The translations under genes were made by a program, and so were the position numbers. A stretch of DNA of 64,000 nucleotides from a virus. The stretch is taken from IMG/VR virus record IMGVR_UViG_3300023179_006134, positions 22,037 through 86,036 of that record; one strand, given 5' to 3'. Below, one piece after another: positions 1 through 64,000 of this stretch (within the stretch, counting starts at the first letter, position 1; the number at the start of each line of letters is the position of its first letter). The notes beneath the pieces were generated by a model. That model was not told the DNA's origin and did not search any database. It was given only the letters and a program-made list of their open reading frames with translations.

Positions 1-407
1 GTAGTCTCAACTGAAAATAAATTATTTTTAATATCATTAAAAGAGCTTCCCCATCCATCTATAACAAGACAAGCAGATTCTTCATATCCAGAACCATAGA
101 AAGCAGAAGACGCATGATACAAATGATGATTATCATAATCTATAATATTATTATATACTTTTATTTGATTGAAATCTAAAAATTCGTATATTAGTTTTTT
201 TTCTTCCTCCTCTCTAATATTTGCAAGACACAAGTAATCAATATATTTTGTATACATTGATATGCAATTAAGCATTTTAAATGGTGTTGAAGAATCATTT
301 TTTACTCTACTTACTCTTTCTTCTTGTAATAAAAGTAAAATTTTTTCATTTTCTAAAATACATATAGATGCATTGTGATTTTGTATTGATATTGCTACTA
401 TAATCAT
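1..407 (-). CDS. Carbamoyltransferase N-terminal domain (partial)
   Basis: The start codon is at 405-407 and the gene runs off the left edge, so only about the first 135 residues are visible. They contain NHNAS near the start, QEERVSRVK, and later HHLYHASSAF and DGWGSS, the pattern of the actin-like N-terminal domain of NodU/CmcH O-carbamoyltransferases. These enzymes move a carbamoyl group onto sugars or small molecules. The ATG overlaps the TGA of the preceding gene (ATGA), and that gene encodes the C-terminal domain of the same family. I infer a two-chain enzyme. The downstream end is unknown. Confidence 0.8.
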   Translation of the reverse strand, partial: MIIVAISIQNHNASICILENEKILLLLQEERVSRVKNDSSTPFKMLNCISMYTKYIDYLCLANIREEEEKKLIYEFLDFNQIKVYNNIIDYDNHHLYHASSAFYGSGYEESACLVIDGWGSSFNDIKNNLFSVET

Positions 408-979
408 AAGTACTCCTTTTTTATAAGAAATTTGCATTCTGGAAAATACAAATAATTTAATTTTGAATCATAAATTGTTTTTATTGCATCTTCAATTGTT
501 TCTACTATTGGTTCTCCTGCTAAATTAAATGATGTGTTTCCTACTAATGGAATATTAGTTAGATTAAAAAAACTTTCTATTATAGAATAATAATTAAAAT
601 TATTTTCTTTAGTTACTGTTTGTATTCTACAAGTATCATCAACGTGAATAACAGATGAGATAAGTTGTTTTTTTTCTTTCTTAACATCAAATGAATAAGT
701 CATAAAAGGAGATTCTTCTATTTTGTTCATATGAAACCAGTTTTTAACCTCACTTAATAAAATGGAACAAGCTAGTGGTCTAAACTTTTCTCTTCCCTTT
801 ATTTCGTTGACCGTATCTTTATTTGATGAAATTTTTGGATTAAATATCAAAGACCTATTTCCCAATGCTCTTGAACCGGCCTCAGACCTACCATTAAATA
901 TACAAATAATATTATTATCCAATAATAAGTTTGCAATATCACAAGGTTCAGTATTCTCTATAAGTTTTAATTTATTCAT
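404..979 (-). CDS. Carbamoyltransferase C-terminal domain as a separate protein
   Basis: This 191-residue protein matches the C-terminal half of the intact carbamoyltransferase at 2202-3758: shared GRSEAGSRALGNRS, GREKFRPLACSIL, DDTCRIQTVT and NTSFNLAGEPIVET blocks. It has no N-terminal domain; that domain is the next gene downstream, overlapping by ATGA. The C-terminal domain in this family carries the carbamoyl-adenylate (TobZ YrdC-like) chemistry. ATG at 977-979 is chosen over a TTG six bases upstream. The domain order on the transcript is reversed relative to the single-chain enzyme. Confidence 0.85.
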   Translation of the reverse strand: MNKLKLIENTEPCDIANLLLDNNIICIFNGRSEAGSRALGNRSLIFNPKISSNKDTVNEIKGREKFRPLACSILLSEVKNWFHMNKIEESPFMTYSFDVKKEKKQLISSVIHVDDTCRIQTVTKENNFNYYSIIESFFNLTNIPLVGNTSFNLAGEPIVETIEDAIKTIYDSKLNYLYFPECKFLIKKEYL

Positions 980-981
980 AA

Positions 982-1590
982 TCAACCATAAGTAAAAGAT
1001 TTAATGTTAAAGATATGATTCATTTCTAATGTACTTATACCAAAACCGTAAACCCACAAAATTCTTGGAATATCACCAGATATTTCTGTGACCTCATGTT
1101 CTAAATGAGAAGTAATATACATTATCATATCATTTTTATCAAACTGATATGGAGTATTTTCAATATATGTGATACCACCAGACTCTGGATTTTGAGTCAC
1201 AAAGTTGCAGTGTAAAGTATAAGTATTCTCAAAATATATTGGGTCAGTATGTTTACAGCAACTTCCTGGAGGAAATGCAATCGTAGTGCATATTCCATCT
1301 GTAAAGGATGGCCAGGGAGCAATGGTATTATCTTTTATTTTTAAGTAGTTCAGTAATCTTTTTTGTATATCATAAACTTCTTTTGGGTACTGAACTTTAT
1401 AATCTTGATATTCTTTACACCTACCATAAGAATGTCTTGTTGTAAACCTTGTTTGAAATTCATCATTGTTCATTCCTGGGTTCATAAAATATGGTTGCTT
1501 ATAGTTACTCAAAGTCCATTGATTCAATTTATCAATCTCATTATCAGTAATAAAGTTTTTAACTACTTTAACCAGTTTTTTCTTGTTCAT
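982..1590 (-). CDS. 2OG-Fe(II) oxygenase
   Basis: A 202-residue protein with a double-stranded beta-helix pattern of Fe(II)/2-oxoglutarate dioxygenases: the metal ligands KHTD (HxD) around residue 115, a distal His in LEHEV around 165, and the 2OG-binding Arg in PRILW some ten residues later. Known family members hydroxylate proteins, sugars or small molecules; the substrate here is unknown. It lies directly between a sulfotransferase and a carbamoyltransferase half, which suggests work on the same glycan or metabolite. Cyanophages commonly carry such genes. Confidence 0.75.
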   Translation of the reverse strand: MNKKKLVKVVKNFITDNEIDKLNQWTLSNYKQPYFMNPGMNNDEFQTRFTTRHSYGRCKEYQDYKVQYPKEVYDIQKRLLNYLKIKDNTIAPWPSFTDGICTTIAFPPGSCCKHTDPIYFENTYTLHCNFVTQNPESGGITYIENTPYQFDKNDMIMYITSHLEHEVTEISGDIPRILWVYGFGISTLEMNHIFNIKSFTYG

Positions 1591-2205
1591 TTATTGATAA
1601 GAGAAGAGTTGTTTTGTATCTTTGATATATGAAAAGTTTTGATAATCAATATCATATATTTGATAGAGTTGATTTTTAGATTTCTTTGTAAGTTCTATTG
1701 CCTTCTCATCTTTTATTTTAGAAGAGTTAAGTTTTTCTATTTTATCAATACCAATCTTTTGTAGGTCTTCTAATAGGTTTTCATATCTTACATAATAATC
1801 TATTTCTCTTTCTCCATTTTCATTTGAGATAACAAAAGTTTGTGGAACAATCCAACGATTAAACTCTTTTGGATTTTTATAAAGATGTGAAACATATTCA
1901 TTAATATTCATGTCATTACAAAGTTCATAATGATGATGCTTCTCAAGTCCTTCTTCACCAGTAGCAGAGAACCATCCACTTTCATCCATTCGTGCAAACT
2001 TATATGCAGAGATAAATCTATCTATTGGTTCACGAACAACAGTAAACTTTTTATACTCATTCCAATAATTACCATAGTGTTCTTTATATTCTTTTATGGT
2101 TTTATCCATATATATATTCTCAACTCCCATTGCCTTGATAATAGAAGTTCCTGCATTTTTAGGAATATGAATGAATATGAGTTTTTTTTCGTGATTGATA
2201 GTCAT
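1591..2205 (-). CDS. Sulfotransferase (Sulfotransfer_2-like)
   Basis: A 204-residue protein. The N-terminus has IFIHIPKNAGTS, the 5'-phosphosulfate loop that binds PAPS, and VREPIDRFISAYK around residue 60 is the 3'-phosphate-binding motif. This pattern fits carbohydrate sulfotransferases that move sulfate from PAPS to sugar hydroxyls. It sits next to the 2OG oxygenase (ends abut) and overlaps the intact carbamoyltransferase by four bases, so these genes are probably co-translated in a glycan or capsule modification unit. Acceptor unknown. Confidence 0.8.
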   Translation of the reverse strand: MTINHEKKLIFIHIPKNAGTSIIKAMGVENIYMDKTIKEYKEHYGNYWNEYKKFTVVREPIDRFISAYKFARMDESGWFSATGEEGLEKHHHYELCNDMNINEYVSHLYKNPKEFNRWIVPQTFVISNENGEREIDYYVRYENLLEDLQKIGIDKIEKLNSSKIKDEKAIELTKKSKNQLYQIYDIDYQNFSYIKDTKQLFSYQ

Positions 2206-3758
2206 TGATATAATAGTTTCTTATTTTTGATTGTGACTAAAGTTTCTATTTCTGGTAGGTATAAGTATTCTATCATACTATTCTTAAGAGTGTAAACTGC
2301 GTGGTTAAATGTTTCTACTAATGGTTCTCCACCCAGATTAAAACTTGTATTTAATAACATTGGAACACCAGTCTTCTCAAAGAAACAAGAAATCAAAGCA
2401 TAAAAGTGTGGATTTTGGTTTTCTGTAACTGTTTGTATTCTACAAGTGTTATCTGCGTGAATGATTGCTGGTGCTTGTTCTATTGCATTATCATAAGCAT
2501 TCATTGCATATTGCATATAAGGACTTTCTTTAAGTGAAAGCATATCAAACCATTTTGATGCTTCTTCTTGTAGAATACTTCCTGCAAATGGACGAAAGTT
2601 TTCTCTTTTTTTGATTTGATTTACAATATCTTTACCATTAGAAACTCTTGGGTCAAAAAGTAAAGAACGATTACCAAGGGCTCTTTGTCCTGCCTCACTC
2701 TTACCTTGGAATAATGCAACAATATTTTTTTGTAGTATTAGATTTACGATGTCCTCATAAGATACTTTTTGTGTTTGTAGATTTTTTAAGTCATAGGAAG
2801 TTTCTTGATGTCCAATATAAACATTTTGGGGTGGTTGAATAGGTGGTAAGTCTTGAGAAGATTGTAAGTAGTGATAATATGCAGCACCAATACTAATGCC
2901 TGCATCAAAACAAACAGGGTCTATGTAAAGGTTAATATTCTTAAGATTTTTAAGGTAATGATAGTTTGCAACGCAGTTTAATCCATAACCACCAGAAATC
3001 ACTACATTTCTAATATCAGTTTCTTCTGTGTATTTCTTGATAAGATTTAGAACGTAACTTTGAGTTTCTTGTTGTAAGTTATATGCACAATCCACCCTTT
3101 GTTTCCATTCTTTAGTATTATAAGGATATTGTAGTTTATTTTTATGATTCTTGTATTGTGCAAGACCCATTATCTTTCCTGGTCCATCAAAAACATCAAG
3201 GTTTAATTTGTATGAATACAAACAAAACTTTTCCCCAACAGTTTGATCTCTATAATTTATTTTTTCGTAATGTTCAGAAAATGTATTTGACATCCCTTTA
3301 AATTTTCTACTTCGTTTGAAAATTTCTTTTTTTTCATTTTTTGTATTTAAATAATATATACTTTCCAATTCTAAATTATTATATTTTAATATTGCTCCAA
3401 CACCATCCATAGAAAAACAAATTGCTTCATCAAAACTTGAATTATAAAATCCACAGTATGCATGATAAAGATGATGCATCTCATCAAACATTAAAATTTG
3501 TTTATATGATATTTTTTTTAATAATTCTAAAATACTTTCAAGTGGATAAGTATATTCTTTTAATTTATTTTTAATTATAATCACACAATCAAATATATTA
3601 TTTTTATTTTCAGATATTAAATTTAATATTTTTTTATAATAATGATCATGTTTTTTTCTGGAAAATCTTTCTTCCATTTTGTAAGAAACTATTTTACCAT
3701 TATCAAATTCAGTAATTGAACTATCGTGCATTAATATTGGTATTGTTAAAATTTTCAT
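2202..3758 (-). CDS. Carbamoyltransferase, full length (NodU/CmcH family)
   Basis: A 518-residue protein. Residues 1-300 form the actin-like N-terminal domain with MHDSS, EERFSRKKHDHY, LYHAYCGFYNSSF and FSMDGVGAIL; residues 330-510 form the C-terminal domain with QGKSEAGQRALGNRS, RENFRPFAGSIL, DNTCRIQTVTE and NTSFNLGGEPLVET. Length and motif order are those of the family. It is expected to carbamoylate a sugar using carbamoyl phosphate and ATP. Similar genes are common in marine T4-like phages. A second, split copy lies at 1-979. Confidence 0.9.
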   Translation of the reverse strand: MKILTIPILMHDSSITEFDNGKIVSYKMEERFSRKKHDHYYKKILNLISENKNNIFDCVIIIKNKLKEYTYPLESILELLKKISYKQILMFDEMHHLYHAYCGFYNSSFDEAICFSMDGVGAILKYNNLELESIYYLNTKNEKKEIFKRSRKFKGMSNTFSEHYEKINYRDQTVGEKFCLYSYKLNLDVFDGPGKIMGLAQYKNHKNKLQYPYNTKEWKQRVDCAYNLQQETQSYVLNLIKKYTEETDIRNVVISGGYGLNCVANYHYLKNLKNINLYIDPVCFDAGISIGAAYYHYLQSSQDLPPIQPPQNVYIGHQETSYDLKNLQTQKVSYEDIVNLILQKNIVALFQGKSEAGQRALGNRSLLFDPRVSNGKDIVNQIKKRENFRPFAGSILQEEASKWFDMLSLKESPYMQYAMNAYDNAIEQAPAIIHADNTCRIQTVTENQNPHFYALISCFFEKTGVPMLLNTSFNLGGEPLVETFNHAVYTLKNSMIEYLYLPEIETLVTIKNKKLLYQ

Positions 3759-3760
3759 GA

Positions 3761-4807
3761 CTAATATGAAATAGATGGTGTTTTTTTGACTTTTTTAAGT
3801 GGCAGATTTTCTAAACTTGTGAGTAAATCTATCCAGTCTTGTGTTCTTCTTTCCCAATTAAACAAATAATCTACGTATTCTTTTTGTTTTTTTAGGTGTT
3901 CTTGAGTTTCTTTTGTATTTACAATGTCTATTGCTTTTTTTAGTTCTTGATAACACCTTTCTTTGTGTGGAATAATCTTTTCGTGATATGGATACATCAT
4001 CGTCCAGTTTGATGCAGTTTCAGGAAGACATCCGTAGTTTGGATGAACACATAAAAGACCAGCACTCATTGCTTCTAATAAAGAAAGGCAGAAAGTTTCT
4101 ACCATAATATTTGGATAAGCAAAAATATGAGAAGATGCTAATGATTTCTTGAGTTCATCATTTGGTAAATATCCAATGTTCTTAATTTTTGGATGTCTTT
4201 CTAATCTTTGGTACAAATCACTATGTTCATAATTTTTTTGCCAATTTAAAGCATTTTTTAAAAATGAATTTCTTGTGTCCTCATATATTGACCAAGAAGA
4301 ATGAACCTTAAGTTCTATATTATCATATTCTTCACATAGTTTCTCAAATACATCAACCAATAATGAAAGACCTCTTTGTGGATTTGAATGATAAACTAAT
4401 ATAATCTTATTTTTTGGTTTCTCTTGATGTTCTATTGGGTCTAGTGCATGTTTCATTACTACACAATGACTTCTTGGAATATCATAAGTTCTTATCCAGT
4501 TTTCCATTTGATGATGAGAGACAAAAACAATCTTGTGAAACTTATTCCAACCACCATTTGAAAGAGGTTTTGGTTCTATTCCCAACCAACTAGAACCCTG
4601 CTCGTTTTGGTGTGTATCTAAATGTGACCAATAAAGTCTTAATTTTAGACAATCAAGATTTTTTATTTGATTTATATGACCACCACAAATTATTTGAAAC
4701 TTACTTAAAAGTTCTTGTGGTAATCTTTTTTGCAATTCATATTTTATAATATCTACTCCTCCTTTTGAGGATTTTCTGAACTCATCAAACTCAATCGTCA
4801 TAGTCAT
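3761..4807 (-). CDS. Glycosyltransferase, GT4-like
   Basis: A 348-residue protein with the C-terminal Rossmann half of GT-B glycosyltransferases: LVYHSNPQRGLSLLVDVFEKL near residue 150, the E-x7-E motif in VETFCLSLLEAMSAG around residue 240, and CLPETASNW after it. These residues bind the nucleotide-sugar donor in GT4 enzymes. The N-terminal acceptor half is shorter than usual. The start overlaps the stop of the upstream gene by ATGA. Donor and acceptor are unknown. Confidence 0.8.
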   Translation of the reverse strand: MTMTIEFDEFRKSSKGGVDIIKYELQKRLPQELLSKFQIICGGHINQIKNLDCLKLRLYWSHLDTHQNEQGSSWLGIEPKPLSNGGWNKFHKIVFVSHHQMENWIRTYDIPRSHCVVMKHALDPIEHQEKPKNKIILVYHSNPQRGLSLLVDVFEKLCEEYDNIELKVHSSWSIYEDTRNSFLKNALNWQKNYEHSDLYQRLERHPKIKNIGYLPNDELKKSLASSHIFAYPNIMVETFCLSLLEAMSAGLLCVHPNYGCLPETASNWTMMYPYHEKIIPHKERCYQELKKAIDIVNTKETQEHLKKQKEYVDYLFNWERRTQDWIDLLTSLENLPLKKVKKTPSISY

Positions 4808-5508
4808 TCATCAATCCATCGTCTTAATGGTGCCCAGTATCCTTCTATACCCATTACATGAATATTTTGTACTAGTTTTTTGTTTAAGTGCTTATAGAGT
4901 AGATGCTCTATATCTGCTTGTTTTTTTATTGTTGATGCATAGATTATATCTTTCTTCATTTTATCATATGTTTCTATGATGTTTGAGAGTAAACTAAAAT
5001 CAAAACTCCAACACCGAGTCATATATTGAAACATACTGGATTTTACCTCAAAATTATATAAGTTTTGACTGCGTTCAGGAAATAATTTCACAACTTTATC
5101 TTTTGCACTTTGATGTTTAGAGTAATCAAACTTGGAGTTTAATTTATATCTTCCACTGATTTTAAAGATTCTATCATAAGAACTTGTAATATTTTTTAAG
5201 TAATCACTAAACATCATTATTTCTAACATTGACTTGATAATAATATCAGGCTCAAGGTCAATATTCATCTGTAAGTATTTTTGTAGATGATATTGGATTT
5301 CTTCATTCTTTGTGTAATCAATCAATTTACAATCAAATATATTTTCTTTCACACTCTTCTCACCACAATCAATGATTACCATAGAGGAACCAGGTGCATA
5401 AGTCTCAATGGACTTTATGGTTTCTTTTGTTTGTTCTATGCGTTCTTCTGTGGAACACTTACCATAAGAAGTGTGAATAGCAGAAGTTATAATAAAGTGA
5501 GAAGTCAT
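4804..5508 (-). CDS. Putative glycosyltransferase-like protein
   Basis: A 234-residue protein. It begins with a strand-rich HFIITSAIHTSYG segment; a mid-region RIFKISGRYKLN motif resembles sugar-processing or glycosyltransferase proteins often seen in marine phage glycan clusters. I see no classical DxD motif in the usual place. Both ends overlap neighbours by four bases, between a GT4 glycosyltransferase and a sulfotransferase, which supports a glycan role by context only. Confidence 0.5.
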   Translation of the reverse strand: MTSHFIITSAIHTSYGKCSTEERIEQTKETIKSIETYAPGSSMVIIDCGEKSVKENIFDCKLIDYTKNEEIQYHLQKYLQMNIDLEPDIIIKSMLEIMMFSDYLKNITSSYDRIFKISGRYKLNSKFDYSKHQSAKDKVVKLFPERSQNLYNFEVKSSMFQYMTRCWSFDFSLLSNIIETYDKMKKDIIYASTIKKQADIEHLLYKHLNKKLVQNIHVMGIEGYWAPLRRWIDE

Positions 5509-6335
5509 TTATACTCAATAAACTTCTTATCTAACTTCTCAACAATATCAACATCAATTTTGTACCCTTTTTTCCAGAACTCCATATTCATTTCATTATA
5601 CTTCTGGACGATTTCTGGTGGAAGAATACATCTTGGAGGATTATATTCTACTTTTCTCTTGACTGTATGAAGGTCTTTAAGGTTACATGATTTATCAAAA
5701 ACCTCATTAGAGTATTCTACATTCTCAAAGTCGTGAGAATAATAAGGTCTCTCCAAAAACTCATACACTTCTCTCATTGTCTTCTCTGGAGTTTTGCATA
5801 GGTTCTCATAATCAATCAACATAATCATTTCTGGGTTCATTGCATAACCTTCTAAAAAAAAAGAATAATAATTGAAGATTTCTCTTTGAAAAAGTTCTTG
5901 AATTCTTATAAAAATATTTTCAGAAAAAATCTGTTCATTAATTTGTTTGGTGTAAAAATAATTTCTATTAAATAAAACTTCAAAAGAATTCAAAATAGAA
6001 ACAATATCTCTTACAGGGCATAAGATTTTAGTGTAAGGAAAGAGTGCCTTGAGAAATGGTGTTTTTTTAGTCCATCCACGACAACTATCAAAAATGACTG
6101 GTTTCTCTATGTGCTTATAATATCCATCAAAAACCCCATACATTAGATTTTTTCTTTGGTCTTCTGTGATATTAAAGTTATTTTCACCACTTGTAATCAC
6201 ATCAATTGAGGTTCCTGTAAGTCCTTGTACTGGTGATGCAATATCGGCATAGAAATCTGGGTTTTGTTTAAGAATACCAGAAAGTAATGTAGAACCAGAC
6301 CTTGGAAGGCCAGAGATAAAATAAAAGGATTTCAT
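5505..6335 (-). CDS. Sulfotransferase (Sulfotransfer_3-like)
   Basis: A 276-residue protein. It opens with FYFISGLPRSGSTLLSGIL, the PAPS-binding 5'-phosphosulfate loop, and has CPVRDIVSILNSF around residue 108, where the 3'-phosphate-binding Arg and Ser belong. A conserved SCRGWTKK lies between. It is distinct from the shorter sulfotransferase at 1591-2205, so this locus encodes two sulfation activities. It is the second gene in its transcription run, after the 2OG oxygenase. Confidence 0.82.
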   Translation of the reverse strand: MKSFYFISGLPRSGSTLLSGILKQNPDFYADIASPVQGLTGTSIDVITSGENNFNITEDQRKNLMYGVFDGYYKHIEKPVIFDSCRGWTKKTPFLKALFPYTKILCPVRDIVSILNSFEVLFNRNYFYTKQINEQIFSENIFIRIQELFQREIFNYYSFFLEGYAMNPEMIMLIDYENLCKTPEKTMREVYEFLERPYYSHDFENVEYSNEVFDKSCNLKDLHTVKRKVEYNPPRCILPPEIVQKYNEMNMEFWKKGYKIDVDIVEKLDKKFIEYK

Positions 6336-6341
6336 AAAGAA

Positions 6342-6965
6342 TTAGGTTTCTTCAGTCTGTGTTGGATATTCAATACTACCTTTTGGAAGAGCAATCAGGT
6401 TAAATGAGATTGAGATGCGTTCTTCATCGTGATTATTGGTCTCTACTGAATGTGGTAAGTAGGAAGGAAAGAGAATAATATTACCTTCTACTGGTTCTAT
6501 ACGAATACTTTCTCCCGTGAACTGATTCTTTTGTGACGTGAGAGCACAACCTTTCCACATACGATTGATTGCAGGATTTTGAAGTACCAGTTTTCCACTT
6601 TCATCAGGTGCTTGGAGATAAAAGACACCAGAGAATACTTCACCGTGAACGTGTTCACTATTCATACACTGACGAGTATCATTAACGTTTAACCACGCAG
6701 AAGTAAGTGCAATATCACAATCCACAAAGTCCAAATCTGCAACTGCCTTAAATCCCAACTGGCAGAGATACTCAAAAAGTGGACGAAGTTCTTCTACTCC
6801 TTGTAATGTTTCTGGAGAGTGATAACCAGCAATATTTGATTTTTGTACTGATGGATTTTCTCCCTTATAAGTTCTTACTGCATTCAGGAAAATTTCTTTG
6901 TGTTCCTCAAACTCTGGATATTCACTCTGCCAGAGAGGAACCGAATAAATGGGCATTAAGTTCAT
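6342..6965 (-). CDS. 2OG-Fe(II) oxygenase (PF13759-type)
   Basis: A 207-residue protein of the type very common in cyanophages. Visible motifs are SEHVHGEVFSGVFYL (HxH-type metal ligand segment), GNIILFPSYLPHSVETN with the distal metal His, and DEERISISFNLI with the 2OG-binding Arg. The role in cyanophages is unknown. A sigma70-like promoter lies just upstream at 6991-7019, so this may be the first gene of the leftward glycan unit. Confidence 0.85.
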   Translation of the reverse strand: MNLMPIYSVPLWQSEYPEFEEHKEIFLNAVRTYKGENPSVQKSNIAGYHSPETLQGVEELRPLFEYLCQLGFKAVADLDFVDCDIALTSAWLNVNDTRQCMNSEHVHGEVFSGVFYLQAPDESGKLVLQNPAINRMWKGCALTSQKNQFTGESIRIEPVEGNIILFPSYLPHSVETNNHDEERISISFNLIALPKGSIEYPTQTEET

Positions 6966-6990
6966 AGTGTTTTCAGTGCAAGTTTCTTAT

Positions 6991-7019
6991 ATTGTACCAT
7001 ATTTAGATTGTTTCGTAAA
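6991..7019 (-). promoter_or_regulatory. Sigma70-like promoter
   Basis: On the minus strand TTTACG (7014-7019) and TACAAT (6991-6996) are separated by 17 bases. The -10 matches 5 of 6 and the -35 matches 4 of 6 consensus bases. It would start transcription about 20 bases before the oxygenase ATG at 6965. It overlaps the 3' end of the Avd remnant. Confidence 0.45.
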
Positions 7020-7143
7020 GCAATGTGTTTTGTATTCTCGTTCCCAATGTGAACTTATAATCTCTAGGAAACTGCTTCACAATAATAAAGACTCTTTTGA
7101 TTAATTCACTTGCGTCCTTATATATTTTAAGTTCTTCTATCAT
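7003..7143 (-). pseudogene. avd: Truncated DGR accessory protein Avd (46 residues)
   Basis: This short ORF is intact in itself but far shorter than the usual Avd, which is roughly 110-130 residues. The sequence MIEELKIYKD... then IVKQFPRDYKFTLGTRIQN, ending NTLLYETI, follows the Avd/four-helix-bundle pattern (EELKIY-x-K..., a KFP block, then F-x-LG-x-RIQNT). In known DGRs Avd forms a pentamer that binds the reverse transcriptase and template RNA. Here only the first helical hairpin remains, and the next codon is TAA. It starts 48 bases after the adhesin stop, the usual place for Avd after a variable-region gene. No reverse transcriptase follows; the next gene is the 2OG oxygenase. Confidence 0.7.
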
Positions 7144-7160
7144 AATGTTAAAAAATAGCG

Positions 7161-7188
7161 GTTACAAAGTACAAGTCACAAAGTACAA
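7161..7188. repeat. 14-bp tandem repeat, two units
   Basis: Units at 7161-7174 and 7175-7188 differ at one base (GTTACAAAGTACAA and GTCACAAAGTACAA). They lie between the stop of the variable adhesin and the Avd remnant, where a DGR may have a template repeat or homing structure. Probably a duplication scar; function unknown. Confidence 0.8.
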
Positions 7189-7191
7189 GAT

Positions 7192-8139
7192 TCAATAAGT
7201 TACACACCTGAAGGCACGGACACAGAGAGTGGCAACCCTACCGTTGGTGCTGCAGTGGCCAGCATGGAAGTCCACGAATTTAGCGATGTGCGCATTATGG
7301 CCCGGTGTACTACTCCAGTAGCGAGCGATGCTGCAGGCGTGAGTGCCACAGGAGTAGCAGGGTGATGGACCCCAGAAGGACCTACAGACGTATCCTGGGT
7401 TCTGGAGTTGTGATAATGTTGGTATAAACCATCCGGTGCATCCTGATACTTGTTGTGCTCTGGTACTAGCATCCCCTCGGTTGTACCAGTTTCTTGAGAC
7501 TTCTGCACTATAAGGGGACACAATCCATCTCAATGGTGATGCCTTACAAATAAGAAATCCTCCTTCATATGGGTTACCTACATTTGGTGCTATTGTAGTA
7601 AAACTATAAGTATTAGCACCAGTGGTGTTAAGTCCAACAAAATCTCCAGAAGTTGATTTTATCAAACCACTTGGAATAACTGTAAATATGGTTGAACCAT
7701 AAGAAATATTTGATGTTGGGACTATAGTAAGAACTCTTAAATTGGTCAGAGAAGTTTTTAATTGATCAACACCAAAAGTATCAATTCCAGAACCTCCTGC
7801 ACTCCCAGTCCGTAAAGTAAGAAATCCGGTTGTTGCGATACCAACTGCCTGACTAAAAGTTATTACTATTGATGTGTTGACTGCAACTGATGTTGCTCCG
7901 TTAACAGGAGAAAACGAAACAATAGTTGCAGGAATATCGAATCCTGCAGCAGTCAATGTTCCTGCAATTGAAATATTTCCAGGAATTCCTTGCATTGTAA
8001 TTCCTGTTCCAACACTCATAATTCCGGTCAGACCATTAATTGTAATTGTAGAGTTTCCAGATCCTACTGTTGCAATGCCAGCCGCAGAAATGTTACGACT
8101 ATCATCAATTGCAGTTACATTGTTTACTTTTATTGCCAT
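7192..8139 (-). CDS. Tail adhesin with DGR-type variable C-type-lectin domain
   Basis: A 315-residue protein in three parts. Residues 1-75 are a phage structural module (IDDSRN, ISIAGTLTAAG) also found in the gene at 8826-9053. Residues 78-190 resemble an SbsA/Big_5 Ig-like domain (FSPVNGATSVAVNTSIVITF). Residues 200-315 have the C-type-lectin/FGE pattern of DGR target proteins (GWFIPTLSQL, RYWSSTP, VDFHAG, CVRAFRCV). In the last ~62 codons about four of five end in C or T, with first and second positions freely varied, and this stretch is clearly GC-richer than its surroundings. That is what adenine mutagenesis of AAC/AAT template codons leaves. Probably a receptor-binding tip protein. Confidence 0.8.
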   Translation of the reverse strand: MAIKVNNVTAIDDSRNISAAGIATVGSGNSTITINGLTGIMSVGTGITMQGIPGNISIAGTLTAAGFDIPATIVSFSPVNGATSVAVNTSIVITFSQAVGIATTGFLTLRTGSAGGSGIDTFGVDQLKTSLTNLRVLTIVPTSNISYGSTIFTVIPSGLIKSTSGDFVGLNTTGANTYSFTTIAPNVGNPYEGGFLICKASPLRWIVSPYSAEVSRNWYNRGDASTRAQQVSGCTGWFIPTLSQLQNPGYVCRSFWGPSPCYSCGTHACSIARYWSSTPGHNAHIAKFVDFHAGHCSTNGRVATLCVRAFRCVTY

Positions 8140-8144
8140 GATTT

Positions 8145-8825
8145 TTAAAAATTAATGTTTACTTTTTTAAATGTGCGAACTAGATGAGAATATTTTTTAC
8201 TCAAAACAACAGGAAAATTAGCATTATTATTTATAACATAAGAATTATTAATATCAATTTCTGTGTTTGTCCAATATAATTCATCATTTTTCAAATATTT
8301 TTTATAAAACTGCATTTCATAATAATCAGGAATATACCAACCAGAAGTTCCAGTATCTTCTTCTGTTTTTTGAATTGCCTTATCAAATTCATACCAAGTC
8401 AATAACATCTCACTTTTTTCGGGAGAAATGACTACATACCAACTATTCTCTTTTGAAATTACAATTCCACCTTCTAATGATTTTCCAATTGGATCTTCAG
8501 TTACAAACTTAAATTCTTTATCTCCATTCATAGAAAAACCAGAAAAAGAAGAACCATTAATTTTAGAAATTATAAACCCATCACTCATCAACATATAAAT
8601 TTCAGTTTCATATGGAAATGGATTTGTTGGTTGTATAATAATTTCCCATGCACTTATGATTATTTTATCACTTAAAATATCAAAAGATTCAATAAGTTCT
8701 CCTGTCTTTGAATTTTTTCTTAATTCAATTGTTCCAGAAGAACCAAATTTAATTTCTTGATTGGAAACTAAAACAATTGGAGAAAAAACTGGTGCTTGAT
8801 TTGATCCGTTAAATATTTTTTCCAT
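8145..8825 (-). CDS. C-type-lectin-like adhesin, C-terminal part of a split paralogue
   Basis: A 226-residue paralogue of the Ig-like plus lectin part of the protein at 7192-8139: both have EGG-x-x-I followed by W-x-V-SP, then TGW-x-IP, an N-x-YW-x-NTE or YWSST block, and a final VR-x-F. In this copy the lectin end is AT-rich and shows no C/T-ending codon bias, so it is not diversified in the same way. Its ATG directly follows an in-frame TAA ending the gene at 8826-9053, so the two together equal one adhesin split by a stop. Likely a virion surface protein. Confidence 0.65.
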   Translation of the reverse strand: MEKIFNGSNQAPVFSPIVLVSNQEIKFGSSGTIELRKNSKTGELIESFDILSDKIIISAWEIIIQPTNPFPYETEIYMLMSDGFIISKINGSSFSGFSMNGDKEFKFVTEDPIGKSLEGGIVISKENSWYVVISPEKSEMLLTWYEFDKAIQKTEEDTGTSGWYIPDYYEMQFYKKYLKNDELYWTNTEIDINNSYVINNNANFPVVLSKKYSHLVRTFKKVNINF

Positions 8826-9053
8826 TTAACTTAATATTAAGGGAATTGAAAGTCCTGCAGCAGTAAATGTTCCTGCAATTGAAATATTTTTAATGCTACC
8901 AGTACCACTAAAAGTTATTCCAGTACCAATAGTAAAATTAGAATTGGGTATAATATTTACAATTGAAGACCCTGCACCAACAGTCATTACGCCAACATTA
9001 GAAAAATTTCTACTATCATCAATAACAGTAGTTCCTAAAACTTGAATTGCCAT
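8826..9053 (-). CDS. N-terminal module of the split adhesin
   Basis: A 75-residue protein closely matching the first 75 residues of the adhesin at 7192-8139 (MAI-x-V, IDDSRN, GVMTVGAGS, IGTGITF, ISIAGTFTAAG, IP). It ends in TAA, and the next codon in the same frame is the ATG of the 226-residue partner. No ribosome-binding site is visible before that ATG, so termination-reinitiation, or a recent nonsense change in a once continuous gene, is likely. The module probably anchors the adhesin to the tail. Confidence 0.65.
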   Translation of the reverse strand: MAIQVLGTTVIDDSRNFSNVGVMTVGAGSSIVNIIPNSNFTIGTGITFSGTGSIKNISIAGTFTAAGLSIPLILS

Positions 9054-9076
9054 ATTCGTTATTACTCGGCTTTCTT

Positions 9077-10963
9077 TTATTTAGTATTCTTAAGCTCTTT
9101 TACTTCTTTCTTGAGTTCTTTGATTGCTTCTATCAATACTCCAATAATACCATTATAGTTGACTGATTTAACTTCACCTTGTTTTACGAGTTCTGGGAGT
9201 ACTTCTTCCAGTTCTTGTGCAATCACACCATAAGAACTTCTACCAGTTTCTTTCCAGTCAAATGAAACACCACGAAGTTGTTCTGTGATTTCTAATGCAT
9301 TTCCTATTGTATGAATATTCTCTTTGAGATTTATATCACTAGTGGAATTAAAATCAACTGCAGTCATAGTTCCTGTAGAAGGATTATATTTCAGTTTAGA
9401 GGTAGAAATACCTGATGCAGTAATAGTTCCTGATGTAGTTGCAGTAAAGAGGGGGAAGAACTCTTGATTTGTTGTAGTATTATCAAATACTGTAGAACCT
9501 GCGCCAGTTAATCCACTTCCATTACCAACAAAAGAGGTTGCAGTCACCACACCGGTTACAACAACACCAGAAGGATTTACATTGAGTATTGATGAACCAA
9601 CCGAAACCGCAGTAATATTTCCAGAACTCGGAGAGAAAAATCCAGTCTGAACATCACCAGCAAAATGAATACTTGGAGCAGATGCCGAAGCAGGAGCAAA
9701 TGCTGTAGATGTAATCACACCAACATTAAAGGGTGCGGCATCTACCCAGAATGCATCAGTACCATATCCAACAACATTCTCATCATAATAGATGAAAGTT
9801 CTTCCATAATCTGGACTGTACCATAAGTCACCAGAACCGGGTAATAACGGTGCTGTGGTACTGATACTGATTGAACCACCACCTCCACCACCCTCAAAGA
9901 AGATGGTTGCAATACCAGTGTTTGAGTTATATTGTGTTGTAGAAACCCCTGCACCTTTAAAATTAATAAAAGTAACTGCATACCCAACAACACCACCAGT
10001 AGTTCCAATACCAATACCCTTGTATGGACTATTGGATAAGTTTAGATATTGACCATCACCATAATAAGTAACAATACCTGATGTTGCAGTAATAATACCA
10101 GAAGAAACCTTTACTGTTCCTAATGTACTGATACCAGTAACATTGAGATTGGTGCTCCTTAAATTAGTACTATTAAAAGTCGTAATGGTTCCTGCAGTAC
10201 CAGTCAGGTTTGTTATGGTTCCAGAAGTACTATTAAAAGTCGTAATGGTTCCTGAAGTACCAGTCAGGTTTGTTATGGTTCCTGATGTACTATTCAGGGT
10301 AGTAATCGTTCCTGCAGTGCCAGTCAGGTTTGTTATGGTTCCACTTGTAGAACCCAATGTGGTAATGGTTCCCACACCAGCATTTACATTTCCACTAAAT
10401 GTAGTTGCGGTAATAACACCAGTGATTCTTGCATCACCGACAACAAAGAGAGCAGATGTTGGATTTGTGGACCCAATACCAAGATTACCAGAAACATAAG
10501 TTCCACCAGTGACTTGAAGTCTTTGTGATGCTGTTCCTGTAGAGGTACCAGAACCAATCAGTACTGGTCCATTGGTGAATGTAGAGATTCCACCAACAGA
10601 AAGATTATTATAAACTGTAAAGTTAGTAACTGCGATTCCGGTTGCATTCAGTGTTGCAATCGTTGCAATACCAGTTACATTGAGATTGGTATTCGTTAGA
10701 TTGGTAATATTACCGGTTACAATTGTACCAATACCAGTTACATTAAGATTTGTACTGGTAAGATTGGTAACAATCCCAGTTGTAATCGTTGCAATACCAG
10801 AAACATAAAGGTCTGTTACACCGATTCCACCACTAACGTGAAGAGTGTATTGTGGATTTGTGGTACCAATACCAACCTTGTCAGTTACAATATCGGCAAA
10901 AATGAGATTGGTATTGACCTCCAATCCATTTTTTATGACGAATGACTTATTTATTGCAGCCAT
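9077..10963 (-). CDS. Tail fibre with S74 intramolecular chaperone domain
   Basis: A 628-residue fibre protein. The N-terminus (MAAINKSFVIKNGLEVN) is a typical cyanophage fibre start. The middle has repeated GTITNLTGT/GTITTFNST units. The last ~90 residues (DINLKENIHTIGNALEI, FDWKETG, YGVIAQELEEVLPELV, VNYNGIIGVLIEAIKELKKEV) form a peptidase S74/endosialidase chaperone that trimerises the fibre and cuts itself off, ending in a coiled coil. A late-promoter box at 10996-11003 precedes it. It may carry, or sit next to, the diversified adhesin. Confidence 0.85.
   Translation of the reverse strand: MAAINKSFVIKNGLEVNTNLIFADIVTDKVGIGTTNPQYTLHVSGGIGVTDLYVSGIATITTGIVTNLTSTNLNVTGIGTIVTGNITNLTNTNLNVTGIATIATLNATGIAVTNFTVYNNLSVGGISTFTNGPVLIGSGTSTGTASQRLQVTGGTYVSGNLGIGSTNPTSALFVVGDARITGVITATTFSGNVNAGVGTITTLGSTSGTITNLTGTAGTITTLNSTSGTITNLTGTSGTITTFNSTSGTITNLTGTAGTITTFNSTNLRSTNLNVTGISTLGTVKVSSGIITATSGIVTYYGDGQYLNLSNSPYKGIGIGTTGGVVGYAVTFINFKGAGVSTTQYNSNTGIATIFFEGGGGGGSISISTTAPLLPGSGDLWYSPDYGRTFIYYDENVVGYGTDAFWVDAAPFNVGVITSTAFAPASASAPSIHFAGDVQTGFFSPSSGNITAVSVGSSILNVNPSGVVVTGVVTATSFVGNGSGLTGAGSTVFDNTTTNQEFFPLFTATTSGTITASGISTSKLKYNPSTGTMTAVDFNSTSDINLKENIHTIGNALEITEQLRGVSFDWKETGRSSYGVIAQELEEVLPELVKQGEVKSVNYNGIIGVLIEAIKELKKEVKELKNTK
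10150..10370 (-). repeat. 60-bp tandem repeats in the S74 fibre gene
   Basis: About three to four 60-base units, each coding for about 20 residues of the form GTITNLTGT-x-GTITTFNST-x. Copies differ at a few bases. They lengthen the fibre shaft, and copy number could change by recombination. Confidence 0.8.
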
Positions 10964-10995
10964 TGGGTTTCACTCTCCACCCGTTGAATTTTAAG

Positions 10996-11003
10996 TATTT
11001 ATC
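10996..11003 (-). promoter_or_regulatory. T4-like late promoter box
   Basis: GATAAATA on the minus strand, matching the NATAAATA late motif reported for T4-like cyanophages. It lies 33 bases before the ATG of the S74 fibre gene and touches the stop codon of the upstream gene. Confidence 0.6.
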
Positions 11004-13126
11004 TATGTAACATTCCGAATAACGACTTTTGCATCTCCTGTACTTCCACCTTGTTGAGTGGATACTACAGTCACAGAACCATCAGTATATCCACTTCCTC
11101 CACCTCCTCCACTACTATTTGTTCCACCATTACCACCAGTGGCACCAGAACCACCATTTCCACCACCAAGCACTGTTTCTATAGAGAAATACCCACATTC
11201 ATAAGGAATACTATAGGTATCATCATAATAAACTGAAAAATCTTCATATCCTGTTACACGGAAAATAAATTCCCTAGCAAATGTTGGGAGTCCATTATCG
11301 TTTCTTTGGAAAAATAATTCCCAGATATTACTACTTTGTTGAATCAGAGAACTTACTGAGATTCCACCCGAAACTGTAGCACCTCCTGCTGCCAGTGAAC
11401 CAACTGATATAACACTACCATTAGTGGGAGATTTAACCCTATCTATATAAATGCTATAAGATCTATAGTTGATATTTGGAAAATTTCTTTGAATGGTAAA
11501 ATATCCACTAACCTCTCCAGGATACGGAGAGGGTGGTTGTCTTACTTGATTCCAACTAACATTGGCAGTTGCCCCATCTGGTGAAGTATTGACAGTCACA
11601 ACACCTGTGTCATATGTAACATTTCTAGTTTCGATTCTGTACCCACTATCACCACCAGTATCATAACAAGTTCGTGAGACATAAGGACCTTGTTGAGTAA
11701 ATTGTGCTTGACCCTTTCCCGCAGTTTGACGAATGTCATAACCAGACTTAAATCCTCTGGTAATAGATGCAGAATTAGAGACTAATGTTCCATTTCCAAG
11801 ATATATTTTACTTATACCAACATCAGAACACGGAGATTTTCCTTGAGATAACCAATAGTTTCCTTTAGGACAAGGTATTGTTCTTCCTCCTGTTTGTCCT
11901 GTTGCTTTTGTATCTGGACTAATTGGTGTTAAATTTGATGCAGATCCGAAAATGCCATTAGGGGGCAAAGTTCCTGCAGAAACAAATGATCCACCAGAAC
12001 CAGCACCTCTGCCCCCCCCAGATGCCCCGACAACATTAATTCCACCACCAGCACCACCATTGCCCCCAGACGCAGCATCACCACCTCTGCCCACAACCGC
12101 AATCAAAGAACCTTTACGATAAATGAAGGGGCATTTATTTACAATATCTAATCCTGCAATCGTATATTCTTCATTCTTTTTCATAGTAAATCTAATTCTA
12201 GAATATCCTCCTTGACCTCCGGTATATGACCCCGAATTTTGCCCCGCACCACCATAAATATCCATTTCTAAATTGATATCTGACTCCGGAGCATATAAAG
12301 ATATTAAACTTGTTCCACTAGTATTATATTGTGAAAGAATTGTCAATTCTCCCTGATTTAATAAATCGTGTGAACTTAATTCTGCAGTCGATGATGTTGT
12401 ATCATATTTTTCAATATTAATAAGTCTTCTTAATGGTATAACTCCAAAATCAACAACATTAGAATATAACGGAGAATTAGATGCAATAGAATTGATGATT
12501 CTTACCTGTACTGTACTTACTCCAACTTGAGAAGAAGAAATATTTAAATTTGGTGTATTGGATCCACTTACTGTTGAACTATCAGTAAGATCAGCACCAT
12601 TCAACGACCACTGATAGGAAACAGTTCCTTGAGAAGTATCAGAAGATGATGCAACAACATTAAAAACAGCATTTACATTTTCTACGGCAGTTGCTTCTAT
12701 TGGTTGAGTTGTAATACTTAATACTGGAAATACTGTTAATATTCCAACATTTGAACTGAATGGTTCATTAATTGCATTACCAGTAGACCTTGCAGTACCG
12801 GCAGTAATAGGTGCTTGTCCATATGCAGATGGAACATAATCTGCTACTACATATATTTGACGATTATGATCAGTTGGTGTAATTAAATTTGATAAAGTTA
12901 AAGTAGTTGTTGCTGCTCCTGTAACATATGTTCCATTAGAAATTGCTCCATTTTGATCGTACCACTGATATGAGATACTTCCAGTTCCAGATGCTGTTGC
13001 AATCCCAGTAAAAGTTGCAGTTCCTCCTCCGGTTGATCCAATAATAACACCAGTAGATGCAACACCAACAGGATTTTGAGTAAATGATAAAATAGGTCCG
13101 TTTAGATCTAAAGTTGTTTGTTTCAT
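11003..13126 (-). CDS. Virion protein with Ig-like and glycine-rich domains
   Basis: A 707-residue protein. Residues 1-230 contain two Ig-like repeats with YQW-x-DQNG/YQW-x-LNGA motifs. A glycine-rich region around residues 290-400 (GGQGGYSRIRF, GGNGGAGGGIN, GGGRGAGSGGSF) and another near the C-terminus (GGGNGGSGATGGNGG) resemble tail-tip adhesins made of polyglycine helices, as in T2 gp38-type adhesins. It probably decorates a fibre or the baseplate and may bind receptors. No enzyme motif seen. Confidence 0.65.
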   Translation of the reverse strand: MKQTTLDLNGPILSFTQNPVGVASTGVIIGSTGGGTATFTGIATASGTGSISYQWYDQNGAISNGTYVTGAATTTLTLSNLITPTDHNRQIYVVADYVPSAYGQAPITAGTARSTGNAINEPFSSNVGILTVFPVLSITTQPIEATAVENVNAVFNVVASSSDTSQGTVSYQWSLNGADLTDSSTVSGSNTPNLNISSSQVGVSTVQVRIINSIASNSPLYSNVVDFGVIPLRRLINIEKYDTTSSTAELSSHDLLNQGELTILSQYNTSGTSLISLYAPESDINLEMDIYGGAGQNSGSYTGGQGGYSRIRFTMKKNEEYTIAGLDIVNKCPFIYRKGSLIAVVGRGGDAASGGNGGAGGGINVVGASGGGRGAGSGGSFVSAGTLPPNGIFGSASNLTPISPDTKATGQTGGRTIPCPKGNYWLSQGKSPCSDVGISKIYLGNGTLVSNSASITRGFKSGYDIRQTAGKGQAQFTQQGPYVSRTCYDTGGDSGYRIETRNVTYDTGVVTVNTSPDGATANVSWNQVRQPPSPYPGEVSGYFTIQRNFPNINYRSYSIYIDRVKSPTNGSVISVGSLAAGGATVSGGISVSSLIQQSSNIWELFFQRNDNGLPTFAREFIFRVTGYEDFSVYYDDTYSIPYECGYFSIETVLGGGNGGSGATGGNGGTNSSGGGGGSGYTDGSVTVVSTQQGGSTGDAKVVIRNVT

Positions 13127-13137
13127 TTTACTTTGTT

Positions 13138-16100
13138 TTAGTTAGCAAAGTTTTGACCGACAACCACTCCATAAAGTCCTACACTGGTAATATTACTACC
13201 ATCAAAAGTTTTAAATGTATAAATGTCAGAACGACTTGCTGTTGGAGTTACAATCGGAAGAACACCACCACCAGGCCAATAAACAGGAATTGCAGTTCCG
13301 ACAGAATTCCTAAACGTATCAATACCAACAGTGCGACTTCCCGTAGAATCCTGATCTATTTTAATCGTAAATTCAGTGGATGCAGAGGGAGGATTGAGTA
13401 GATTAAACTGATCAATATTACTTGTTGCAGTACAAATAAATGACTGTGCCTTGGAAAGGTCTATTGTTACCTGATTTGCAACAACCGATAAGTACTCTAC
13501 ATTTTCACTATAAGTCTTAAATCTTGTGTGACCTTCAATATCAAGTTTTGCTCTCGGTGACGTGGTTCCGATTCCGACAGAAGTAGAGTTTGTTGTAATT
13601 ATGGTTCCACCAGTACCAACATTTAATGTTGTTGTAGTAATAATACCCGCACGAATATTACTTGATGAACCATCTAATCGGAATGATGTAGAGGTCAACA
13701 TTCCACCAACAACCACATTACCTGTAGTAACCAATCCAATAAATGTAGAAGTACCATTCACATAAAGTGAAGTTGATGAAGTTCCAATTGCACCAAGTTC
13801 TAAATTAAACCTTGGAACAGAAGTACCAATACCAACATTATTCAGTGCAGTGTTGTATATTCCTCCGGTAATATTAGTCCACCCTGCAGCAGAGATATTT
13901 ACATTTGACAATAAACTTCCATCACCAGAGAAATAAGATGCAGTAATTGTTCCACCAATATTTGTATTTCCATTTACATTCAACTTAAAGGTATTTGCAG
14001 TCGTTCCAATTCCAACACCACCAGTTGCATTCACAGAGAAGAGTGAAGATCCTGCACCGATTACAAGTCTAGAAGTTCCTGCACTGGTAGTTGCAATTCC
14101 GACACGATCAAAAATCATATGATTTTCGGTTTCAGAAATGCTTATATTTCCAAAACGATACCAATCATTTTCTAAAGTATAAATCCAACCAACATATCCA
14201 CCCCGATTTGGATCTGTATAGTATGCGATATCTCCAGGGTTTCCTGAAACTGTTGGTTGTGTGACTCCAACAGTATATTTACGTGATACTGTTGCATCTC
14301 CTTGAAGGAAAATACTATTTGCCTCAATTCCATCAGGTGCATTTGAGGTAATCTTTTGATTAAAAATTACCGGACCATCAAATTCAGAGATGAGTTTTCC
14401 GTCTGTTCCACCTTCAACACGAATTGAACGAGAAACTGAAATTTCAAGAGGAGTCAGAGCATCAAATCCAATACTCACTGCAGATAAAATATCCTCTCCG
14501 GTCACAGTCGGAATCGGAGAGTCAAAAACCTGTTCTTGTCCTGTTGCAGAGTTTACTTTCTTATTTCCCACATAAAATGCACCACGATCATTCATTCCTG
14601 TGAAGACAACCAGACCACCATCCACTTTGGTGGATTGAGAGAGTATTTCCTCTTGATCTGATAAAACTCTATCTTGACGATCTGGAAATGCCGTGGAATA
14701 GTTTCCTGGACCAAATCCAACATACTCAAAGGTATGTCCCGATGCACGAATAATAGAGTGTCTTCTTAATTCAATCGGACGAAGTTTGATTCTACGAACA
14801 ACAGAACCATTATCGTGAGTAGATGCATTCGTTCCATAAACTCCTCTAAAAACATAAACAGGGTTTCCTGTGACTGTTGTTTTGATTCTCATTATTTCAG
14901 AATCAATCAGCAAATAATCTCCAATATTTAAGTCTAAACTGGTGATATTTTGTATATTAAAGTTATCAACCGTTGCAGTGTTGATTGCAGAAGAAAGAGT
15001 TGTTGTAATTCCTGCATATTGTGGTTCTAATCTTCCGGCAATATTCTCATCTTCTGTAGTAACTGTTCCTCCTTGTGATCCAAATGCCTTAATATAGATT
15101 GTTTTTGTTCCTGTTGTGGCCGGAGATGTAGTTCCGATTCCAACAAAGGTTTCGAATTGAACCAGACTATTGACTTTTTTAACCAGAAAATCTGAATTAA
15201 AGAGAGAAGAGTTTGCTCCACCAATGGTAATTTTATTTCCGACCGATAATCCGTGATTTTGAATCGTAGTAATCGTTGAGATTCCAGTTGTGTTATCATA
15301 AGTAAGTGTAGTAATATCAATTGATTTTCCTGCATTAATTGCTCGGGAATATGCAGTTACAGTAACTCCAATTCCAGTCGTAGAGGCATTTCCAACTGCT
15401 GATGCAGATTCGACCTGAAGTTGTTTTATATTTCCGGTTGCAATACCAGTGATTTTATAGACAGTATTATAACCATTCAGAGTAGCAGGAACAACTCCGG
15501 CAACCGTGAGACATTCTCCAATATGATTATAAACACCGGTTACAGTCACATATCCTTGCACGAATCCAGATGTTGTTGCGACTCCAACCACCGCAAGAGT
15601 ATTTCCGATTCCATATGCAGAACCACCATCAATAATCTTAACCGCAGTAATGGATCCAGATGCATTTACAGTGATTCTTGCAGTTGCATTTGCTCCTGTG
15701 GTCGATCCTGCAAATCCAACCAATCTTGCATTATAAAGATTTTCAACTCCACCAGATCCTACACCATAAGCAAGACCGGCACTTGTAATACCAACAGATG
15801 TAATCGGATTAAATCCGTGATCGATTGCAGTATGAAATGTATGTGCAATTCCAGTACTGGAAGATACAATATCTGTAAGTCCAACTCCTACACCAAAATC
15901 AATCAGACCTTTACTTAAACTTTCTTTTGTAATGCTACTTTGTGGATCATCAACAACAACCTGACCGATTGGATTTGAGAGAGCAAATGATGTTGCTGCC
16001 TTTGGATCCGAAACTGGATTATCACGATTCAGTTGTGGATATAGATTTTGAATAGGTTGAGAGAATCGTAATCCCGTAAAAGGAGCAACAGATGGACTAT

Positions 16101-19002
16101 TCGATGCATTTACAACTAATAAGTGATATACACCATCCTGTTCTCCGGGAATATAAGGTTCAATTTGTTGAGCTCTATAAACAATCAAAGTTTCTCTATA
16201 TTGTTTGCGAACAAATCTTGGAAGTGATGTTGTTCGAGTCGAAACATTATTCACAAAGGTTCCTGGATTTGTGGTTAGACCTACAGTAAACTGTTTGAGA
16301 CTTGAGATTCCAACGACACTATAACCAAAATTAAATCCAGAGTTGACTGTTCCGGCAGTATTTGCAGAACTTACAACATTTAGAATACTTACCTGACTTC
16401 CAATAGACAATTCGTGAGGAAGTTCTGTATCAAAATATGCATATGTTCCATCCCAACTTGCATTCGAAATAATACGAAAGTTTCTTATCTCATTTTCGTT
16501 TGAGATTGAGACCGTTGTTGGACTAAATGCCTTGGCAACTTCTGCGTCTGATGAACCAATTGTAGTGGAGGATTCTTGAATAATAAATCCGTCCAGTGGT
16601 GGTCTTGCAGATGTAACACCAGCAGATGCAGGAATTACATAACGAAGTCTATAAATTGTATCCAGAACACTTCTTGGATCAACTTTACGATAGAGATATG
16701 TTCTGGGTGTGGATGCTCCAAGAGCAGTAGTTCCCAATGAAACAATCGTAGAGTAAATACTGTTTTGTGTAGATGCAGCAGAAACATTTATATACCAGTT
16801 ATTTTGAGAAGTATCATACTGAATCGGATGTCCAAAACTACCAGGAGTTTTATCAACAACTCGACTTTCGATTGTAAGAATTCCACCCTTATTATTTACT
16901 GAAATTGGTGTATCATTAATTGCATCATTTGGTGTTTTTGCAAGTTTAATTTGTGTAGTAGATGTTATTCCGGTTCCAGAAGTAATCGCATAATAAGTTA
17001 TATTTGAAATAATTCCATCGGGAAGATTTCCAGTAAAACTTTTTACACGAACCGATTCTCCTTCAATAAAAGTATGAGGTTGTGTGAGTGTAAAGACATT
17101 TGAGGTAATACTGCTCACACCCGCAATAGACTGTGCAACCTGAAAGGATTTGATTGCGATTGTTTCATTTGCAGTTCCTTGAGTGTCTGGCATTACAATA
17201 TTTGCCGAATACTCTTGAGACGATCCAGAATTCGAAATTAATACGTTCAGAGTATCATCTGTTTTTGCACCGACTCGATATCCCTGAAGAACATTTTGTG
17301 GTGGAGTTGAGGCATTTGTTTCATTATAAAGATATAGACGACTTGTGCTTGCAACTCCAACAGTTTTTGCAACATCAATTCCAATAAACTCAATCGTTCC
17401 TTCGAGAGTTTCAATTTCTCTTGGTGGAATTACGTGAGTAATATACCCTACATCATCTCTTGGGAATGCATTTCTCTTGAATCCAGTTGCAAGAAGTGAC
17501 TTTGATCCAAAGTTGGAGTTGGAGTTATTAATTGATTGATCTCCACCACTTTCTGCATTAAAGTGCGAATGAAATCCAATTGCAAAAATAGATACGTTTT
17601 GAATATATGCATCATTAATGGTTCGAATATGAAAACTCTCATATGCCGGTTTATAAACTGCTCTTGAATTGATACTTAAATTCTCATTTCCAGGAACAGT
17701 GCTGTCCGTATATTGTCCGGTGGTTGTATTATAAAGAACGAATGCACGATCATCTTTTTGTAGACTGATTCCTGTAAATTGTGCAAGAACCATCGACTTA
17801 AATCCTGTTGCCTTATCACCATCCGACAAAACTCCACACATTCCATAAACAGAACGCAAGGAAACATTAAAAATATATGGAGATGCAGAGGCAACAGTAT
17901 CAGTTTTGAGAGATAAAGATGCTCCTGTGACCGAAGGAAGAGCATTTATTGGTGCATTTTGAACCTGATAGGTAATCTGATTTGTTGCAGGAACACTTGT
18001 AACAACAAATTCTCCATTATAATCGTTATCTGATACATTATTAATTCGGAATGCGGTATCAACATCCAATCCGGTTATAGATTCTAATGTTGCAGTAATG
18101 GTTGTGGTCGGAGTGATACCATTTCCAGCACGAATACTTGTAATTCCAATATTACCTCCTGTTGGTCCCACAATACGATACTCACCAATTTTTGGTTGAA
18201 TATCAAGACCCGAAGAAGGATAATCTGGTTGAATTTGACGACCTGATGCTTGCCCATATGCAAGACCAACCTTCTCATAATACATTTCTAGATCTGTGCG
18301 ATCTGTAGAGTAAGTTTGGAAAGCATCAGAAATACTTACATCATTTACACCATCTGCATACTCAAAGCACGAAAGTTTATGATGTGAAAAATTCGGAACA
18401 AATAAATTGTCCGTATAATCTGTGTAACACTGTCCATTTGGATCTGCATCAAATAGTGAGAACTGCCAAAAATAACAAGTACCAGTCACACGAAAGATAC
18501 AAGACCTTTCAATATTATCATTTGTTGGATTCGGAACATATTTGGGACGGATTTTTGTTTTTCTTAAATCCAGTCCAACAAGTGAAGTACCACGAGGTAT
18601 GATTACTCCACCGTGAATACTATTCAGTTTATAGAGTTGATTGTCGGGAGAAGATAAATCAAAGGTCGTTGTTAAATCAAAAGGTGGAAAATCATTAGAG
18701 GTTTCTCCACCACGAAGTCTGTAATTATTTGCACCATCTGGAATCCAACCAGGACGATTATCAACAATATGATCTCCAGGATAAACAAGAATCGTAGTCT
18801 TATCAAATCTATCATTATCCAGACCAATCTGATATGAGAATCTTGCAGATTCAATCAGTGCTCTTTGAATTGTTTTAAATGGACGTGTTAAACTATTTCC
18901 TTGATTTTCAATATTATCAGTCGAGTCAAGGCTACTAGGGTCAACATATAAAATTGTACCACGTACTGACTTAAGAAAATTATCTAATCTGGAGAGACCC
19001 AT
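13138..19002 (-). CDS. Very large virion structural protein, fibre-like
   Basis: A 1954-residue protein, among the largest in the window. The start MGLSRLDNFLKSVRGTILYVDPSS and the following IQRALIESARFSYQ and VYPGDHIVDNRPGW blocks are typical of a widely conserved cyanomyovirus structural protein with a pectate-lyase-like beta-helix start. The remainder is repetitive, Gly/Thr/Ser-rich and beta-strand rich. It ends in short fibre-type modules (NVGIGTSVPRFNLELG, SVGIGTTSPRAKLDI). A late box lies at 19034-19041. Probably a long fibre or baseplate-attached spike; exact location unknown. Confidence 0.75.
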   Translation of the reverse strand: MGLSRLDNFLKSVRGTILYVDPSSLDSTDNIENQGNSLTRPFKTIQRALIESARFSYQIGLDNDRFDKTTILVYPGDHIVDNRPGWIPDGANNYRLRGGETSNDFPPFDLTTTFDLSSPDNQLYKLNSIHGGVIIPRGTSLVGLDLRKTKIRPKYVPNPTNDNIERSCIFRVTGTCYFWQFSLFDADPNGQCYTDYTDNLFVPNFSHHKLSCFEYADGVNDVSISDAFQTYSTDRTDLEMYYEKVGLAYGQASGRQIQPDYPSSGLDIQPKIGEYRIVGPTGGNIGITSIRAGNGITPTTTITATLESITGLDVDTAFRINNVSDNDYNGEFVVTSVPATNQITYQVQNAPINALPSVTGASLSLKTDTVASASPYIFNVSLRSVYGMCGVLSDGDKATGFKSMVLAQFTGISLQKDDRAFVLYNTTTGQYTDSTVPGNENLSINSRAVYKPAYESFHIRTINDAYIQNVSIFAIGFHSHFNAESGGDQSINNSNSNFGSKSLLATGFKRNAFPRDDVGYITHVIPPREIETLEGTIEFIGIDVAKTVGVASTSRLYLYNETNASTPPQNVLQGYRVGAKTDDTLNVLISNSGSSQEYSANIVMPDTQGTANETIAIKSFQVAQSIAGVSSITSNVFTLTQPHTFIEGESVRVKSFTGNLPDGIISNITYYAITSGTGITSTTQIKLAKTPNDAINDTPISVNNKGGILTIESRVVDKTPGSFGHPIQYDTSQNNWYINVSAASTQNSIYSTIVSLGTTALGASTPRTYLYRKVDPRSVLDTIYRLRYVIPASAGVTSARPPLDGFIIQESSTTIGSSDAEVAKAFSPTTVSISNENEIRNFRIISNASWDGTYAYFDTELPHELSIGSQVSILNVVSSANTAGTVNSGFNFGYSVVGISSLKQFTVGLTTNPGTFVNNVSTRTTSLPRFVRKQYRETLIVYRAQQIEPYIPGEQDGVYHLLVVNASNSPSVAPFTGLRFSQPIQNLYPQLNRDNPVSDPKAATSFALSNPIGQVVVDDPQSSITKESLSKGLIDFGVGVGLTDIVSSSTGIAHTFHTAIDHGFNPITSVGITSAGLAYGVGSGGVENLYNARLVGFAGSTTGANATARITVNASGSITAVKIIDGGSAYGIGNTLAVVGVATTSGFVQGYVTVTGVYNHIGECLTVAGVVPATLNGYNTVYKITGIATGNIKQLQVESASAVGNASTTGIGVTVTAYSRAINAGKSIDITTLTYDNTTGISTITTIQNHGLSVGNKITIGGANSSLFNSDFLVKKVNSLVQFETFVGIGTTSPATTGTKTIYIKAFGSQGGTVTTEDENIAGRLEPQYAGITTTLSSAINTATVDNFNIQNITSLDLNIGDYLLIDSEIMRIKTTVTGNPVYVFRGVYGTNASTHDNGSVVRRIKLRPIELRRHSIIRASGHTFEYVGFGPGNYSTAFPDRQDRVLSDQEEILSQSTKVDGGLVVFTGMNDRGAFYVGNKKVNSATGQEQVFDSPIPTVTGEDILSAVSIGFDALTPLEISVSRSIRVEGGTDGKLISEFDGPVIFNQKITSNAPDGIEANSIFLQGDATVSRKYTVGVTQPTVSGNPGDIAYYTDPNRGGYVGWIYTLENDWYRFGNISISETENHMIFDRVGIATTSAGTSRLVIGAGSSLFSVNATGGVGIGTTANTFKLNVNGNTNIGGTITASYFSGDGSLLSNVNISAAGWTNITGGIYNTALNNVGIGTSVPRFNLELGAIGTSSTSLYVNGTSTFIGLVTTGNVVVGGMLTSTSFRLDGSSSNIRAGIITTTTLNVGTGGTIITTNSTSVGIGTTSPRAKLDIEGHTRFKTYSENVEYLSVVANQVTIDLSKAQSFICTATSNIDQFNLLNPPSASTEFTIKIDQDSTGSRTVGIDTFRNSVGTAIPVYWPGGGVLPIVTPTASRSDIYTFKTFDGSNITSVGLYGVVVGQNFAN

Positions 19003-19033
19003 TTTTTTATTACTTATAGTTTCCGTTATAAGT

Positions 19034-19041
19034 TATTTATC
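19034..19041 (-). promoter_or_regulatory. T4-like late promoter box
   Basis: GATAAATA on the minus strand, 32 bases before the ATG of the 1954-residue structural gene and just after the terminator at 19049-19072, as expected for a fresh late start after an early unit ends. Confidence 0.65.
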
Positions 19042-19048
19042 ATACGAC

Positions 19049-19072
19049 AAAACCTCCGGTGAAGGAGGTTTT
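19049..19072 (-). terminator. Intrinsic terminator hairpin of the small early unit
   Basis: AAAACCTCC (19049-19057) pairs perfectly with GGAGGTTTT (19064-19072) around a GGTGAA loop. On the minus strand the stem ends in a short U stretch. It follows the three small genes at 19219-19734 and precedes the late box of the next gene. The symmetrical A/T ends could also stop plus-strand transcripts. Confidence 0.7.
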
Positions 19073-19218
19073 GGATTTACAAAAGTAAAGTTTAATATCT
19101 GGATATTTTAATAATAAGAGCACATATCATTACAGAATAACTTAGAAGAAATGCGTGAAAATAATCCACGAGTAAAAATTCTTGTTTACTCTTTTATGTA
19201 TGATTTTTATGAGTAATA

Positions 19219-19389
19219 TTACTCACTTTGTTTTGATTTACTGATAAGATATTCAACAGTATTTACAACGTCATTCATCGCATCACGGAGATTTAAACTT
19301 TGCCCCGATTCCATATCAAAAGTGGATGGGTCTGTAAGTGTCCATCTCCACTGATTCATATCTTGATTATACCAGAGATTTATGATCAT
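19219..19389 (-). CDS. Small conserved-type cyanophage protein, unknown
   Basis: A 56-residue ORF starting MIINLWYNQDMNQWRWTL and ending in a Lys/Ser/Glu tail. The Trp-rich start followed by an amphipathic helix looks like a folded small protein. Its start lies inside the end of the previous gene (23-base overlap), which suggests coupled translation. It is the last gene before the terminator. I do not recognise a function; small early genes of this kind are candidates for host takeover. Confidence 0.6.
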   Translation of the reverse strand: MIINLWYNQDMNQWRWTLTDPSTFDMESGQSLNLRDAMNDVVNTVEYLISKSKQSE

Positions 19390-19534
19390 TCTTACAGTAT
19401 TCCAAGTTAACCCAATTCAGAAGAGCATTTATTTCTGTTTTCTTTTTTTCAGTAAAATCATTACCTTTACTGAATAAGTAGAAATCTAGTGCTTCGATAG
19501 CAAGTTGTCTGTCTTTTTGTGATAGTAATGACAT
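19367..19534 (-). CDS. Small hypothetical protein
   Basis: A 55-residue ORF (MSLLSQKDRQLAIEALDFYL...), predicted helical, with a Lys-rich middle and NALLNWVNLEY near the end. It lies between the 62- and 56-residue genes and overlaps the latter. No family recognised. Confidence 0.6.
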   Translation of the reverse strand: MSLLSQKDRQLAIEALDFYLFSKGNDFTEKKKTEINALLNWVNLEYCKNDHKSLV

Positions 19535-19545
19535 TTTATGTTTTA

Positions 19546-19734
19546 TCAGGGGCCTGTATATACTAATTTATCTTCTTCTAATGTGCTACGAACGTATTGT
19601 AATACATTCATAAACTCATCTACAGTATCACAGGACACTTTCCTCTCACTACCTTCGTTAGAATACAAATATACTGTTCTTTTGAGGGTGTCCACAACGC
19701 ATCTTGTCAGATACTCTTCTTGCATTTGAGTCAT
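19546..19734 (-). CDS. Small hypothetical protein, first gene of the early unit
   Basis: A 62-residue ORF beginning MTQMQEEYLTRCVVDTLKRT. It reads as two helices around a short strand region (VYLYSNEGSERKV), with DEFMNVLQYVRSTL as the second helix. It starts 16 bases after a fully consensus sigma70 -10 box, so it should be transcribed by unmodified host polymerase early in infection. Unknown function. Confidence 0.65.
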   Translation of the reverse strand: MTQMQEEYLTRCVVDTLKRTVYLYSNEGSERKVSCDTVDEFMNVLQYVRSTLEEDKLVYTGP

Positions 19735-19749
19735 TTTGATTGCTTATGT

Positions 19750-19778
19750 ATTATAAGGCACTGAAGAAGTTTTGTCAA
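19750..19778 (-). promoter_or_regulatory. Consensus sigma70 promoter
   Basis: TTGACA (19773-19778) and TATAAT (19750-19755) on the minus strand with a 17-base spacer: full consensus. It drives three small genes and ends at the hairpin at 19049-19072. It lies in the gap before the stop of the structural gene at 19784. Confidence 0.88.
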
Positions 19779-19783
19779 GGAAT

Positions 19784-20524
19784 TTATTTCAAATTTAACC
19801 AATCTTGTCCCGGATAATCTTTGGCAGATGTTCCCTCATATTCAACAATCAATTTTTCCATATCTTTTCTTTCTGCATAAACAGTAAAATAACAATTTGT
19901 TGGTCCACTTTCTCTATTTTTGATTATGATTTGTTGTCCCCAGATTATTTTTTCCACATAAAGTTCTTGATAAGTTCCATATGGCGTTAAGTTTACACTT
20001 ATTGACTCTGGATGAATCAAATCTTTCCAATATTTTGGAAGTTCAATTACATTTGTATCTTCCAATTTTCCACGAAAATACACTGCAATTTCTGGCCCTT
20101 CTAAACTAATATGTCGCAGACGATGTGTTTCTGGTTTGGAGGGATGTGGAATATCAAACGGTTTTGCAGGAAGTGCTTTTGCAAGATTAATGTCTGAGAT
20201 TATGTTAACACCAGAAACAGTTAATGATCCAAGAACATTTAAATTTAGATCTATAGCTACACTACCATTAAAATATGAAGTCGTTGCATCAACAAAAAAT
20301 TGTGCAATCGGGCCCGTGCTTCTTTCTAAAGTTACATTTGCAGTGCTCGTGCCATCTAAATGTAGATAAACATAATCTGATGGAGTACTCAAGAGCACCA
20401 TTGAGACATCATCTAAATTAAATGTCGGGTCCTCAAATATATTTGTAAAATCATCATTTTGACGAAATTTATATTGTGCTCCGGGACCCGAAAATGTTCC
20501 ATAGTTTTGAAATAAAAATGCCAT
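19784..20524 (-). CDS. Virion structural protein, tail-fibre-associated
   Basis: A 246-residue protein. After a structural start, residues 125-235 carry a domain shared with the next gene upstream: FDIPHPSKPETHRL, LEGPEIAVYFRGKL, IELPKYWKDLI, VNLTPYGTYQELYV. This HPSKP...LEGPE module recurs in cyanophage fibre proteins. The two genes overlap by one base and look like a duplication. Function in the virion unknown. Confidence 0.65.
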   Translation of the reverse strand: MAFLFQNYGTFSGPGAQYKFRQNDDFTNIFEDPTFNLDDVSMVLLSTPSDYVYLHLDGTSTANVTLERSTGPIAQFFVDATTSYFNGSVAIDLNLNVLGSLTVSGVNIISDINLAKALPAKPFDIPHPSKPETHRLRHISLEGPEIAVYFRGKLEDTNVIELPKYWKDLIHPESISVNLTPYGTYQELYVEKIIWGQQIIIKNRESGPTNCYFTVYAERKDMEKLIVEYEGTSAKDYPGQDWLNLK

Positions 20525-21186
20525 TATGCATCAACCTCAGTAATCAATATTTCTACATCTCTTCTTGTTGCAAAGATATGATAAAAACAATTGATTGGAA
20601 TTCCAGATTTGGACTGAAGATATACCTTATTATTTCCGATTCTTTTTACAATAATATCCTGATGTGCTCCAATTGGAGTGAGAGAGACTGTAATCGTAGT
20701 CTCATCAATTAATTTTGTCCAGTATTCTGGGAGTTCAATTTCTGTTCGATTCAGAACTCTTCCACGACAATACACTGCGTTTTCTGGACCCTCTAAACAA
20801 GAATGAATGAGTTTCTTTTCTGGTTTCGTAGGATGGTCAATAATAAAGTTTTTGATTTGTGCCTGAAGAATTCTTGTTCTTACAATATCTGCCTCAATAA
20901 ACCTTGATTTTAGAAGTTCATCTACTCTTACAAATCTTTCAAATCTTGCCATCAATTTACACCAAAGAGAATATATTGGTGCAGTTTTTACATCTTCATT
21001 TGCCGAAACTCCAACCATTAGTGATGCCTGTGCTGCTGAAAATTGTTGTGCCGCACCAACCTGTAATGGTCCTTCTACAAAAGAAGAACCTCTGATTTTT
21101 GTGGGACCAACTCCAAGGGCAACTGGCACACCAGCACCTACAACAAGTTGTCCACCTACTGCAATATCATCCACACAATCTGACAT
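20524..21186 (-). CDS. Virion structural protein, paralogue of 19784-20524
   Basis: A 220-residue protein. The C-terminal half matches its neighbour: FIIDHPTKPEKKLIHSCLEGP, NAVYCRGRV, IELPEYWTKLID, VSLTPIGAHQDIIV. The N-terminal half differs (VGGQLVVGAGVPVALGVG, then helices ending ADIVRTRILQAQIKN) and looks like a strand-rich attachment region plus a short coiled coil. Probably a baseplate- or fibre-associated protein. Confidence 0.65.
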   Translation of the reverse strand: MSDCVDDIAVGGQLVVGAGVPVALGVGPTKIRGSSFVEGPLQVGAAQQFSAAQASLMVGVSANEDVKTAPIYSLWCKLMARFERFVRVDELLKSRFIEADIVRTRILQAQIKNFIIDHPTKPEKKLIHSCLEGPENAVYCRGRVLNRTEIELPEYWTKLIDETTITVSLTPIGAHQDIIVKRIGNNKVYLQSKSGIPINCFYHIFATRRDVEILITEVDA

Positions 21187-21198
21187 TTGTTTTACTCC

Positions 21199-21819
21199 TT
21201 ATTTACAAGATTCTTTAGACTGAAAATCCTTTCCACCAACCTTACTATCTTTGACTGCAACTGCATCAGTAATTTGACGAATCATTGATGAGTATATTTT
21301 CATACCACTATTTGCTGCCATTTCTACATTTCCTGGACTTGCTAGTTTTAGAAAAGTCTTGGCATTTACCAAAACTTTTTTTCCGTCCATTTTTATATTT
21401 TCACTTGCATTCATTGTAATATTTCCCTTGCTTCCCCCTTCACCCACAGCAACCATTTCAATATCGGTTGCCTGCATTCTAATTTTACCATTTCTTGCAA
21501 TAATGTCAATGTTTCCATTTTTTGCACAAATCATCAAAGTATCTTCTGCTTCTTTTTTATCATCTCCCGATACAATTGAAATTCTACCTGGAGCAGTGAT
21601 TTGAGTACATCCTTTTCTGGGACCATCCTTATCTAGAACAATCGAATGTCTTCCATCAGAAGCCTGAATTAAAACATCGGCAATTACATCACCTGGTTTA
21701 TGAAGATGACCGAGAGTAATTGATCCGTGATCGTTACTTCCAATACAATTTGTTGTATATGTTTTTTTAGAAGTTGTGTTACCAGATCTATCGTTAACAG
21801 TATTTTGTGCAGTTGCCAT
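21199..21819 (-). CDS. gp5/VgrG C-terminal-like spike protein
   Basis: A 206-residue protein. Residues 70-185 are a run of short strand repeats (GRISIVSGD, DTLMICAKNGNIDIIARNG, IRMQATDIEMVA, NITMNASENIKMDGKKVLVNA, LKLASPGNVEMAANSGMKI), the triple-stranded beta-helix pattern of the T4 gp5 needle and VgrG. In T4 this needle is the C-terminus of gp5; here the OB-fold hub protein at 26706-28406 lacks it, so I infer a separately encoded needle. Confidence 0.65.
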   Translation of the reverse strand: MATAQNTVNDRSGNTTSKKTYTTNCIGSNDHGSITLGHLHKPGDVIADVLIQASDGRHSIVLDKDGPRKGCTQITAPGRISIVSGDDKKEAEDTLMICAKNGNIDIIARNGKIRMQATDIEMVAVGEGGSKGNITMNASENIKMDGKKVLVNAKTFLKLASPGNVEMAANSGMKIYSSMIRQITDAVAVKDSKVGGKDFQSKESCK

Positions 21820-21831
21820 CAGGTATAAAAA

Positions 21832-24800
21832 TTAAATGAGATTTGTGGGAGTTCCCGGAATATTGAGTCTGGGATTGTTGCTATTGTTATCGGTACCAAA
21901 CTTCTCAATTGCACTTGGAGCAGTTGTGACTTCTGCCGTGATGCTTTCTTGAAGAGTATCATAAACACGAATGAGTGTTCCGACTGTCTTATAGTATCCT
22001 GCATAACGAATACCGTTTTCATAGAAAACAGCACCATAGTAAGGTCTTCCACCTATGTATCCAGTTTGTTTGAGACCGACAAGATCGGTCACCTGAATGA
22101 GTTTCTGATTGTCTCTGGTCAGAGCAGGATCAATCGGATCTCTTACAACTCTGAATACTGGTCGGAAGGAAGCATTCACTCCCGTATCTGATATCATAGT
22201 GATTGATGGATACTCTGGGAAACAGGTACCATTATCCAAAATTTTGACTCTAGAGATTCTTCCAAAAGAATCACAAACATAATCTAAAATTACACCATTA
22301 TCCGGAACAATTTGAAGTTTATCTACTCCACAATTATAGTTGATTCCAGGATTTTCGACAATTACTTCATCAAGTATCAAACAAACAGGATATTGTGGTG
22401 GAGGGGGCAATTCACCCGTTCCTGGTGGTGTTGGTCCTGGTGGTGTTGGTCCTGGTGGTGTTGGTCCTGGTGGTAGGTCCACACATTTTTGAGTTACTGG
22501 GTCATACTCTTGACCTGGAGGACAATCAATCGGCGGTTTAATACATTTTTTAGTAATCTTATCATATACTTCACCAGGAGGACAAATATTAATACATTCT
22601 CCGGTTTTTGGATCTAGTATTTGCCCAGGAGGACACTCTTTGGGTGGAGGTTCACATTTTCCAGTGATTGGATTTAGTTTTAATCCAGGAGGACAGGCAT
22701 AACCATTTCCAGGATCGTCTACAATTACTCTTGATATAATTCCCTTTCCCTTAACCAGTTTAGGACAGGGTGGTGGAATTAAAATCGCAGAAACACCAAT
22801 GGGATTTGTCGTCCAGGGAAGAGGAGCAACTTTACTGACCGATGAGTTTTTAATAATCTCTACAAAAGTCACTACAGGATTTTCTCTGAATCCAGTGTTT
22901 GCTATTCTAATGTTTGAGAGTTCTAATTGTACTGATTTTTTTCCTTTTGTTGCATTAAACAAAAATGTTCTTTTGTCCTCAAATACCTTAGCCCTTCCTA
23001 CCTCTATTCCATCAACTCGAACGATTACTAAATCATCTGCTAGTGCAGTTAGATTATATTTACCATCTTCAGGGAAATCAACATTTCTCCAAGTCATAAT
23101 CCAAGTTTTTCCCTGAATTTCTTCTGTTGGAGTCAAAGTATTCTCAAAGAATGGGGATATTAAACCAGGAACATAACTTGCAAGAGCAGGACCTTCATAA
23201 GTTACACCATCTTTATTTGTTCCGGAACCATAAGTTTCGATGTTGGTATTAACAGGTGCTGCATTTGGTATTGCAGTAGGAGCATAAAATGCAACACCTT
23301 CACTTACATAACCAAGTGCGGGTAGTGTTGGTATTTCATTTGTATCTGCAGTATAAAAATGTTCTCCTGGAATCGGACCAAATACACCAATTCCTGGAGG
23401 TCTATAAAATCTAAAAACTTCAATTCGATTTGGTCCAGGTTGTGAATATACAAGACCAACAATTCCTTCGAAGGAATATCCAGCCAATATTGCAGAACTT
23501 TTTTCACCACCATCAATTGTATATAAGTGATCTCCACCATTAAATAAACGATACACTGGAACTGTTTCGGCAACATTTGTGGATTCTTTTCTGAACATCT
23601 TCCACGCAGTACCTTGAGAATTTTCAGGTTTGAGTAGATTTTCGTCTAATAATTCTTCTTTTGGATTGGTAGTATAAAAGTGTGTTGCACCTGCTGGTCC
23701 ACTAAAATCTTCAGTATAATACCGGAGCATATCAACCAATATGATATCACTCACCGATGGTCCTGTAGATGGAACAGATATTTCCCAATCTCTGGTACTA
23801 AAAACTTTGATTGGAATATCAAATGCTCTTTCGATAGGTGTATTAAAAACTTCGACTTCAATTTGATGAGTTCCTTTTTCCAAATAAACTTTTTCTAATC
23901 TTGGATTGGATACAGTAAATGGATCTAATTTCGATACTTCCTTTCCATCAATTAAAACTCTTCCAGTATTATCGACAGTTCCACGAACTCCATAAAATCC
24001 AGGATATGGAAGTTCGACAGTCCAGGTGTTTGTAAAATTAACTCCTGCCCTATCAGTTTCATCAGTATCAAATGGTGGAACTGGTGAAATTGCATACCGA
24101 TTCATAAACTTGGACCAGGCAGTTCCCTTGGTTGGATCACCTGTAGTACGTCTCACTGGATACCACTGTTCCTTTGATGTTGGAAATCTTGTTGACCAAA
24201 TTGGATTTGGAGGGCATCTTCCGGTTTGAATTGGTGCTGGTTCTTTTGGAACAGGAAGTGGTGGGGCATCAATACTCACCGAAATTCCCATTGGATTTTC
24301 ATTAAAAGATTTTGGAGATACAATTTCTCCGGTTGTAAATGTAGTCTCAATATTGACTGCAAGAACCATTGGATTTCTTGTAGCAATCGGTCCAACTTCA
24401 ATATTTTCTAACTCTGCACGAATCGTATAGTTTCCTTGATTAAATGTATATACCTGATCTAAATCTGGATTTCTTTTTCCTGGGGCATAAAAACCTTCCT
24501 TACGAATTAAAGTTTCACCAATATAAAGAGAGACATTATCATCCACAGCAATTTGAATTCTATAATCGCCAGTAACCGGAAAGGTTACATTATTCCAAAT
24601 AATAGTATGAATTCCTGCAAATGATTTAACCTGTGCCTCTGCGGTTGAAGTGTCAAAGGGGCATACACCATAACGATCAAGTAAACCGGATGTAAGTGAT
24701 GCTGCCGGATTTGTTCTCCAAAGAGTACGATTTGCCTTTGAAATATAATCAACAGTATTAAAAACATTTTCATTTCGAATCGTAGATGGTGCCGATGCTC

Positions 24801-26667
24801 TTGGAACATCCACAGTCGCATTTCCTACAATCTCAAATACGGGTTCTTTGGTTTCTACATAAGTCGAAGTTCTTACAGTTGATGATGTAGTGATTGGTTG
24901 AGTAATTCTTCTAAAAAATCCCCCTTGAGTTGTGAGAGTAAAAGAAGTAACTCCTTCATATTTAATAGGTGTATAGTTATTATTATCAGGATCTTCTGGT
25001 TTAAACTTATCAATTATTGCAAAGGCATTCAAGGATTCCTGAAATAATATACCAGCAAATCCACTTCCTTCTCCTTCTGCACCTCTACCAGTTAAACTTA
25101 AAATATGAGTTATATACGGAACCCAAGATTGATTTCCATCAAAAGCAGTATTTTGATTCAGTTCAACATTATCATTATTAATCATTCCAGCAGACATTCC
25201 AATAAAAAGATCGGATTGTTTATATTCTGGATTTGGAACAATTGTAATCGGACCATAAAGTCTTCCCCCCTTCAAAAATACTTCTCCTCCAAAATCACCA
25301 CCCAAAGGTCTTGCTCCAGGACCTACGGTTATTGCCTTTCCTGCAAATCCATCGGTTCTTCCTTCTACAATACCAACTTCAGGTATATTAAGTGATGGTC
25401 CATCAGTAAATAATGTTCCAAAATTACAATAAACTTCTTCATCGGCACGATATTGTGTTAAATCAAGGTAAACTCCAGGTTCAATTGTTGTCGTAATCGT
25501 ATCAAAACCGGGTCTTCGAATTACGTCTGGTTTTTTATTTTGTTTTCTTTCAACTTCTAAAATTGGAAGATTTAATAAATCAATACGAATATTATGTGGA
25601 CCTGCCTTTAATTCTTTTTTTGTTGGTCGCACCGCATCATTAAAACTTCCAAGATCAAATAATTGAATATTATCTACATATAATTTTGATACATTATCAC
25701 ACAGTCCTCTAAAAGTATATTCTCCATCGTATGGGAAATCTATATCCCAATCAAAAACAAAAAGTTTTCCTGCCTCATCAGTTCCACTTACATTTGATGG
25801 TGGAACAGGTGAAATCGCATATAGATTCATAAAATCACTCCACCTAAAGTCTGTAACGACATATGGAATGCTATATTTTTTACCTTCGGCAGTAATTGAT
25901 TTTGGTGGAGTTGATTTTGTCGTCCAAAATGGATTACTTGTTTTTAGAAGTGATTTTTGATAGGCATCAATCTCTTCACGAATTGGATCATTACCGACAT
26001 TTGTATAAGTTTCAGGTTCCCAAGGACCCAAATCTTCACCATTAGGTCCCCAATTTCTACCATATCCAACAGTAGTGTCTGGACAAATTTCATAATCCTC
26101 AAAATCATTTTCGTCTTCAAATGTTACAAAGGTTTCCGAAAGTTCACCGAGTTCTGAAGACAAAGTAGCACCACTACCATATTGACATTCATCAATTGCT
26201 TTTACTATAGGTGGATATTGATATCCAAACCCACCTGTAATTACATCAACGGCCAGAATCGCACCATCAACTCCTACGATTGCATTTGCCTGAGCACCAA
26301 CACCACCACCACCAAAAAATTGAATTCTTGGTGGACCTTCTCCACATTTTTTACGAGTCTGTATTCCACTACAAGTACTTGCAGAAGAAACAAGAACTTC
26401 TGGAGTCAGGGCATTAACTTCATTAATATTTAAATATTGAATTGAATTATTTGCATCTCTAAAAATAAAGGCAGTTCCAGGATTATCTTTTGCATAATCA
26501 TTTGCCTCACAAATACTAACTTCTACAACATACCCCAAAATCGGATCAATAAGTCCAACTTTAATATCATCCTTCGAAACATCCTTAAAAATCTGATCAA
26601 TTAGTTGATTGATTCTTGTGTTTTTAGTATCATATGATAATTTAAGAACCGATTTTTGAGTTGCCAT
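21832..26667 (-). CDS. Giant modular virion protein with PA14-like and DUF5648-like repeats
   Basis: A 1611-residue protein. At least four PA14-like modules share an F-x-WD/TWTV/IWNNV start, FPYDGEY/FPVTGDY, a DDN-type turn and GPHNIRIDL-type strand. A central stretch has two HFYTTN/EHFYTAD and GYSFEG/GYVSEG units, the DUF5648 repeat. A cysteine-rich section repeats CPPG-x-x-x-x-P-x-TG-x-C four times, then a PPGPT linker. PA14 domains commonly bind sugars, so a baseplate-attached receptor binder is likely. A late box lies at 26703-26710. Confidence 0.65.
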   Translation of the reverse strand: MATQKSVLKLSYDTKNTRINQLIDQIFKDVSKDDIKVGLIDPILGYVVEVSICEANDYAKDNPGTAFIFRDANNSIQYLNINEVNALTPEVLVSSASTCSGIQTRKKCGEGPPRIQFFGGGGVGAQANAIVGVDGAILAVDVITGGFGYQYPPIVKAIDECQYGSGATLSSELGELSETFVTFEDENDFEDYEICPDTTVGYGRNWGPNGEDLGPWEPETYTNVGNDPIREEIDAYQKSLLKTSNPFWTTKSTPPKSITAEGKKYSIPYVVTDFRWSDFMNLYAISPVPPSNVSGTDEAGKLFVFDWDIDFPYDGEYTFRGLCDNVSKLYVDNIQLFDLGSFNDAVRPTKKELKAGPHNIRIDLLNLPILEVERKQNKKPDVIRRPGFDTITTTIEPGVYLDLTQYRADEEVYCNFGTLFTDGPSLNIPEVGIVEGRTDGFAGKAITVGPGARPLGGDFGGEVFLKGGRLYGPITIVPNPEYKQSDLFIGMSAGMINNDNVELNQNTAFDGNQSWVPYITHILSLTGRGAEGEGSGFAGILFQESLNAFAIIDKFKPEDPDNNNYTPIKYEGVTSFTLTTQGGFFRRITQPITTSSTVRTSTYVETKEPVFEIVGNATVDVPRASAPSTIRNENVFNTVDYISKANRTLWRTNPAASLTSGLLDRYGVCPFDTSTAEAQVKSFAGIHTIIWNNVTFPVTGDYRIQIAVDDNVSLYIGETLIRKEGFYAPGKRNPDLDQVYTFNQGNYTIRAELENIEVGPIATRNPMVLAVNIETTFTTGEIVSPKSFNENPMGISVSIDAPPLPVPKEPAPIQTGRCPPNPIWSTRFPTSKEQWYPVRRTTGDPTKGTAWSKFMNRYAISPVPPFDTDETDRAGVNFTNTWTVELPYPGFYGVRGTVDNTGRVLIDGKEVSKLDPFTVSNPRLEKVYLEKGTHQIEVEVFNTPIERAFDIPIKVFSTRDWEISVPSTGPSVSDIILVDMLRYYTEDFSGPAGATHFYTTNPKEELLDENLLKPENSQGTAWKMFRKESTNVAETVPVYRLFNGGDHLYTIDGGEKSSAILAGYSFEGIVGLVYSQPGPNRIEVFRFYRPPGIGVFGPIPGEHFYTADTNEIPTLPALGYVSEGVAFYAPTAIPNAAPVNTNIETYGSGTNKDGVTYEGPALASYVPGLISPFFENTLTPTEEIQGKTWIMTWRNVDFPEDGKYNLTALADDLVIVRVDGIEVGRAKVFEDKRTFLFNATKGKKSVQLELSNIRIANTGFRENPVVTFVEIIKNSSVSKVAPLPWTTNPIGVSAILIPPPCPKLVKGKGIISRVIVDDPGNGYACPPGLKLNPITGKCEPPPKECPPGQILDPKTGECINICPPGEVYDKITKKCIKPPIDCPPGQEYDPVTQKCVDLPPGPTPPGPTPPGPTPPGTGELPPPPQYPVCLILDEVIVENPGINYNCGVDKLQIVPDNGVILDYVCDSFGRISRVKILDNGTCFPEYPSITMISDTGVNASFRPVFRVVRDPIDPALTRDNQKLIQVTDLVGLKQTGYIGGRPYYGAVFYENGIRYAGYYKTVGTLIRVYDTLQESITAEVTTAPSAIEKFGTDNNSNNPRLNIPGTPTNLI
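22432..22476 (-). repeat. Short tandem repeat coding PPGPT
   Basis: Three near-identical 15-base units code for a Pro/Gly linker (PPGPT repeated) after the cysteine-rich repeats of the 1611-residue protein. A flexible hinge, prone to copy-number change. Confidence 0.8.
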
Positions 26668-26702
26668 TATTTAAAATTCTTACTTTTTTCTTTCATAATA
26701 CA

Positions 26703-26710
26703 TATTTATC
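26703..26710 (-). promoter_or_regulatory. T4-like late promoter box
   Basis: GATAAATA on the minus strand, 36 bases before the ATG of the 1611-residue structural gene and overlapping the end of the gp5-like gene. Confidence 0.6.
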
Positions 26711-28406
26711 CATAATCTCTATAATCTACGTTTTTGGTTTCTGATGTCGGAGATGCATATGGAACTTCTTCTGGGGTAGTCACAGATACTGAATTTTGTG
26801 CGGCTGCTGCAACAGCAGGAATTCTTGGTAACTGCACTTCTTCACTACCACCAGAACCCTCCTGTAAAGTATAATAATCTGATGCAGGACAACTTAATCC
26901 TAAATCACAACCAAAAATATTTACACTCAAATTTGTAAAGTTCATTGCACCAGATAGACTTCCAGAAATTCCAGTTACAATTCCAGAGATGTCCGAAATT
27001 GTTCCACTCACATCGGACAGAAGTGATTGAATGTCTTCTAAAAAATTAGACACACTATTCAGAGAAGTATCAATTCCCTCTACAATTTGTGGAAGATTGA
27101 GTGCAATCATTTGCCCTGTTAAAATTTCCACAGAACAAATCGGAGTAGTTGTGGTATATCCATTTTGAATAATGGTTTTTGTATCAAGTGTAGAATTTGA
27201 TCCGGTTCCTGTCTGATCGTTTAAAAATCCCTGAACCTGACCACAGAGTCCATTTGTAATTTTACTGAATAAACAATTAATCAATTCTGTAATTTTTTCA
27301 CGAATATCAAAGAACTTAAATCTTAAGTTTGGTGGTATTATATCAGTTGCTGGTGCAAGAGCACAATTTATTTTTTTAAGAATATATTCTAAAATCTTAT
27401 CAAAAATTATTTTCAGATATTTTGCAATAATACAAGCAACATCTGCAATTAGTTTTTGTATGTCACCAATAAGAGTTGAGGCAGCATCGACATAACTTTG
27501 TGCTGTTTGTAGAACACTATCAATTTTCTTTGTAAGATTATCTATTTCTGTCTGAATTGCCTTCATTGCAGATTCAACCAAATCGCAAGGATTTAAGATT
27601 ACAATCTTTTCCAAATACATAGTATTTCTTTGTATATCGGCAACAGACATCAGATGTGGATTGTCTGGTTGCTCAATTGTTGCTCCTGGTTGCGTAGGAG
27701 AAGTTGGAGATTGAGATTCTGCTGCTTCTGCTTTTGTTGCGGCAACTGTTCTTTCTCCAACTAATGCTTCTGTTGCTGCTGGAGATAACCCTCTTGCTCC
27801 TGCTTCTGCTCTTGCTGATTGTGCCGCAGCAAGTTCTCTTGATGTTGGTGGTCTTGATGGATCTCTACCAAACTTATCTAAAGTTACACCAGATTTTGGA
27901 CTTGCTGGTTTTGCTCCAGGTTTTTTTGTTGTAAGTCCATCAGCAGGGACTTTGATATTAGGATCCGGATCACTTCCTTTTGCATATCCACTGAAAGGTT
28001 TATAATTCTCTGGTTTAGTATTCAGTGCTGTCTGGGCATTATTACCGAGCACTCCCATAATTACAGGAACTTGTTGATCGGCACCATCCAAGAAGAAACC
28101 AAATACAAAGTTTCCTTGACGAAGTGCCGAAGTTGTTCCAGATTTTGCCTGACCTCCACCCGCAGTAATCGGATACATTACCTGTGCCCAGGGAAGTTGA
28201 TCCGATGCTATTGACGTTTCTTCTTGATCGTGAAGACCAATGATACGAACTTTATATCTTCTTCCCCATCCAGGAACATTATTCTTATCATCAAATTTAC
28301 CAGAAACAATATTATCTCTCCAATAAGAATCATCGGCAATCTGTCCGATCCACCAATTAAAACTTGCTCCTAAAAATCCAGAGTTAAATAATGTTCCTTC
28401 GTTCAT
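26706..28406 (-). CDS. gp5: Baseplate hub protein with OB-fold (gp5-like)
   Basis: A 566-residue protein. Residues 1-130 match the OB-fold start of T4 gp5: GWGRRYKVRIIGLHD, LPWAQVMYPIT, LRQGNFVFGFFLDG, QVPVIMGVLG. The T4 lysozyme domain and needle are absent; instead there is an Ala/Pro/Ser-rich linker followed by a long helical region (residues 260-500). The neighbours, gp27-like upstream and a needle-like protein downstream, support a role in the central hub. Confidence 0.75.
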   Translation of the reverse strand: MNEGTLFNSGFLGASFNWWIGQIADDSYWRDNIVSGKFDDKNNVPGWGRRYKVRIIGLHDQEETSIASDQLPWAQVMYPITAGGGQAKSGTTSALRQGNFVFGFFLDGADQQVPVIMGVLGNNAQTALNTKPENYKPFSGYAKGSDPDPNIKVPADGLTTKKPGAKPASPKSGVTLDKFGRDPSRPPTSRELAAAQSARAEAGARGLSPAATEALVGERTVAATKAEAAESQSPTSPTQPGATIEQPDNPHLMSVADIQRNTMYLEKIVILNPCDLVESAMKAIQTEIDNLTKKIDSVLQTAQSYVDAASTLIGDIQKLIADVACIIAKYLKIIFDKILEYILKKINCALAPATDIIPPNLRFKFFDIREKITELINCLFSKITNGLCGQVQGFLNDQTGTGSNSTLDTKTIIQNGYTTTTPICSVEILTGQMIALNLPQIVEGIDTSLNSVSNFLEDIQSLLSDVSGTISDISGIVTGISGSLSGAMNFTNLSVNIFGCDLGLSCPASDYYTLQEGSGGSEEVQLPRIPAVAAAAQNSVSVTTPEEVPYASPTSETKNVDYRDYG

Positions 28407-28457
28407 TTGATGCTCATAGATATAATTTTTTGATTATGACTATTTAACATATTAAAA

Positions 28458-29807
28458 TCAATCATTTGTGAAAGATCCAGTTTTACCAAGTGAATCACGA
28501 ACCAAAGTTAATTTTGTATATCCACCCTTTAATACATTAATATAGTGACAGAGATCGGCAATCAAATACTTACCACCAAATTGTTTATTAAGTTCTTGAG
28601 TATTCTTATTTGAAAGTTCTGGAGAGTCTATAAAAATTATATCTCCTGCGTGTAAACTAAAATCTGCAGTAATCGTAATGTTTGTCTTGGTATTGAACAT
28701 TTGATTATATCTCATTACAGACTGATTTAAAATATTTTTTGGATCAAAATTTGGTTCTGTAGATTTTATAATTTGTTGTTTCGTATCTCCTGTGGGTAAA
28801 GTTCCTTTATCAACTAACATATATTGAGTTCTTGAGTATTCTTGTTTTTGACCCTCACGAATAAATCTTGGATTGAGTTTTGGAAGATTTTTTCCTGCAA
28901 GTTTAAGATTTTTTTCTGTTTCCTCAGACTCTTTGGTGATGACCTCATAATAACAATTAAAAGGGTCAAAAAGAATTGTTCTTGTTGAATAAGTTCCCAT
29001 TGATAATTTTGATTGAATATCACCACTTACATCATCAACACTATGTTCTAAAATTTTTGCAGAGTAACCAGAGGGAAGATTTTCACCCACACTGTCTGGA
29101 GTTTGATTATAAATGAAAGATTTCTTTTTTTCTTGACTTAATAAAGAATCAATAGATTTAAATTTAAATCCCTCTGAAGTCTCATAGAAGAAATATCCTG
29201 CAGTATTTTGTTTTGCTCCCTGAAGAGATGGAATTGATTTTTTTGCTAACCATAAAATAGAGTAAAAAGGTCTTTTTTGATTTCCAATAAAATTATAAGT
29301 ATTTTCTGTTACCTCAATATCCAATTTCTTTTCTGTTCCCAAATATTTTTTATCCGTTAAAATTTTTTTGACGTGTTCTGAAATTTTACCATCAAATCTT
29401 TGATTTATCTTTGTTTTATAATTTATAATTCCTTCTTCCGAAACCAAATCAAGAGTTACCACAGATTTTGTTGTGTCTTGTCCAACCGGAACAATTTGTG
29501 TTACAAACTGCTCAAACTCAAGTTTGACATCATTACCATCGGTGATTTTAATTTTAACTGATTCTGTTCCCTGAAGTGGAAGTCCTTCAATTAATGTTTG
29601 TGTGATTTGACCTTTTTGAATTGTTTTTCCGGTATCTACATAAATGATATTTGTGCGAATTGATGGTTCAAGAATACTTTCGTAATAATAAATATCCGTA
29701 ATTAAATCTACAATATCTTTTTGATCACCACCAGTATTTGACTCAATAATACATTGAGCAATATTAACTTCTCTGACTTGTCTTAATACAGTTTTTTCTG
29801 ATGCCAT
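28458..29807 (-). CDS. gp27: Baseplate hub protein, gp27-like
   Basis: A 449-residue protein of gp27 size. It has a strand-rich N-terminal domain (IAQCIIESNTGGDQKDIVDLI, YYYESILEPSIRTNIIYVD, GLPLQGTESVKIKI) and a later tube-like domain (FYSILWLAKKSIP, GYFFYETSEGFKFKSI), ending ADFSLHAGDIIFIDSPEL and YLIADLCHYI. These are the two tube-domain layers that form the hub ring linking the tail tube to gp5. Gene order gp5-gp27-tape measure agrees. Confidence 0.75.
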   Translation of the reverse strand: MASEKTVLRQVREVNIAQCIIESNTGGDQKDIVDLITDIYYYESILEPSIRTNIIYVDTGKTIQKGQITQTLIEGLPLQGTESVKIKITDGNDVKLEFEQFVTQIVPVGQDTTKSVVTLDLVSEEGIINYKTKINQRFDGKISEHVKKILTDKKYLGTEKKLDIEVTENTYNFIGNQKRPFYSILWLAKKSIPSLQGAKQNTAGYFFYETSEGFKFKSIDSLLSQEKKKSFIYNQTPDSVGENLPSGYSAKILEHSVDDVSGDIQSKLSMGTYSTRTILFDPFNCYYEVITKESEETEKNLKLAGKNLPKLNPRFIREGQKQEYSRTQYMLVDKGTLPTGDTKQQIIKSTEPNFDPKNILNQSVMRYNQMFNTKTNITITADFSLHAGDIIFIDSPELSNKNTQELNKQFGGKYLIADLCHYINVLKGGYTKLTLVRDSLGKTGSFTND

Positions 29808-29821
29808 TTAATTAATGTCTG

Positions 29822-32803
29822 TTATGCATTTGCATATTGAATATCATATGTTGTATCTATACTAGATGAACGACTCATACCACCAATTGAACCAGAATTT
29901 CCTGTTGGAATTGGTATTGGAACCATTTGAGGATTATTCATTACAATCACCGTCTGTTCTGCACCATCTTCATATCCCGCATAAGATTGAAGAATGCTCA
30001 TTAATTGTGTCTTAGTTTTTGCAGCATTCAAATATTCCAAGAGATTTGGTGCAAGGAAATCTAGTCCTTTTGTGGTATCAGAATCAAATACAAATTCTGG
30101 ACCCTTTTCACCAATCAGTGCTCTTGTTGGTTTTGTTACTCTTCCACCTTTTGCATATGCAACGTGAACGTGATCATAATGTATTGCATTTGTACTTGCC
30201 CCCCAATAATCTAATCCAACTTTTTTACCTTTAGCAATACCAAATCCAAGAGGAGTGTAAATCAATTGTTCTAGTGATGATCCATAATTTTGAATAATCT
30301 GTTTTGCAAATTCTAATTGCTGAGGAGTTCCTCTACCAACACCGTCATTTGAATAATCTCTTGCTCTATTTTTTCCGTGATAACCAGGATCACCCGAACG
30401 ATATGCACTAGTTACTTGTAATCCAAATTTTGAGGCAATTGGAGTAAATTGATCAACTGAACCAACTTTACCTGCCCCAAGAGTGCCTCCAGCACCGATG
30501 CTGCCGACAGTAAAACTTCCCTTTTCACCTTTTTGAAGTGCTGCAAAAATTCTTGAAGATTGTTGCCAACGATCACCTTCTATTCCCCAACCAATATATT
30601 TGTATGATGCGTCTTTAAGTTGCTGTTCAGTAGATTTTGGATCTAAGAATTGATTAAGGAGTCCATATTGCTTCAATTCTTCCTTAATCCACCTAACCTG
30701 TTCCCCATTAGATGCTTTTTCTAAAGGTTTTCCAAGAAATTTTTCAGCATTTACTATTCTTTCACGATTCCAACTAATAAGTCCTTTATTTGTTCCGGCA
30801 CCATCATTTAAAACCCAAGGAGTTCTTTGTCCCTTCCACCCAGATTCTGCCTGAACATTTCCAGCAAGAATTGAAGCAGCAAGCATTGGGAAACCCTCTG
30901 CCATAAACAATCTTGCCCCACCAACTGCTTCAGTAGCATTTCCACCACCACCCATATCATTACCCATTTCTTGTCCTGGAGATACTTTTTTTTCTTCAAC
31001 AGATTCTTTCAACATCAATTGCTTTTGCAATTCTTTAATCGCAGCATCAACCTTTGATGAAATAGTTTCTTCTAAAGATTTTGAGATTACATTTGTCATA
31101 TCATCACCACCAAACATTCCTGCCTCTACTTTTCCACCACCGGCATATCCGGCAGTCCCTCTAAAAGTATTCTGCATCCATCCAGACAATTCTTCTGCTG
31201 CCTTCATATAATCCACAGAACTTGGTTTTTCTCCAAGTTGTGCCTTGAGTGGAAGTGCAAAAAGTGCTCCAAAAGAAGGAGTTTTTGTTGCAGTATCATA
31301 AGAAGATTGCATATAACCAAGAGGGTTTACATTTTTACCCTTGTCCTTTGTTTGCACCTCTGGAAATATTTTTTCAATTTTTTTCTTTCCACCAATAGAA
31401 CCACCAGGTTTAACTTTTGTAACCTGAACCTTTACTCCTCTTTTAACAGGTTTCCTTGATATGGTTCTCTTAACTGCTCCTCCAACGATTTTATTACCTC
31501 TGGTTACTGGAGCAGGTCCACCTTCTGCTTGTTTCGCATATCCCATTCCCTTGGTTCCCTTATCACCAAAAAGACTTCCAAAGGAACCCTCTCCACCACC
31601 ACCAACTAAACCAAATGTGAGTGCGTTTAAACCTTCTCTAAATTGCTCACGAATTCTTGCATCAAATTTTGCAAGATTTTTTGATTGTGCTTTTTTACCT
31701 TTTTCGTCCAAAAATGGATAACGAATTAATTCAATTGCATATCTAAAGGGAGTTCCAACAATATCAAGAAGAGTACCAACTGTCCCCAATTGAAAACTAA
31801 TAAATTTTGCACCCTGATACATTAACCAACGAATTGGTTTCATAAGAGGATTTTTTTCACCATCATATGCTTTCTTAGCACCCTGTTCCATTCCAACTGA
31901 CATCTTTTTGAGTTGGAATGCACCTTCACCCAGAGCAGATGCAAGAAGTCCTGCACCGAGAATAATAGCAGCAACTGCACCGGTTCCTATTCCACCTGCC
32001 TGTGCTGCTGTTCCTCCTGCTGTTGCACCTCCTCCTGCTGCTGTTCCTCCCGATGTTGCTGCTTGTGTTCCTGCCTGTGCTGCCGTTTTTGCTCCTTGCC
32101 CAAGTAATCTATCCTTCACCAAATCCATTCCAATATCAAGAACTCCACCCTTACCCTGTCCGGCAATAGCAATGGAAGCAATAATCGCAGCATCAATCAC
32201 ACCACTTACAGCACCAGTAAAAGTATCAAAGATTTTTAATGAAAAGTCTCCACCAAAACTTTTCATAAATCCACGAGTCGCATCTATTGCCTTATATCCC
32301 CAGTCAATAAATGTGACTACCTTATCTAATATATTTCCACCCAAATCCATCATAAACTCCATCACATTTCCAATAATACTTACAATACCTACAAGTTTTG
32401 GAAGATGTGGTAAAAGTTTAATTGAAATATATCCAAGAAGAACTGAAAAAAGAAAGTTTTTAATTCTATCTAAAAACCCAAGTTTTGGTGCCGATGGCAT
32501 CTTCAGTTTTCCTTCTTTCTTTTCTTCTGGTTTTGCCTCTAACTTATTTTCTTGTTTTTCTGCTTCTTTTTTTTCTGTGAATTTTCTTTTCTTTTCAAGT
32601 TCCGACTGCTTTATAAGTGTAGAAGTCTGAATTAAATCACGAACCTTAAAGACTTGCTTTTTAATAATAAACAAATCACTTTTAAGTACACTAATGCTTT
32701 CTTCCTGAAGACTTTCTGTAGATATTTTTTTTGTAGATATAGATATTCCTGGTAAAAGTTTTGTTGGATTTATTTTTGCAGGAGATAATTTTGGAGTTTC
32801 CAT
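29822..32803 (-). CDS. Tape-measure-type tail protein with lysozyme and M15-like peptidase domains
   Basis: A 993-residue protein. Residues 1-130 are charged and coiled-coil rich; 130-450 contain membrane-like and Gly/Ala-rich segments typical of tape measures. Around residues 630-765 is a tail-lysozyme-like domain (MLAASILAGNVQAESGW, LISWNRERI, YIGWGIEGDRW). Around 780-890 is a peptidase-like domain with SAYRSGD, YHGKNRARDYS and a closing HYDHVHVAY, which resembles M15-type zinc ligands. Such domains open the cell wall during injection. A paralogue follows directly upstream. Confidence 0.7.
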   Translation of the reverse strand: METPKLSPAKINPTKLLPGISISTKKISTESLQEESISVLKSDLFIIKKQVFKVRDLIQTSTLIKQSELEKKRKFTEKKEAEKQENKLEAKPEEKKEGKLKMPSAPKLGFLDRIKNFLFSVLLGYISIKLLPHLPKLVGIVSIIGNVMEFMMDLGGNILDKVVTFIDWGYKAIDATRGFMKSFGGDFSLKIFDTFTGAVSGVIDAAIIASIAIAGQGKGGVLDIGMDLVKDRLLGQGAKTAAQAGTQAATSGGTAAGGGATAGGTAAQAGGIGTGAVAAIILGAGLLASALGEGAFQLKKMSVGMEQGAKKAYDGEKNPLMKPIRWLMYQGAKFISFQLGTVGTLLDIVGTPFRYAIELIRYPFLDEKGKKAQSKNLAKFDARIREQFREGLNALTFGLVGGGGEGSFGSLFGDKGTKGMGYAKQAEGGPAPVTRGNKIVGGAVKRTISRKPVKRGVKVQVTKVKPGGSIGGKKKIEKIFPEVQTKDKGKNVNPLGYMQSSYDTATKTPSFGALFALPLKAQLGEKPSSVDYMKAAEELSGWMQNTFRGTAGYAGGGKVEAGMFGGDDMTNVISKSLEETISSKVDAAIKELQKQLMLKESVEEKKVSPGQEMGNDMGGGGNATEAVGGARLFMAEGFPMLAASILAGNVQAESGWKGQRTPWVLNDGAGTNKGLISWNRERIVNAEKFLGKPLEKASNGEQVRWIKEELKQYGLLNQFLDPKSTEQQLKDASYKYIGWGIEGDRWQQSSRIFAALQKGEKGSFTVGSIGAGGTLGAGKVGSVDQFTPIASKFGLQVTSAYRSGDPGYHGKNRARDYSNDGVGRGTPQQLEFAKQIIQNYGSSLEQLIYTPLGFGIAKGKKVGLDYWGASTNAIHYDHVHVAYAKGGRVTKPTRALIGEKGPEFVFDSDTTKGLDFLAPNLLEYLNAAKTKTQLMSILQSYAGYEDGAEQTVIVMNNPQMVPIPIPTGNSGSIGGMSRSSSIDTTYDIQYANA

Positions 32804-32806
32804 ATC

Positions 32807-35218
32807 TTACTTAACTCCAAGAACAGCAGCACTTCTTCTTCTGCTTTCAGAATTTGGATGTACTGCACTGAAAGAAGGAACTGATGGAGATGCACCAGAA
32901 GAAGTATTTAATTTTGGCATACCACCAGGTGATGTTGCATAAACAACCTTTACTTTTGATTTTGATGGTGGGTTTATTTTTGGAATATTATTTTGAGTTT
33001 GTATTTGAGCAGGATTTAATTTAGAAGATGATGAAGGTTGCTCAGCTAATGCTGGGGGAGATATTATTGATGAGATTGCTGAACCAAATTTTTGAAACAT
33101 ATTTGGTTGATTTTGTATAGTTGGTTTTGGTTTTGCAGCAACATCTGCTTTCAAATTCGTGAATGTCTTATTTGGAATTACACTATATCCCTGAAATGTA
33201 TGTTCCCTATCAGACATTCCAGTAATCTCATCTGGAGATACTGCAGAAGGTTTATTTACTGCTCTTGATACTTCAAAGACGTTATTCCAGTTTTTTACAT
33301 TTGGCCTTACACTTCTTTTCCAATATTCAATGGATGCATCAAGTGCAATATCTTTATTCATTAAAAGTTTTGGATTTCCAACTAAATCTTTACCAATTCT
33401 TTTTCCAATATCTTCATAATTTGCTCTTCCAGTAACTTGTAAATATCCCCTACCAATATAATTGTATGCATCATCAGCATTACGATTACCAAGACCAAGA
33501 GCAGGATTTGCATATCCCTTAAAATATTCATACCCAGGTTTTCCTGGTGGATCATTTGGACTTGAATTGTATTTTTCTCTTTGAGGTTCTCCAAAATTTC
33601 CTCCAGATTCGTGTTTAACTTGTGATAAAAATGCCTTAAGTTCAATTGGATCTGTAATTCCTCTTTGTTTTGCTCTGGAAGCAAACTTAAGTTCAATTGG
33701 AGATAAATTTGGAAGTATTTGTTTGGGAGTAGTTGATTTTGGAGAAGGTTTAACAGTGGATTCTTTCATAGGAGATTTGGAGGAATCTTCTTTTGGAGAA
33801 GAAGCATTTTTTTCTGCTTTCAATTCTTTACTATTCATTTTATCACCAATCATTCCACCACCAGCAGCATAAGTGGTTCCAGAAACAATCTTTGGTTGAT
33901 TAGTTCCTCCACCAGCAGCATTCATTCCCTCAAGAGTATCCACACCATACTTTTGCACAGCACCACGAGACATTACAAACTCACCATCAGTGAGCATTGC
34001 TGGAACTTTATCTACACCTTTTTTTCCACCAATCAAACCACTCACAGATTCTTGGATTTTTCCAGACCCAAGACCAGCACCCAATAACATACCAAGAGGT
34101 CCAAACATAGCACCCATTCCGGCACCACCCATCATACCACCAAAGTTTAATCCACCACCGGCAAACTTTGGAATTACAAATCCACCACCAGAATATCCTT
34201 GAGTTTTTTTCTCTTCTCCACCAATTCCACCAAAATTTTCAATGCCTTTACTTACGGCCATTGTGGTACCGACAGTCGCAGCAACTTCTAATCCTGCTCC
34301 CAAAAGTTTTCCATATTTTCCACCAAGAAACTTTGATGCTCCTGCTGCCTTTCCTACACCTGCCTTTGCTAATAATCCTGCTGCAGCAGCTGCAAGTCTA
34401 ATACCTCCACGAATAATAACCTTGGTTAAGAACCCAACAAACTTGCCTAGACCAGTTCCAAACATTATATAAAGAGCAAGAAGTTTAGGCCACTGGTCTC
34501 CTAAAAATCTACCAATTGCTTTAATTTTATCCTGATTTTTAGAATCACTAAACCAATCCAAGAGTTTAATCAGTGCTCTTCCGACAAAAATAGCAACAAA
34601 GAAATCAATAATTCTATCAAGTAAAGATTTAATGGGAGCAATAATCTTTTCTGCTGCCTTAATTGCAAACTTAAATCCCTTCTCTAATCTTGATTCTTTT
34701 TCACCTCTCTGTCCTGCTTCTCCAGCAATTCTAGACTTTTCTGCAGAATCCTTTGCAAGTTTATTTTGACTCGTAAGACTTTTAATTATTTCAGCAAGAG
34801 CATCAATAATTTCTTTTATATCTTCACCCCCAGTCATCTTATCAGGAGCAGGAGGAAGTGCTAATTGTGGTTTTCCTATAAGTGCCTTTTGTTTTCCTAA
34901 ATTAATTCCAACTGCACTTCCTTTTTTAAAACTATCTGCCGTAATCTTTTTAACCTTAAATCTACCTTTCTTTCCTCTAATCTTTTTATATTCATTCGTA
35001 AGAAGTTCTGCCTCTTCAGTGGGAATTTGAGTCTTTACCATTCTGGCAGCAATCAGTTTCTCCTTTAGAAGAGACGCATATGTATCATAATCAATATCAA
35101 AAACATATTCAAGTCCCAGAAGTCTTAAAATTCTTTCTTCAATTTGTTCATCAACAAGATCTTCACCGTCTCTTTTAACGGGAACTATTGATCCTCCTGT
35201 TGGTGATTGATTATCCAT
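32807..35218 (-). CDS. Tail tape-measure-type protein with GH19-like domain (gp29 position)
   Basis: An 803-residue protein. The N-terminus (DEQIEERILRLLGLEYVFDID) is followed by helical and Gly/Ala-rich membrane-like segments around residues 180-440, including a GGGFVIPKFAGGG repeat. Residues about 503-690 form a GH19 chitinase/lysozyme-like domain: FLSQVKHESGG with the likely catalytic Glu, YIGRGYLQVTGRANYEDI, and ASIEYWKR. It lies just after the gp26/gp51-like chaperone genes, the standard place for a tape measure. Confidence 0.72.
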   Translation of the reverse strand: MDNQSPTGGSIVPVKRDGEDLVDEQIEERILRLLGLEYVFDIDYDTYASLLKEKLIAARMVKTQIPTEEAELLTNEYKKIRGKKGRFKVKKITADSFKKGSAVGINLGKQKALIGKPQLALPPAPDKMTGGEDIKEIIDALAEIIKSLTSQNKLAKDSAEKSRIAGEAGQRGEKESRLEKGFKFAIKAAEKIIAPIKSLLDRIIDFFVAIFVGRALIKLLDWFSDSKNQDKIKAIGRFLGDQWPKLLALYIMFGTGLGKFVGFLTKVIIRGGIRLAAAAAGLLAKAGVGKAAGASKFLGGKYGKLLGAGLEVAATVGTTMAVSKGIENFGGIGGEEKKTQGYSGGGFVIPKFAGGGLNFGGMMGGAGMGAMFGPLGMLLGAGLGSGKIQESVSGLIGGKKGVDKVPAMLTDGEFVMSRGAVQKYGVDTLEGMNAAGGGTNQPKIVSGTTYAAGGGMIGDKMNSKELKAEKNASSPKEDSSKSPMKESTVKPSPKSTTPKQILPNLSPIELKFASRAKQRGITDPIELKAFLSQVKHESGGNFGEPQREKYNSSPNDPPGKPGYEYFKGYANPALGLGNRNADDAYNYIGRGYLQVTGRANYEDIGKRIGKDLVGNPKLLMNKDIALDASIEYWKRSVRPNVKNWNNVFEVSRAVNKPSAVSPDEITGMSDREHTFQGYSVIPNKTFTNLKADVAAKPKPTIQNQPNMFQKFGSAISSIISPPALAEQPSSSSKLNPAQIQTQNNIPKINPPSKSKVKVVYATSPGGMPKLNTSSGASPSVPSFSAVHPNSESRRRSAAVLGVK

Positions 35219-35375
35219 TTTGTTGTTGTTTGAGTTTTTCTTCTTCTAAATGTTGTTTTAATAATTCAACGTAAATATCTCTTTCCCAAGGTATCATATT
35301 TTCAATTTCTGTAAGAGAATATTTATGATACTGCATTAGGGCAAAGTTAAGACGAAAATAATTCTCAAGGTCCAT
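35211..35375 (-). CDS. gp51: gp51-like tail assembly chaperone extension (probably made by -1 frameshift)
   Basis: A 54-residue ORF (MDLENYFRLNFALMQYHKYS..., EIENMIPWERDIYVELLKQHL, Lys/Gln tail). Size, helical content, the Y-x-EI-x-x-MIPWER motif and place between gp26 and the tape measure fit the second half of a tail assembly chaperone pair, the gp51 role in T4. No ribosome-binding site precedes its ATG, and that ATG lies inside a perfect palindrome. Upstream the frame is open to the T TTT TTC heptamer at the end of gp26, so a 298-residue gp26-gp51 fusion is possible. Confidence 0.7.
   Translation of the reverse strand: MDLENYFRLNFALMQYHKYSLTEIENMIPWERDIYVELLKQHLEEEKLKQQQNG
35320..35327 (-). 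promoter_or_regulatory. Possible late promoter box
   Basis: CATAAATA on the minus strand inside the gp51-like ORF, about 100 bases before the tape measure start. It matches NATAAATA but lies in coding sequence, so it may be chance. Confidence 0.35.
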
Positions 35376-35399
35376 ATGGACCAGGGCTATGCGAAAAAA
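35369..35399 (-). promoter_or_regulatory. Candidate -1 ribosomal frameshift signal (gp26/gp51)
   Basis: Slippery heptamer T TTT TTC at 35393-35399 in the gp26 frame, one codon before the TAG at 35387-35389. Ten bases after the heptamer lies the perfect 14-base palindrome GGTCCATATGGACC (35369-35382), able to form a 5-bp hairpin and mask the ATG of the downstream ORF. Slipping by -1 enters the gp51-like frame with no stop. Confidence 0.6.
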
Positions 35400-36106
35400 C
35401 TTGCTAACCCTTCTAAAACAACTTCACTTTCAACTTCAGTCTTTGGATTTGTAACTTTGATTTTATGAGAAAGTTTGGGCATAGTCTCAAAGAATTTTTC
35501 AATTTGCTTAAACTGCGAAGAATTTAATTGCTCTAAAAAGTCAATTAGTTCTTTTTTTGTTACATCAGCAGCAATCCACACTTCTTCTTCGGTATAAATT
35601 TTATCAATACAAGAAGAAATCAAATCAAAAGATTGATCCATCGTATTATCATTTTTAAAATCAAAGTTAGTCTTAATAAATTGCTCCAGAGATGGATATT
35701 TCATTTCCATCATAATTGTAGAATCAATCTTAATTTGATTGGTATGATCTTCGTTCTTTTGAACCTTAATTGAATCCAAATCAATCTTTACAAGAGTATT
35801 TGTTTCTTCATCATCAGGACAGATAATATTCACTTCAATCTCTTCTCCTACAGATTTACCACGAATATTTAAGAACAAGTATTCAATATCAAAAGTTGGA
35901 AGTGATTCTACTTTAATATTTTTAGTCAGAATACAACTCTTAATGACAGTTTTAATTGCAGTAGTAATTTGTTTTGTATCTTCACTTTCTAGTGCAATCA
36001 ACAGTACTTTTTCTTCTTTAACAAGAAAGGGTCTGTATTTAATTGATTCACCAGTAGAGGGCAACTCAAGTTCGTAAATCGGTGTCGTGGGTTTTGGTAA
36101 AGGCAT
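35387..36106 (-). CDS. gp26: Baseplate hub / tail assembly chaperone, gp26-like
   Basis: A 239-residue protein of the T4 gp26 (T4_baseplate) family: start PLPKPTTPIYELELPSTG, then FLVKEEKVLLIALESED, VIKSCILT, FDIEYLFLNIRGKSVGE, EVNIICPDDEE. In T4, gp26 acts in hub assembly and has been proposed as a tail assembly chaperone. Its last codons are AGT TTT TTC GCA TAG, a shift-prone end that would extend it by 60 residues. Confidence 0.82.
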   Translation of the reverse strand: MPLPKPTTPIYELELPSTGESIKYRPFLVKEEKVLLIALESEDTKQITTAIKTVIKSCILTKNIKVESLPTFDIEYLFLNIRGKSVGEEIEVNIICPDDEETNTLVKIDLDSIKVQKNEDHTNQIKIDSTIMMEMKYPSLEQFIKTNFDFKNDNTMDQSFDLISSCIDKIYTEEEVWIAADVTKKELIDFLEQLNSSQFKQIEKFFETMPKLSHKIKVTNPKTEVESEVVLEGLASFFA

Positions 36107-36156
36107 AATGACCTATAGAATTTCAGTTATGATTATTTAGATTAGAATATTGGAGG

Positions 36157-37002
36157 TTATCTTCGTATTGATTGTTGGAATTGAGTTACTGCAATATCTG
36201 CTGCCTCAATTCTATCATTATTTCCTGATGCTAGTGCTTGAGTATATTCAATATCAAGTGCTTCTATATTATCTAATTGTGCTCCTGTATATGGACTATC
36301 TGCTGCTCCATTTGGAGATCTTGATGAAGACTCTGGTGTAGATGGGTAATCTTTAGCCCCGACATAATATCGAATATAACTAAAGGATACGGTACATTTT
36401 AGTAATGAAGATGCATCATAAGAAACCGGCATTGATGTGATTGATATTGGATATGAATTCACAAAATTATAAATTAAAGTATTGCCCTCGTGATCAGCAC
36501 TCTTTTTATTTTTTGAAGTTCTTTCAAATTTAGTAATTGTGAGTCCTTGTCCAGCAATATAATACTCTGGATACCGGGCCCGATAAAAGTACTCTGGTTT
36601 TTTTGATGAAATTCTACCAGCACCTGATGCAATACTTTCTCCAATAATATATTTAATCCAGGATTCAAAAAATCTAATTGGAAGATAATTCTCGGCATCA
36701 ACATAAAAAGTAAAATCAATTCTATCATCATATAATCTACGATAGGCAAATTTTTCGGTCACTCCAGTAAAATCACTATTATTTTCGTGAGTTGCTAGTG
36801 ATGAACCGGGCAAAGTTGCTTCTGAGCACAACAATCTCAACTTTTCTCCATCATACTTCACACCATTAGAAATTAAATATTGTCCAAACCCACCTTCACT
36901 TGTACCATACTTTGGAAAAGGTATATCAACAATAAAATGTGATGTAAGTGCTGGTTGAAGTAGATTTGCCTTAATTTTATCTACACTAACTTTTGCAGGC
37001 AT
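36157..37002 (-). CDS. gp54: Baseplate tail tube initiator, gp54-like
   Basis: A 281-residue protein. The start MPAKVSVDKIKANLLQPALT and blocks HFIVDIPFP, CSEATLPGSSLATHE, RRLYDDRIDFTFYVD, ITSMPVSYDASSLLKCTVSFSY follow the tail-tube fold shared by gp19, gp48 and gp54; the size suits gp54, on which tube polymerisation begins. The tail has a low-complexity helix. It is transcribed divergently from gp4. Confidence 0.75.
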   Translation of the reverse strand: MPAKVSVDKIKANLLQPALTSHFIVDIPFPKYGTSEGGFGQYLISNGVKYDGEKLRLLCSEATLPGSSLATHENNSDFTGVTEKFAYRRLYDDRIDFTFYVDAENYLPIRFFESWIKYIIGESIASGAGRISSKKPEYFYRARYPEYYIAGQGLTITKFERTSKNKKSADHEGNTLIYNFVNSYPISITSMPVSYDASSLLKCTVSFSYIRYYVGAKDYPSTPESSSRSPNGAADSPYTGAQLDNIEALDIEYTQALASGNNDRIEAADIAVTQFQQSIRR

Positions 37003-37003
37003 C

Positions 37004-37011
37004 TATAAATA
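37004..37011 (+). promoter_or_regulatory. T4 late promoter box
   Basis: TATAAATA, the exact T4 late -10 motif, 30 bases before the gp4 start and just outside the gp54 start. It should fire the plus-strand late unit gp4-gp48-gp53. Confidence 0.7.
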
Positions 37012-37040
37012 CTTGTACTTATATATTATGTAGTTAGGAA

Positions 37041-37493
37041 ATGCCAAGAGACGGAAAATACCATCAGGGTAGATTTCACCCTCAAAATCCGCAGAAATAT
37101 AAAGGAGACGTGAATAATATCATATACAGAAGTTCTTGGGAACTCAAATTTATGCAGTGGTGTGATAGAAATGAAAATATTGTGGAGTATGGTTCAGAAG
37201 AGTTTTGGATTCCTTATGTTTCTCCGGTAGATAATCGTGTTCATCGATACTTTCCAGATTTTATTATCAAAGTTAAAGAAAGTAATGAAGAGATTAAGAC
37301 TTATGTGATCGAAGTGAAGCCAAAAAGACAAACAGCACCACCTAAACAAAAATCAAGAGTGACTAAATCATATCTTTATGAGGTTCAGACATACGCAGTC
37401 AATCAATCAAAATGGAATGCCGCAAATGAATGGTGTAAAGATCGTAGATTGGAGTTCAAGGTGATAACCGAAACGGAACTCGGATTAAGATAA
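37041..37493 (+). CDS. gp4: Head completion protein gp4
   Basis: A 150-residue protein. IIYRSSWELKFMQWCD, VEYGSEEFWIPY, HRYFPDFIIKVK and YVIEVKPKRQT are diagnostic: the spaced Glu, PDF and EVK residues form a PD-(D/E)XK/TnsA-like nuclease core. In T4, gp4 (50) finishes the filled head before tail joining. The last base pair of its stop overlaps the next gene start. Confidence 0.88.
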   Translation: MPRDGKYHQGRFHPQNPQKYKGDVNNIIYRSSWELKFMQWCDRNENIVEYGSEEFWIPYVSPVDNRVHRYFPDFIIKVKESNEEIKTYVIEVKPKRQTAPPKQKSRVTKSYLYEVQTYAVNQSKWNAANEWCKDRRLEFKVITETELGLR

Positions 37494-37882
37494 TGGCAGA
37501 AGGTTTCGGTCAATATGTGGGGAAGATTCCTCCCAGAATGGCAGAATTGAGAAAAAAGATTAAGAAGTCTGGTAGTAGTGACCCAGAAGATCTGATGATT
37601 GAGATTATGGAAGTTTTAAAAGAAGAAGTATTATATCCGGAACCAGGAAAGTTTTATACATTTCTTTACATACCTAAAACTCCAGAAATAGAATATGATC
37701 AACATCCACTGATTGCTTGTACTTCATTAGAAAAGTGGGGATTTAGAGGAATGAACTTTCATTGGAGAAAGGCAAGGCAATATACCTGGGAAGAAGTTTC
37801 GGGAAAACTTCACGTTATTAAATATGATGAGTTGGATGAGATGCTCTCTATACCTTATGCAAAATTCCGTCTAAATAAATAA
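37493..37882 (+). CDS. Conserved T4-like phage protein, unknown
   Basis: A 129-residue protein translated with an overlapping start after gp4. Helical start (IPPRMAELRKKIKKSG), then FYTFLYIPKTPEIEYDQHPLIAC and RGMNFHWRKARQYTWEEV. A hydrophobic strand, a KTP turn and a GF-x-G-x-NFHW motif recur in structural proteins of large phages, but I cannot name it. Linkage to gp4, gp48 and gp53 suggests a baseplate or head-completion role. Confidence 0.65.
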   Translation: MAEGFGQYVGKIPPRMAELRKKIKKSGSSDPEDLMIEIMEVLKEEVLYPEPGKFYTFLYIPKTPEIEYDQHPLIACTSLEKWGFRGMNFHWRKARQYTWEEVSGKLHVIKYDELDEMLSIPYAKFRLNK

Positions 37883-37894
37883 AAAACTATAAAA

Positions 37895-37954
37895 ATGTTT
37901 AGAAGAGCAGAAAAATATATTCTAAACGTCCTTCATAGTGAGGAGGTGCTCTGA
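37895..37954 (+). CDS. Possible 19-residue leader peptide before gp48
   Basis: ATG at 37895 opens MFRRAEKYILNVLHSEEVL; its TGA overlaps the gp48 ATG. The strong ribosome-binding site of gp48 (AGGAGGTG) lies inside this ORF. It may be translated for coupling or may be chance. Confidence 0.3.
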   Translation: MFRRAEKYILNVLHSEEVL

Positions 37955-39309
37955 TGGCATATGGAGCTCCGATACTATCAGATGTAATAGTAACCACTAT
38001 AGATGGAAAACCATATTACACAGTATCTTCAACTAAAGTAACACAAGGAAACGATGGTAAAGTTAATGGTGGAGAAACAACTATACTATATTCCCAAAAA
38101 CCAAACGTTTACATCCCTGCAGCAACAACAAAAGATGGGGGAAAAACTTGGACATACCTAAAATATAAGCAAGGAGATGACATACCTCCTGGGAAAAAAG
38201 TAGGAGATGAAATTTTTGGTAATCAGGCAAAGAAATCTCTTGAGGGTGGGGCATTAAAAACAAATATAAATCAACAAATTAAAACTGCTGCAACAAAAGC
38301 AAGCATTCCTCCAGAGCAACAAAAACCATTAACCTTAGATCAAAATACAGCAAGTCCAACAGGAGATCCACCAGCAGCAGGACAATTCAAACCGGAGGAT
38401 GTGACCACAATAAAAGAAGCAGCAGGAAAGGAATATAAAGGTAGAAAGAACTATCCTGGGGAAGATTTAAGATATCCCATAACTATGGATCAAAATCAAG
38501 ATTGTATTCAATTTAAAATTATTAAATATGTGGCAAGGGGGTTGGGGTTAGATAAAAATCTGGGACTTAGAAAAGATGCTCCCCCTGCGGGTAATATTTT
38601 AACAACAATCACTTTACCAATGCCCAGTGGAGGAATATCGGATAGAAATTCTGTGAATTGGCAATCTGGTGAGTTAAATCCGGCAATGGAAGGTGTGGCA
38701 GCCACGTTAAATAGTTTTCTTTTAGGTGGACCAAAGACAGGTGCGGCTACAGCAAAAGATGAATTTGGAGCATTTCTTGGGGGTGAATCCAATACCAAAT
38801 TACTAAAGGCACTAATTGCATCTCAAACAATTAAATCAGCTCTTGGTCAAAATGTTTTATCAAGACAATATGGTGTAGTGATAAATCCAAATTTAGAACT
38901 TCTTTTTGATAGTCCTTCACTCAGAGATTTTTCTTTTACTTTTAAAATGACCCCAAGATCAAAATCAGAGGCAATAAGAGTAAGAACTATTATAAGATAT
39001 TTCAAACAAGCAATGTCAGTAAAGAGAAGTGAGTCTGTTCTTCTTCTAAAAGCACCACATACTTTTAGAATTAGTTATTTAACATCAACTCAAAATCACC
39101 CATATCTAAATCGTTTTAAAGAATGTGCCCTTACCAATTGTAGTGTAAACTATACTCCCGATGGTCAATATATGAGTTATGATGCTTCCGATCCCGATGG
39201 AAGATCTATGACCGCATATGAACTTTCACTCAACTTCCAAGAACTTGAACCAATCTTTGATGATGATTATGATGATGGAGATAACTCACCAACAAATATA
39301 GGTTACTAA
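37954..39309 (+). CDS. gp48: Baseplate tail tube cap, gp48-like
   Basis: A 451-residue protein with a strong AGGAGGTG site before the ATG. Residues 1-150 are a Lys/Gly/Pro-rich insertion; the tail-tube fold follows: RYPITMDQNQDCIQFKIIKY, NILTTITLPMPSGGISD, LEL-LFDSPSLRDFSFTFKMTPRS, IIRYFKQAMS, APHTFRISYL, LTNCSVNYTPDGQY and a closing AYELSLNFQELEPI. In T4, gp48 sits on the hub and joins gp54 in starting the tube. The DDDYDDGDN tail is acidic. Confidence 0.85.
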   Translation: MAYGAPILSDVIVTTIDGKPYYTVSSTKVTQGNDGKVNGGETTILYSQKPNVYIPAATTKDGGKTWTYLKYKQGDDIPPGKKVGDEIFGNQAKKSLEGGALKTNINQQIKTAATKASIPPEQQKPLTLDQNTASPTGDPPAAGQFKPEDVTTIKEAAGKEYKGRKNYPGEDLRYPITMDQNQDCIQFKIIKYVARGLGLDKNLGLRKDAPPAGNILTTITLPMPSGGISDRNSVNWQSGELNPAMEGVAATLNSFLLGGPKTGAATAKDEFGAFLGGESNTKLLKALIASQTIKSALGQNVLSRQYGVVINPNLELLFDSPSLRDFSFTFKMTPRSKSEAIRVRTIIRYFKQAMSVKRSESVLLLKAPHTFRISYLTSTQNHPYLNRFKECALTNCSVNYTPDGQYMSYDASDPDGRSMTAYELSLNFQELEPIFDDDYDDGDNSPTNIGY

Positions 39310-39310
39310 A

Positions 39311-39982
39311 ATGGCATCTTATTTCCGTCAGGTTCCTAACTTTGAATATGTAAGTCGGATTGCAGAATCCAAGAACATATCAGATTATATACAAGTCAAA
39401 AATTTCTTTAAAAAAGGAAGTCTTCGTCCTGATATTTTTCAGGAACTTGCATTTTTTGAGAAGTATAAAATTCGGGGAAATGATCGTCCTGATAATGTTG
39501 CAGAAGATTTTTATGGTGAATCAACTCTTGATTGGGTGATTTTACTATCAAACAATATTATCAATATTCAATCAGAATGGCCTCTTCTACAAGATGATTT
39601 AGATCGTTATTTGGTTGAAAAATATGGTGATTATGATATTCTCTATAATGGTATTCATCACTATGAAACTTCAGAAATTAAAAACAGTCAAGGAGTTACG
39701 ATTGTTCCTTCAGGTCTTGAAGTAAGTTCTCCATATTCAGTAAGTTATTATGATTACTTTATAGATTCTCAGATAGATACGGGAAACATAGCAGTTCCTG
39801 TGACGAATTATGATTATGAGATTAAAATAGAAGATGCAAAGAGAAATATTTACTTACTCAAACCAACATATTTGAATATTGTGATTAATGATATGGATAA
39901 TATTATGCCATATAAAAAAGGGTCTTCACAATATATCAGTGAAGACCTTAAACGCGGTGATAATATCAGACTTTATAGTTGA
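39311..39982 (+). CDS. gp53: Baseplate wedge protein gp53
   Basis: A 223-residue protein starting MASYFRQVPNFEYVSRI. KNFFKKGSLRPDIFQELAFFEKY, GNDRPDNVAEDFYGESTLDWVILLSNNIINIQ, and EDAKRNIYLLKPTYLNIV are typical gp53 blocks; T4 gp53 completes the wedge and binds it to the hub. Its 3' end contains, on the opposite strand, the gp32 terminator hairpin. Confidence 0.88.
   Translation: MASYFRQVPNFEYVSRIAESKNISDYIQVKNFFKKGSLRPDIFQELAFFEKYKIRGNDRPDNVAEDFYGESTLDWVILLSNNIINIQSEWPLLQDDLDRYLVEKYGDYDILYNGIHHYETSEIKNSQGVTIVPSGLEVSSPYSVSYYDYFIDSQIDTGNIAVPVTNYDYEIKIEDAKRNIYLLKPTYLNIVINDMDNIMPYKKGSSQYISEDLKRGDNIRLYS
39914..39947 (-). terminator. gp32 terminator inside the gp53 coding sequence
   Basis: GGTCTTCAC (39921-39929) and GTGAAGACC (39939-39947) form a perfect 9-bp stem with a 9-base loop. 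On the minus strand the stem is followed by CTTTTTT (A run at 39914-39919). It ends the leftward gp32 transcript about 40 bases past the gp32 stop and is overlapped by gp53 codons for GSSQYISEDL. Confidence 0.85.
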
Positions 39983-39985
39983 TTT

Positions 39986-40885
39986 TTATTCTGCCAGTTT
40001 TTGAAAATATGAGAGGGCATCATCTTCGTCTTCACTTGAGGAATCCAAAGAATTGAATGTTTCTTTGATTTCATCAGATTCAGAAGTATATGATCCACGA
40101 TCATTATCCTCGTCTTCAACTTCCTCATCCATACGACGATTTGTTGATTTCTGTCCCAATACCATTTTCAGACGTTTTTCAAGTTCTTCATAGGACTTGA
40201 ATTGATCTGGTGCGGTAACTGCTGTGAGAGAATACTCTTTCTTCCAGAGTGCTTCCAGAGCATCATCATCATCAAGAAGAGGTTCTACAGAACCAAACTC
40301 AGACTTATCATAATTCCAATAACCATCCTTCTTCACAATCTTCAGTTTGAAGTTTGCTCCCTGCCACAAATCAAAAGGGTTGATTGGTGATTCGTCCTCA
40401 AATTCTGGTTGCATTGCCTCCATAATCTTATCAAATATTTTCTTACCATATTTAAATAGAAATACTTTACCTTCGTTCTGAGGATTTGTGGGATCCTTTA
40501 CGACATATATGTTAGAATAATATGATAACTTACGTTTTTGCTTACGAACAGTTTCCTTATTTGATTCGGTTCCTGTATTCCATAGATCTCGGTTGTGTTC
40601 TCCAAGAGGATCTTTACCACCAATAGTCGTCAGTGAGTTTTCAATATACCATCCACCAGGTCCCTGAAATGCGTGTGAATACATTTTTGCCCAGGGAAGT
40701 TCTTCACCATCAGGGGCAGGTAGAAAACGAATCACCGCAAAACCATTACCAGTTTTATCAACTTCGGGTTTCCAGAGACGTTCATCAGCACCACCACCGG
40801 CAGAACTCATTTTTTCTACTTCTTTGACCAGTTTAGAAGTCAAAGAACCAAGTTTAGATTGCTTTTTTAGATTTTCAAATGACAT
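39986..40885 (-). CDS. gp32: Single-stranded DNA-binding protein gp32
   Basis: A 299-residue protein. N-terminal LAST-like basic motif (ENLKKQSKLGSLTSKLV) for cooperative binding, a core with FAVIRFLPAPDGEELPWAKMY and DLWNTGTESNKETVRKQKRKL, the YVVKDPTNPQNEGKVFLFKYG block, and an acidic tail (DDEDDALSYF-type) for contacts with replication proteins. The T4 zinc cysteines are absent, as in other cyanophage gp32. It has its own promoter at 40954-40982 and terminator at 39914-39947, so it can be made independently in high amount. Confidence 0.9.
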   Translation of the reverse strand: MSFENLKKQSKLGSLTSKLVKEVEKMSSAGGGADERLWKPEVDKTGNGFAVIRFLPAPDGEELPWAKMYSHAFQGPGGWYIENSLTTIGGKDPLGEHNRDLWNTGTESNKETVRKQKRKLSYYSNIYVVKDPTNPQNEGKVFLFKYGKKIFDKIMEAMQPEFEDESPINPFDLWQGANFKLKIVKKDGYWNYDKSEFGSVEPLLDDDDALEALWKKEYSLTAVTAPDQFKSYEELEKRLKMVLGQKSTNRRMDEEVEDEDNDRGSYTSESDEIKETFNSLDSSSEDEDDALSYFQKLAE

Positions 40886-40953
40886 TTGATTTTTCCTCGT
40901 ATTTGTGAGATTTGGCTTTTGTGACTTTGCTTAGGGATCATCCAGCCCAATAT

Positions 40954-40982
40954 ATTCTACAGGTCTGAACCAGTTCTGTCAA
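40954..40982 (-). promoter_or_regulatory. Sigma70 promoter for gp32
   Basis: TTGACA (40977-40982) and TAGAAT (40954-40959) with a 17-base spacer on the minus strand; the -10 differs from consensus at one position. It lies at the end of the DUF1825-like gene and leaves a leader of about 60 bases before gp32, room for autoregulation by gp32 binding as known in T4. Confidence 0.7.
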
Positions 40983-41301
40983 TCTGATCTTTCATTTTAT
41001 CAAGCATTTTTGCGAGATTTCCAAAAATCACATTCATATCTACACCAGAAGGAAGTCCCATTGCCGATGCGGATTCAGAAATCCGCGATTTCATTTCCTT
41101 TGCTTCTGGAGCATCAGATAAACTTAGACGAGTATAGATTGTTCTTTGCTTATCTAAAAGTTTTTCAAGAAGATTTACGTGAGATATTTTTTCATCACGA
41201 TTCATCAAATGAAACTTAAAGACATTATTATAAACACTTTGTTGAAGTTCTGCAATTTCTGCCATTTCAGAACGAACAATATCAGATTTAAAAAAATTCA
41301 T
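40957..41301 (-). CDS. DUF1825-like protein
   Basis: A 114-residue, mostly helical protein starting MNFFKSDIVRSEMAEIAELQQ, with NRDEKISHVNLLEKLLDKQ and YTRLSLSDAPEAKEMK. This matches the DUF1825 pattern of short proteins found in cyanobacteria and cyanophages; function unknown. The start overlaps the stop of gp59 by four bases. Confidence 0.75.
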   Translation of the reverse strand: MNFFKSDIVRSEMAEIAELQQSVYNNVFKFHLMNRDEKISHVNLLEKLLDKQRTIYTRLSLSDAPEAKEMKSRISESASAMGLPSGVDMNVIFGNLAKMLDKMKDQIDRTGSDL

Positions 41302-41894
41302 TTTCCTCCAAAAACAATATCTTTCAAAATTTTCTTATAATGAGATACATCTATATGTAGGAATGGAGAGTATTTTTTGATTCTCCGACTTACAGTTTCC
41401 CATACAGGATCTTTAAGTTTCTTATCAAAGTCATTCCCGTACAGGAATATTTTATCACAGATTACCATAGTTTCAAGGCTTAACTTCCCACTCAGAAACT
41501 TTTTGAGAAGAGGTGGATGCCCTTTGGAACACTCAAATACTTTTTTAAAATTATACTCGGCAAATAAACTCTCACATTCTTCTTTGAAGAGATAAGAAAG
41601 AGACTGAATTTTTCTTTGCCATTCATTATAATTCTGATCTCCCGTTTTTATAATCTCACCAATCCATAAGGATTCAGAGTCATTACAGGAAACAAAATTT
41701 GATATAAAAAAATCTTCAATTTCTTTATCTGTTCTTTGTCTGGATATCTTTTCAAACCAAAAACGATCACGTCTCTTATAGAACGACTCTAGTGATGCTC
41801 TGGTCTTTTTACAATATTTGTAATAATCATAAGAATCTTTTGTAAAATGATTTTTGAGTGCCAGATAGGTTTTATAGCAGTCAAAGGGAGTCAT
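41298..41894 (-). CDS. gp59: DNA helicase loader gp59
   Basis: A 198-residue protein from the ATG at 41892-41894 (an upstream TTG/ATG would add MPLLLFLK). MTPFDCYKTYLALKNHFTK, SFYKRRDRFWFEKISRQ, FFISNFVSCNDSESLWIGEI match the T4 gp59 N-terminal HMG-like and C-terminal domains. gp59 loads the gp41 helicase on gp32-coated forks; proximity to gp32 agrees. Confidence 0.82.
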   Translation of the reverse strand: MTPFDCYKTYLALKNHFTKDSYDYYKYCKKTRASLESFYKRRDRFWFEKISRQRTDKEIEDFFISNFVSCNDSESLWIGEIIKTGDQNYNEWQRKIQSLSYLFKEECESLFAEYNFKKVFECSKGHPPLLKKFLSGKLSLETMVICDKIFLYGNDFDKKLKDPVWETVSRRIKKYSPFLHIDVSHYKKILKDIVFGGK

Positions 41895-41954
41895 TTTCAA
41901 AAAAAGTAATAGAGGCAATTTTTTCCTGGGAAATTTTTACCCCCCAAAATGGAA

Positions 41955-42212
41955 TTAAAAGACTAATTTGGCACGGGAGGTTTTTTTAAGAAAATTAAGT
42001 TCCGTTGCTTCATACCTAATCTTCTCTTTCAGTGGTTTTGATATAAGTTTAGGTATTGACTCAACATCGAGACTATTTTTTTCACAAAAGTATATAATTG
42101 CATCAATATAATTCATATCTTCGTGAGTCAGAACAAGATCTTCAATCTCTTGTGCGAACTTATTTGGACAATAAAATTTACTTTCAAGTATTTTTTCTAA
42201 TTCATTCTCCAT
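41955..42212 (-). CDS. gp33: Late promoter transcription accessory protein gp33
   Basis: An 85-residue protein starting MENELEKILESKFYCPNKFA inside the end of the exonuclease gene. LVLTHEDMNYIDAIIYFCEKNSLDVESIPKLISKPLKEKI is the gp33 signature; T4 gp33 links RNA polymerase and the sliding clamp at late promoters. A longer start at 42239 is open but less likely. Its presence fits the NATAAATA boxes seen here. Confidence 0.78.
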   Translation of the reverse strand: MENELEKILESKFYCPNKFAQEIEDLVLTHEDMNYIDAIIYFCEKNSLDVESIPKLISKPLKEKIRYEATELNFLKKTSRAKLVF

Positions 42213-42885
42213 TCTTTGCCCCAGTATTGTGATGTACAAATTCTTTGATGTAACGAACTAATAACTTAATATAATCCCCTTTGTTTCTTTTGTCAAATAC
42301 CTTCACTTCTCCGCCAGGAGTGACCATAATGGTAATCAACTTAACAGGAGCAATTTCAGTAAGTTCAAAGTATGCGGAGGCATAAAACATTTCCTGAACG
42401 AAATAGTTCTCAAGCCATTCTTCGGGTTTTATTTTTTCAGAAGTCTTAAAGTCTATAACTGCAAGTTCTCCATCATATTCTCCAATACAATCGACTCTTC
42501 CGGCAAGTCCAAGATATTCAGAGTAAAGAGTTCTTTCAATCGCATGAATATTATTTATCTTATCAAGTTCTGATTTGGCATGATAAAACATAAACTTTGA
42601 GAGAGGTTGATAATCGTCCCAGTTCAGTTCCTTATTTTCCAAATAGTCCTGACAGACCTGGTGAAAATCTGTGCCTCGTGCGGTTGCTCTTTTTGTGATA
42701 CGATTTGCTTCTTCAAGTCCAACACGTTCACGCCATTTCGCAAAGATTTGACGATTGTAAAAAGACGTTACAGAAGTAATCGAAGGCACCCACTGACCAT
42801 CAGGAAGATGATACAGACGAATACCATTTGTTTCTTTCTTTTCGAGTTCAAGATCACCTAAAAAATTATGATGAATAAATGTCAT
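42202..42885 (-). CDS. PD-(D/E)XK exonuclease family protein
   Basis: A 227-residue protein. The nuclease core is visible: RGTDFHQVCQDYLE (helix with His), YSEYLGLAGRVDCIGEYDGELAVIDFKTSEK, with the Asp of GRVD and the DFKT Asp-x-Lys, then QEMFYASAYF. This is the MGME1/RecB-like single-strand exonuclease type common in cyanophages, taken to degrade or process DNA in recombination. It overlaps PhoH by ATGA. Confidence 0.8.
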   Translation of the reverse strand: MTFIHHNFLGDLELEKKETNGIRLYHLPDGQWVPSITSVTSFYNRQIFAKWRERVGLEEANRITKRATARGTDFHQVCQDYLENKELNWDDYQPLSKFMFYHAKSELDKINNIHAIERTLYSEYLGLAGRVDCIGEYDGELAVIDFKTSEKIKPEEWLENYFVQEMFYASAYFELTEIAPVKLITIMVTPGGEVKVFDKRNKGDYIKLLVRYIKEFVHHNTGAKNGE

Positions 42886-43643
42886 AAATTAAGTTCCATT
42901 TTCGCAATAAGATATTCTTTAATTAATCCAGACCTTATGACATCATCAACACCAAACTCAACAATTCCAAATGATGGCATCGCACGAATAATTTTCATAA
43001 AATCAATCACACCATTTTTTTCATTTAATCTTACCAAATCACTTTGAGATGCGTCACCGCAGAAAAGAATTTTAGTATTTTCACCAACACGAGTAATTAT
43101 ACTATCAAGTTCGTGAAAATTCAAGTTTTCCAATTCATCAACAATAATAATACAATTATCAAGTGTTGTTCCACGAATAAATGAAGTACTCCAAAAACTA
43201 ATTGTTTCTTGAGATTTTAAATTGCCATAGAGCATTTCAAAATCAGCATCAGATGGCATCTGAAACATATACTTTACCATATTTTTGTATGGTATTTGAT
43301 ATAGTGATGATTTGTCTTCGTGACTTCCAGGAAGAAATCCAATTTCACGAGTAGGTACAAGAGACCTTACAATATAAATTTTTTCATATGGTGTATATTC
43401 ATTTAGAACATCTTGAAGTGCCTTATAGAGGCATAAAAAAGTTTTTCCTGAACCAGCAACACCATGAGCAACTAAATGTTTTCCTTCATCATACAAAGCA
43501 AATAAATTTCTTTGATTTTCTGTAAGTGGTTCAATATTTAAAAGTAATTCTGAATTGATTGGTTTTTTTCTTTTTACTTGCTTGGTAGTGAGACCAGCAC
43601 CGATGGGTTGGTAATCGTTGTTGCTTCTTCTCTTTCTTGTCAT
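42882..43643 (-). CDS. phoH: PhoH-like ATPase
   Basis: A 253-residue protein. Walker A GVAGSGKTFLCLYKAL near residue 62, YIVRSLVPTREIGFLPG, Walker B CIIIVDELENLNFHEL, and the sensor-like TKILFCGDASQSDL near residue 185. Cyanophage phoH is widespread; its role is unclear, though PhoH proteins are RNA-helicase/nuclease-related ATPases. The basic start (MTRKRRSNNDY) may bind nucleic acid. Confidence 0.92.
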   Translation of the reverse strand: MTRKRRSNNDYQPIGAGLTTKQVKRKKPINSELLLNIEPLTENQRNLFALYDEGKHLVAHGVAGSGKTFLCLYKALQDVLNEYTPYEKIYIVRSLVPTREIGFLPGSHEDKSSLYQIPYKNMVKYMFQMPSDADFEMLYGNLKSQETISFWSTSFIRGTTLDNCIIIVDELENLNFHELDSIITRVGENTKILFCGDASQSDLVRLNEKNGVIDFMKIIRAMPSFGIVEFGVDDVIRSGLIKEYLIAKMELNL

Positions 43644-43649
43644 TCTTTT

Positions 43650-43892
43650 TTAGATTGGTTTTACTTTAGATCCAGGAGCCTTTGATGCACGATCCAAAAC
43701 TTCGTTCCATCCAGGTTTTTTCTTCACAAGTGTATCCATCCATTCACCAAGTTCTACACCAGAAGCACATCCTTCTGACCAATCTCTTTGCCACTCTGGA
43801 TGATTTTTATACCATTCAGTGATATCATGAACACTCATTTCAATCACCTGTTTTTCACCAGTCTCTTTATTTACAATTGGATAAGTTGCCAT
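43650..43892 (-). CDS. Small conserved cyanophage protein
   Basis: An 80-residue protein (YPIVNKETGEKQVIEMSVHD, ITEWYKNHPEWQRDWSEGCAS, DRASKAPGSKVKP). The start resembles the short strand pair and helix found upstream of phoH in many T4-like cyanophages. No catalytic motif and no name. Confidence 0.7.
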   Translation of the reverse strand: MATYPIVNKETGEKQVIEMSVHDITEWYKNHPEWQRDWSEGCASGVELGEWMDTLVKKKPGWNEVLDRASKAPGSKVKPI

Positions 43893-43918
43893 TTGTTACA
43901 AATAATATACAAAGGTAT

Positions 43919-44587
43919 TTAGAATAATAACGAAGGTGGTTCAAAACAAACCCAATCAAGTGCTGATGCAATAGTTGGAAATTCATCCACAAAAATACAC
44001 TTACATCGTTCTGCGATTTCCTTATGCTCTGCCTGAGTTCCGTGAGCACTACGAAGGTCGATGTAATGTATCCAAGACCTTATACTGCCACTCATATAAA
44101 GACGTGTCTGTGTTGCCTGTGGAAGCACAAAACGGGCACATTCCTTTGCGACACCCTGAGCAAGAAGAAGATTGTAAATATTCAAACTCTCTTCAAAATG
44201 CTTTTTGATCATCAAACTCATAGTTTCTTTTAGATCACTTCCAAGATCATCTGTACTATTTTGTCTATTTTTTGTATCTTGTCTCCGCAGATCAGGTACA
44301 GGAATTTCAAGTTGAAGTTCTGTACTGTCTGCATACCTCTGACTAAACTGCTGAAAAGTAAAACTCCGATGACGGAGGATTTGCGTAGCAATCGCAAGCG
44401 AGGTATTAATCTCAACTGTAAGAAAAGCATGTTCAAAAATGCTCCAATGTTGATTCTTAATACAATACTTTATCAGACCCTCAAAACCCTGATTGCTTTG
44501 ATTTTTTGGATTACTGACACGAGCACAATAAGCAATATGTCTTTCTGCATTTGGGGTTACAGAAATTAATTTAACAGATTCAGTCAT
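43919..44587 (-). CDS. thyX: FAD-dependent thymidylate synthase ThyX
   Basis: A 222-residue protein from the ATG overlapping the upstream TGA. It contains the ThyX signature RHRSFTFQQFSQRY, WSIFEHAFLTVEI, and a late ARFVLPQATQTRLYMSGSIRSWIHYIDLR. ThyX makes dTMP from dUMP using methylene-tetrahydrofolate, FAD and NADPH, supplying dTTP for phage replication. Common in cyanophages. Confidence 0.95.
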   Translation of the reverse strand: MTESVKLISVTPNAERHIAYCARVSNPKNQSNQGFEGLIKYCIKNQHWSIFEHAFLTVEINTSLAIATQILRHRSFTFQQFSQRYADSTELQLEIPVPDLRRQDTKNRQNSTDDLGSDLKETMSLMIKKHFEESLNIYNLLLAQGVAKECARFVLPQATQTRLYMSGSIRSWIHYIDLRSAHGTQAEHKEIAERCKCIFVDEFPTIASALDWVCFEPPSLLF

Positions 44588-44835
44588 GAAAACCAACTTC
44601 CTCTTAATGTTTTATAAGATTCACATAACGATTTAGTCAATTTTTTGATTTGGGTGTATGCGTCTTCTGTGGTGATTTTTCCACTACTAGCAAGTGAAGA
44701 AATATAACCAACGTGAGTCGCATAAACACTCAAATTGTTTTGTGCCGCAATGTCCAGAAAATCTCCATCTCCCGTAGGAACAGCAAATAGAAATTTTTCA
44801 AGATCTTTATTCATTTCGTTTTTAGTCGTCGTCAT
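44584..44835 (-). CDS. Small hypothetical protein upstream of thyX
   Basis: An 83-residue protein from the ATG at 44833-44835, overlapping the stop of the acidic 55-residue gene; a start 24 bases upstream is also open. EKFLFAVPTGDGDFLDIAAQNN and YTQIKKLTKSLCESYKTLRG give a mostly helical protein. No family recognised. ATGA overlap with thyX implies coupling. Confidence 0.65.
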   Translation of the reverse strand: MTTTKNEMNKDLEKFLFAVPTGDGDFLDIAAQNNLSVYATHVGYISSLASSGKITTEDAYTQIKKLTKSLCESYKTLRGSWFS

Positions 44836-44989
44836 CTTCGAATACCTCATCGTAATCATCTATGTCTCCAATACGTGGAGCAACCGTTTCATATGCATAA
44901 GACTCTGGACTTGAATATACTTCTGCCTTTAATGAATCAACCAGAAGTTCCATATTTTTAATAATGATTTTAATTTTATCTTGATTCAT
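44822..44989 (-). CDS. Small acidic protein, first gene of the thyX-phoH unit
   Basis: A 55-residue ORF: MNQDKIKIIIKNMELLVDSL then PESYAYETVAPRIGDIDDYDEV and a run of Asp. It lies 24 bases after the consensus promoter at 45013-45041, and its stop overlaps the next start. Acidic small phage proteins often mimic DNA or bind host polymerase, but nothing here proves that. Confidence 0.65.
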   Translation of the reverse strand: MNQDKIKIIIKNMELLVDSLKAEVYSSPESYAYETVAPRIGDIDDYDEVFEDDDD

Positions 44990-45012
44990 AGTTTTTCATC
45001 TATAGCAAAGAT

Positions 45013-45041
45013 ATTATAGAAGAAAACATAAGAAATGTCAA
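45013..45041 (-). promoter_or_regulatory. Consensus sigma70 promoter
   Basis: TTGACA (45036-45041) and TATAAT (45013-45018), spacer 17 bases, full consensus on the minus strand. It drives the unit from the acidic 55-residue gene through thyX, phoH, gp33 and gp59 toward gp32. Confidence 0.88.
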
Positions 45042-45043
45042 GT

Positions 45044-45757
45044 TCAATATTTAATGATTTCAAAGACACCATCTTTTTCTACAAGTGCAGAGCAAGTATC
45101 TGTCCAATCTCCGGCACACATATAAATCGTTCCCTGATACTCACGAATATTTGCATGATGAATATGTCCGGCAATCACACCATCATATTCTCCAATTCTT
45201 CTTACGTGATGTATCAAATCCATTTCATACTTATCAATAAACTTTTTACCTCTTGGAATTGATTTGAGAAAATTAATCAAAGAAAAACCAAAAGTCTTGT
45301 TTAGAAAAATATTCAGAGGTGTGATTGTTTCATATCCCCAGTTCATAAAATATTGCTTCCAGGAACCAGATGAGAACTCGGAATAAAAATCACCGTGAAT
45401 GCATAAAAACTTTCTATTTTTTGTGCTGTGATGAATATAAGAATCACAGATGATAAGATTTTGATGTAGATAAAAAGAACCAGTGTTTACATATTTTCTT
45501 GCGACTGCATCGTGATTACCGAGAATATAAACAACCTCTGTTCCTTTTCTAGACAATTCTAAAATTTTTTCAACTGCCTTTGTATGTTGAGTTTTCCACA
45601 GAGTATTATGTTTTTCCATACAATATATGTCTATAATATCTCCGACCATTACAAGTTTTTTTGTATCAAGTTGATTTAGAAACTTGAGAAACTTATCAGC
45701 ATTACATCGGTCGGTTCCGAGATGAACATCTGAGATAAAGACTGTATCGTGAGTCAT
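45044..45757 (-). CDS. Metallophosphoesterase, LpxH-like
   Basis: A 237-residue calcineurin-fold protein with all metal motifs: FISDVHLG, VGDIID, ILGNHDAV, CIHGD and GHIHH. The order, length and IHGDFYSEF segment resemble UDP-2,3-diacylglucosamine hydrolase. Cyanophages sometimes carry such phosphoesterases; action on lipid A precursors or nucleotides is possible but not shown. The start overlaps speD by ATGA. Confidence 0.8.
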   Translation of the reverse strand: MTHDTVFISDVHLGTDRCNADKFLKFLNQLDTKKLVMVGDIIDIYCMEKHNTLWKTQHTKAVEKILELSRKGTEVVYILGNHDAVARKYVNTGSFYLHQNLIICDSYIHHSTKNRKFLCIHGDFYSEFSSGSWKQYFMNWGYETITPLNIFLNKTFGFSLINFLKSIPRGKKFIDKYEMDLIHHVRRIGEYDGVIAGHIHHANIREYQGTIYMCAGDWTDTCSALVEKDGVFEIIKY

Positions 45758-46080
45758 CGTTCTATGTAAGAAAGTGTGTGGTTCGTTGGGTTAAGTTGTT
45801 GAACAATCATATCACAACCCAATTTTGGATTTGAATCACCACATGTATAGCAATCTGCTGCTGCCTTTCCTTCTTCTGGCCAGGTATGAATACTAATATG
45901 ACTTTCTGAAAGTAGGCATATTACAGTTGCTCCTTGCGGATCAAATTTTTTAAAAACTGTTTGAAGAACTTTTGCACCACTTATAACTGCTGCTTCTTCG
46001 AGTAACCTTACAAGATAATGCTCGTCATTCAAAAGAACAAACGAGCATCCATACAGATTAAGTAAGTAGTGCTTTCCCAT
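45754..46080 (-). CDS. speD: S-adenosylmethionine decarboxylase proenzyme SpeD
   Basis: A 108-residue protein. The processing and catalytic SESHISIHTWPEEGKAAADCYTCG motif is present (SESHISIHTWPE and CYTCG); self-cleavage before the Ser creates the pyruvoyl group. It makes decarboxylated SAM for spermidine synthesis. A well-known cyanophage auxiliary gene. Size equals the prokaryotic short form. Confidence 0.93.
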   Translation of the reverse strand: MGKHYLLNLYGCSFVLLNDEHYLVRLLEEAAVISGAKVLQTVFKKFDPQGATVICLLSESHISIHTWPEEGKAAADCYTCGDSNPKLGCDMIVQQLNPTNHTLSYIER

Positions 46081-46271
46081 TAATCTACCGGATCTTCTTG
46101 TGCTTCTTTAATCAATGAACTCACATATGCCTCAGTTCCGTCCATTGTTTTCACAGCAAAAAGAGGAGACTTCATATATTGCTTGACTTTTTTATATTTT
46201 TTCAAGAGTTTTGATACTTCATCATCATCAATAATCACTTTTGCATTATTATTTTGAAATCCCGTAGTCAT
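46080..46271 (-). CDS. Small hypothetical protein
   Basis: A 63-residue protein (VIIDDDEVSKLLKKYKKVKQY, VKTMDGTEAYVSSLIKEAQED). A helix rich in Lys is followed by a strand pair. It abuts speD and overlaps the next gene by four bases. Unknown. Confidence 0.6.
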   Translation of the reverse strand: MTTGFQNNNAKVIIDDDEVSKLLKKYKKVKQYMKSPLFAVKTMDGTEAYVSSLIKEAQEDPVD

Positions 46272-46618
46272 CTTTTTTTCTTTTTCTCTGGTGTTTTATA
46301 TCCCCACGACCTGGGACTTATTGTTCCATATCCATATTTAATCTTTTGAAGTGCTCCTGGACCGTATTTGTCATAATACATATCAAAAATATTTACCTGT
46401 TTACTTGCACGGCAGAGATCAAGATATTCTTTACCTTCGTATACATACCAAACCAAATATGCATCAAGAGGAAATGTTTTATCTTTTGTATCTTCTAATT
46501 TTGTTTTTTCGAGTAATATATCACACCCATACTGAGAAGGTAGAATTTCGGATTGTTTTGAATCTGATTCCATTTTGCCCTTCTTAATAGTATTTTTGTT
46601 CACAATACCTTGACTCAT
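46268..46618 (-). CDS. Hypothetical cyanophage protein
   Basis: A 116-residue protein from the ATG that overlaps the upstream TGA (TGATG). FPLDAYLVWYVYEGKEYLDL, DMYYDKYGPGALQKIKYGYG and a Lys-rich tail are conserved-looking. No family recognised. The basic tail could bind nucleic acid. Confidence 0.65.
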   Translation of the reverse strand: MSQGIVNKNTIKKGKMESDSKQSEILPSQYGCDILLEKTKLEDTKDKTFPLDAYLVWYVYEGKEYLDLCRASKQVNIFDMYYDKYGPGALQKIKYGYGTISPRSWGYKTPEKKKKR

Positions 46619-47178
46619 CAAGAACGTCCTCCCCATACAATATCAGGATATGCCTCTTTTACATTTTCGAGACTAATCTTATACTTTGTCTGAAGTTTTT
46701 TATCCTTTACAAGACATAGAACTTCAGATTCTTTGGAGTGTAAACCTTGGAGCATATTGATAAACATCATCTCTCTACGAGTTGTAGAAAGATTGTGATT
46801 ACCACCCTTTACAAAATGATAAAGATTTTGATATTCTCTTCTTAATGAAGTTCTTCCTTTTCCCTCAAGATCCTGCATTGTGGCAGACTCACCACCATTT
46901 GCCTCACGAATCAAGTTATCAGAAAGATTACCGGAATAAACATTCTGATCCTTCACATCACCATAAGGAACTTCTCCTTCGGGAAGAAGAGATATTACGC
47001 TTTCATCAAAGTTCCAAATCAAAATGGTCTTTAATGAATCGTGTTCATAGGTCTTGAGAACCTCAACTTTCTTTGCGTTTGACCTTTGTTTAGATGCTAA
47101 ATCTAAAATCTCAAAGATAAATGGATTGGGAGGAAGAGTTTCAATTGGTTTTTCACTCGTCGTCTTCTTCGTCGTCAT
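46618..47178 (-). CDS. Conserved cyanophage protein (DUF6433-like)
   Basis: A 186-residue protein, start placed at MTTKKTTSEKP. FIFEILDLASKQRSNAKKVEVL, ILIWNFDESVISLLPEGEVPYG and FINMLQGLHSKESEVLCLVKDKKL fit the helical DUF6433 type that I associate with T4-like phages; it is often near the late sigma or clamp genes. The assignment is from memory of the pattern. It overlaps its neighbours at both ends. Confidence 0.6.
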   Translation of the reverse strand: MTTKKTTSEKPIETLPPNPFIFEILDLASKQRSNAKKVEVLKTYEHDSLKTILIWNFDESVISLLPEGEVPYGDVKDQNVYSGNLSDNLIREANGGESATMQDLEGKGRTSLRREYQNLYHFVKGGNHNLSTTRREMMFINMLQGLHSKESEVLCLVKDKKLQTKYKISLENVKEAYPDIVWGGRS

Positions 47179-47386
47179 CATCGTACTCGTCATAATTGTT
47201 TTCAAATCTTACAGATACTACTTCATCGGGAATTATTTGTCCATTTTCATCAAAAAACTCTGGGTGTAAATATGGAGTTCTTGTTTCGAGAGCATGTCTA
47301 TATGCTAACCATCCTATAACTCCACCAACCATAAAAAATAACAAAGTGAGCATTGAAAAAAATGCGGTTACATATGCTGGTTCCAT
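47153..47386 (-). CDS. Small membrane protein with acidic tail
   Basis: A 77-residue protein: one transmembrane helix (residues 4-27, VTAFFSMLTLLFFMVGGVIGW), a short loop with LHPEFFDENGQII, and a C-terminal run of Asp and Glu. This one-pass protein recurs in cyanomyoviruses. Location in the host inner membrane is inferred; function unknown. Confidence 0.7.
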   Translation of the reverse strand: MEPAYVTAFFSMLTLLFFMVGGVIGWLAYRHALETRTPYLHPEFFDENGQIIPDEVVSVRFENNYDEYDDDDEEDDE

Positions 47387-47404
47387 TTTCCTTCTCCAGA
47401 GAGT

Positions 47405-47599
47405 TTATTTTTTTCTTATATCAAAGTGAAATTCAATAAAGAAATCAAACTCTCTCTGAAAGAGTATAATCATTTTTCCAAACTTCACTTGAAAAGTTTT
47501 TGGTGCTAATGATTCTCTCCTCCTATTTCGAAGTAAAAGTTCAACACCCCGATTGATTTGGAGTTCATTTTTATTTATATCTACATCATCATGATCCAT
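47405..47599 (-). CDS. Small hypothetical protein
   Basis: A 64-residue protein starting MDHDDVDINKNELQINRGVE from an ATG overlapping the glutaredoxin stop. Arg-rich middle (LLLRNRRRES) and strand-rich end (VKFGKMIILFQREFDFFIEF). Unknown. A TATAAATA (47572-47579) lies in its start on the same strand and could serve the membrane protein downstream. Confidence 0.55.
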   Translation of the reverse strand: MDHDDVDINKNELQINRGVELLLRNRRRESLAPKTFQVKFGKMIILFQREFDFFIEFHFDIRKK

Positions 47600-47835
47600 C
47601 AAATCAGTTTTTGTTCTCTTAGATATTGAATGGTATCAGAACACCCTCCAAGATGTTGTTCATCACAAATCACTTGAGGAAAAGTTGAACCCTCTCCAAA
47701 CTCTGCATAAAATTGAGTTTTATCAAAGTCTCTTCCAAGATTATAAACAACATATTTGAGTTCAGAAAGTTGAAATACTTGTTGAATTTTAGTGCAATAT
47801 GGACAACCATCCTTTGAATAAATTGTGAAAGTCAT
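47599..47835 (-). CDS. nrdC: Glutaredoxin
   Basis: A 78-residue thioredoxin-fold protein. FTIYSKDGCPYCTKIQ carries the CPYC redox pair at residues 10-13, TFPQVICDEQHLGGCSDTIQYL has the cis-Pro and glutathione-binding GGCSD. It probably reduces ribonucleotide reductase. Its ATG overlaps the stop of a 30-residue membrane peptide. Confidence 0.92.
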   Translation of the reverse strand: MTFTIYSKDGCPYCTKIQQVFQLSELKYVVYNLGRDFDKTQFYAEFGEGSTFPQVICDEQHLGGCSDTIQYLREQKLI

Positions 47836-47924
47836 AAGATAAGTAAAATTGGTATAATAATTGATAGATGTGCAATGATGAAACCTCCAAAAAATGATTG
47901 GAGATCAATACTTTTAGATTTCAT
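47832..47924 (-). CDS. 30-residue membrane peptide between HNH and glutaredoxin
   Basis: MKSKSIDLQSFFGGFIIAHL then SIIIPILLIL: a basic start and one hydrophobic helix. Its ATG overlaps the TAA of the HNH gene and its TGA overlaps the glutaredoxin ATG, the same tight packing as the real neighbours, which argues that it is translated. Function unknown. Confidence 0.55.
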   Translation of the reverse strand: MKSKSIDLQSFFGGFIIAHLSIIIPILLIL

Positions 47925-48307
47925 TAAGTTGCATTATTTCTTCGGGATCCATACGTATATAGATTTGAGTTTGTTTTAGGTTTCATCCAATTGATTATAA
48001 CATCATATTTTTCTTCTGTAAAGAAATCCTGATTATAATACCACTCCTCCCAGTCGGTATGAGATTTTGAGTTATTACAAAACCTACAACAGCACACTAC
48101 ATTTGTGAGAAAATCACTCCCACCTTTACACTGTGGAATAATATGATCGATTGTAAGATTTTCTGTGTTTCCGCAGTATGCACATTTATGATTCCATTTA
48201 TCTTTGATTGATTGTCTCCACATTCGTTTTGCGTCTGCCGATGAAGTTGTTTGTAAATGAAACAAATAATCTTCGGAAGAATTGTAGAGGTGCATACAAA
48301 GAAGCAT
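47924..48307 (-). CDS. HNH endonuclease
   Basis: A 127-residue protein (or 123 from the ATG at 48293-48295). CAYCG and CCCRFCNNSK are zinc Cys pairs; LTIDHIIPQCKGGSDFLTNVVC is the HNH/beta-beta-alpha metal core. Free-standing HNH nucleases are common in T4-like phages, either as homing enzymes or as DNA-processing factors. No intron is seen here. Confidence 0.88.
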   Translation of the reverse strand: MLLCMHLYNSSEDYLFHLQTTSSADAKRMWRQSIKDKWNHKCAYCGNTENLTIDHIIPQCKGGSDFLTNVVCCCRFCNNSKSHTDWEEWYYNQDFFTEEKYDVIINWMKPKTNSNLYTYGSRRNNAT

Positions 48308-48314
48308 CTACGAG

Positions 48315-48322
48315 TATTTATG
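48315..48322 (-). promoter_or_regulatory. Possible late promoter box
   Basis: CATAAATA on the minus strand just before the HNH gene and after the terminator at 48331-48351. With this box the second ATG of the HNH gene (48295) would have a leader of about 14 bases. Confidence 0.4.
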
Positions 48323-48330
48323 ATAAAAAA

Positions 48331-48351
48331 AGACCCCCCCGAAGGAGGTCT
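48331..48351 (-). terminator. Intrinsic terminator after the small secreted-protein gene
   Basis: On the minus strand a C/G-rich hairpin (AGACCTCC...GGGGGTCT type, one mismatch) is followed by TTTTTTT. It lies about 150 bases past the stop at 48505 and ahead of the HNH gene. Confidence 0.7.
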
Positions 48352-48361
48352 CTGTATTATT

Positions 48362-48412
48362 TTATTTTACTTCCTTCACAAACTTAACACCACGATATAC
48401 TGCTTGTGACAT
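48362..48412 (-). CDS. Possible 16-residue ORF with YRGV motif
   Basis: MSQAVYRGVKFVKEVK and stop. The VYRGV-x-F pattern resembles the short cyanobacterial/cyanophage DUF4278-type peptides, but no ribosome-binding site is visible. The rest of 48308-48504 holds only the terminator and a late-like box. Confidence 0.25.
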   Translation of the reverse strand: MSQAVYRGVKFVKEVK

Positions 48413-48504
48413 TAGATTACTTATTGAATACAATGATATGTAGTCAAATATTTTTGTAACTCTTGATATAAATTTGTATCAACCTTTCGTTTTCAATTTG
48501 AGTA

Positions 48505-48870
48505 TCAAAAAGCAGTTCTCACAGCATCTAGCAATTCATTTACTGATACTATACTGTAACCAGAAACAGCAGTGATTGCCTGATTTGTAGCAGGCACACA
48601 CCACACAACAACTTTCATATTTCCAACAGTTGCCCATTGAGTATTGCTATCTTCTCTAGACATATCCTTCGCAGCAAGCTCAAAGAATTTTGCTCGTGCT
48701 CTTGAACGACAAAGAATTGGAGATGACACATTATCATAAGCCAGTGCCATTGATGGAGGAATTGTAGTATAAGGGTATGAACCAGACAAAACTTTAGGTG
48801 GTTCAGATGCAAAAGCAGGTGCAACAGACATAGTGACTGCGGCAGCTGCTGTAAGAATATATTTAATCAT
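48505..48870 (-). CDS. Small secreted protein with signal peptide
   Basis: A 121-residue protein. Residues 1-22 (MIKYILTAAAAVTMSVAPAFA) are a Sec signal with an AFA cleavage site. The mature part has CRSRARAKFFELAAKDM and VVWCVPATNQ; two Cys could form a disulfide in the periplasm. It has its own sigma70 promoter at 48918-48946 and a terminator. Function unknown; periplasmic place next to psbA and hli is notable. Confidence 0.72.
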   Translation of the reverse strand: MIKYILTAAAAVTMSVAPAFASEPPKVLSGSYPYTTIPPSMALAYDNVSSPILCRSRARAKFFELAAKDMSREDSNTQWATVGNMKVVVWCVPATNQAITAVSGYSIVSVNELLDAVRTAF

Positions 48871-48889
48871 TTTTTTAGTAATCGATTAT

Positions 48890-48911
48890 AAAAAAAGAGA
48901 CCCGTTAAGGT
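48890..48911 (-). terminator. psbA terminator
   Basis: AGAGACC and GGTCTCT form a perfect 7-bp stem around a 6-base loop; on the minus strand TTTTTTT follows. It is about 35 bases past the psbA stop. The start point of the next promoter (48918-48946) falls at its edge. Confidence 0.8.
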
Positions 48912-48917
48912 CTCTAT

Positions 48918-48946
48918 ATCATAGCAAATTTGAGAGGTTTTGTCAA
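48918..48946 (-). promoter_or_regulatory. Sigma70 promoter overlapping the psbA stop
   Basis: TTGACA (48941-48946) and TATGAT (48918-48923) with a 17-base spacer on the minus strand. The -35 overlaps the psbA stop codon. The predicted start sits beside the psbA terminator, so this promoter restarts transcription for the secreted-protein gene. Confidence 0.72.
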
Positions 48947-50037
48947 CCAATAGCAGGTGCAGTAGCAGGTGCAGTCAAGGCAACTGGTGTTGCTGCTGCT
49001 GTTGCAAGGTCGAGGGGGAAGTTGTGAGCATTGCGCTCGTGCATTACTTCAAGGCCAAGTCCAGCACGATTTAAAATGTCAGCCCAAGTGGGAATTACTC
49101 GGTTTTGACTATCAACGATGGACTGGTTAAAGTTAAAACCATTCAGATTGAACGCCATAGTAGATACACCAAGAGCAGTGAACCAAATACCCACGACGGG
49201 CCAGGCAGCAAGGAAGAAGTGAAGCGAACGTGAGTTATTAAAAGACGCATATTGGAAAATAAGGCGACCAAAATAACCATGAGCAGCAACAATATTATAG
49301 GTCTCTTCTTCTTGTCCGAACTTATATCCGTAGTTCTGACTTTCGGTTTCTGTGGTCTCACGAACCAGTGATGAGGTTACAAGTGAACCGTGCATCGCAG
49401 AGAACAATGAACCACCGAAGACACCTGCGACGCCCGCCATATGGAACGGATGCATCAGGATGTTATGTTCTGCCTGGAATACAAGCATGTAGTTGAATGT
49501 CCCAGAGATACCCAAAGGCATCGCATCACTAAAAGAACCTTGACCGAAAGGATAAACCAAGAATACAGCAGAGGCAGCAGCAACTGGTGCTGAATACGCA
49601 ACGCAGATCCAAGGACGCATACCTAATCGATAGCTAAGTTCCCATTCTCGTCCCATGTAAGCATAGATGCCAATGAGGAAGTGGAACACGACGAGTTGGA
49701 ACGGACCCCCATTGTAGAGCCATTCATCAAGGGAAGCAGCTTCCCAAATTGGATAGAAATGTAGTCCGATTGCGTTTGAGGAGGGGACAACGGCTCCTGA
49801 GATGATATTGTTTCCATAGAGTAAAGATCCAGCGACAGGTTCACGAATGCCATCAATGTCCACAGGGGGAGCACCGATGAATGCGATGATGAAGCAGGTT
49901 GTAGCAGCAAGTAGGGTTGGAATCATCAGAACTCCAAACCAACCAACATATAAACGGTTGTCAGTTGAGGTTACCCATTGGCAGAATTGTTGCCAGGGAT
50001 TTGTTGTTTGTCTTTGTAAGGCAATTGTAGCAGTCAT
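48943..50037 (-). CDS. psbA: Photosystem II D1 protein PsbA
   Basis: A 364-residue D1 protein with five membrane helices and all landmarks: [18 protein letters not shown] (Glu at the position 130 equivalent, the high-light type), the Q(B)/Tyr and His ligands in [19 protein letters not shown], and [13 protein letters not shown] with the C-terminal processing site after LDLA. It replaces photodamaged host D1 during infection to keep energy flowing. GC content and codon use are higher than in neighbours, as for host-derived psbA. Promoter, structured leader and terminator are all visible. Confidence 0.98.
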
Positions 50038-50060
50038 TTGAAATTAAAAGGGTAGTTATA

Positions 50061-50158
50061 AGTTCGGGGGAACGAACTGTTGGCAGTATTCCTACACCAC
50101 CCTCCAGTGTAGGTAAAAAGACGTATTTGAATTCCCATAGGTCTTGGTTAGCGGGAAT
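50061..50158 (-). ncRNA. Structured psbA leader (PhotoRC-like)
   Basis: Three perfect hairpins lie in the psbA 5' leader: 50061-50078 (AGTTCG/CGAACT), 50091-50113 (CCTACAC/GTGTAGG) and 50131-50158 (ATTCCC/GGGAAT). Conserved PhotoRC-I/II RNA motifs are known upstream of psbA in cyanobacteria and cyanophages; position and hairpin arrangement fit, but I could not score the match. The gap 50038-50283 holds nothing else except the promoters listed. Confidence 0.6.
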
Positions 50159-50200
50159 GTGAGGAATCGTAAAGTTTTATCTTCATTTCCTAACTTATTT

Positions 50201-50229
50201 AGTATAATAGAATCTTAATAAAAGGTCAA
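50201..50229 (-). promoter_or_regulatory. Sigma70 promoter for psbA
   Basis: TTGACC (50224-50229) and TATACT (50201-50206) with a 17-base spacer on the minus strand, giving a leader of about 155 bases with three hairpins. Confidence 0.78.
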
Positions 50230-50233
50230 TCAG

Positions 50234-50241
50234 CATAAATA
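50234..50241 (+). promoter_or_regulatory. Possible late promoter for the plus-strand pair
   Basis: CATAAATA on the plus strand, 43 bases before the start at 50284, next to the divergent psbA promoter. Confidence 0.45.
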
Positions 50242-50283
50242 CTCAACTTTGATTTTTCTAAATACTTAAAATGCTTCCCACCT

Positions 50284-50475
50284 ATGTCAAGGGATTTCAA
50301 TACCCCTCAAAGAGAGGACTGGAATGGGCCCATACATAAGATACTAAAAGCAGTCGATAATCATACAAATCTATACTTAAAAACCGGAGATGCCTGGCAC
50401 GAAGAACAAGCAGAAGTATTAAGAAAGTATGTTGCTAGATTAAAAACCTGGATTCATAAACAAGAAGGAAAATGA
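50284..50475 (+). CDS. Small conserved-type cyanophage protein
   Basis: A 63-residue protein (NTPQREDWNGPIHKILKAVDN, LYLKTGDAWHEEQAEVLRKYV, RLKTWIHKQEGK), helical. It lies on the plus strand beside the lysis genes and overlaps the next start by four bases. Unknown function. Confidence 0.65.
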   Translation: MSRDFNTPQREDWNGPIHKILKAVDNHTNLYLKTGDAWHEEQAEVLRKYVARLKTWIHKQEGK

Positions 50476-50711
50476 AACTCAGTCTCAACAAACTTATTTT
50501 TATTGTCTGTATATCAGCAGTTAGTTTTGTTGGATTAAATTTTATTGCCTGCAACTTTATGATACCAGGATCTATCATTAGTGCTAATGTATTAGGAGGA
50601 CTAAAAAATCCTCCACCCTTAGATTGTAAAGAATCTGAGAGAAAAGGATATGAGACCCTCTTAGCAATTTTAACTACAGTAATTGCTTTGAGAACTAAAG
50701 TAGAAGATTAA
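50472..50711 (+). CDS. Small membrane protein, possible lysis factor
   Basis: A 79-residue protein. Residues 7-28 (IFIVCISAVSFVGLNFIAC) form a membrane helix or signal ending in a Cys that might be lipid-modified; the C-terminal part has a second hydrophobic helix (GYETLLAILTTVIALRTK). It meets the endolysin gene tail to tail. Such a protein next to an endolysin may be a holin or spanin component, but this is inference from place. Confidence 0.5.
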   Translation: MKLSLNKLIFIVCISAVSFVGLNFIACNFMIPGSIISANVLGGLKNPPPLDCKESERKGYETLLAILTTVIALRTKVED

Positions 50712-51202
50712 GAAATCCAGAGTTTTCCTTCTGCCTTTCTTCTTCTTAATAGTCCTGCTTCAACTTTACTACCAGGATTACGATATAGTTCTAATGTTTT
50801 TGGAATTGCATCCCAGTTTTTTTCACGTAAATGGTGAGTGATTGAACTAAAATTTCCAGATCCATAAAAACTAACCCCAAGATTGTAAGCAAAACTAAGA
50901 AGAGCACCACGTTTTCCGTCAGACATTTCACTCCAATAAGGTATTTTTGAAAGTGTAGGAATAAACTCATTTCTAATTTGACTTATCAAGAGATCATCAG
51001 CAACCTTTTGTGAAATCTTATCCCCAATTTTAAATGGTTTGCCAAGGAAATCTTTGGTGCTTCCCCAACCAATAGTAATCGGAAGATGTCCAGACAGAGG
51101 ATCTGGATATGCCTGTAAATGACAACCTTCAAACTCTTTAATAAGATCTACTCCTTTTACGGGTAAATATACTTTATCGGTAAAAGGAGTAGAACTTGTT
51201 AC
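50708..51202 (-). CDS. GH24 lysozyme module, entered by -1 frameshift from the peptidase gene
   Basis: The frame from 51202 down to the stop at 50708 codes for 164 residues of a phage lysozyme: VDLIKEFEGCHLQAYPDP with the catalytic Glu, LPITIGWGSTKDFLG, LLSFAYNLG and GLLRRRKAEGKLW. It has no ATG or GTG before the catalytic Glu; the first possible TTG is at 50987-50989 and would drop the active site. The frame is directly entered by -1 slippage at A AAA AAG (51202-51208). It should cut the glycan chain of peptidoglycan as the second half of a 395-residue endolysin. Confidence 0.82.
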   Translation of the reverse strand, partial: VTSSTPFTDKVYLPVKGVDLIKEFEGCHLQAYPDPLSGHLPITIGWGSTKDFLGKPFKIGDKISQKVADDLLISQIRNEFIPTLSKIPYWSEMSDGKRGALLSFAYNLGVSFYGSGNFSSITHHLREKNWDAIPKTLELYRNPGSKVEAGLLRRRKAEGKLWIS

Positions 51203-51208
51203 TTTTTT
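51147..51208 (-). promoter_or_regulatory. -1 ribosomal frameshift signal (peptidase-lysozyme)
   Basis: A AAA AAG heptamer at 51202-51208 in the peptidase frame, TAA stop immediately after (51199-51201), then an 8-base spacer and a perfect 14-bp stem (51180-51193 with 51147-51160) around a 19-base loop. These are the textbook parts of bacterial -1 frameshift signals. Confidence 0.78.
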
Positions 51209-51894
51209 GCGTCAAAAATTCTACCCCATCCATCATTACCATTTGGGCACCAACGAGCAGATAGATCTGATTTCTTATAGATAGCACCTTTGCCATTATA
51301 AACATCACCTGTATAACCATCGTTGAGTGATCCATAAGGATCGTTTACAACATAGTCACCATTCTGTGTCTTACCAATCACTACAACCATGTGGCCGCCC
51401 GTAGGATTAGACAAAGAACCACGATGTAGGATGCCAATAACAACAGGTTTGCCAGCACTAAGACTTTTATCAAGATCAGCAAAAGAAAGATTATAACTAA
51501 AATTTGACTGAATTCCATAATTTGCGAGAACTTGTGTCTGCACAGAATGATCAGTTGTATCACCGATAGCAAATACTTTTTGAATATATGCATCATCTCC
51601 TTGTGCTCCTTTAAGAGTTCCAGGTTTGAAATACTCAAGACACATCGCACAAGCAGAGGAATTACAAGTGCGATTTGCATCTCTATAATTATCTGTTTGT
51701 GGATAATAAGGAACTTCTAAACGAATATCAGATTTGGGTTTTTCAATTTTGGTTCTATAAATACGAACCCAATTTGAGTCATCATTCAACAATACTGAAT
51801 CGTTTAGATCCTTTTCAAGTTGATCTACAGCAGCAACATGTTTTGGATTTTTCGAATCATAAAATTCAAAAAACTTATGAAGATCGATTTTCAT
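51199..51894 (-). CDS. C39-like peptidase domain of the endolysin
   Basis: A 231-residue protein in the 0 frame. The peptidase core has YYPQTDNYRDANRTCNSSA with the likely catalytic Cys77, VVIGILHRGS, GGHMVVVIGK with His168 and YVVNDPYG with Asp185. This is the C39_2/papain-like arrangement seen in some phage endolysins, expected to cut peptide bridges or signal-type peptides. Residues 1-60 look like a spacer or binding region. The last codons GCA AAA AAG TAA contain the slippery site that adds the lysozyme. Confidence 0.78.
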   Translation of the reverse strand: MKIDLHKFFEFYDSKNPKHVAAVDQLEKDLNDSVLLNDDSNWVRIYRTKIEKPKSDIRLEVPYYPQTDNYRDANRTCNSSACAMCLEYFKPGTLKGAQGDDAYIQKVFAIGDTTDHSVQTQVLANYGIQSNFSYNLSFADLDKSLSAGKPVVIGILHRGSLSNPTGGHMVVVIGKTQNGDYVVNDPYGSLNDGYTGDVYNGKGAIYKKSDLSARWCPNGNDGWGRIFDAKK

Positions 51895-51927
51895 ATGAAT
51901 TATTTTTTATCGTGCTCTGTATTTAGA

Positions 51928-52137
51928 TTACCATAACCCAGGGATAATTTGTCCAGTTGTCAAATAAGTACCAACGGCAATTACAAATCCTAGCATTGCC
52001 AATCTCCCATTTAGTTTCTCAGCCCTTTGAGCATAAGTTTCTTGTTTGTGTTCTGCCATGTCTTTCTCCGTAATGTACATTTTAGGTTCGACAGCAAACA
52101 TATTTTGTCTGTTGCCGTCTTCGGTTGTGATTGTCAT
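51928..52137 (-). CDS. hli: High-light-inducible protein (HLIP)
   Basis: A 69-residue protein from the ATG at 52135-52137. The C-terminal helix AEKLNGRLAMLGFVIAVGTY is the chlorophyll-binding ExxNGRxAMxGF motif, and TGQIIPGLW closes it. Hli proteins bind pigments and protect photosystem II, working with phage D1. Confidence 0.95.
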   Translation of the reverse strand: MTITTEDGNRQNMFAVEPKMYITEKDMAEHKQETYAQRAEKLNGRLAMLGFVIAVGTYLTTGQIIPGLW

Positions 52138-52156
52138 ATAGTTTTTATAAAAGAAA

Positions 52157-52174
52157 GGGAGGATTTCTCCTCCC
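52157..52174 (-). terminator. Terminator hairpin after the porin gene
   Basis: GGGAGGA and TCCTCCC pair perfectly around a TTTC loop, 8 bases past the porin stop, followed on the minus strand by CTTTCTTTTAT. A moderate terminator between the porin and hli. Confidence 0.7.
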
Positions 52175-52181
52175 AAGTTTA

Positions 52182-53063
52182 TCAGAACTTAAATCCAAGA
52201 CCAACAGTTCCAGTTACGTTGTAACCTTGACCACTGCCATAATTATAAGTGGCACGACCAACTCTGGTAGAACCAAAGGTTTCGGCACCAGTGTTAGAGA
52301 AAGGAATCTTCGCATCAGCAAACAAAACAACATTGTTTGCTACTGATACTTCGGCACCAACTACACCGACACCAGCACCCTGATTGCCACCCACCTGACC
52401 ACCAGCACCAAGATAGAGATTAGCAGCAGATACTTTAGATCCATCAGCAAGAGTGCGACGTGAAACAGGAATATCAAGAGTAGCAAGACCACCACCAAAT
52501 ACACCACCACTTACATAGTTAGGAGTGGAGGTTAGTGTTACATAAGGACGAGCAGAAACAGCATACTGATTACCAAGTTCAAATGCTTTTACACGACCTT
52601 GAAGAGTAATACCCGATTCATAAACACGAGCAGCATTAGCAGTAATTCCAGGATAGTTAGCAGCATTACCAGCAAAAGCAATACCACCATAGTTACCAAC
52701 TCCTAACTGACGGCGTTGTGTTGCAGTTACAGCAGCAACTTCAAGTTTAGTTACACGATTGCTTACATCACCAATCTGAGCACGAAGAGCAGCAGCAAGT
52801 TTGGCATCTGCTTGTGTATAGAATTGAGTGATGTTATCCAGACAATGATTTGTCAGAGCAATAACCTCACTGCGAGTTGAATCAGCAGCAGGCTTAAGAG
52901 TGCCGTTAGGATAACCAGCAAGACATCCATATCGTGAATTAAGATTTTGAATTGCCTGATATGCCCAGTCTGTGGGTTGTACATCAGAGAAAGATGCTGG
53001 AGTAGCAAATACTGGTGCGGCAGTTAATACGACGGCACCGGCAAGAAATGAACGAATAACCAT
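52182..53063 (-). CDS. SLH-domain outer-membrane porin-like protein
   Basis: A 293-residue protein. A signal peptide (residues 1-20, ending VFA) is followed by an SLH domain (FSDVQPTDWAYQAIQNL, GCLAGYPNGTLKPA, TRSEVIALTNHCLD) that anchors to pyruvylated glycan, a coiled-coil-like helix, and a beta-barrel part ending VTGTVGLGFKF, with the terminal Phe signature of outer-membrane proteins. This is the layout of cyanobacterial SomA/SomB porins but shorter than the usual ~500 residues. Probably host-derived. Promoter at 53113-53146. Confidence 0.82.
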   Translation of the reverse strand: MVIRSFLAGAVVLTAAPVFATPASFSDVQPTDWAYQAIQNLNSRYGCLAGYPNGTLKPAADSTRSEVIALTNHCLDNITQFYTQADAKLAAALRAQIGDVSNRVTKLEVAAVTATQRRQLGVGNYGGIAFAGNAANYPGITANAARVYESGITLQGRVKAFELGNQYAVSARPYVTLTSTPNYVSGGVFGGGLATLDIPVSRRTLADGSKVSAANLYLGAGGQVGGNQGAGVGVVGAEVSVANNVVLFADAKIPFSNTGAETFGSTRVGRATYNYGSGQGYNVTGTVGLGFKF

Positions 53064-53112
53064 AAAAATTTTTAATGTGAAATGTTAAGAGACTTAAAGG
53101 TGTCTCATTACC

Positions 53113-53146
53113 TATTTATTTTAGCATTGAGTGAATTTCCTGTCAA
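53113..53146 (-). promoter_or_regulatory. Overlapping sigma70 and late promoter for the porin gene
   Basis: TTGACA (53141-53146) and TAAAAT (53118-53123) with a 17-base spacer, and AATAAATA (53113-53120) inside the -10 region on the same strand. Both early and late expression are possible. Confidence 0.68.
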
Positions 53147-53958
53147 CTCTCTGGTGGGGGTTGTGCGGCAGAGTTTTCGGTTATCCGACCCAGATATGGA
53201 TCATAATTCATATAATCCTTGATGTCAATACCTGCTCCATTCTGTTCCCAGAATTGAGATAGAGCATTGTAATTTGCTCTATGAAAGGCATCAATATGTT
53301 CTGGGTGAATGGAAGAACCCAATTCAATTCGGTAGAGAAGAAGAGGAATGGAATAAGTATTTCCAGAATTATAAATCAAGTCATCAGCCACGGGACGAGG
53401 TTTAACTCCATTATCAAGTTTATATTTTTCACCTCTTGTATGAAACTTCAATAGTTTTTCGGCATGATGACGATTAATTAAATAACATGCTGTGGAGAAA
53501 TCATTTACAAATCTCTTATGAAGTTTAACGTGAATATCCCCAGTACAAATAATTGCGATTTGAACCACATCCCAATCATAAGGTAGATTCGCATAAAAAT
53601 CATTCCAGGTAAAGTTCCAGAATCTTACCAAATCTAAATTACAATCATCTTCCATAATCACCGCATAAGGACTCTCTGAAGTTTCCATCCAATATTTAAT
53701 TGCCTTGAGGTGAGAAGTAGTACATCCAATCTCACCAGAAGTCATCATATCGGGGTATTTGCCCTTAATAATGTCACTTAAATCATCTTCACGACCATCA
53801 TATGCAGAAATACGAGTATAATTTTCAATTTCCCAATACTTAAATTGGTCTTCCATATACTGCCGTCTTTCTGGTTGCCCATCAAGATTTAAGTAATATA
53901 TTGGACCAATTCCTTTTAGTTTATATGTAGATTTATTATTATCCAATAAACTACTCAT
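53143..53958 (-). CDS. GT25-family glycosyltransferase
   Basis: A 271-residue protein. YYLNLDGQPERRQYMEDQF, SGEIGCTTSHLKAIKYWME and VIMEDDCNLD are the GT25 (LPS biosynthesis) motifs, with EDD as the metal/nucleotide site. It probably adds a hexose to lipopolysaccharide or a virion glycan. It overlaps the next gene by ATGA and forms the 3' end of the right-hand glycan unit. Confidence 0.85.
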   Translation of the reverse strand: MSSLLDNNKSTYKLKGIGPIYYLNLDGQPERRQYMEDQFKYWEIENYTRISAYDGREDDLSDIIKGKYPDMMTSGEIGCTTSHLKAIKYWMETSESPYAVIMEDDCNLDLVRFWNFTWNDFYANLPYDWDVVQIAIICTGDIHVKLHKRFVNDFSTACYLINRHHAEKLLKFHTRGEKYKLDNGVKPRPVADDLIYNSGNTYSIPLLLYRIELGSSIHPEHIDAFHRANYNALSQFWEQNGAGIDIKDYMNYDPYLGRITENSAAQPPPES

Positions 53959-55067
53959 AAATCAATCCAAAAAACTTCTTCGCAAGGAGTACCCCATACA
54001 ATTCTATCGTCACATTTAGATTTTACAAGATCGTCTACAACATAAACTTTATAATTAAGATTTAGTAAATCACAGCATAAACGATATTGTTGACTTTCTT
54101 CTACAATATCAGTGTCTTCCTTATATGACACGTAATGAAAACAAAATGGAAGATTTCTCTCGTTTTTATTTACAAACCAATCAACTAAAAATTTAGAATG
54201 TTCTTGATTAAAACTATCAGTCGTCAATCCAAGATTATACTCCAATCCCAATTTTTTTGCATGTGCAGCAAAAGCACGATTATCTCTTGGAAGGCAGGGT
54301 CCACCATATCCATATCCAAATTTCAGATACTTAGAACCAACACGAGTATCATCACCAATTGCTTTAAGAACTTTAGAAATTTCACATTCTTTACCACTCA
54401 AAGCCATTACTTCTCCTACCATATTTGCATAAGTTATTTTAGTAGTAAGAAAACAATTAACTGCCAACTTTACAAGTTCAGCAGAAGTAGTACTCATTAT
54501 ATGAACTTTTGGTTCAATTAATTGTATTTTAGTATAGATTTCTTTAATAACATCAAGATGCCTTCCTTCACCACCGATTAAGACCATATCAGCATATTGA
54601 AGGTCTTTAATGATAGATCCCTGTGCAATAAATTCTGGGTTGTAATATACATCAACACCATAAGAACTTAATTGTTCTTGAAACATTTCACAATCACCAG
54701 GATTTGTGGTACATCCAACGACAAATGTTTTTCCATAAATTGGAAATTCGCAATTTTTAAAATCTTCCACTACTTGCCAAACGGCACTCACATCATAACT
54801 ACCATCTAATAGTGATGGTGTTGGAACAAGTGTAAAGATGATGTCGCAGTTTTTAATGACTTCTACATTATCAAGAGTTGCCACAAAGTTTTTAGCATTA
54901 TCAAGCATCTCCGCAACTCTTGGTTCGTTTGTAGTGATGCTACGATTATTCAATCCGATGACATAATCATTACGACAATCAGAAACAATCACTTTATATC
55001 CTGCATTTTCCATAAGAAGTGCAAGGCAGATTCCAAGTCTTCCGGCACCAATAAGTCCTATTTTCAT
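53955..55067 (-). CDS. Nucleotide-sugar dehydrogenase (UDP-glucose 6-dehydrogenase-like)
   Basis: A 370-residue protein. The NAD site is IGLIGAGRLGICLALLMENAG, the middle has TLVPTPS, CTTNPGD, YNPEFIAQGS, and the catalytic Cys lies in YGYGGPCLPRD near residue 265. It oxidises the sugar C6 to a uronate (UDP-glucuronate or GDP-mannuronate). It is shorter than many UGDs, with an abbreviated C-terminal domain, but the motifs are complete. It would supply acidic sugar for the neighbouring glycosyltransferases. Confidence 0.85.
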   Translation of the reverse strand: MKIGLIGAGRLGICLALLMENAGYKVIVSDCRNDYVIGLNNRSITTNEPRVAEMLDNAKNFVATLDNVEVIKNCDIIFTLVPTPSLLDGSYDVSAVWQVVEDFKNCEFPIYGKTFVVGCTTNPGDCEMFQEQLSSYGVDVYYNPEFIAQGSIIKDLQYADMVLIGGEGRHLDVIKEIYTKIQLIEPKVHIMSTTSAELVKLAVNCFLTTKITYANMVGEVMALSGKECEISKVLKAIGDDTRVGSKYLKFGYGYGGPCLPRDNRAFAAHAKKLGLEYNLGLTTDSFNQEHSKFLVDWFVNKNERNLPFCFHYVSYKEDTDIVEESQQYRLCCDLLNLNYKVYVVDDLVKSKCDDRIVWGTPCEEVFWIDL

Positions 55068-55822
55068 AATTTAAATGTGGGGATAGGGTTCATTTTATGA
55101 CTGTTCATATTAGAAAATTTTAGAAGAGGTTCTAGTCCAGGACCCTCTCCTGTTTCCATTGCTCGTTCTAGTTCCTCATATGTAGCACCAATCTGATCCT
55201 CATCAGTTCGTCCATCATCCCAAAGACCGTCTGTGGGTGGAGCATCAATAATTGATTGATCTACACCAAGATGTTTTCCAAGTTCCCATACTTCAGTTTT
55301 ATAAAGATCTGCAATAGGAGCAATATCAACTCCACCGTCACCATATTTAGTATAGAATCCTACACCATAATCTTCAACTTTATTACCGGTACCAACAACA
55401 ATGCCACCAACGGTTCCGGCGATTTGATACAAAGTCACCATACGAAGACGAGACTTTGTATTTGCATTAGCAAGTTCATTATTGGTGTAATTTAAACTCT
55501 CAGTCCACCAATTTAGACTATGAATAAACTTATCATAAACACCAGAAAGATCTACACGAATTCGGGTGACATTATTATATTTTTCTTCTAATACTTTTGT
55601 GTGGGCATCAGAAAGTTTATCACCATCAATCTTTGATAGAAGTGGAATTGATAAAACATAAGTTTTCAATCCAGTTTCCGCACAGAGAGTAGAAACTACA
55701 GCAGAGTCTATGCCTCCAGACACTCCAACAACAAGTGATTCAATATTATTTTTAATAGTATAGTTTTTAATCCAACTTACTATTTTCGTTTTTAACTCGT
55801 GATAATCAGTAATTCGGTTCAT
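55064..55822 (-). CDS. nadE: NAD+ synthetase NadE (ammonia-dependent type)
   Basis: A 252-residue protein from the ATG overlapping the upstream stop (ATGA). VVGVSGGIDSAVVSTL is the PP-loop, RLRMVTLYQIAG and GTGNKVEDYGVGFYTKYGDGG form the ammonia/NaAD pocket, PIADLYKTEVWELGKHL and LWDDGRTDEDQIGATYEELE follow. It makes NAD+ from nicotinate adenine dinucleotide, ATP and ammonia. It lacks a glutaminase domain. Location between glycan genes is odd; it may restore NAD+ during infection. Confidence 0.9.
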   Translation of the reverse strand: MNRITDYHELKTKIVSWIKNYTIKNNIESLVVGVSGGIDSAVVSTLCAETGLKTYVLSIPLLSKIDGDKLSDAHTKVLEEKYNNVTRIRVDLSGVYDKFIHSLNWWTESLNYTNNELANANTKSRLRMVTLYQIAGTVGGIVVGTGNKVEDYGVGFYTKYGDGGVDIAPIADLYKTEVWELGKHLGVDQSIIDAPPTDGLWDDGRTDEDQIGATYEELERAMETGEGPGLEPLLKFSNMNSHKMNPIPTFKL

Positions 55823-56664
55823 AATACAATCCAATTAGAACAATAAAGGTCTTTAATGTCTTTGTCTCTATATGCAGGACCAAACCACATACGAGGAGCA
55901 ATCACTTTTTTGTTGGGATTTGCGATAAGCCATGCACCCCACCAACTCATAGAACTATTGGCAATTATAGCATGAGAACACAAAGACATCAAACATAAGT
56001 CTGTATATGGAATATAAGACCCATCTGAATATTTGTCAACAGGTTCTGAAATTAAAAACCTATCACCAGAAAAAAACTCTTGTTCCTTTACCCAATCCAC
56101 AGAATCAGAAAATACAATTACTGGTTGACCATCATCAAACTCTGCAAGTGCTCTCTCATAATATTCAATTGGTTGAACTGGATGCTGATCTCCGCATTGA
56201 GTATAAGACCATTTAAATCCACGAGGGTCTGTAAGATTAGGGTCTCCACGACGAACATGGAGCATAATAGGTTCTCCTTCAACAGACTCAATCATCTCTT
56301 TGCATGGATTTAAATGCTCATCATGAAAAGTAAAGTCTTTGCGAATTTCATCAGAAATGTGTTGAAAGTATTTTTCTGTTTGAAAAAATCCATGAAGACT
56401 TACATTATCTGGACATTGTTCAAATAGTTCTTCAGAGAAATGAAAGTGTGGTTCTTGTACATATTGAAACTCTTTAACATCTTCATTTATTTGTGATGCT
56501 AACTTAAAGCATTCATGAAGACTATAGTTCTCAATACCTTTTCTTTCTGATGGAGGAATACACCATTCATATCCATGATGTGCGGCAATACCACGCAGAG
56601 CCGCATACTCAAACATTTGATTGCCGAGTCTTCCTAAACTTCCTAAATGATTAAATGCTAACAT
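55819..56664 (-). CDS. GT11-like fucosyltransferase
   Basis: A 281-residue protein. NHLGSLGRLGNQMFEYAALRGIA at the start and IMLHVRRGDP near the middle (the HxRRxD motif that binds GDP-fucose in GT11) are clear; later CSHAIIANSSMSWWGAWL is the third family motif. It probably attaches fucose or another deoxysugar by alpha-1,2 linkage. Two other GT11 genes lie at 58213 and 60328. Confidence 0.85.
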   Translation of the reverse strand: MLAFNHLGSLGRLGNQMFEYAALRGIAAHHGYEWCIPPSERKGIENYSLHECFKLASQINEDVKEFQYVQEPHFHFSEELFEQCPDNVSLHGFFQTEKYFQHISDEIRKDFTFHDEHLNPCKEMIESVEGEPIMLHVRRGDPNLTDPRGFKWSYTQCGDQHPVQPIEYYERALAEFDDGQPVIVFSDSVDWVKEQEFFSGDRFLISEPVDKYSDGSYIPYTDLCLMSLCSHAIIANSSMSWWGAWLIANPNKKVIAPRMWFGPAYRDKDIKDLYCSNWIVL

Positions 56665-57466
56665 ATTTTTTTAAATATTGTTGATTTGAATAGTACCCAA
56701 TTAATTGTTCTTTATTCATTGATTGAATTTTTTCCCACTCTTGCATATTTGAATTCATGTGGGGATTATTAAACCAAGAGTTTTCTCCTCTTGCATGTTC
56801 TAAATGATAAACGTAATCATTTATTCTTCCAACATTATATCCTAAAGTTGTAAATCTGTAAAACCTTTCTTTATCCTCTGGAGCATATGCTTTAAAATTT
56901 TCATTTTCTAATCCACCATCAATATACACTTGACGATTAAAAAATTGAACCCAACCGAAATCAGAAGTATGAATATTTGAGTGATTATCAAGATATTCAA
57001 AATCTCCTGTTTGCAAAAAATGTGAAACTACTTCATCAGTTGCATTAACCTGTTTCTGATACATTCCCTGTTCATATGGGTAGATTACATCATGCGTATG
57101 ATGAAGAATTGATTGATATGCTTCATGATAGGAATTTAATGGAAGTAAAACATCACAATCATAATTAACGACAATCTCAGTATTTGCTTCAATAACCATT
57201 TCATTCAGAACTTTCTGACGATGAAATAGTGGTTCATCATTTTTCTCAAAAATATGTTTAATTTTAATATCAATATCTAAAATATCTTCCAAAACAGGAA
57301 AAGCATCTCTTTGAAAGATTGATTCTGAATCAACTTCTTTTATAATAATATTTGTGTCAAAATTTTCTAACAGAAATGCTGTCGTTGTAATAACATTACG
57401 CAACCTATCTTGAGATTCAATACGAATTGGAATAATAAATGTTGCTTCTGATAAATCAATTTTCAT
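56651..57466 (-). CDS. Glycosyltransferase, GT2/GT27-like
   Basis: A 271-residue protein from MKIDLSEATFIIPIRIES, a start that overlaps the upstream stop. FIIPIRIESQDRLRNVITTTAFL and IVVNYDCDVLLPLNSYHEA (DxD in NYDCDV) mark a GT-A glycosyltransferase; FGWVQFFNRQVYIDGGLENENF and APEDKERFYRFTTLG are the C-terminal galactosyltransferase-like segment. Donor unknown. Confidence 0.72.
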   Translation of the reverse strand: MKIDLSEATFIIPIRIESQDRLRNVITTTAFLLENFDTNIIIKEVDSESIFQRDAFPVLEDILDIDIKIKHIFEKNDEPLFHRQKVLNEMVIEANTEIVVNYDCDVLLPLNSYHEAYQSILHHTHDVIYPYEQGMYQKQVNATDEVVSHFLQTGDFEYLDNHSNIHTSDFGWVQFFNRQVYIDGGLENENFKAYAPEDKERFYRFTTLGYNVGRINDYVYHLEHARGENSWFNNPHMNSNMQEWEKIQSMNKEQLIGYYSNQQYLKKYVSI

Positions 57467-58220
57467 CGGGATACTTTTTTGTTTTAAGGAAATCAAAATG
57501 TTTTGATTGAATTTGCTGAAGTTCTTGTTTATTAACTAACCATTGCTTACCATTAGGAGCAGAACAAACTGCATTGTAGTCAACTCCAGAAGCACTCATT
57601 CTGCCATCATGTTCACGATTAGCAATCAGAACATCAGAAATAATCATTGGCATTCCATATTCTACTCTCATTCTATGATACAGTTCTGTATCAATTAAAA
57701 GTTTTAACTTCTCATCCATATACATTTTCGCTTCATTTAATATAGCAATGCATGATGGACTGCCAAGATAATTATTACCCTCTAACGTCATATCTGCCCA
57801 AAAAGGAACACAATTTCTGTGAGTTTCTACACCATTTGTAGTATGTGTAAATCCATGAAATAACCACTTACACTCAGTTTTATCAAAAGTATTTTTAATT
57901 TTCTCAAGTGCTCTGTCACTAACAAAGATATCATCTTGATAAATTAGTTTAATAATTCTACCTTCTGCATTTTCTAAAGCACAGTTGGTATTGGATGCCT
58001 GAAATCCTCTACCATTTGGATTTTGAATATAAGTGATTTGAAAATCATAATTACATTCTCTACAAAAATTCATGATTTCAGTATCTTTACTGTGATCTGA
58101 AATTACAACATCAAAGTCCTGAAAGGTTTGTGTTGATAAAGATTTGAATAACTCATTCAAATACTTTACACCTTCACCTTTATATTCATAGGTTGGAATA
58201 CACACAGAAATTTCAGACAT
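57456..58220 (-). CDS. GT2-family glycosyltransferase
   Basis: A 254-residue protein. The start SEISVCIPTYEYKGEGVKYL, DFDVVISDHSKDTEIM, GRGFQASNTNCALENAEGRII and KLIYQDDIFVSDRAL (Asp pair) are GT2 features. The N-terminal NDP-sugar site is complete. It overlaps the downstream GT start and the upstream GT11 stop, so it is part of one translated array. Confidence 0.85.
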   Translation of the reverse strand: MSEISVCIPTYEYKGEGVKYLNELFKSLSTQTFQDFDVVISDHSKDTEIMNFCRECNYDFQITYIQNPNGRGFQASNTNCALENAEGRIIKLIYQDDIFVSDRALEKIKNTFDKTECKWLFHGFTHTTNGVETHRNCVPFWADMTLEGNNYLGSPSCIAILNEAKMYMDEKLKLLIDTELYHRMRVEYGMPMIISDVLIANREHDGRMSASGVDYNAVCSAPNGKQWLVNKQELQQIQSKHFDFLKTKKYPDEN

Positions 58221-59016
58221 CTAGATATTCCCACCTATCAATAAAAATATCAGTTGGATCTTCTCCATCAGGACCAAACCACAATTTTGGTCCAATTACA
58301 TTATTATGCCCTGCTAACCAAGCCCCCCACCAAGAGAAAGTAGAATTGGCAATGATTTGATACTGGCACATACTCATCATGCACATATCAGTGATGTTAT
58401 CACCACCTTCAGAAATTAAAAATCTATCATCATTAAAAAATTCTTGTTGGTTACACCACTTTGAATCATCAGAAAATACAAGAACTGGCAATTCTTTATC
58501 AAACTTAGACAATGCCTCTTCATAATAAGTCAAGGAAAGCACTGGATGGTATGTTGGTTTAATAAGATGATCTGTTCTGCGAACATGTAAAGAAATTGCG
58601 TTGCCTTCAGGAACAATACTATCAAAAATTTGTTTACACATATTCCAAACGTCATCTCTCCAAGTAAAATCTTGACGAATCTCAGATTCAATATGTGAAA
58701 AATATTTTTCTGACTGAAAATAACCATAAAGGTTGGTATTATCAGGACAATGTTTTACTAAATCTTTATCATACCTAAAAGAACTTTCTTGCTTATATGG
58801 AGCATCCAAAAGACTGACATGTTTTACATTAGGTAATTTAAATGCCATGAATAATTTGTGTTGATTTTCTTCATCATAAAATTCTTCATCTGAATCGGGT
58901 CCTGGTGGAATACACCACTCATATCCACGAGCAACAGCAATACCTTTAGTTGCTGCATATTGAAACATTTGATTTCCAAATCGTCCGTTTTTTCCTAAGT
59001 GATTATGTCCAATCAT
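58213..59016 (-). CDS. GT11-like fucosyltransferase
   Basis: A 267-residue paralogue of 55819-56664: NHLGKNGRFGNQMFQYAATKGIA, SLHVRRTDH (HxRR motif, with T in place of G), MCQYQIIANSTFSWWGAWLAG. It has the same size and the same GT11 motif set. The duplication suggests a glycan with more than one fucose-type linkage. Confidence 0.85.
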   Translation of the reverse strand: MIGHNHLGKNGRFGNQMFQYAATKGIAVARGYEWCIPPGPDSDEEFYDEENQHKLFMAFKLPNVKHVSLLDAPYKQESSFRYDKDLVKHCPDNTNLYGYFQSEKYFSHIESEIRQDFTWRDDVWNMCKQIFDSIVPEGNAISLHVRRTDHLIKPTYHPVLSLTYYEEALSKFDKELPVLVFSDDSKWCNQQEFFNDDRFLISEGGDNITDMCMMSMCQYQIIANSTFSWWGAWLAGHNNVIGPKLWFGPDGEDPTDIFIDRWEYLDV

Positions 59017-59717
59017 GACAATTCAATTCCTGGTGGTAGCCGATAATGAAATCCAAATGGAGTGATACCTTCACACTCGGGTAATCTTGTTTCTTGGGAG
59101 AACCTCACTGCAACTTCAACTGGAGCAAACTTGCATCCTTGATCAACATATATGTGTTTGTTGTGAACGCATATATTCCCGTCCCCGTGATAGTTTACAA
59201 CACCCTCGGGCATCCAATAAAAGTCACTGTTGTTTACTTCCCAAGGAACCTCAACTTTATTTGGGACATCTAAAAGTTTTTTGCTCATTAAACAAAATCC
59301 ACCATTACCAACTCTTTGATGATCACCAAAAGGATCAATATATGCATCTTCAACTAATGCCCAAGGAGCACCAATATAATCATACTCCAACCAAGTATTA
59401 TCCCATTTTTCCGGGAATAATACAAATCCATCAGATTGTATCAATAAACAATGTGAGGTTTGAATATGTTCCCCTACTTTATAAACCCAATAATAATTGT
59501 AGTCATTATAATTATTAACTTCTATTACTGGTTCTTCTAAAATTATTCCATCTGGTTCTAATTTGGAACGATATTGTTCTATTTGTTCTTTAGAAGTAAC
59601 TAATTTGACAGAACCATACTCTATACCACTCATACTTGTATAGAGTGCTCTTATAGTTTCTTCTATCTTTGGAGTATTATCAAAAGCAAATAAAGTTACA
59701 TCAGATAAATTTATCAC
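59013..59717 (-). CDS. DUF5672-type glycosyltransferase-like protein
   Basis: A 234-residue protein with a GTG start overlapping the next gene's stop. LFAFDNTPKIEETIRALYTS, HCLLIQSDGFVLFPEKWDNTWL, YDYIGAPWA, VGNGGFCLMSKKLLD are DUF5672 features; these proteins occur in glycan clusters and look like GT-A enzymes. Reaction unknown. Confidence 0.75.
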   Translation of the reverse strand: MINLSDVTLFAFDNTPKIEETIRALYTSMSGIEYGSVKLVTSKEQIEQYRSKLEPDGIILEEPVIEVNNYNDYNYYWVYKVGEHIQTSHCLLIQSDGFVLFPEKWDNTWLEYDYIGAPWALVEDAYIDPFGDHQRVGNGGFCLMSKKLLDVPNKVEVPWEVNNSDFYWMPEGVVNYHGDGNICVHNKHIYVDQGCKFAPVEVAVRFSQETRLPECEGITPFGFHYRLPPGIELS

Positions 59718-60283
59718 TTCTTAAATCCCCAAAAATACAAATCACAATGATTTTCTTCTACTACAAATTCATAGGAAGAAAATATTTCATCAACATCAAT
59801 TGCATCACGAACGTCTTTCTCTGTTACATTATAATAATATTCAGTTTGCCAATCATTATGCTTTGCACTTGGCATAACTGTCCATGTTGGATCTGTTTCT
59901 AACATATACTGTTGCATCGAACCTACACCATGAACAGGTCTGCCAGTAGTAGCACATGCAAACAAAATAAATCCACCACTCTTTAACATTCTAACTGCAT
60001 TCTGCAAACTTTCTTTGTAATAAGGATTGTGTTCCCAACACTCACTAGAAACAATTACATCAAATGACTCATCTGGTGCATCATATTTCTGTGCCTCACA
60101 AACAATATCAACTCCTGGACCTTCTTCAATATCCAATCCTAAAACTGTAGAATTTTTAAATAGATATGAATTTGTTCCATTTAAATCATAGGAACCAATA
60201 TCTAAAACTTTTTTATTAACAAAAGTTTCTGGAAATCTTTTTTGGACTGTTTCAAAATAATCACGTTGTTCTTTATGTGCCAT
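59714..60283 (-). CDS. SAM-dependent methyltransferase
   Basis: A 189-residue class I methyltransferase from the ATG at 60281-60283, which has a GGAG site 7 bases upstream. VLDIGSYDLNGTNSYLF is motif I (a variant GxG site), VLGLDIEEGPGVDIV motif II, and FDVIVSSECWEHNPYYKESLQ motif IV. It probably methylates a sugar of the cluster product. A hairpin at 60323-60351 lies upstream. Confidence 0.82.
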   Translation of the reverse strand: MAHKEQRDYFETVQKRFPETFVNKKVLDIGSYDLNGTNSYLFKNSTVLGLDIEEGPGVDIVCEAQKYDAPDESFDVIVSSECWEHNPYYKESLQNAVRMLKSGGFILFACATTGRPVHGVGSMQQYMLETDPTWTVMPSAKHNDWQTEYYYNVTEKDVRDAIDVDEIFSSYEFVVEENHCDLYFWGFKK

Positions 60284-60322
60284 TATGTTCTCCAATTTAA
60301 AGATAAAAGAATTTTACTATTT

Positions 60323-60351
60323 AACATTTATAAGTCGCCTTTATAAATGTT
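60323..60351. repeat. Perfect 11-bp inverted repeat
   Basis: AACATTTATAA (60323-60333) and TTATAAATGTT (60341-60351) around a 7-base loop, covering the stop of the GT11 gene at 60328. It might act as a weak terminator or mRNA stabiliser; the right arm contains a TATAAATG near-late box on each strand. Confidence 0.7.
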
Positions 60352-61218
60352 GGAAGTCTTTTTATACTCTTCCCATTCTACTCTACATTGCTCAGGTGTA
60401 AAGAGGTTACCTGACCTATCCATATAGTGACTTGGATAACTATATATGCTGCATCCAAGAGACCACCATCCTTGAGAAAGATTGTGATGAAACCAGTATT
60501 TTGGAGCAATACAATATTCTAAAGTTTCACTTGTCCAAAGTGGAAAACAAGCAAAAGTAGAAGTAGAGCATATTACGTTTCTTGCATTTTTGATAGCAAC
60601 ATAGTCCCATGCAACGTCAACATGATATGCGGGATATTCTGGTAACATCGCATTTGCTGTTTTTTCATCATCAGTAACAATACAAAACTCCATGTCGGGA
60701 TTATATTCAAGCATTCTTTGAATAGCATAGTCCCAATATTTCCGAGGTACAAATCCACCAGCATTACCAACCATATCTCCACCACGAAAATTCAGCACAC
60801 AAATATTTTTATCATTTGTATCCATATGTTCGTATTCTTCTTTAACCTTTAACCAATCTTTAACTAAGTCAAGTCTGTCTCCAAAATATTCTTCAGATTG
60901 CAAATTTCCATATATTATAGTATTATCAGGTATTGATAGTAGTTTCTTATCAGTTAAACGAATATCAGTTCTAAGTTGAGAATCAGTCCATGCTCCGTGA
61001 CGATACTCATTGTATCTAGTAAGTCCATCTGAAACTTCCTTTCCATAATCAAGATTCATAAAGTAGAATCCTTTTTTGTTTACTCTAGAATCTCCAGCAT
61101 TTCTAAGTCCACCAATACCAAAATCATATCCAAGTCTATGAGCCAACATTCTAGTTGTCACATAACAAAATAACTGGTTACCAAGTCCCTGTCCGTGAAT
61201 AAATTCTGTAGATAACAT
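60328..61218 (-). CDS. GT11-like glycosyltransferase
   Basis: A 296-residue protein, more divergent. FIHGQGLGNQLFCYVTTRMLA and YGNLQSEEYFGDRL are GT11-like; the nucleotide motif is VLNFRGGDMVG, with F-R-G-G in place of HVRRGD, so donor specificity may differ. ICSTSTFACFPLWTSETLEYCIAPKYW parallels the third motif. Likely a sugar transferase of the same cluster. Confidence 0.72.
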   Translation of the reverse strand: MLSTEFIHGQGLGNQLFCYVTTRMLAHRLGYDFGIGGLRNAGDSRVNKKGFYFMNLDYGKEVSDGLTRYNEYRHGAWTDSQLRTDIRLTDKKLLSIPDNTIIYGNLQSEEYFGDRLDLVKDWLKVKEEYEHMDTNDKNICVLNFRGGDMVGNAGGFVPRKYWDYAIQRMLEYNPDMEFCIVTDDEKTANAMLPEYPAYHVDVAWDYVAIKNARNVICSTSTFACFPLWTSETLEYCIAPKYWFHHNLSQGWWSLGCSIYSYPSHYMDRSGNLFTPEQCRVEWEEYKKTSNIYKGDL

Positions 61219-61223
61219 ATGTT

Positions 61224-62231
61224 TTAAAGTACCTCAAGCATAGAGGGGTCTTCGTCCCAATTCTCTTCCATATGGTGATGTGAATTGTCCACTTTACCAA
61301 ACCTTGCCTTAAGGCACATTTTTTCAAACCAATGAGGAAGACTCAAATAAATTAAATCCATCGATTGAGACCTAATAAAAAGTTCTTCATTTTTAAGTAA
61401 TAAATTTTCGGTAATTTCAGAATAATCATCCACAAATAAAACTGGAAAATCTTTATACAATTCTTCCAAATAAGAATATCTCTTCATAACAGGAACTCTA
61501 CGCATGTATAAAACTTCCCAATTTCTATGACAATCAATAGCATTTCCTCTTGGGCACAATACAAATTGATGATTTCTCAATCCAAAAAGAAACTCATCAT
61601 AATTTACTCTCTGATTATCAACAGATGCCCATTCTCTATTCATAAATATTTGCTTTGTCCCTTCCCTATCGGTATGAGATTTTTCGTTATAACTTACATA
61701 CAAAAGTTTTTTTGTAGTATGTGAATAGGTATTTCTCATTGCAAGTTTTAAATATTCATCACGAATATCCTCTAGATGCATTTTTCTTTGTATCCCATAA
61801 GGAGCAGGAATTACTTTTTTACCGTGACTAATTGCATTAACTGCAAATATACAAAGAACATTATCAGGAATTAAATCAAAAATATAATCATCTATTGGAG
61901 TATCTTCAAGATTAGTGAAAATAATAAACTTCATATCGGAAAAATTTGAACAAAGTTTAAGAAGATCACTCTTCTCCATTAAAGATTCTACAATTGAACG
62001 ATCATCATCTTTAACATCAACAATATGTCTTTTATATAAACGAATATTATCTATAAACAATGTCATATAATCACGACTTTTCTTTATATTGAACAACTTA
62101 CTCACAAACTCTATATTTGTAAGATTTGCATCTTTCATAAAAGAAGTATAGATATTTCCCCACTGCCCCCCTTGATCTCCAAAAGAGTAATCACACAATC
62201 TTGATAATGCAACACCTTCTATCAGTTCCAT
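61224..62231 (-). CDS. Exostosin-like (GT47-type) glycosyltransferase
   Basis: A 335-residue protein. The C-terminal half has FVLCPRGNAIDCHRNWEVLYMRRVPVMK and LYKDFPVLFVDDYSEITENLL, the exostosin/GT47 nucleotide-sugar pattern (PRG-x-x-D-x-HRxWE). The N-terminus is variable. GT47 enzymes add glucuronate, galactose or xylose; a link with the uronate made by the 53955 dehydrogenase is plausible. Confidence 0.7.
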   Translation of the reverse strand: MELIEGVALSRLCDYSFGDQGGQWGNIYTSFMKDANLTNIEFVSKLFNIKKSRDYMTLFIDNIRLYKRHIVDVKDDDRSIVESLMEKSDLLKLCSNFSDMKFIIFTNLEDTPIDDYIFDLIPDNVLCIFAVNAISHGKKVIPAPYGIQRKMHLEDIRDEYLKLAMRNTYSHTTKKLLYVSYNEKSHTDREGTKQIFMNREWASVDNQRVNYDEFLFGLRNHQFVLCPRGNAIDCHRNWEVLYMRRVPVMKRYSYLEELYKDFPVLFVDDYSEITENLLLKNEELFIRSQSMDLIYLSLPHWFEKMCLKARFGKVDNSHHHMEENWDEDPSMLEVL

Positions 62232-63076
62232 GGCTTAATAAATTCTGAATACTTTTCTTGGTTATTTTGAATATATTCCGGATAAGTATCGTCAATAGGA
62301 ATTGTTTGTAACATTCCACGATTTAAAGGGTCAATTCCTTTTTCTATTTTTTCTTCAGCATTTCCCACAACTTCTGGAGTGTTACATTCTGAATGTTCAT
62401 ATGACTGCATTTTAAGTCTAAAATTGTCTGCTGTGCCAAAACAACTCCAATGCCAACCAGCATTTTCAATTTTATATGCATTTTTATGATCTTGGCGATG
62501 CTCATCAATAGTGGTTTCTTTGAGATGTTTCCAAGAACATATTCTAGACCCCATCCAATTTTCTTCACCAAGGTAATTTAACTTATAATAAAAAGATCGA
62601 CATAAAGAAAGATAGTGATTATTTGGATCAAACCAATCAAGATTTTCTAAAACATATGGATTAATTATTTCATCAGCATCACTTGTAATAATTAAATCAT
62701 CATCAGATGCTCCTGCATTTTCAATACCAAACGCACTATTATTTCTATTAAAAAGTGCTCTTTGAAATCTAATTGGAAGTTGAATCATTGGAGTTCCATA
62801 TGGATCTAAATCCTTATATGCAACATGATATTTTGTTTTTTCCAACATGTGATCGAAATTATTTGGAATTTCTTCAGTCACATAATGAATAATTTTATCA
62901 TTCCACCTAGAGAATCTATCTCTATTTTCCTGATAATAAAGAGGTTTCTCATTACCACTTACGGTAAATGGAGATTCAGTAAGAACAAAGTAATCTACAA
63001 CATCATTCAAGATGTTGAGACGCATTTCCAACAATTCCAGTTCATTGAAAAAAATAAACGAATCAAATACTTTCAT
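62222..63076 (-). CDS. GT17-like glycosyltransferase
   Basis: A 284-residue protein. The start VFDSFIFFNELELLEMRLNIL, VDYFVLTESPFTVSGNEKPL and DDLIITSDADEIINPYVLENL (DAD motif) follow the GT17 family of N-acetylglucosaminyltransferases. GAGASDD-type and GWHWSCFG segments also fit. It overlaps the next gene start by 10 bases. Confidence 0.82.
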   Translation of the reverse strand: MKVFDSFIFFNELELLEMRLNILNDVVDYFVLTESPFTVSGNEKPLYYQENRDRFSRWNDKIIHYVTEEIPNNFDHMLEKTKYHVAYKDLDPYGTPMIQLPIRFQRALFNRNNSAFGIENAGASDDDLIITSDADEIINPYVLENLDWFDPNNHYLSLCRSFYYKLNYLGEENWMGSRICSWKHLKETTIDEHRQDHKNAYKIENAGWHWSCFGTADNFRLKMQSYEHSECNTPEVVGNAEEKIEKGIDPLNRGMLQTIPIDDTYPEYIQNNQEKYSEFIKPWN

Positions 63077-63079
63077 GTT

Positions 63080-63682
63080 TCACTCCTTAATATAAAAGGC
63101 ATCACCCCAGTCACCATGCCATGCTTCGGCAACTTTGATCAATCCAAAATTTTGTAAGTATGCGGTTAGATCTTCAATCATAGCGCACTTTTTATAAACT
63201 TCAGCACGGTTTACTTCAGTATAAACATAATCAATAGTTTTTAGTGTTTGGGATCCACCCCTCAGGACTTCCAATTCATATCCCTGTACATCCATATTTA
63301 AAAAATTGTAAGGGTGAGGATATCCAATCTCTTCATCAAGTGTAGAGACATCAACCATAAACTTTTCACTAAACACAATGTCTGGGTAGTCCACAACCAA
63401 TCCAGGTTCCAGGAGAGAACCAGTTAATCCAGTTGGATCAGATATAATCTCTGCTTCACCAACAAAATTTCCAAGTGCTTTGTTCACCAGAGTGGGTCTC
63501 ATGCCAACACGCTCTGCCTTAGCAGCAAGTTGATCGAAGCAATGTTTTTGTGGTTCAAAAATAATAAGGTTATCAATACCTTGATAATCCTCAATTTCAT
63601 CCCCAATGTGCCCACCAACATGAATGACACCTTTAATATCAACGTTATGTTCTTTCCTCAATCGATTAAAGTCTAATAACAT
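63080..63682 (-). CDS. FkbM-family methyltransferase
   Basis: A 200-residue protein. VDIKGVIHVGGHIGDEIEDYQ is the SAM site, NLIIFEPQKHCFDQLAAKAE motif II, LNMDVQGYELEVLRGGSQTL the FkbM catalytic block, and YVYTEVNRAEVYKKC near the end. It methylates a hydroxyl, probably on a sugar. The start overlaps the upstream gene end. Confidence 0.85.
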   Translation of the reverse strand: MLLDFNRLRKEHNVDIKGVIHVGGHIGDEIEDYQGIDNLIIFEPQKHCFDQLAAKAERVGMRPTLVNKALGNFVGEAEIISDPTGLTGSLLEPGLVVDYPDIVFSEKFMVDVSTLDEEIGYPHPYNFLNMDVQGYELEVLRGGSQTLKTIDYVYTEVNRAEVYKKCAMIEDLTAYLQNFGLIKVAEAWHGDWGDAFYIKE

Positions 63683-64000
63683 TTTAGAATAACCTCACTA
63701 AATTCCACATCTTCATTTAAAAATTGTTTCCACATATGTTCACCAATTACTAAAGGATCAATCCACCAATCTTCATAGGGATTGCCTTCATTTTTTATAT
63801 TTTTAATAACTCTTTGATATCCAAGAGATGACAGTATTTGCCAATGTTCTATTTGAACGTCTTGGCCACCTGAATATAAATCTGTTTCAAAAGTAATCAC
63901 GGAAAATCTATAGTCTTCAAGGGGGAGTTTTTTCAAACATTCTAAAGTAATTTGTGGTGGATCACAGTCCAACTGCAAGTAATCAATTTGTTTTGGATAC
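63673..64000 (-). CDS. Methyltransferase-like protein, partial
   Basis: The gene enters from the right edge; about 109 C-terminal residues are seen. IDYLQLDCDPPQITLECLKKL is like the DxE/P block of FkbM-type methyltransferases and VITFETDLYSGGQDVQIEHW and YEDWWIDPLVIG follow the pattern of a relative common in phage glycan clusters. The start is outside the window. Confidence 0.65.
   Translation of the reverse strand, partial: YPKQIDYLQLDCDPPQITLECLKKLPLEDYRFSVITFETDLYSGGQDVQIEHWQILSSLGYQRVIKNIKNEGNPYEDWWIDPLVIGEHMWKQFLNEDVEFSEVILKCY

Follow-up and report, generated by a model that had tools for sequence, protein, structure and literature searches.

A probable programmed -1 ribosomal frameshift joining peptidase and lysozyme in a cyanophage endolysin

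The minus strand of a cyanophage DNA segment carries what is very probably (about 93%, in our estimate) a true programmed -1 ribosomal frameshift, through which an endolysin is made. In the proposed mechanism, most ribosomes would stop at the stop codon of the peptidase and release a 26-kDa C39-like peptidase, while a fraction would slip back by one base on the heptamer A AAA AAG, ahead of a stem located 8 nt downstream, and read on into a lysozyme. The slipped ribosomes would thereby generate a 44-kDa protein composed of an N-terminal module, the peptidase and the lysozyme. Frameshifting would be expected to occur in infected Synechococcus with some efficiency, and its purpose may be to place the shared N-terminal module on the lysozyme and to limit the dose of lysozyme relative to peptidase. 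The sequence basis of this predicted mechanism is shown by the reading frames, the heptamer, the stem, the missing lysozyme start, conservation, covariation, naturally occurring in-frame fusions and the mutually exclusive alternatives found in relatives, namely an overlapping lysozyme start or a separate lysozyme gene with its own N-terminal module. The predicted functions of the two products are held with only about even confidence.

The peptidase-lysozyme locus

The window, i.e. the whole 64,000-nt stretch of DNA analysed here, is part of an 86,036-bp IMG/VR virus record and contains cyanophage genes (psbA and that of a high-light-inducible protein). The junction of interest on its minus strand reads GAC GCA AAA AAG TAA (Table 1). 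The 231-residue ORF that ends at this point matches Peptidase_C39_2 (PF13529, E = 5.7e-15, 56.6 bits with a cut-off of 24), as well as phrog_3617 (E = 5e-99) and the endolysin family phrog_10051 (E = 1.6e-89), and its putative catalytic residues Cys77, His168 and Asp185 occupy columns that are invariant among relatives. By its profile match and this Cys/His/Asp set, the ORF is a predicted member of the Peptidase_C39_2 family; a search by sequence for a solved relative found none. The putative function of the short peptidase is cleavage of cell-wall peptides.

A first-pass annotation of the sequence had proposed that the -1 frame runs from the heptamer into a complete lysozyme. This frame is indeed free of stops down to position 50708, and matches Pfam Phage_lysozyme (PF00959, E = 4.5e-21) and the endolysin of PDB entry 7m5i (E = 1.6e-10). 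The catalytic residues Glu256, Asp265 and Thr274 (fusion numbering) are present, and together with the profile they identify the product as a predicted GH24 phage lysozyme, which is the only PF00959 match of the 86-kb record. No ATG, GTG or TTG precedes LIKEFEG, the segment with the catalytic Glu, in the lysozyme frame, in agreement with the earlier statement that a usable start is missing there. The fusion of 395 residues and the short form, for which masses of ~44 and ~26 kDa had been given, were computed at 44.1 and 25.7 kDa. AlphaFold modelling of a natural fusion (L213) with 20 fused relatives was of low confidence (mean pLDDT 55.6).

Table 1. Features of the predicted frameshifted endolysin gene (positions in the window)
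Feature	Positions	Strand	Size or basis
0-frame ORF, C39-like peptidase, predicted short product	51199..51894	-	231 aa, 25.7 kDa
N-terminal module, ~50 aa, MKIDLHxFFxFYD..NPxHxxAVxxLE..W..YR	51727..51894	-	blastp and hhalign to lysozyme N-termini of relatives
Predicted slippery heptamer A AAA AAG, phase GCA AAA AAG	51202..51208	-	conserved in relatives
0-frame stop TAA, directly 3' of the heptamer	51199..51201	-	read in the sequence
Candidate stimulatory stem, 5' arm	51180..51193	-	fold z -8.1
Candidate stimulatory stem, 3' arm, inside the lysozyme coding sequence	51147..51160	-	fold z -8.1
-1 frame, linker and GH24 lysozyme, C-terminal 164 residues of the predicted fusion	50708..51202	-	PF00959

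Two small plus-strand ORFs (50284-50475 and 50472-50711) are directed towards the endolysin gene, sharing 4 nt with its end, and a similarly placed pair (gp276, gp277) occurs in phage S-SRM01. Neither ORF of the window has a PHROG match; the 79-aa member of the pair has the look of a membrane-associated protein and might act as a partner in lysis. An Rfam PhotoRC-II RNA, a known cyanophage element, is present at 50078-50172 on the minus strand, upstream of psbA (48943-50037).

The frameshift signal and its conservation

The peptidase ORF had been described as ending in GCA AAA AAG TAA, with the heptamer in the correct frame, and as being followed 8 nt past the heptamer by a perfect 14-bp stem (TCTACTCCTTTTAC / GTAAAAGGAGTAGA) with a 19-nt loop; both descriptions are exact, the first to the base. 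The in-phase heptamer lies within the overlap of the two frames, as in the X XXY YYZ class of programmed -1 frameshift sites to which we predict it belongs. We note that the frameshift rules applied here are those of E. coli and that the host is cyanobacterial. A stimulatory RNA structure is expected about 5-8 nt downstream of such a heptamer (PMC4066793), and the stem of the window, at 8 nt, is the candidate for this role. Folding of the window junction with RNAfold added inner and outer pairs to this stem, giving -23.5 kcal/mol and a z score of -8.1 in comparison to 200 dinucleotide shuffles. The GGGG of the W-G-R codons is a candidate for a dnaX-like upstream Shine-Dalgarno sequence, but is largely forced by coding.

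From four IMG/VR scans and phage records we collected 142 non-redundant loci carrying both domains, whose shared ancestry means that the counts given here are not independent events. At 101 of them a -1-frame lysozyme follows within 200 nt, and 86 of these 101 have an in-frame slippery heptamer no more than 3 codons from the stop (81 A AAA AAG, 3 T TTT TTT, 1 A AAA AAA and 1 A AAA AAC). All 15 heptamer-less loci of this set have an ATG or GTG that overlaps the stop. In the same 101 genes, A AAA AAG in frame is found at the junction in 81 and at none of 21,732 upstream codon positions, i.e. it occurs at the junction well beyond chance. The codon ahead of AAA AAG ends in A at all 75 distinct junctions, while the residue that it encodes varies (V, A, T, E, I) and A-ending codons make up 28-37% of the background among V, A and T codons. 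Directly after the heptamer, 57 of 65 relatives of this class have TAG as their stop codon, which ends 3 of 50 long window ORFs; this preference may have been selected for slow termination, or may be a consequence of coding in the -1 frame.

The stem is conserved along with the heptamer, as the first-pass annotation had suggested should be looked for in relatives. For the 68 distinct junctions that have a heptamer and no overlapping start, the mean fold z is -4.37; 64 of them reach p<0.05, a significant stem being absent from the other 4, and the first base pair is located 3-8 nt past the heptamer in 67. Control windows from the same genes (n = 204) gave a mean z of -0.12, with 7% at p<0.05, and heptamer-less controls gave -0.71 for fused relatives and -0.89 for relatives with their own lysozyme start. 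The arms belong to at least four unrelated sequence types, which include type II (CAACACCACA/TGTGGTGTTG), type III (CGCCAACTAA/TTAGTTGGCG), CTCTACTCC/GGAGTAGAG and GTAGAACC-CCTAA/TTAGG-GGTTCTAC. Within one type, represented by 21 sequences, 98.9% of cells are paired and 4 pairs show compensatory change; pairing exceeds that of all 500 shuffles and of all slid versions, a shuffle test that is inflated by kinship. The exchange of entire arms from one type to another is independent of this inflation. Conservation with stem covariation, as expected of a -1 frameshift signal, is apparent in the relatives.

Relatives without a conserved heptamer and stem, and with a lysozyme start of their own, had been named as an observation that would speak against frameshifting. 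Most relatives lack a usable lysozyme start, and heptamer and stem are often lost in those whose lysozyme has one. Heptamer and overlapping start occur together at 12 loci, where frameshifting may be a relic or minor. At seven loci (L255, L070, L083, L157, L167, L247 and L005), A AAA AAG or A AAA AAA is accompanied by an overlapping ATG or GTG start and by a stem that is usually short or weak. Such relatives are possibly intermediates between frameshifting and translational coupling.

Gene arrangements in cultured phages and other relatives

The closest annotated match is Synechococcus phage S-PM2, with 72.5% DNA identity over 99% of the region. Its junction shares GCAAAAAAGTAA with the window, differs in the linker and has a stem of its own; it is identical, with six As, in two separately deposited genomes. 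The S-PM2 record annotates a hypothetical protein and a separate 72-aa 'putative lysin' that starts past the catalytic part. The S-CAM7 isolates are annotated in the same manner; their junction reads GTT TTT TTT CCA CAG TAG, with the heptamer T TTT TTT, and is followed by a 13-bp stem that has one bulge and differs from the others. The complete S-PM2 and S-CAM7 genomes encode no PF00959 protein other than the lysozyme accessed by the predicted frameshift, and frameshifting would therefore control the main lysozyme of these phages.

The short lysin ORFs without a catalytic part measure 72-73 aa in S-PM2 (L004, 2457-2675) and S-CAM7 (L011, 3262-3480). PHROG family 10457 (95 aa, endolysin) aligns with the C-terminal half of the lysozyme only and may reflect this error of truncated-lysin annotation, and the full fusion corresponds to phrog_3617, which is listed as of unknown function.

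Other relatives show different arrangements. ACG-2014f has a single fused ORF of 405 aa, S-CREM1 a fusion with the reversed domain order, S-SRM01 a lysozyme start that overlaps as ATGA, and DSL-LC02 and DSL-LC03 carry peptidase and lysozyme as separate genes. Seven As produce an in-frame fusion in the L213 group and in L215. The two frames have exchanged roles in ACG-2014f and L216: the fused ORF occupies frame 0, and a slip on A AAA AAG would lead to a stop one codon later, followed by a stem (in ACG-2014f, of no more than borderline significance). Some 18 relatives with an in-frame fusion lack the heptamer; the short product would therefore not be needed by all phages.

On a peptidase-domain tree, which was built by a quick method and is reliable in its starred branches only, even these calling for caution, the arrangement switches many times. 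The S-CAM7 signal is nested among in-frame fusions in a clade with strong support and therefore most likely arose separately, so that its heptamer and stem would represent an independent origin.

The N-terminal module

Lysozymes encoded by separate genes usually carry their own copy of the N-terminal 50-aa module of the peptidase (7 loci, 60% identity, E = 1e-22 with blastp). A divergent module is carried by lysozymes that have an overlapping start and a long linker, with E values down to 9e-5, and hhalign to this divergent module gave a probability of 79% (E = 1.7e-5). The heptamer is present with none of the 22 lysozymes that have their own module and with 86 of the 89 that do not, counts that are not phylogenetically independent. 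That the heptamer never accompanies a module-bearing lysozyme suggests that frameshifting gives the lysozyme its N-terminal module. The simplest reading suggested by these comparisons is that the lysozyme needs the module, and that the frameshift would provide this module along with the peptidase, in an amount governed by the efficiency of the shift. The module may serve in wall targeting or folding, wall targeting being a guess.

We see an even chance that a balance between peptidase alone and the N-module-peptidase-lysozyme protein is maintained in cyanophages by several interchangeable routes: frameshifting into the long form, frameshifting out of a fused gene into the short form, a U-run signal that evolved anew, or a lysozyme gene standing apart that acquired its own module copy.

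Alternative explanations

Separate synthesis of the lysozyme, by termination-reinitiation or by internal initiation at a non-standard start such as the ATT of LIKEFEG behind an AAGGAG in the 3' arm (GTAAAAGGAGTAGATCTTATT), would be compatible with the AAGGAG placed 8 nt before this ATT in the window and in type-I stems, and with the use of overlapping ATG or GTG starts in relatives. Type II and type III stems, however, have no such Shine-Dalgarno sequence; any ATG, GTG or TTG is missing in 36 of 74 cases, and a Shine-Dalgarno-like sequence precedes the downstream start in 3 only. A start would also leave the heptamer and stem unexplained, and the heptamer has disappeared from loci where the lysozyme has a genuine start and its own N-module; we consider separate initiation very unlikely. 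The AAGGAG itself was rejected as a start signal, being explained by K-G-V-D/E coding and missing from the other stem types. A two-polypeptide endolysin with an in-frame internal start was likewise discarded, since the lysozyme is read in another frame than the peptidase and lacks a start codon. Transcriptional slippage on the A6 (or T8) run could in principle join the frames in the mRNA, and eight Ts in S-CAM7 and seven As in the L213 group are in line with it, but it would have no need of a conserved stem placed at a set distance of 3-8 nt, or of the exact X XXY YYZ phase. In addition, six As followed by a G are shorter than the runs that are usually slippery for bacterial RNA polymerase, and we regard this explanation as extremely improbable. 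That the window contains a sequencing error or a decayed gene, and that the real gene is a simple fusion, is almost certainly wrong. The seven-A fusions of the L213 group and L215 do lend it some plausibility, but six As are found in both S-PM2 genomes and in dozens of distinct contigs, conservation extends to the lysozyme half with its catalytic residues, and the -1 frame of the window is joined only at the heptamer. The seven-A fusion, a natural allele in the L213 group, rather demonstrates that proteins of the predicted fused architecture exist, and is not a sign of sequencing error in the window.

A different matter is whether the frameshift is real and the short peptidase only a by-product, the signal serving to throttle the amount of fused endolysin. 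This is a tentative but serious possibility, as the heptamer-less fused relatives seem to make the long form only. It fits less well with ACG-2014f and L216, where slipping out of the fused frame would yield the short form, with the signal that S-CAM7 appears to have re-evolved within a fused clade, and with the stand-alone peptidase kept in phages with separate genes. Of the original proposal, the programmed frameshift leading to a fusion is supported, while two points go beyond the evidence: a short peptidase acting as a separate functional wall-cutter, and a fixed ratio of the products.

Relation to known systems

The E. coli dnaX gene (tau/gamma) shares with the window the heptamer A AAA AAG, a downstream stem at about the same distance and an N-terminus common to two products (PMC5009743). 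Its direction, with the long product in frame 0 and the short one in -1, is also that of the ACG-2014f relatives. In the window, S-PM2 and most relatives, in contrast, frame 0 ends at once and the -1 frame would give the long product, and the gene is a different one; dnaX moreover has a Shine-Dalgarno stimulator, whereas no clear one is established for the cyanophage locus. The lambda G/G-T tail chaperone, T3 capsid, A2 and PSA cases likewise join a pair of phage genes by a frameshift where the upstream frame ends, which yields short and extended forms from one start (PMC5009743). Those genes are structural or assembly genes, whereas the one described here is for a lysis enzyme with two predicted catalytic domains. 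CTP1L, Lys170, LysIME-EF1, phi2638A and Ms6 LysA also obtain a long and a short product from one endolysin gene (PMC9430671, PMC7098653, PMC3111421), but by in-frame internal starts, mostly in phages of Gram-positive hosts, and with a C-terminal part as the extra product. In the cyanophage endolysin, frameshifting would add a C-terminal enzyme, and the short product would be the N-terminal part.

The first-pass annotation knew of no frameshifted endolysin of this type, and our search of the literature on frameshifting with endolysin, cyanophage or S-PM2 similarly found no description of such a case. The GeneTack survey holds no endolysin or lysozyme frameshift, nor does the accessible portion of the main frameshifting review. 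The claim of novelty is qualified by a lactococcal lysin (Shearman et al. 1994), from a different host, which is cited by PRFect as containing a frameshift (PMC10885494) and listed elsewhere under secondary translation products (PMC7098653). As far as we found, the mechanism is therefore known and its predicted use in an endolysin is new, the 1994 report aside.

To our knowledge, this would be the best-supported case of an endolysin made through ribosomal frameshifting. It concerns phages of ecologically important picocyanobacteria, and the signal is carried by the cultured isolates S-PM2 and S-CAM7, whose odd annotation, an unnamed protein plus a 72-aa 'putative lysin' without the catalytic Glu, would be due to the true frameshifted endolysin having been missed. 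The variety of stems and arrangements provides a natural experiment on the origin and replacement of frameshift signals, and the idea of paired long and short endolysins would be extended to phages of Gram-negative-type hosts. If a balance between the two forms is indeed maintained, the ratio of two wall-cutting products would be a selected trait in the lysis of cyanobacteria.

Follow-up and report, generated by a model that had tools for sequence, protein, structure and literature searches.

The locus examined here raises a simple question: does a phage gene that begins like a cyanobacterial outer-membrane porin encode a porin, and if not, what would its product do in an infected cell? The gene lies in a window of 64,000 nucleotides, which covers positions 22037-86036 of a virus record 86,036 bases long (IMG/VR IMGVR_UViG_3300023179_006134), and consists of a single open frame of 293 aa on the minus strand (window positions 53063..52182). 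The original prediction had read it as a shortened form of the host SomA-type porin, with a signal, an SLH domain, a helix and a beta-barrel ending in Phe. Each of these elements was recovered in our analysis; the type of barrel was not the one expected. Based on the frame and its relatives, the whole gene (52182..53063, minus strand) encodes a chimera of an SLH domain and stalk with a predicted eight-stranded barrel.

The protein starts with MVIR, followed by a hydrophobic run and the probable cleavage site VFA|TP, and residues 1-20 (53004..53063, minus strand) look like a signal peptide. The SLH domain, residues 24-77 (52833..52994, minus strand), is marked by one Pfam match (PF00395, residues 24-67, E 1.7e-7) and matches that of host porins. 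It is followed by a helical stalk comprising residues 84-120 of the AlphaFold2 model (52704..52814, minus strand), which carries at residues 103-108 the sequence RVTKLE, i.e. an RhxxhE-type motif that we take to be a trimer motif and that is found in 89/90 phage and 93/100 host sequences. The predicted outer-membrane barrel, suggested by both the model and the profiles, covers residues 121-293 (52185..52703, minus strand) and ends in ...TVGLGFKF. This is not a chance frame, since full-length relatives with 81-93% identity occur across many independent viral contigs and the signs of export have been kept: of the 90 distinct complete family proteins, 89 have an AxA site, 88 carry a beta-signal-like C-terminus and 89 end in Phe (a single Asn after it being permitted), all three motifs being used as generally defined.

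The two halves of the protein point to different origins, since the N-terminal half matches host porins and the barrel does not. In a profile-versus-profile comparison (hhalign), residues 24-121 matched cyanobacterial SLH porins with an E value of 4.8e-39, so the host type of this half held up, while the barrel profile reached only 0.2% probability (E 0.28) against the same porins. Likewise, Pfam found SLH in 42/42 phage members and OprB (PF04966) in 0/42, whereas all host porin controls (29/29) contained both domains. The NCBIfam iron-uptake-porin model NF033921 (por_somb) matched just residues 24-89 of the phage protein, where its 63.1 bits fall short of the cut-off of 100, compared with 304.8 bits over the full length of the host porin control. 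Judged from these profiles, the gene is a chimera in which a host porin tether is joined to a barrel of a different family. A shortened SomA porin, as originally predicted, is ruled out by the failed barrel match and the missing OprB domain, and the predicted strand number does not fit it either. S-layer proteins form lattices and usually carry three SLH repeats; such an identity is ruled out here, where only one SLH stretch is present and an outer-membrane barrel comes after it.

The AlphaFold2 model, based on 42 phage sequences, places eight long strands C-terminal to the helix (residues 125-135, 147-163, 167-177, 188-204, 210-225, 228-242, 245-257 and 284-292), with two short additional strands in the last loop. 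Confidence in this model is moderate (mean pLDDT 71, pTM 0.58) and poor for residues 1-60; the same method gave 16 strands for a host porin. The top PDB match in Foldseek was the OmpA barrel (E 2.8e-5), and VIA-align returned OmpW (8qxp; Z 15.5, rmsd 3.0, 143 aligned residues), OmpA (1bxw; Z 14.9, rmsd 2.5, 140 aligned; and 1qjp; Z 14.2, rmsd 1.8, 116 aligned), the OprF N-domain (Z 13.9) and NspA (Z 13.2). No OprB-type porin was among the VIA-align matches listed, while larger barrels do occur lower in the Foldseek list. Against viral models, Foldseek ranked the S-PM2 protein first and a 156-aa outer-membrane barrel of S-CBWM1 second. The barrel is therefore predicted to adopt an eight-stranded fold of the OmpA/OmpW/OmpX type.

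Relatives of such a barrel are found in cyanobacteria themselves, outside the porins. Its profile matched 31/386 genomes across the cyanobacterial phylum and 0/300 sampled genomes of the Cyanobiaceae. As a positive control, the profile matched 5/6 viral records, only one of which (G000) had contributed a row to the barrel alignment, the miss being S-SRM01 with its host-type porin. In the 15 phylum-wide loci inspected (14 distinct genes, since L256 equals L263), the barrel lies in a short frame that starts like a signal peptide, and the SLH-stalk profile matched none of these 15. The seven stand-alone barrels that were aligned comprise 170-184 residues. Pfam OMP_b-brl (PF13505) recognized 2/3 stand-alone barrels above its cut-off and the third slightly below it; the same model gave no direct match in the 42 phage members. 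Compared by hhalign, the phage barrel profile and the seven stand-alone barrels nevertheless matched over the whole barrel (99.1%, E 1.6e-18). By profile, the phage barrel is homologous to the small stand-alone OMP_b-brl barrels of cyanobacteria. A search of the ORFs of S-CBWM1, covering the initial 50 kb of its genome, gave a further stand-alone relative, gp38 (E 2.6e-5), in which the N-terminal module is absent. Annotated as hypothetical, gp38 (L251:25796-26266) lies near a rare lipoprotein A-like gene.

Could the complete chimera have been taken from a cell? The full chimera profile matched 324/373 genomes across the phylum (best 135 bits) and 226/300 Cyanobiaceae genomes (best 125 bits). 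A true cellular chimera should far exceed these scores, given that in viral records the barrel by itself already reaches 201-284 bits. All phylum matches listed end within positions 1-208 of the 298 of the model, and nearly all lie in frames of around 480-720 residues, the few short ones mostly at contig ends; the top Cyanobiaceae match (L169) is a host-type porin truncated by a contig end. Thus, no cellular chimera was among the best matches listed for the 300 Cyanobiaceae and 373 phylum-wide genomes, which are overlapping samples. A contig scan with the phage alignment A1, using narrow patterns, produced 26 pattern matches, none of which was a relative. Two loci filed under Microbacteriaceae and Bifidobacterium breve metagenome-assembled genomes (L089 and L117) carry cyanobacterial-type SLH porins and look mis-binned.

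In phages, by comparison, the family is widespread. A tblastn search against phage records gave six records from three phages, i.e. S-CREM1, S-PM2 (three records) and S-SRM01 (two records). Viral contigs were scanned in three overlapping ways, with the protein as query (32 loci), with the family alignment (best 80 of 398 candidate loci) and with the barrel alone (78 loci), and 250 loci, host loci included, were pooled for the module profiles. Both modules were found on one ORF in 141 cases, corresponding to 91 distinct proteins, of which 90 were counted as complete (252-296 aa, median 292), although one of these 90 lacks its C-terminus at a contig end. The four barrel-only ORFs are all truncated by a contig end. 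Another 139 ORFs matched the N-terminal module only: 134 from host loci, none of them with the barrel (0/134), and five from viral loci, i.e. four contig-end fragments and the long porin of S-SRM01. The two-module architecture is fixed within the phage family, which occurs widely in cyanophages of both freshwater and marine origin, S-PM2 and S-CREM1 among them. With regard to the original remark that phages rarely carry porins, the chimera family is frequent among cyanophage contigs, and a true host-type porin was seen in one cyanophage, S-SRM01. PHROGs gave no useful family for the protein, and in a DNA search with 15 kb around the gene, psbA was the sole match among the 30 of 92 phage rows listed.

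A phylogeny with Synechococcus porins had been suggested; ours was built on the N-terminal module from 42 phage sequences (out of 82 distinct rows), 40 host sequences (out of 87) and the S-SRM01 porin, on 101 columns, few relative to the number of rows. The phage short forms occupy one side of a single branch (support 100/100, in 200/200 bootstrap trees), which suggests a single origin: to the extent that this tree resolves it, the chimera appears to have arisen once. The long porin of S-SRM01 falls inside the host clade, where it pairs with a host sequence (93/92). On this placement, S-SRM01 acquired its host porin separately from the chimera family.

Two neighbours of the gene recur. Upstream lies a glycosyltransferase of family 25 (LPS-type; 53143..53958, minus strand) and downstream a high-light-inducible protein gene (hli; 51928..52116, minus strand), together with a C39-peptidase-like gene for which PHROGs gave an 'endolysin' match. 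Counting fragments and near-copies (e.g. L026-L028 and L033), an LPS-type glycosyltransferase was found within 2.5 kb in 14/20 close and 17/90 more distant loci, and hli in 12/20 and 44/90, respectively. Elsewhere in the window, a 121-aa ORF with a signal-peptide-like start (48505-48870, minus strand) is flanked by psbA and an HNH-type gene. Around 1.8 kb directly upstream of the S-PM2 homologue (L003:6136-7931) are without annotated genes, and the S-SRM01 porin has a gap of 0.9 kb upstream.

When would the protein be made? Upstream of the start codon, a sigma-70-type early promoter, TTGACA-17-TAAAAT (53118..53146, minus strand), agrees with the consensus at 11/12 positions, and its -10 element is overlapped by AATAAATA (53113..53120, minus strand), an instance of the NATAAATA motif described as the late box of S-PM2 (PMC2984593). 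A terminator-like hairpin with a T-run follows directly 3' of the stop codon (52157..52174, minus strand). The early-type promoter plus late box of the original prediction is thus present in this genome; across the family, however, the sigma-70 core TTGAC-N-TA...T was found in only 37/88 distinct upstream regions and is missing from 51/88. Compared with the upstream regions of 705 other plus-strand ORFs of the same viral loci, with start codons assigned mechanically, both the core (55/705) and the early/late composite (24/88 versus 9/705) indicate that this promoter type is enriched upstream of the chimera family. In the 130 bases preceding the S-PM2 homologue, which is reported to be early, no sigma-70-like promoter was found (best 7/12; L003/L074). 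Just one other early/late composite was found in the window; it reads TTGACC-17-TATACT with AAATA behind it, at 50229 (minus strand), and lies just upstream of a PhotoRC-II RNA (Rfam RF01717, 64 bits; 50078-50172, minus strand), itself upstream of psbA (48943-50037).

With the observed anatomy, the homology of both halves, the promoter-like sequence and the spread of the family as a basis, we infer the location, the trimer, the absence of a pore and the function of the protein as follows. We favour, with a probability of roughly 0.55, an early-made, wall-anchored outer-membrane chimera, probably poreless, that remodels the surface of the infected cell and its interface with the wall. The protein would be exported and its barrel inserted into the host outer membrane. 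Eight-stranded barrels of the OmpA/OmpX class are usually not general pores, and since this barrel is predicted to belong to them, the protein would be an anchor without a general channel, the barrel probably being too narrow for one. The stalk, probably trimeric, would tie the barrel to the cell wall at the place where host porins are usually anchored. The early promoter would allow production from the start of infection and the late box could sustain it, so that the phage would occupy and remodel the interface between outer membrane and cell wall. Altered exposure of surface proteins may then leave fewer rival phages able to adsorb, and/or the envelope may be held together while host porin synthesis stops; these are the leading forms of such a remodelling.

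The first form, superinfection exclusion, in which infected cells would stop adsorbing the same or related phages because the receptor of these is masked or displaced by the protein, is a tentative but plausible reading. It would fit the early promoter type and the LPS-type glycosyltransferase next to the gene. SLH porins are not known to serve these phages as receptors. The predicted outer loops are also less conserved than the strands, both in close (0.67 versus 0.87) and in distant members (0.58 versus 0.71); this loop variation is weak evidence of surface selection, since the periplasmic turns of distant members (0.47, only 10 columns) are as variable as the outer loops. A role of this kind has already been proposed in print for the S-PM2 homologue, for which protection against infection or grazing was put forward in 2010 (PMC2984593).

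The second form, a replacement tether between outer membrane and peptidoglycan that would keep the infected cell intact once host porins are no longer made, is possible, though held with some doubt. The architecture, i.e. a tether without a general pore, speaks for it, as do the precedent of OmpM and a late box that would sustain expression, but a plain tether would have no need of variable outer loops. In Synechocystis, SLH porins have been tied to outer-membrane stability, loss of the SLH porin Slr1908 being reported to cause hypervesiculation (PMC8707739).

A more speculative and rather unlikely reading is that of a decoy: the wall anchor and trimer stalk of the host would have been kept and the channel swapped for a poreless, plug-like barrel, so that the main porins of the infected cell are displaced. 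Expressed early and strongly, the chimera would compete with them for anchoring sites or co-assemble with them via the common stalk. If true, this would be a dominant-negative decoy for the class of outer-membrane protein that is most abundant in the host, and any receptors borne by porins would be displaced as well.

It is very unlikely that the protein is a functional porin, i.e. a shortened SomA-type channel altering the uptake of nutrients such as iron. Its SLH domain and stalk are of the host type, the S-CREM1 homologue is named 'iron uptake porin', and there is the weak por_somb match, but that match is restricted to residues 24-89 and remains under the cut-off, OprB is absent in all 42 members, the barrel is unrelated to those of host porins, and 8 rather than 16 strands are predicted. 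Some eight-stranded barrels (OmpW/OprG) pass small hydrophobic molecules, and the phage barrel may be a narrow specific channel. The change in nutrient uptake that had been suggested originally is unlikely, since the barrel is predicted to be eight-stranded, of the OmpA/OmpX type, and stems from another family. Least probable of all is a virion component, e.g. an adhesin or tail-associated protein, for which the late box and the known packaging of unexpected proteins by phages might be cited, against a Sec-type signal peptide, a beta-signal-like C-terminus and an early promoter that fit export in the host, and against the main text of the S-CREM1 paper, which is without the word 'porin' and reports 14 proteins from virion mass spectrometry, of which 4 are structural, 9 have no known function and 1 is unmatched (PMC9964418).

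Neither the chimera nor the identity of its barrel was found described in the open-licence PubMed Central papers searched; both are apparently new, while the idea of protection in S-PM2 is that of 2010. Two public labels are corrected. The 'putative S-layer protein' of the model cyanophage S-PM2 (S-PM2p168, CAF34233, 279 aa) and the 'iron uptake porin' of S-CREM1 (SCREM1_199, UYA57656, 292 aa) have the same architecture as the protein studied here, with both modules recognized by profile and 43-44% identity over the matched part, and neither name fits the barrel. Our data therefore bear on the question, posed since 2010, of how the SLH protein that S-PM2 makes early and in abundance affects the surface of the infected cell, and on whether a lytic phage protects the cell it infects from rivals or holds the envelope together.

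Within the searches made, the combination of a host porin anchor with a small outer-membrane barrel was seen solely in phage genomes. With the cyanobacterial SLH/OprB porins (SomA/SomB; NF033921, PF00395 plus PF04966) the chimera shares the SLH domain, the stalk and the RhxxhE-type motif, but SomA and SomB carry an OprB barrel of 16 predicted strands, in contrast to the eight predicted strands of another family in the phage protein. The stand-alone OMP_b-brl proteins of cyanobacteria (e.g. L252-L261) and S-CBWM1 gp38 show the reverse, i.e. a homologous barrel without SLH domain or stalk. The 'porin' of S-SRM01 (QPX48248, 486 aa; L004:7887-9347) is likewise borne by a cyanophage and has the same type of SLH domain, but is a full-length host-type protein within the host clade and does not match the phage barrel profile. 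Other phage-encoded outer-membrane barrels are known from temperate phages of enterobacteria, such as Lom of lambda, which is of the OmpX/Ail type, and the Lc porin of phage PA-2; unlike the chimera, these are without an SLH tether. A parallel in architecture is the tethered porin OmpM of Veillonella (8bys, 8bym), reported to be a trimer of SLH-stalk type and, in its full-length form, to bind peptidoglycan sacculi (PMC10628300). As in the chimera, an SLH domain and a coiled stalk are joined to an outer-membrane barrel; the barrel of OmpM, however, is a 16-stranded channel, whereas that of the phage protein is predicted to have only eight strands.
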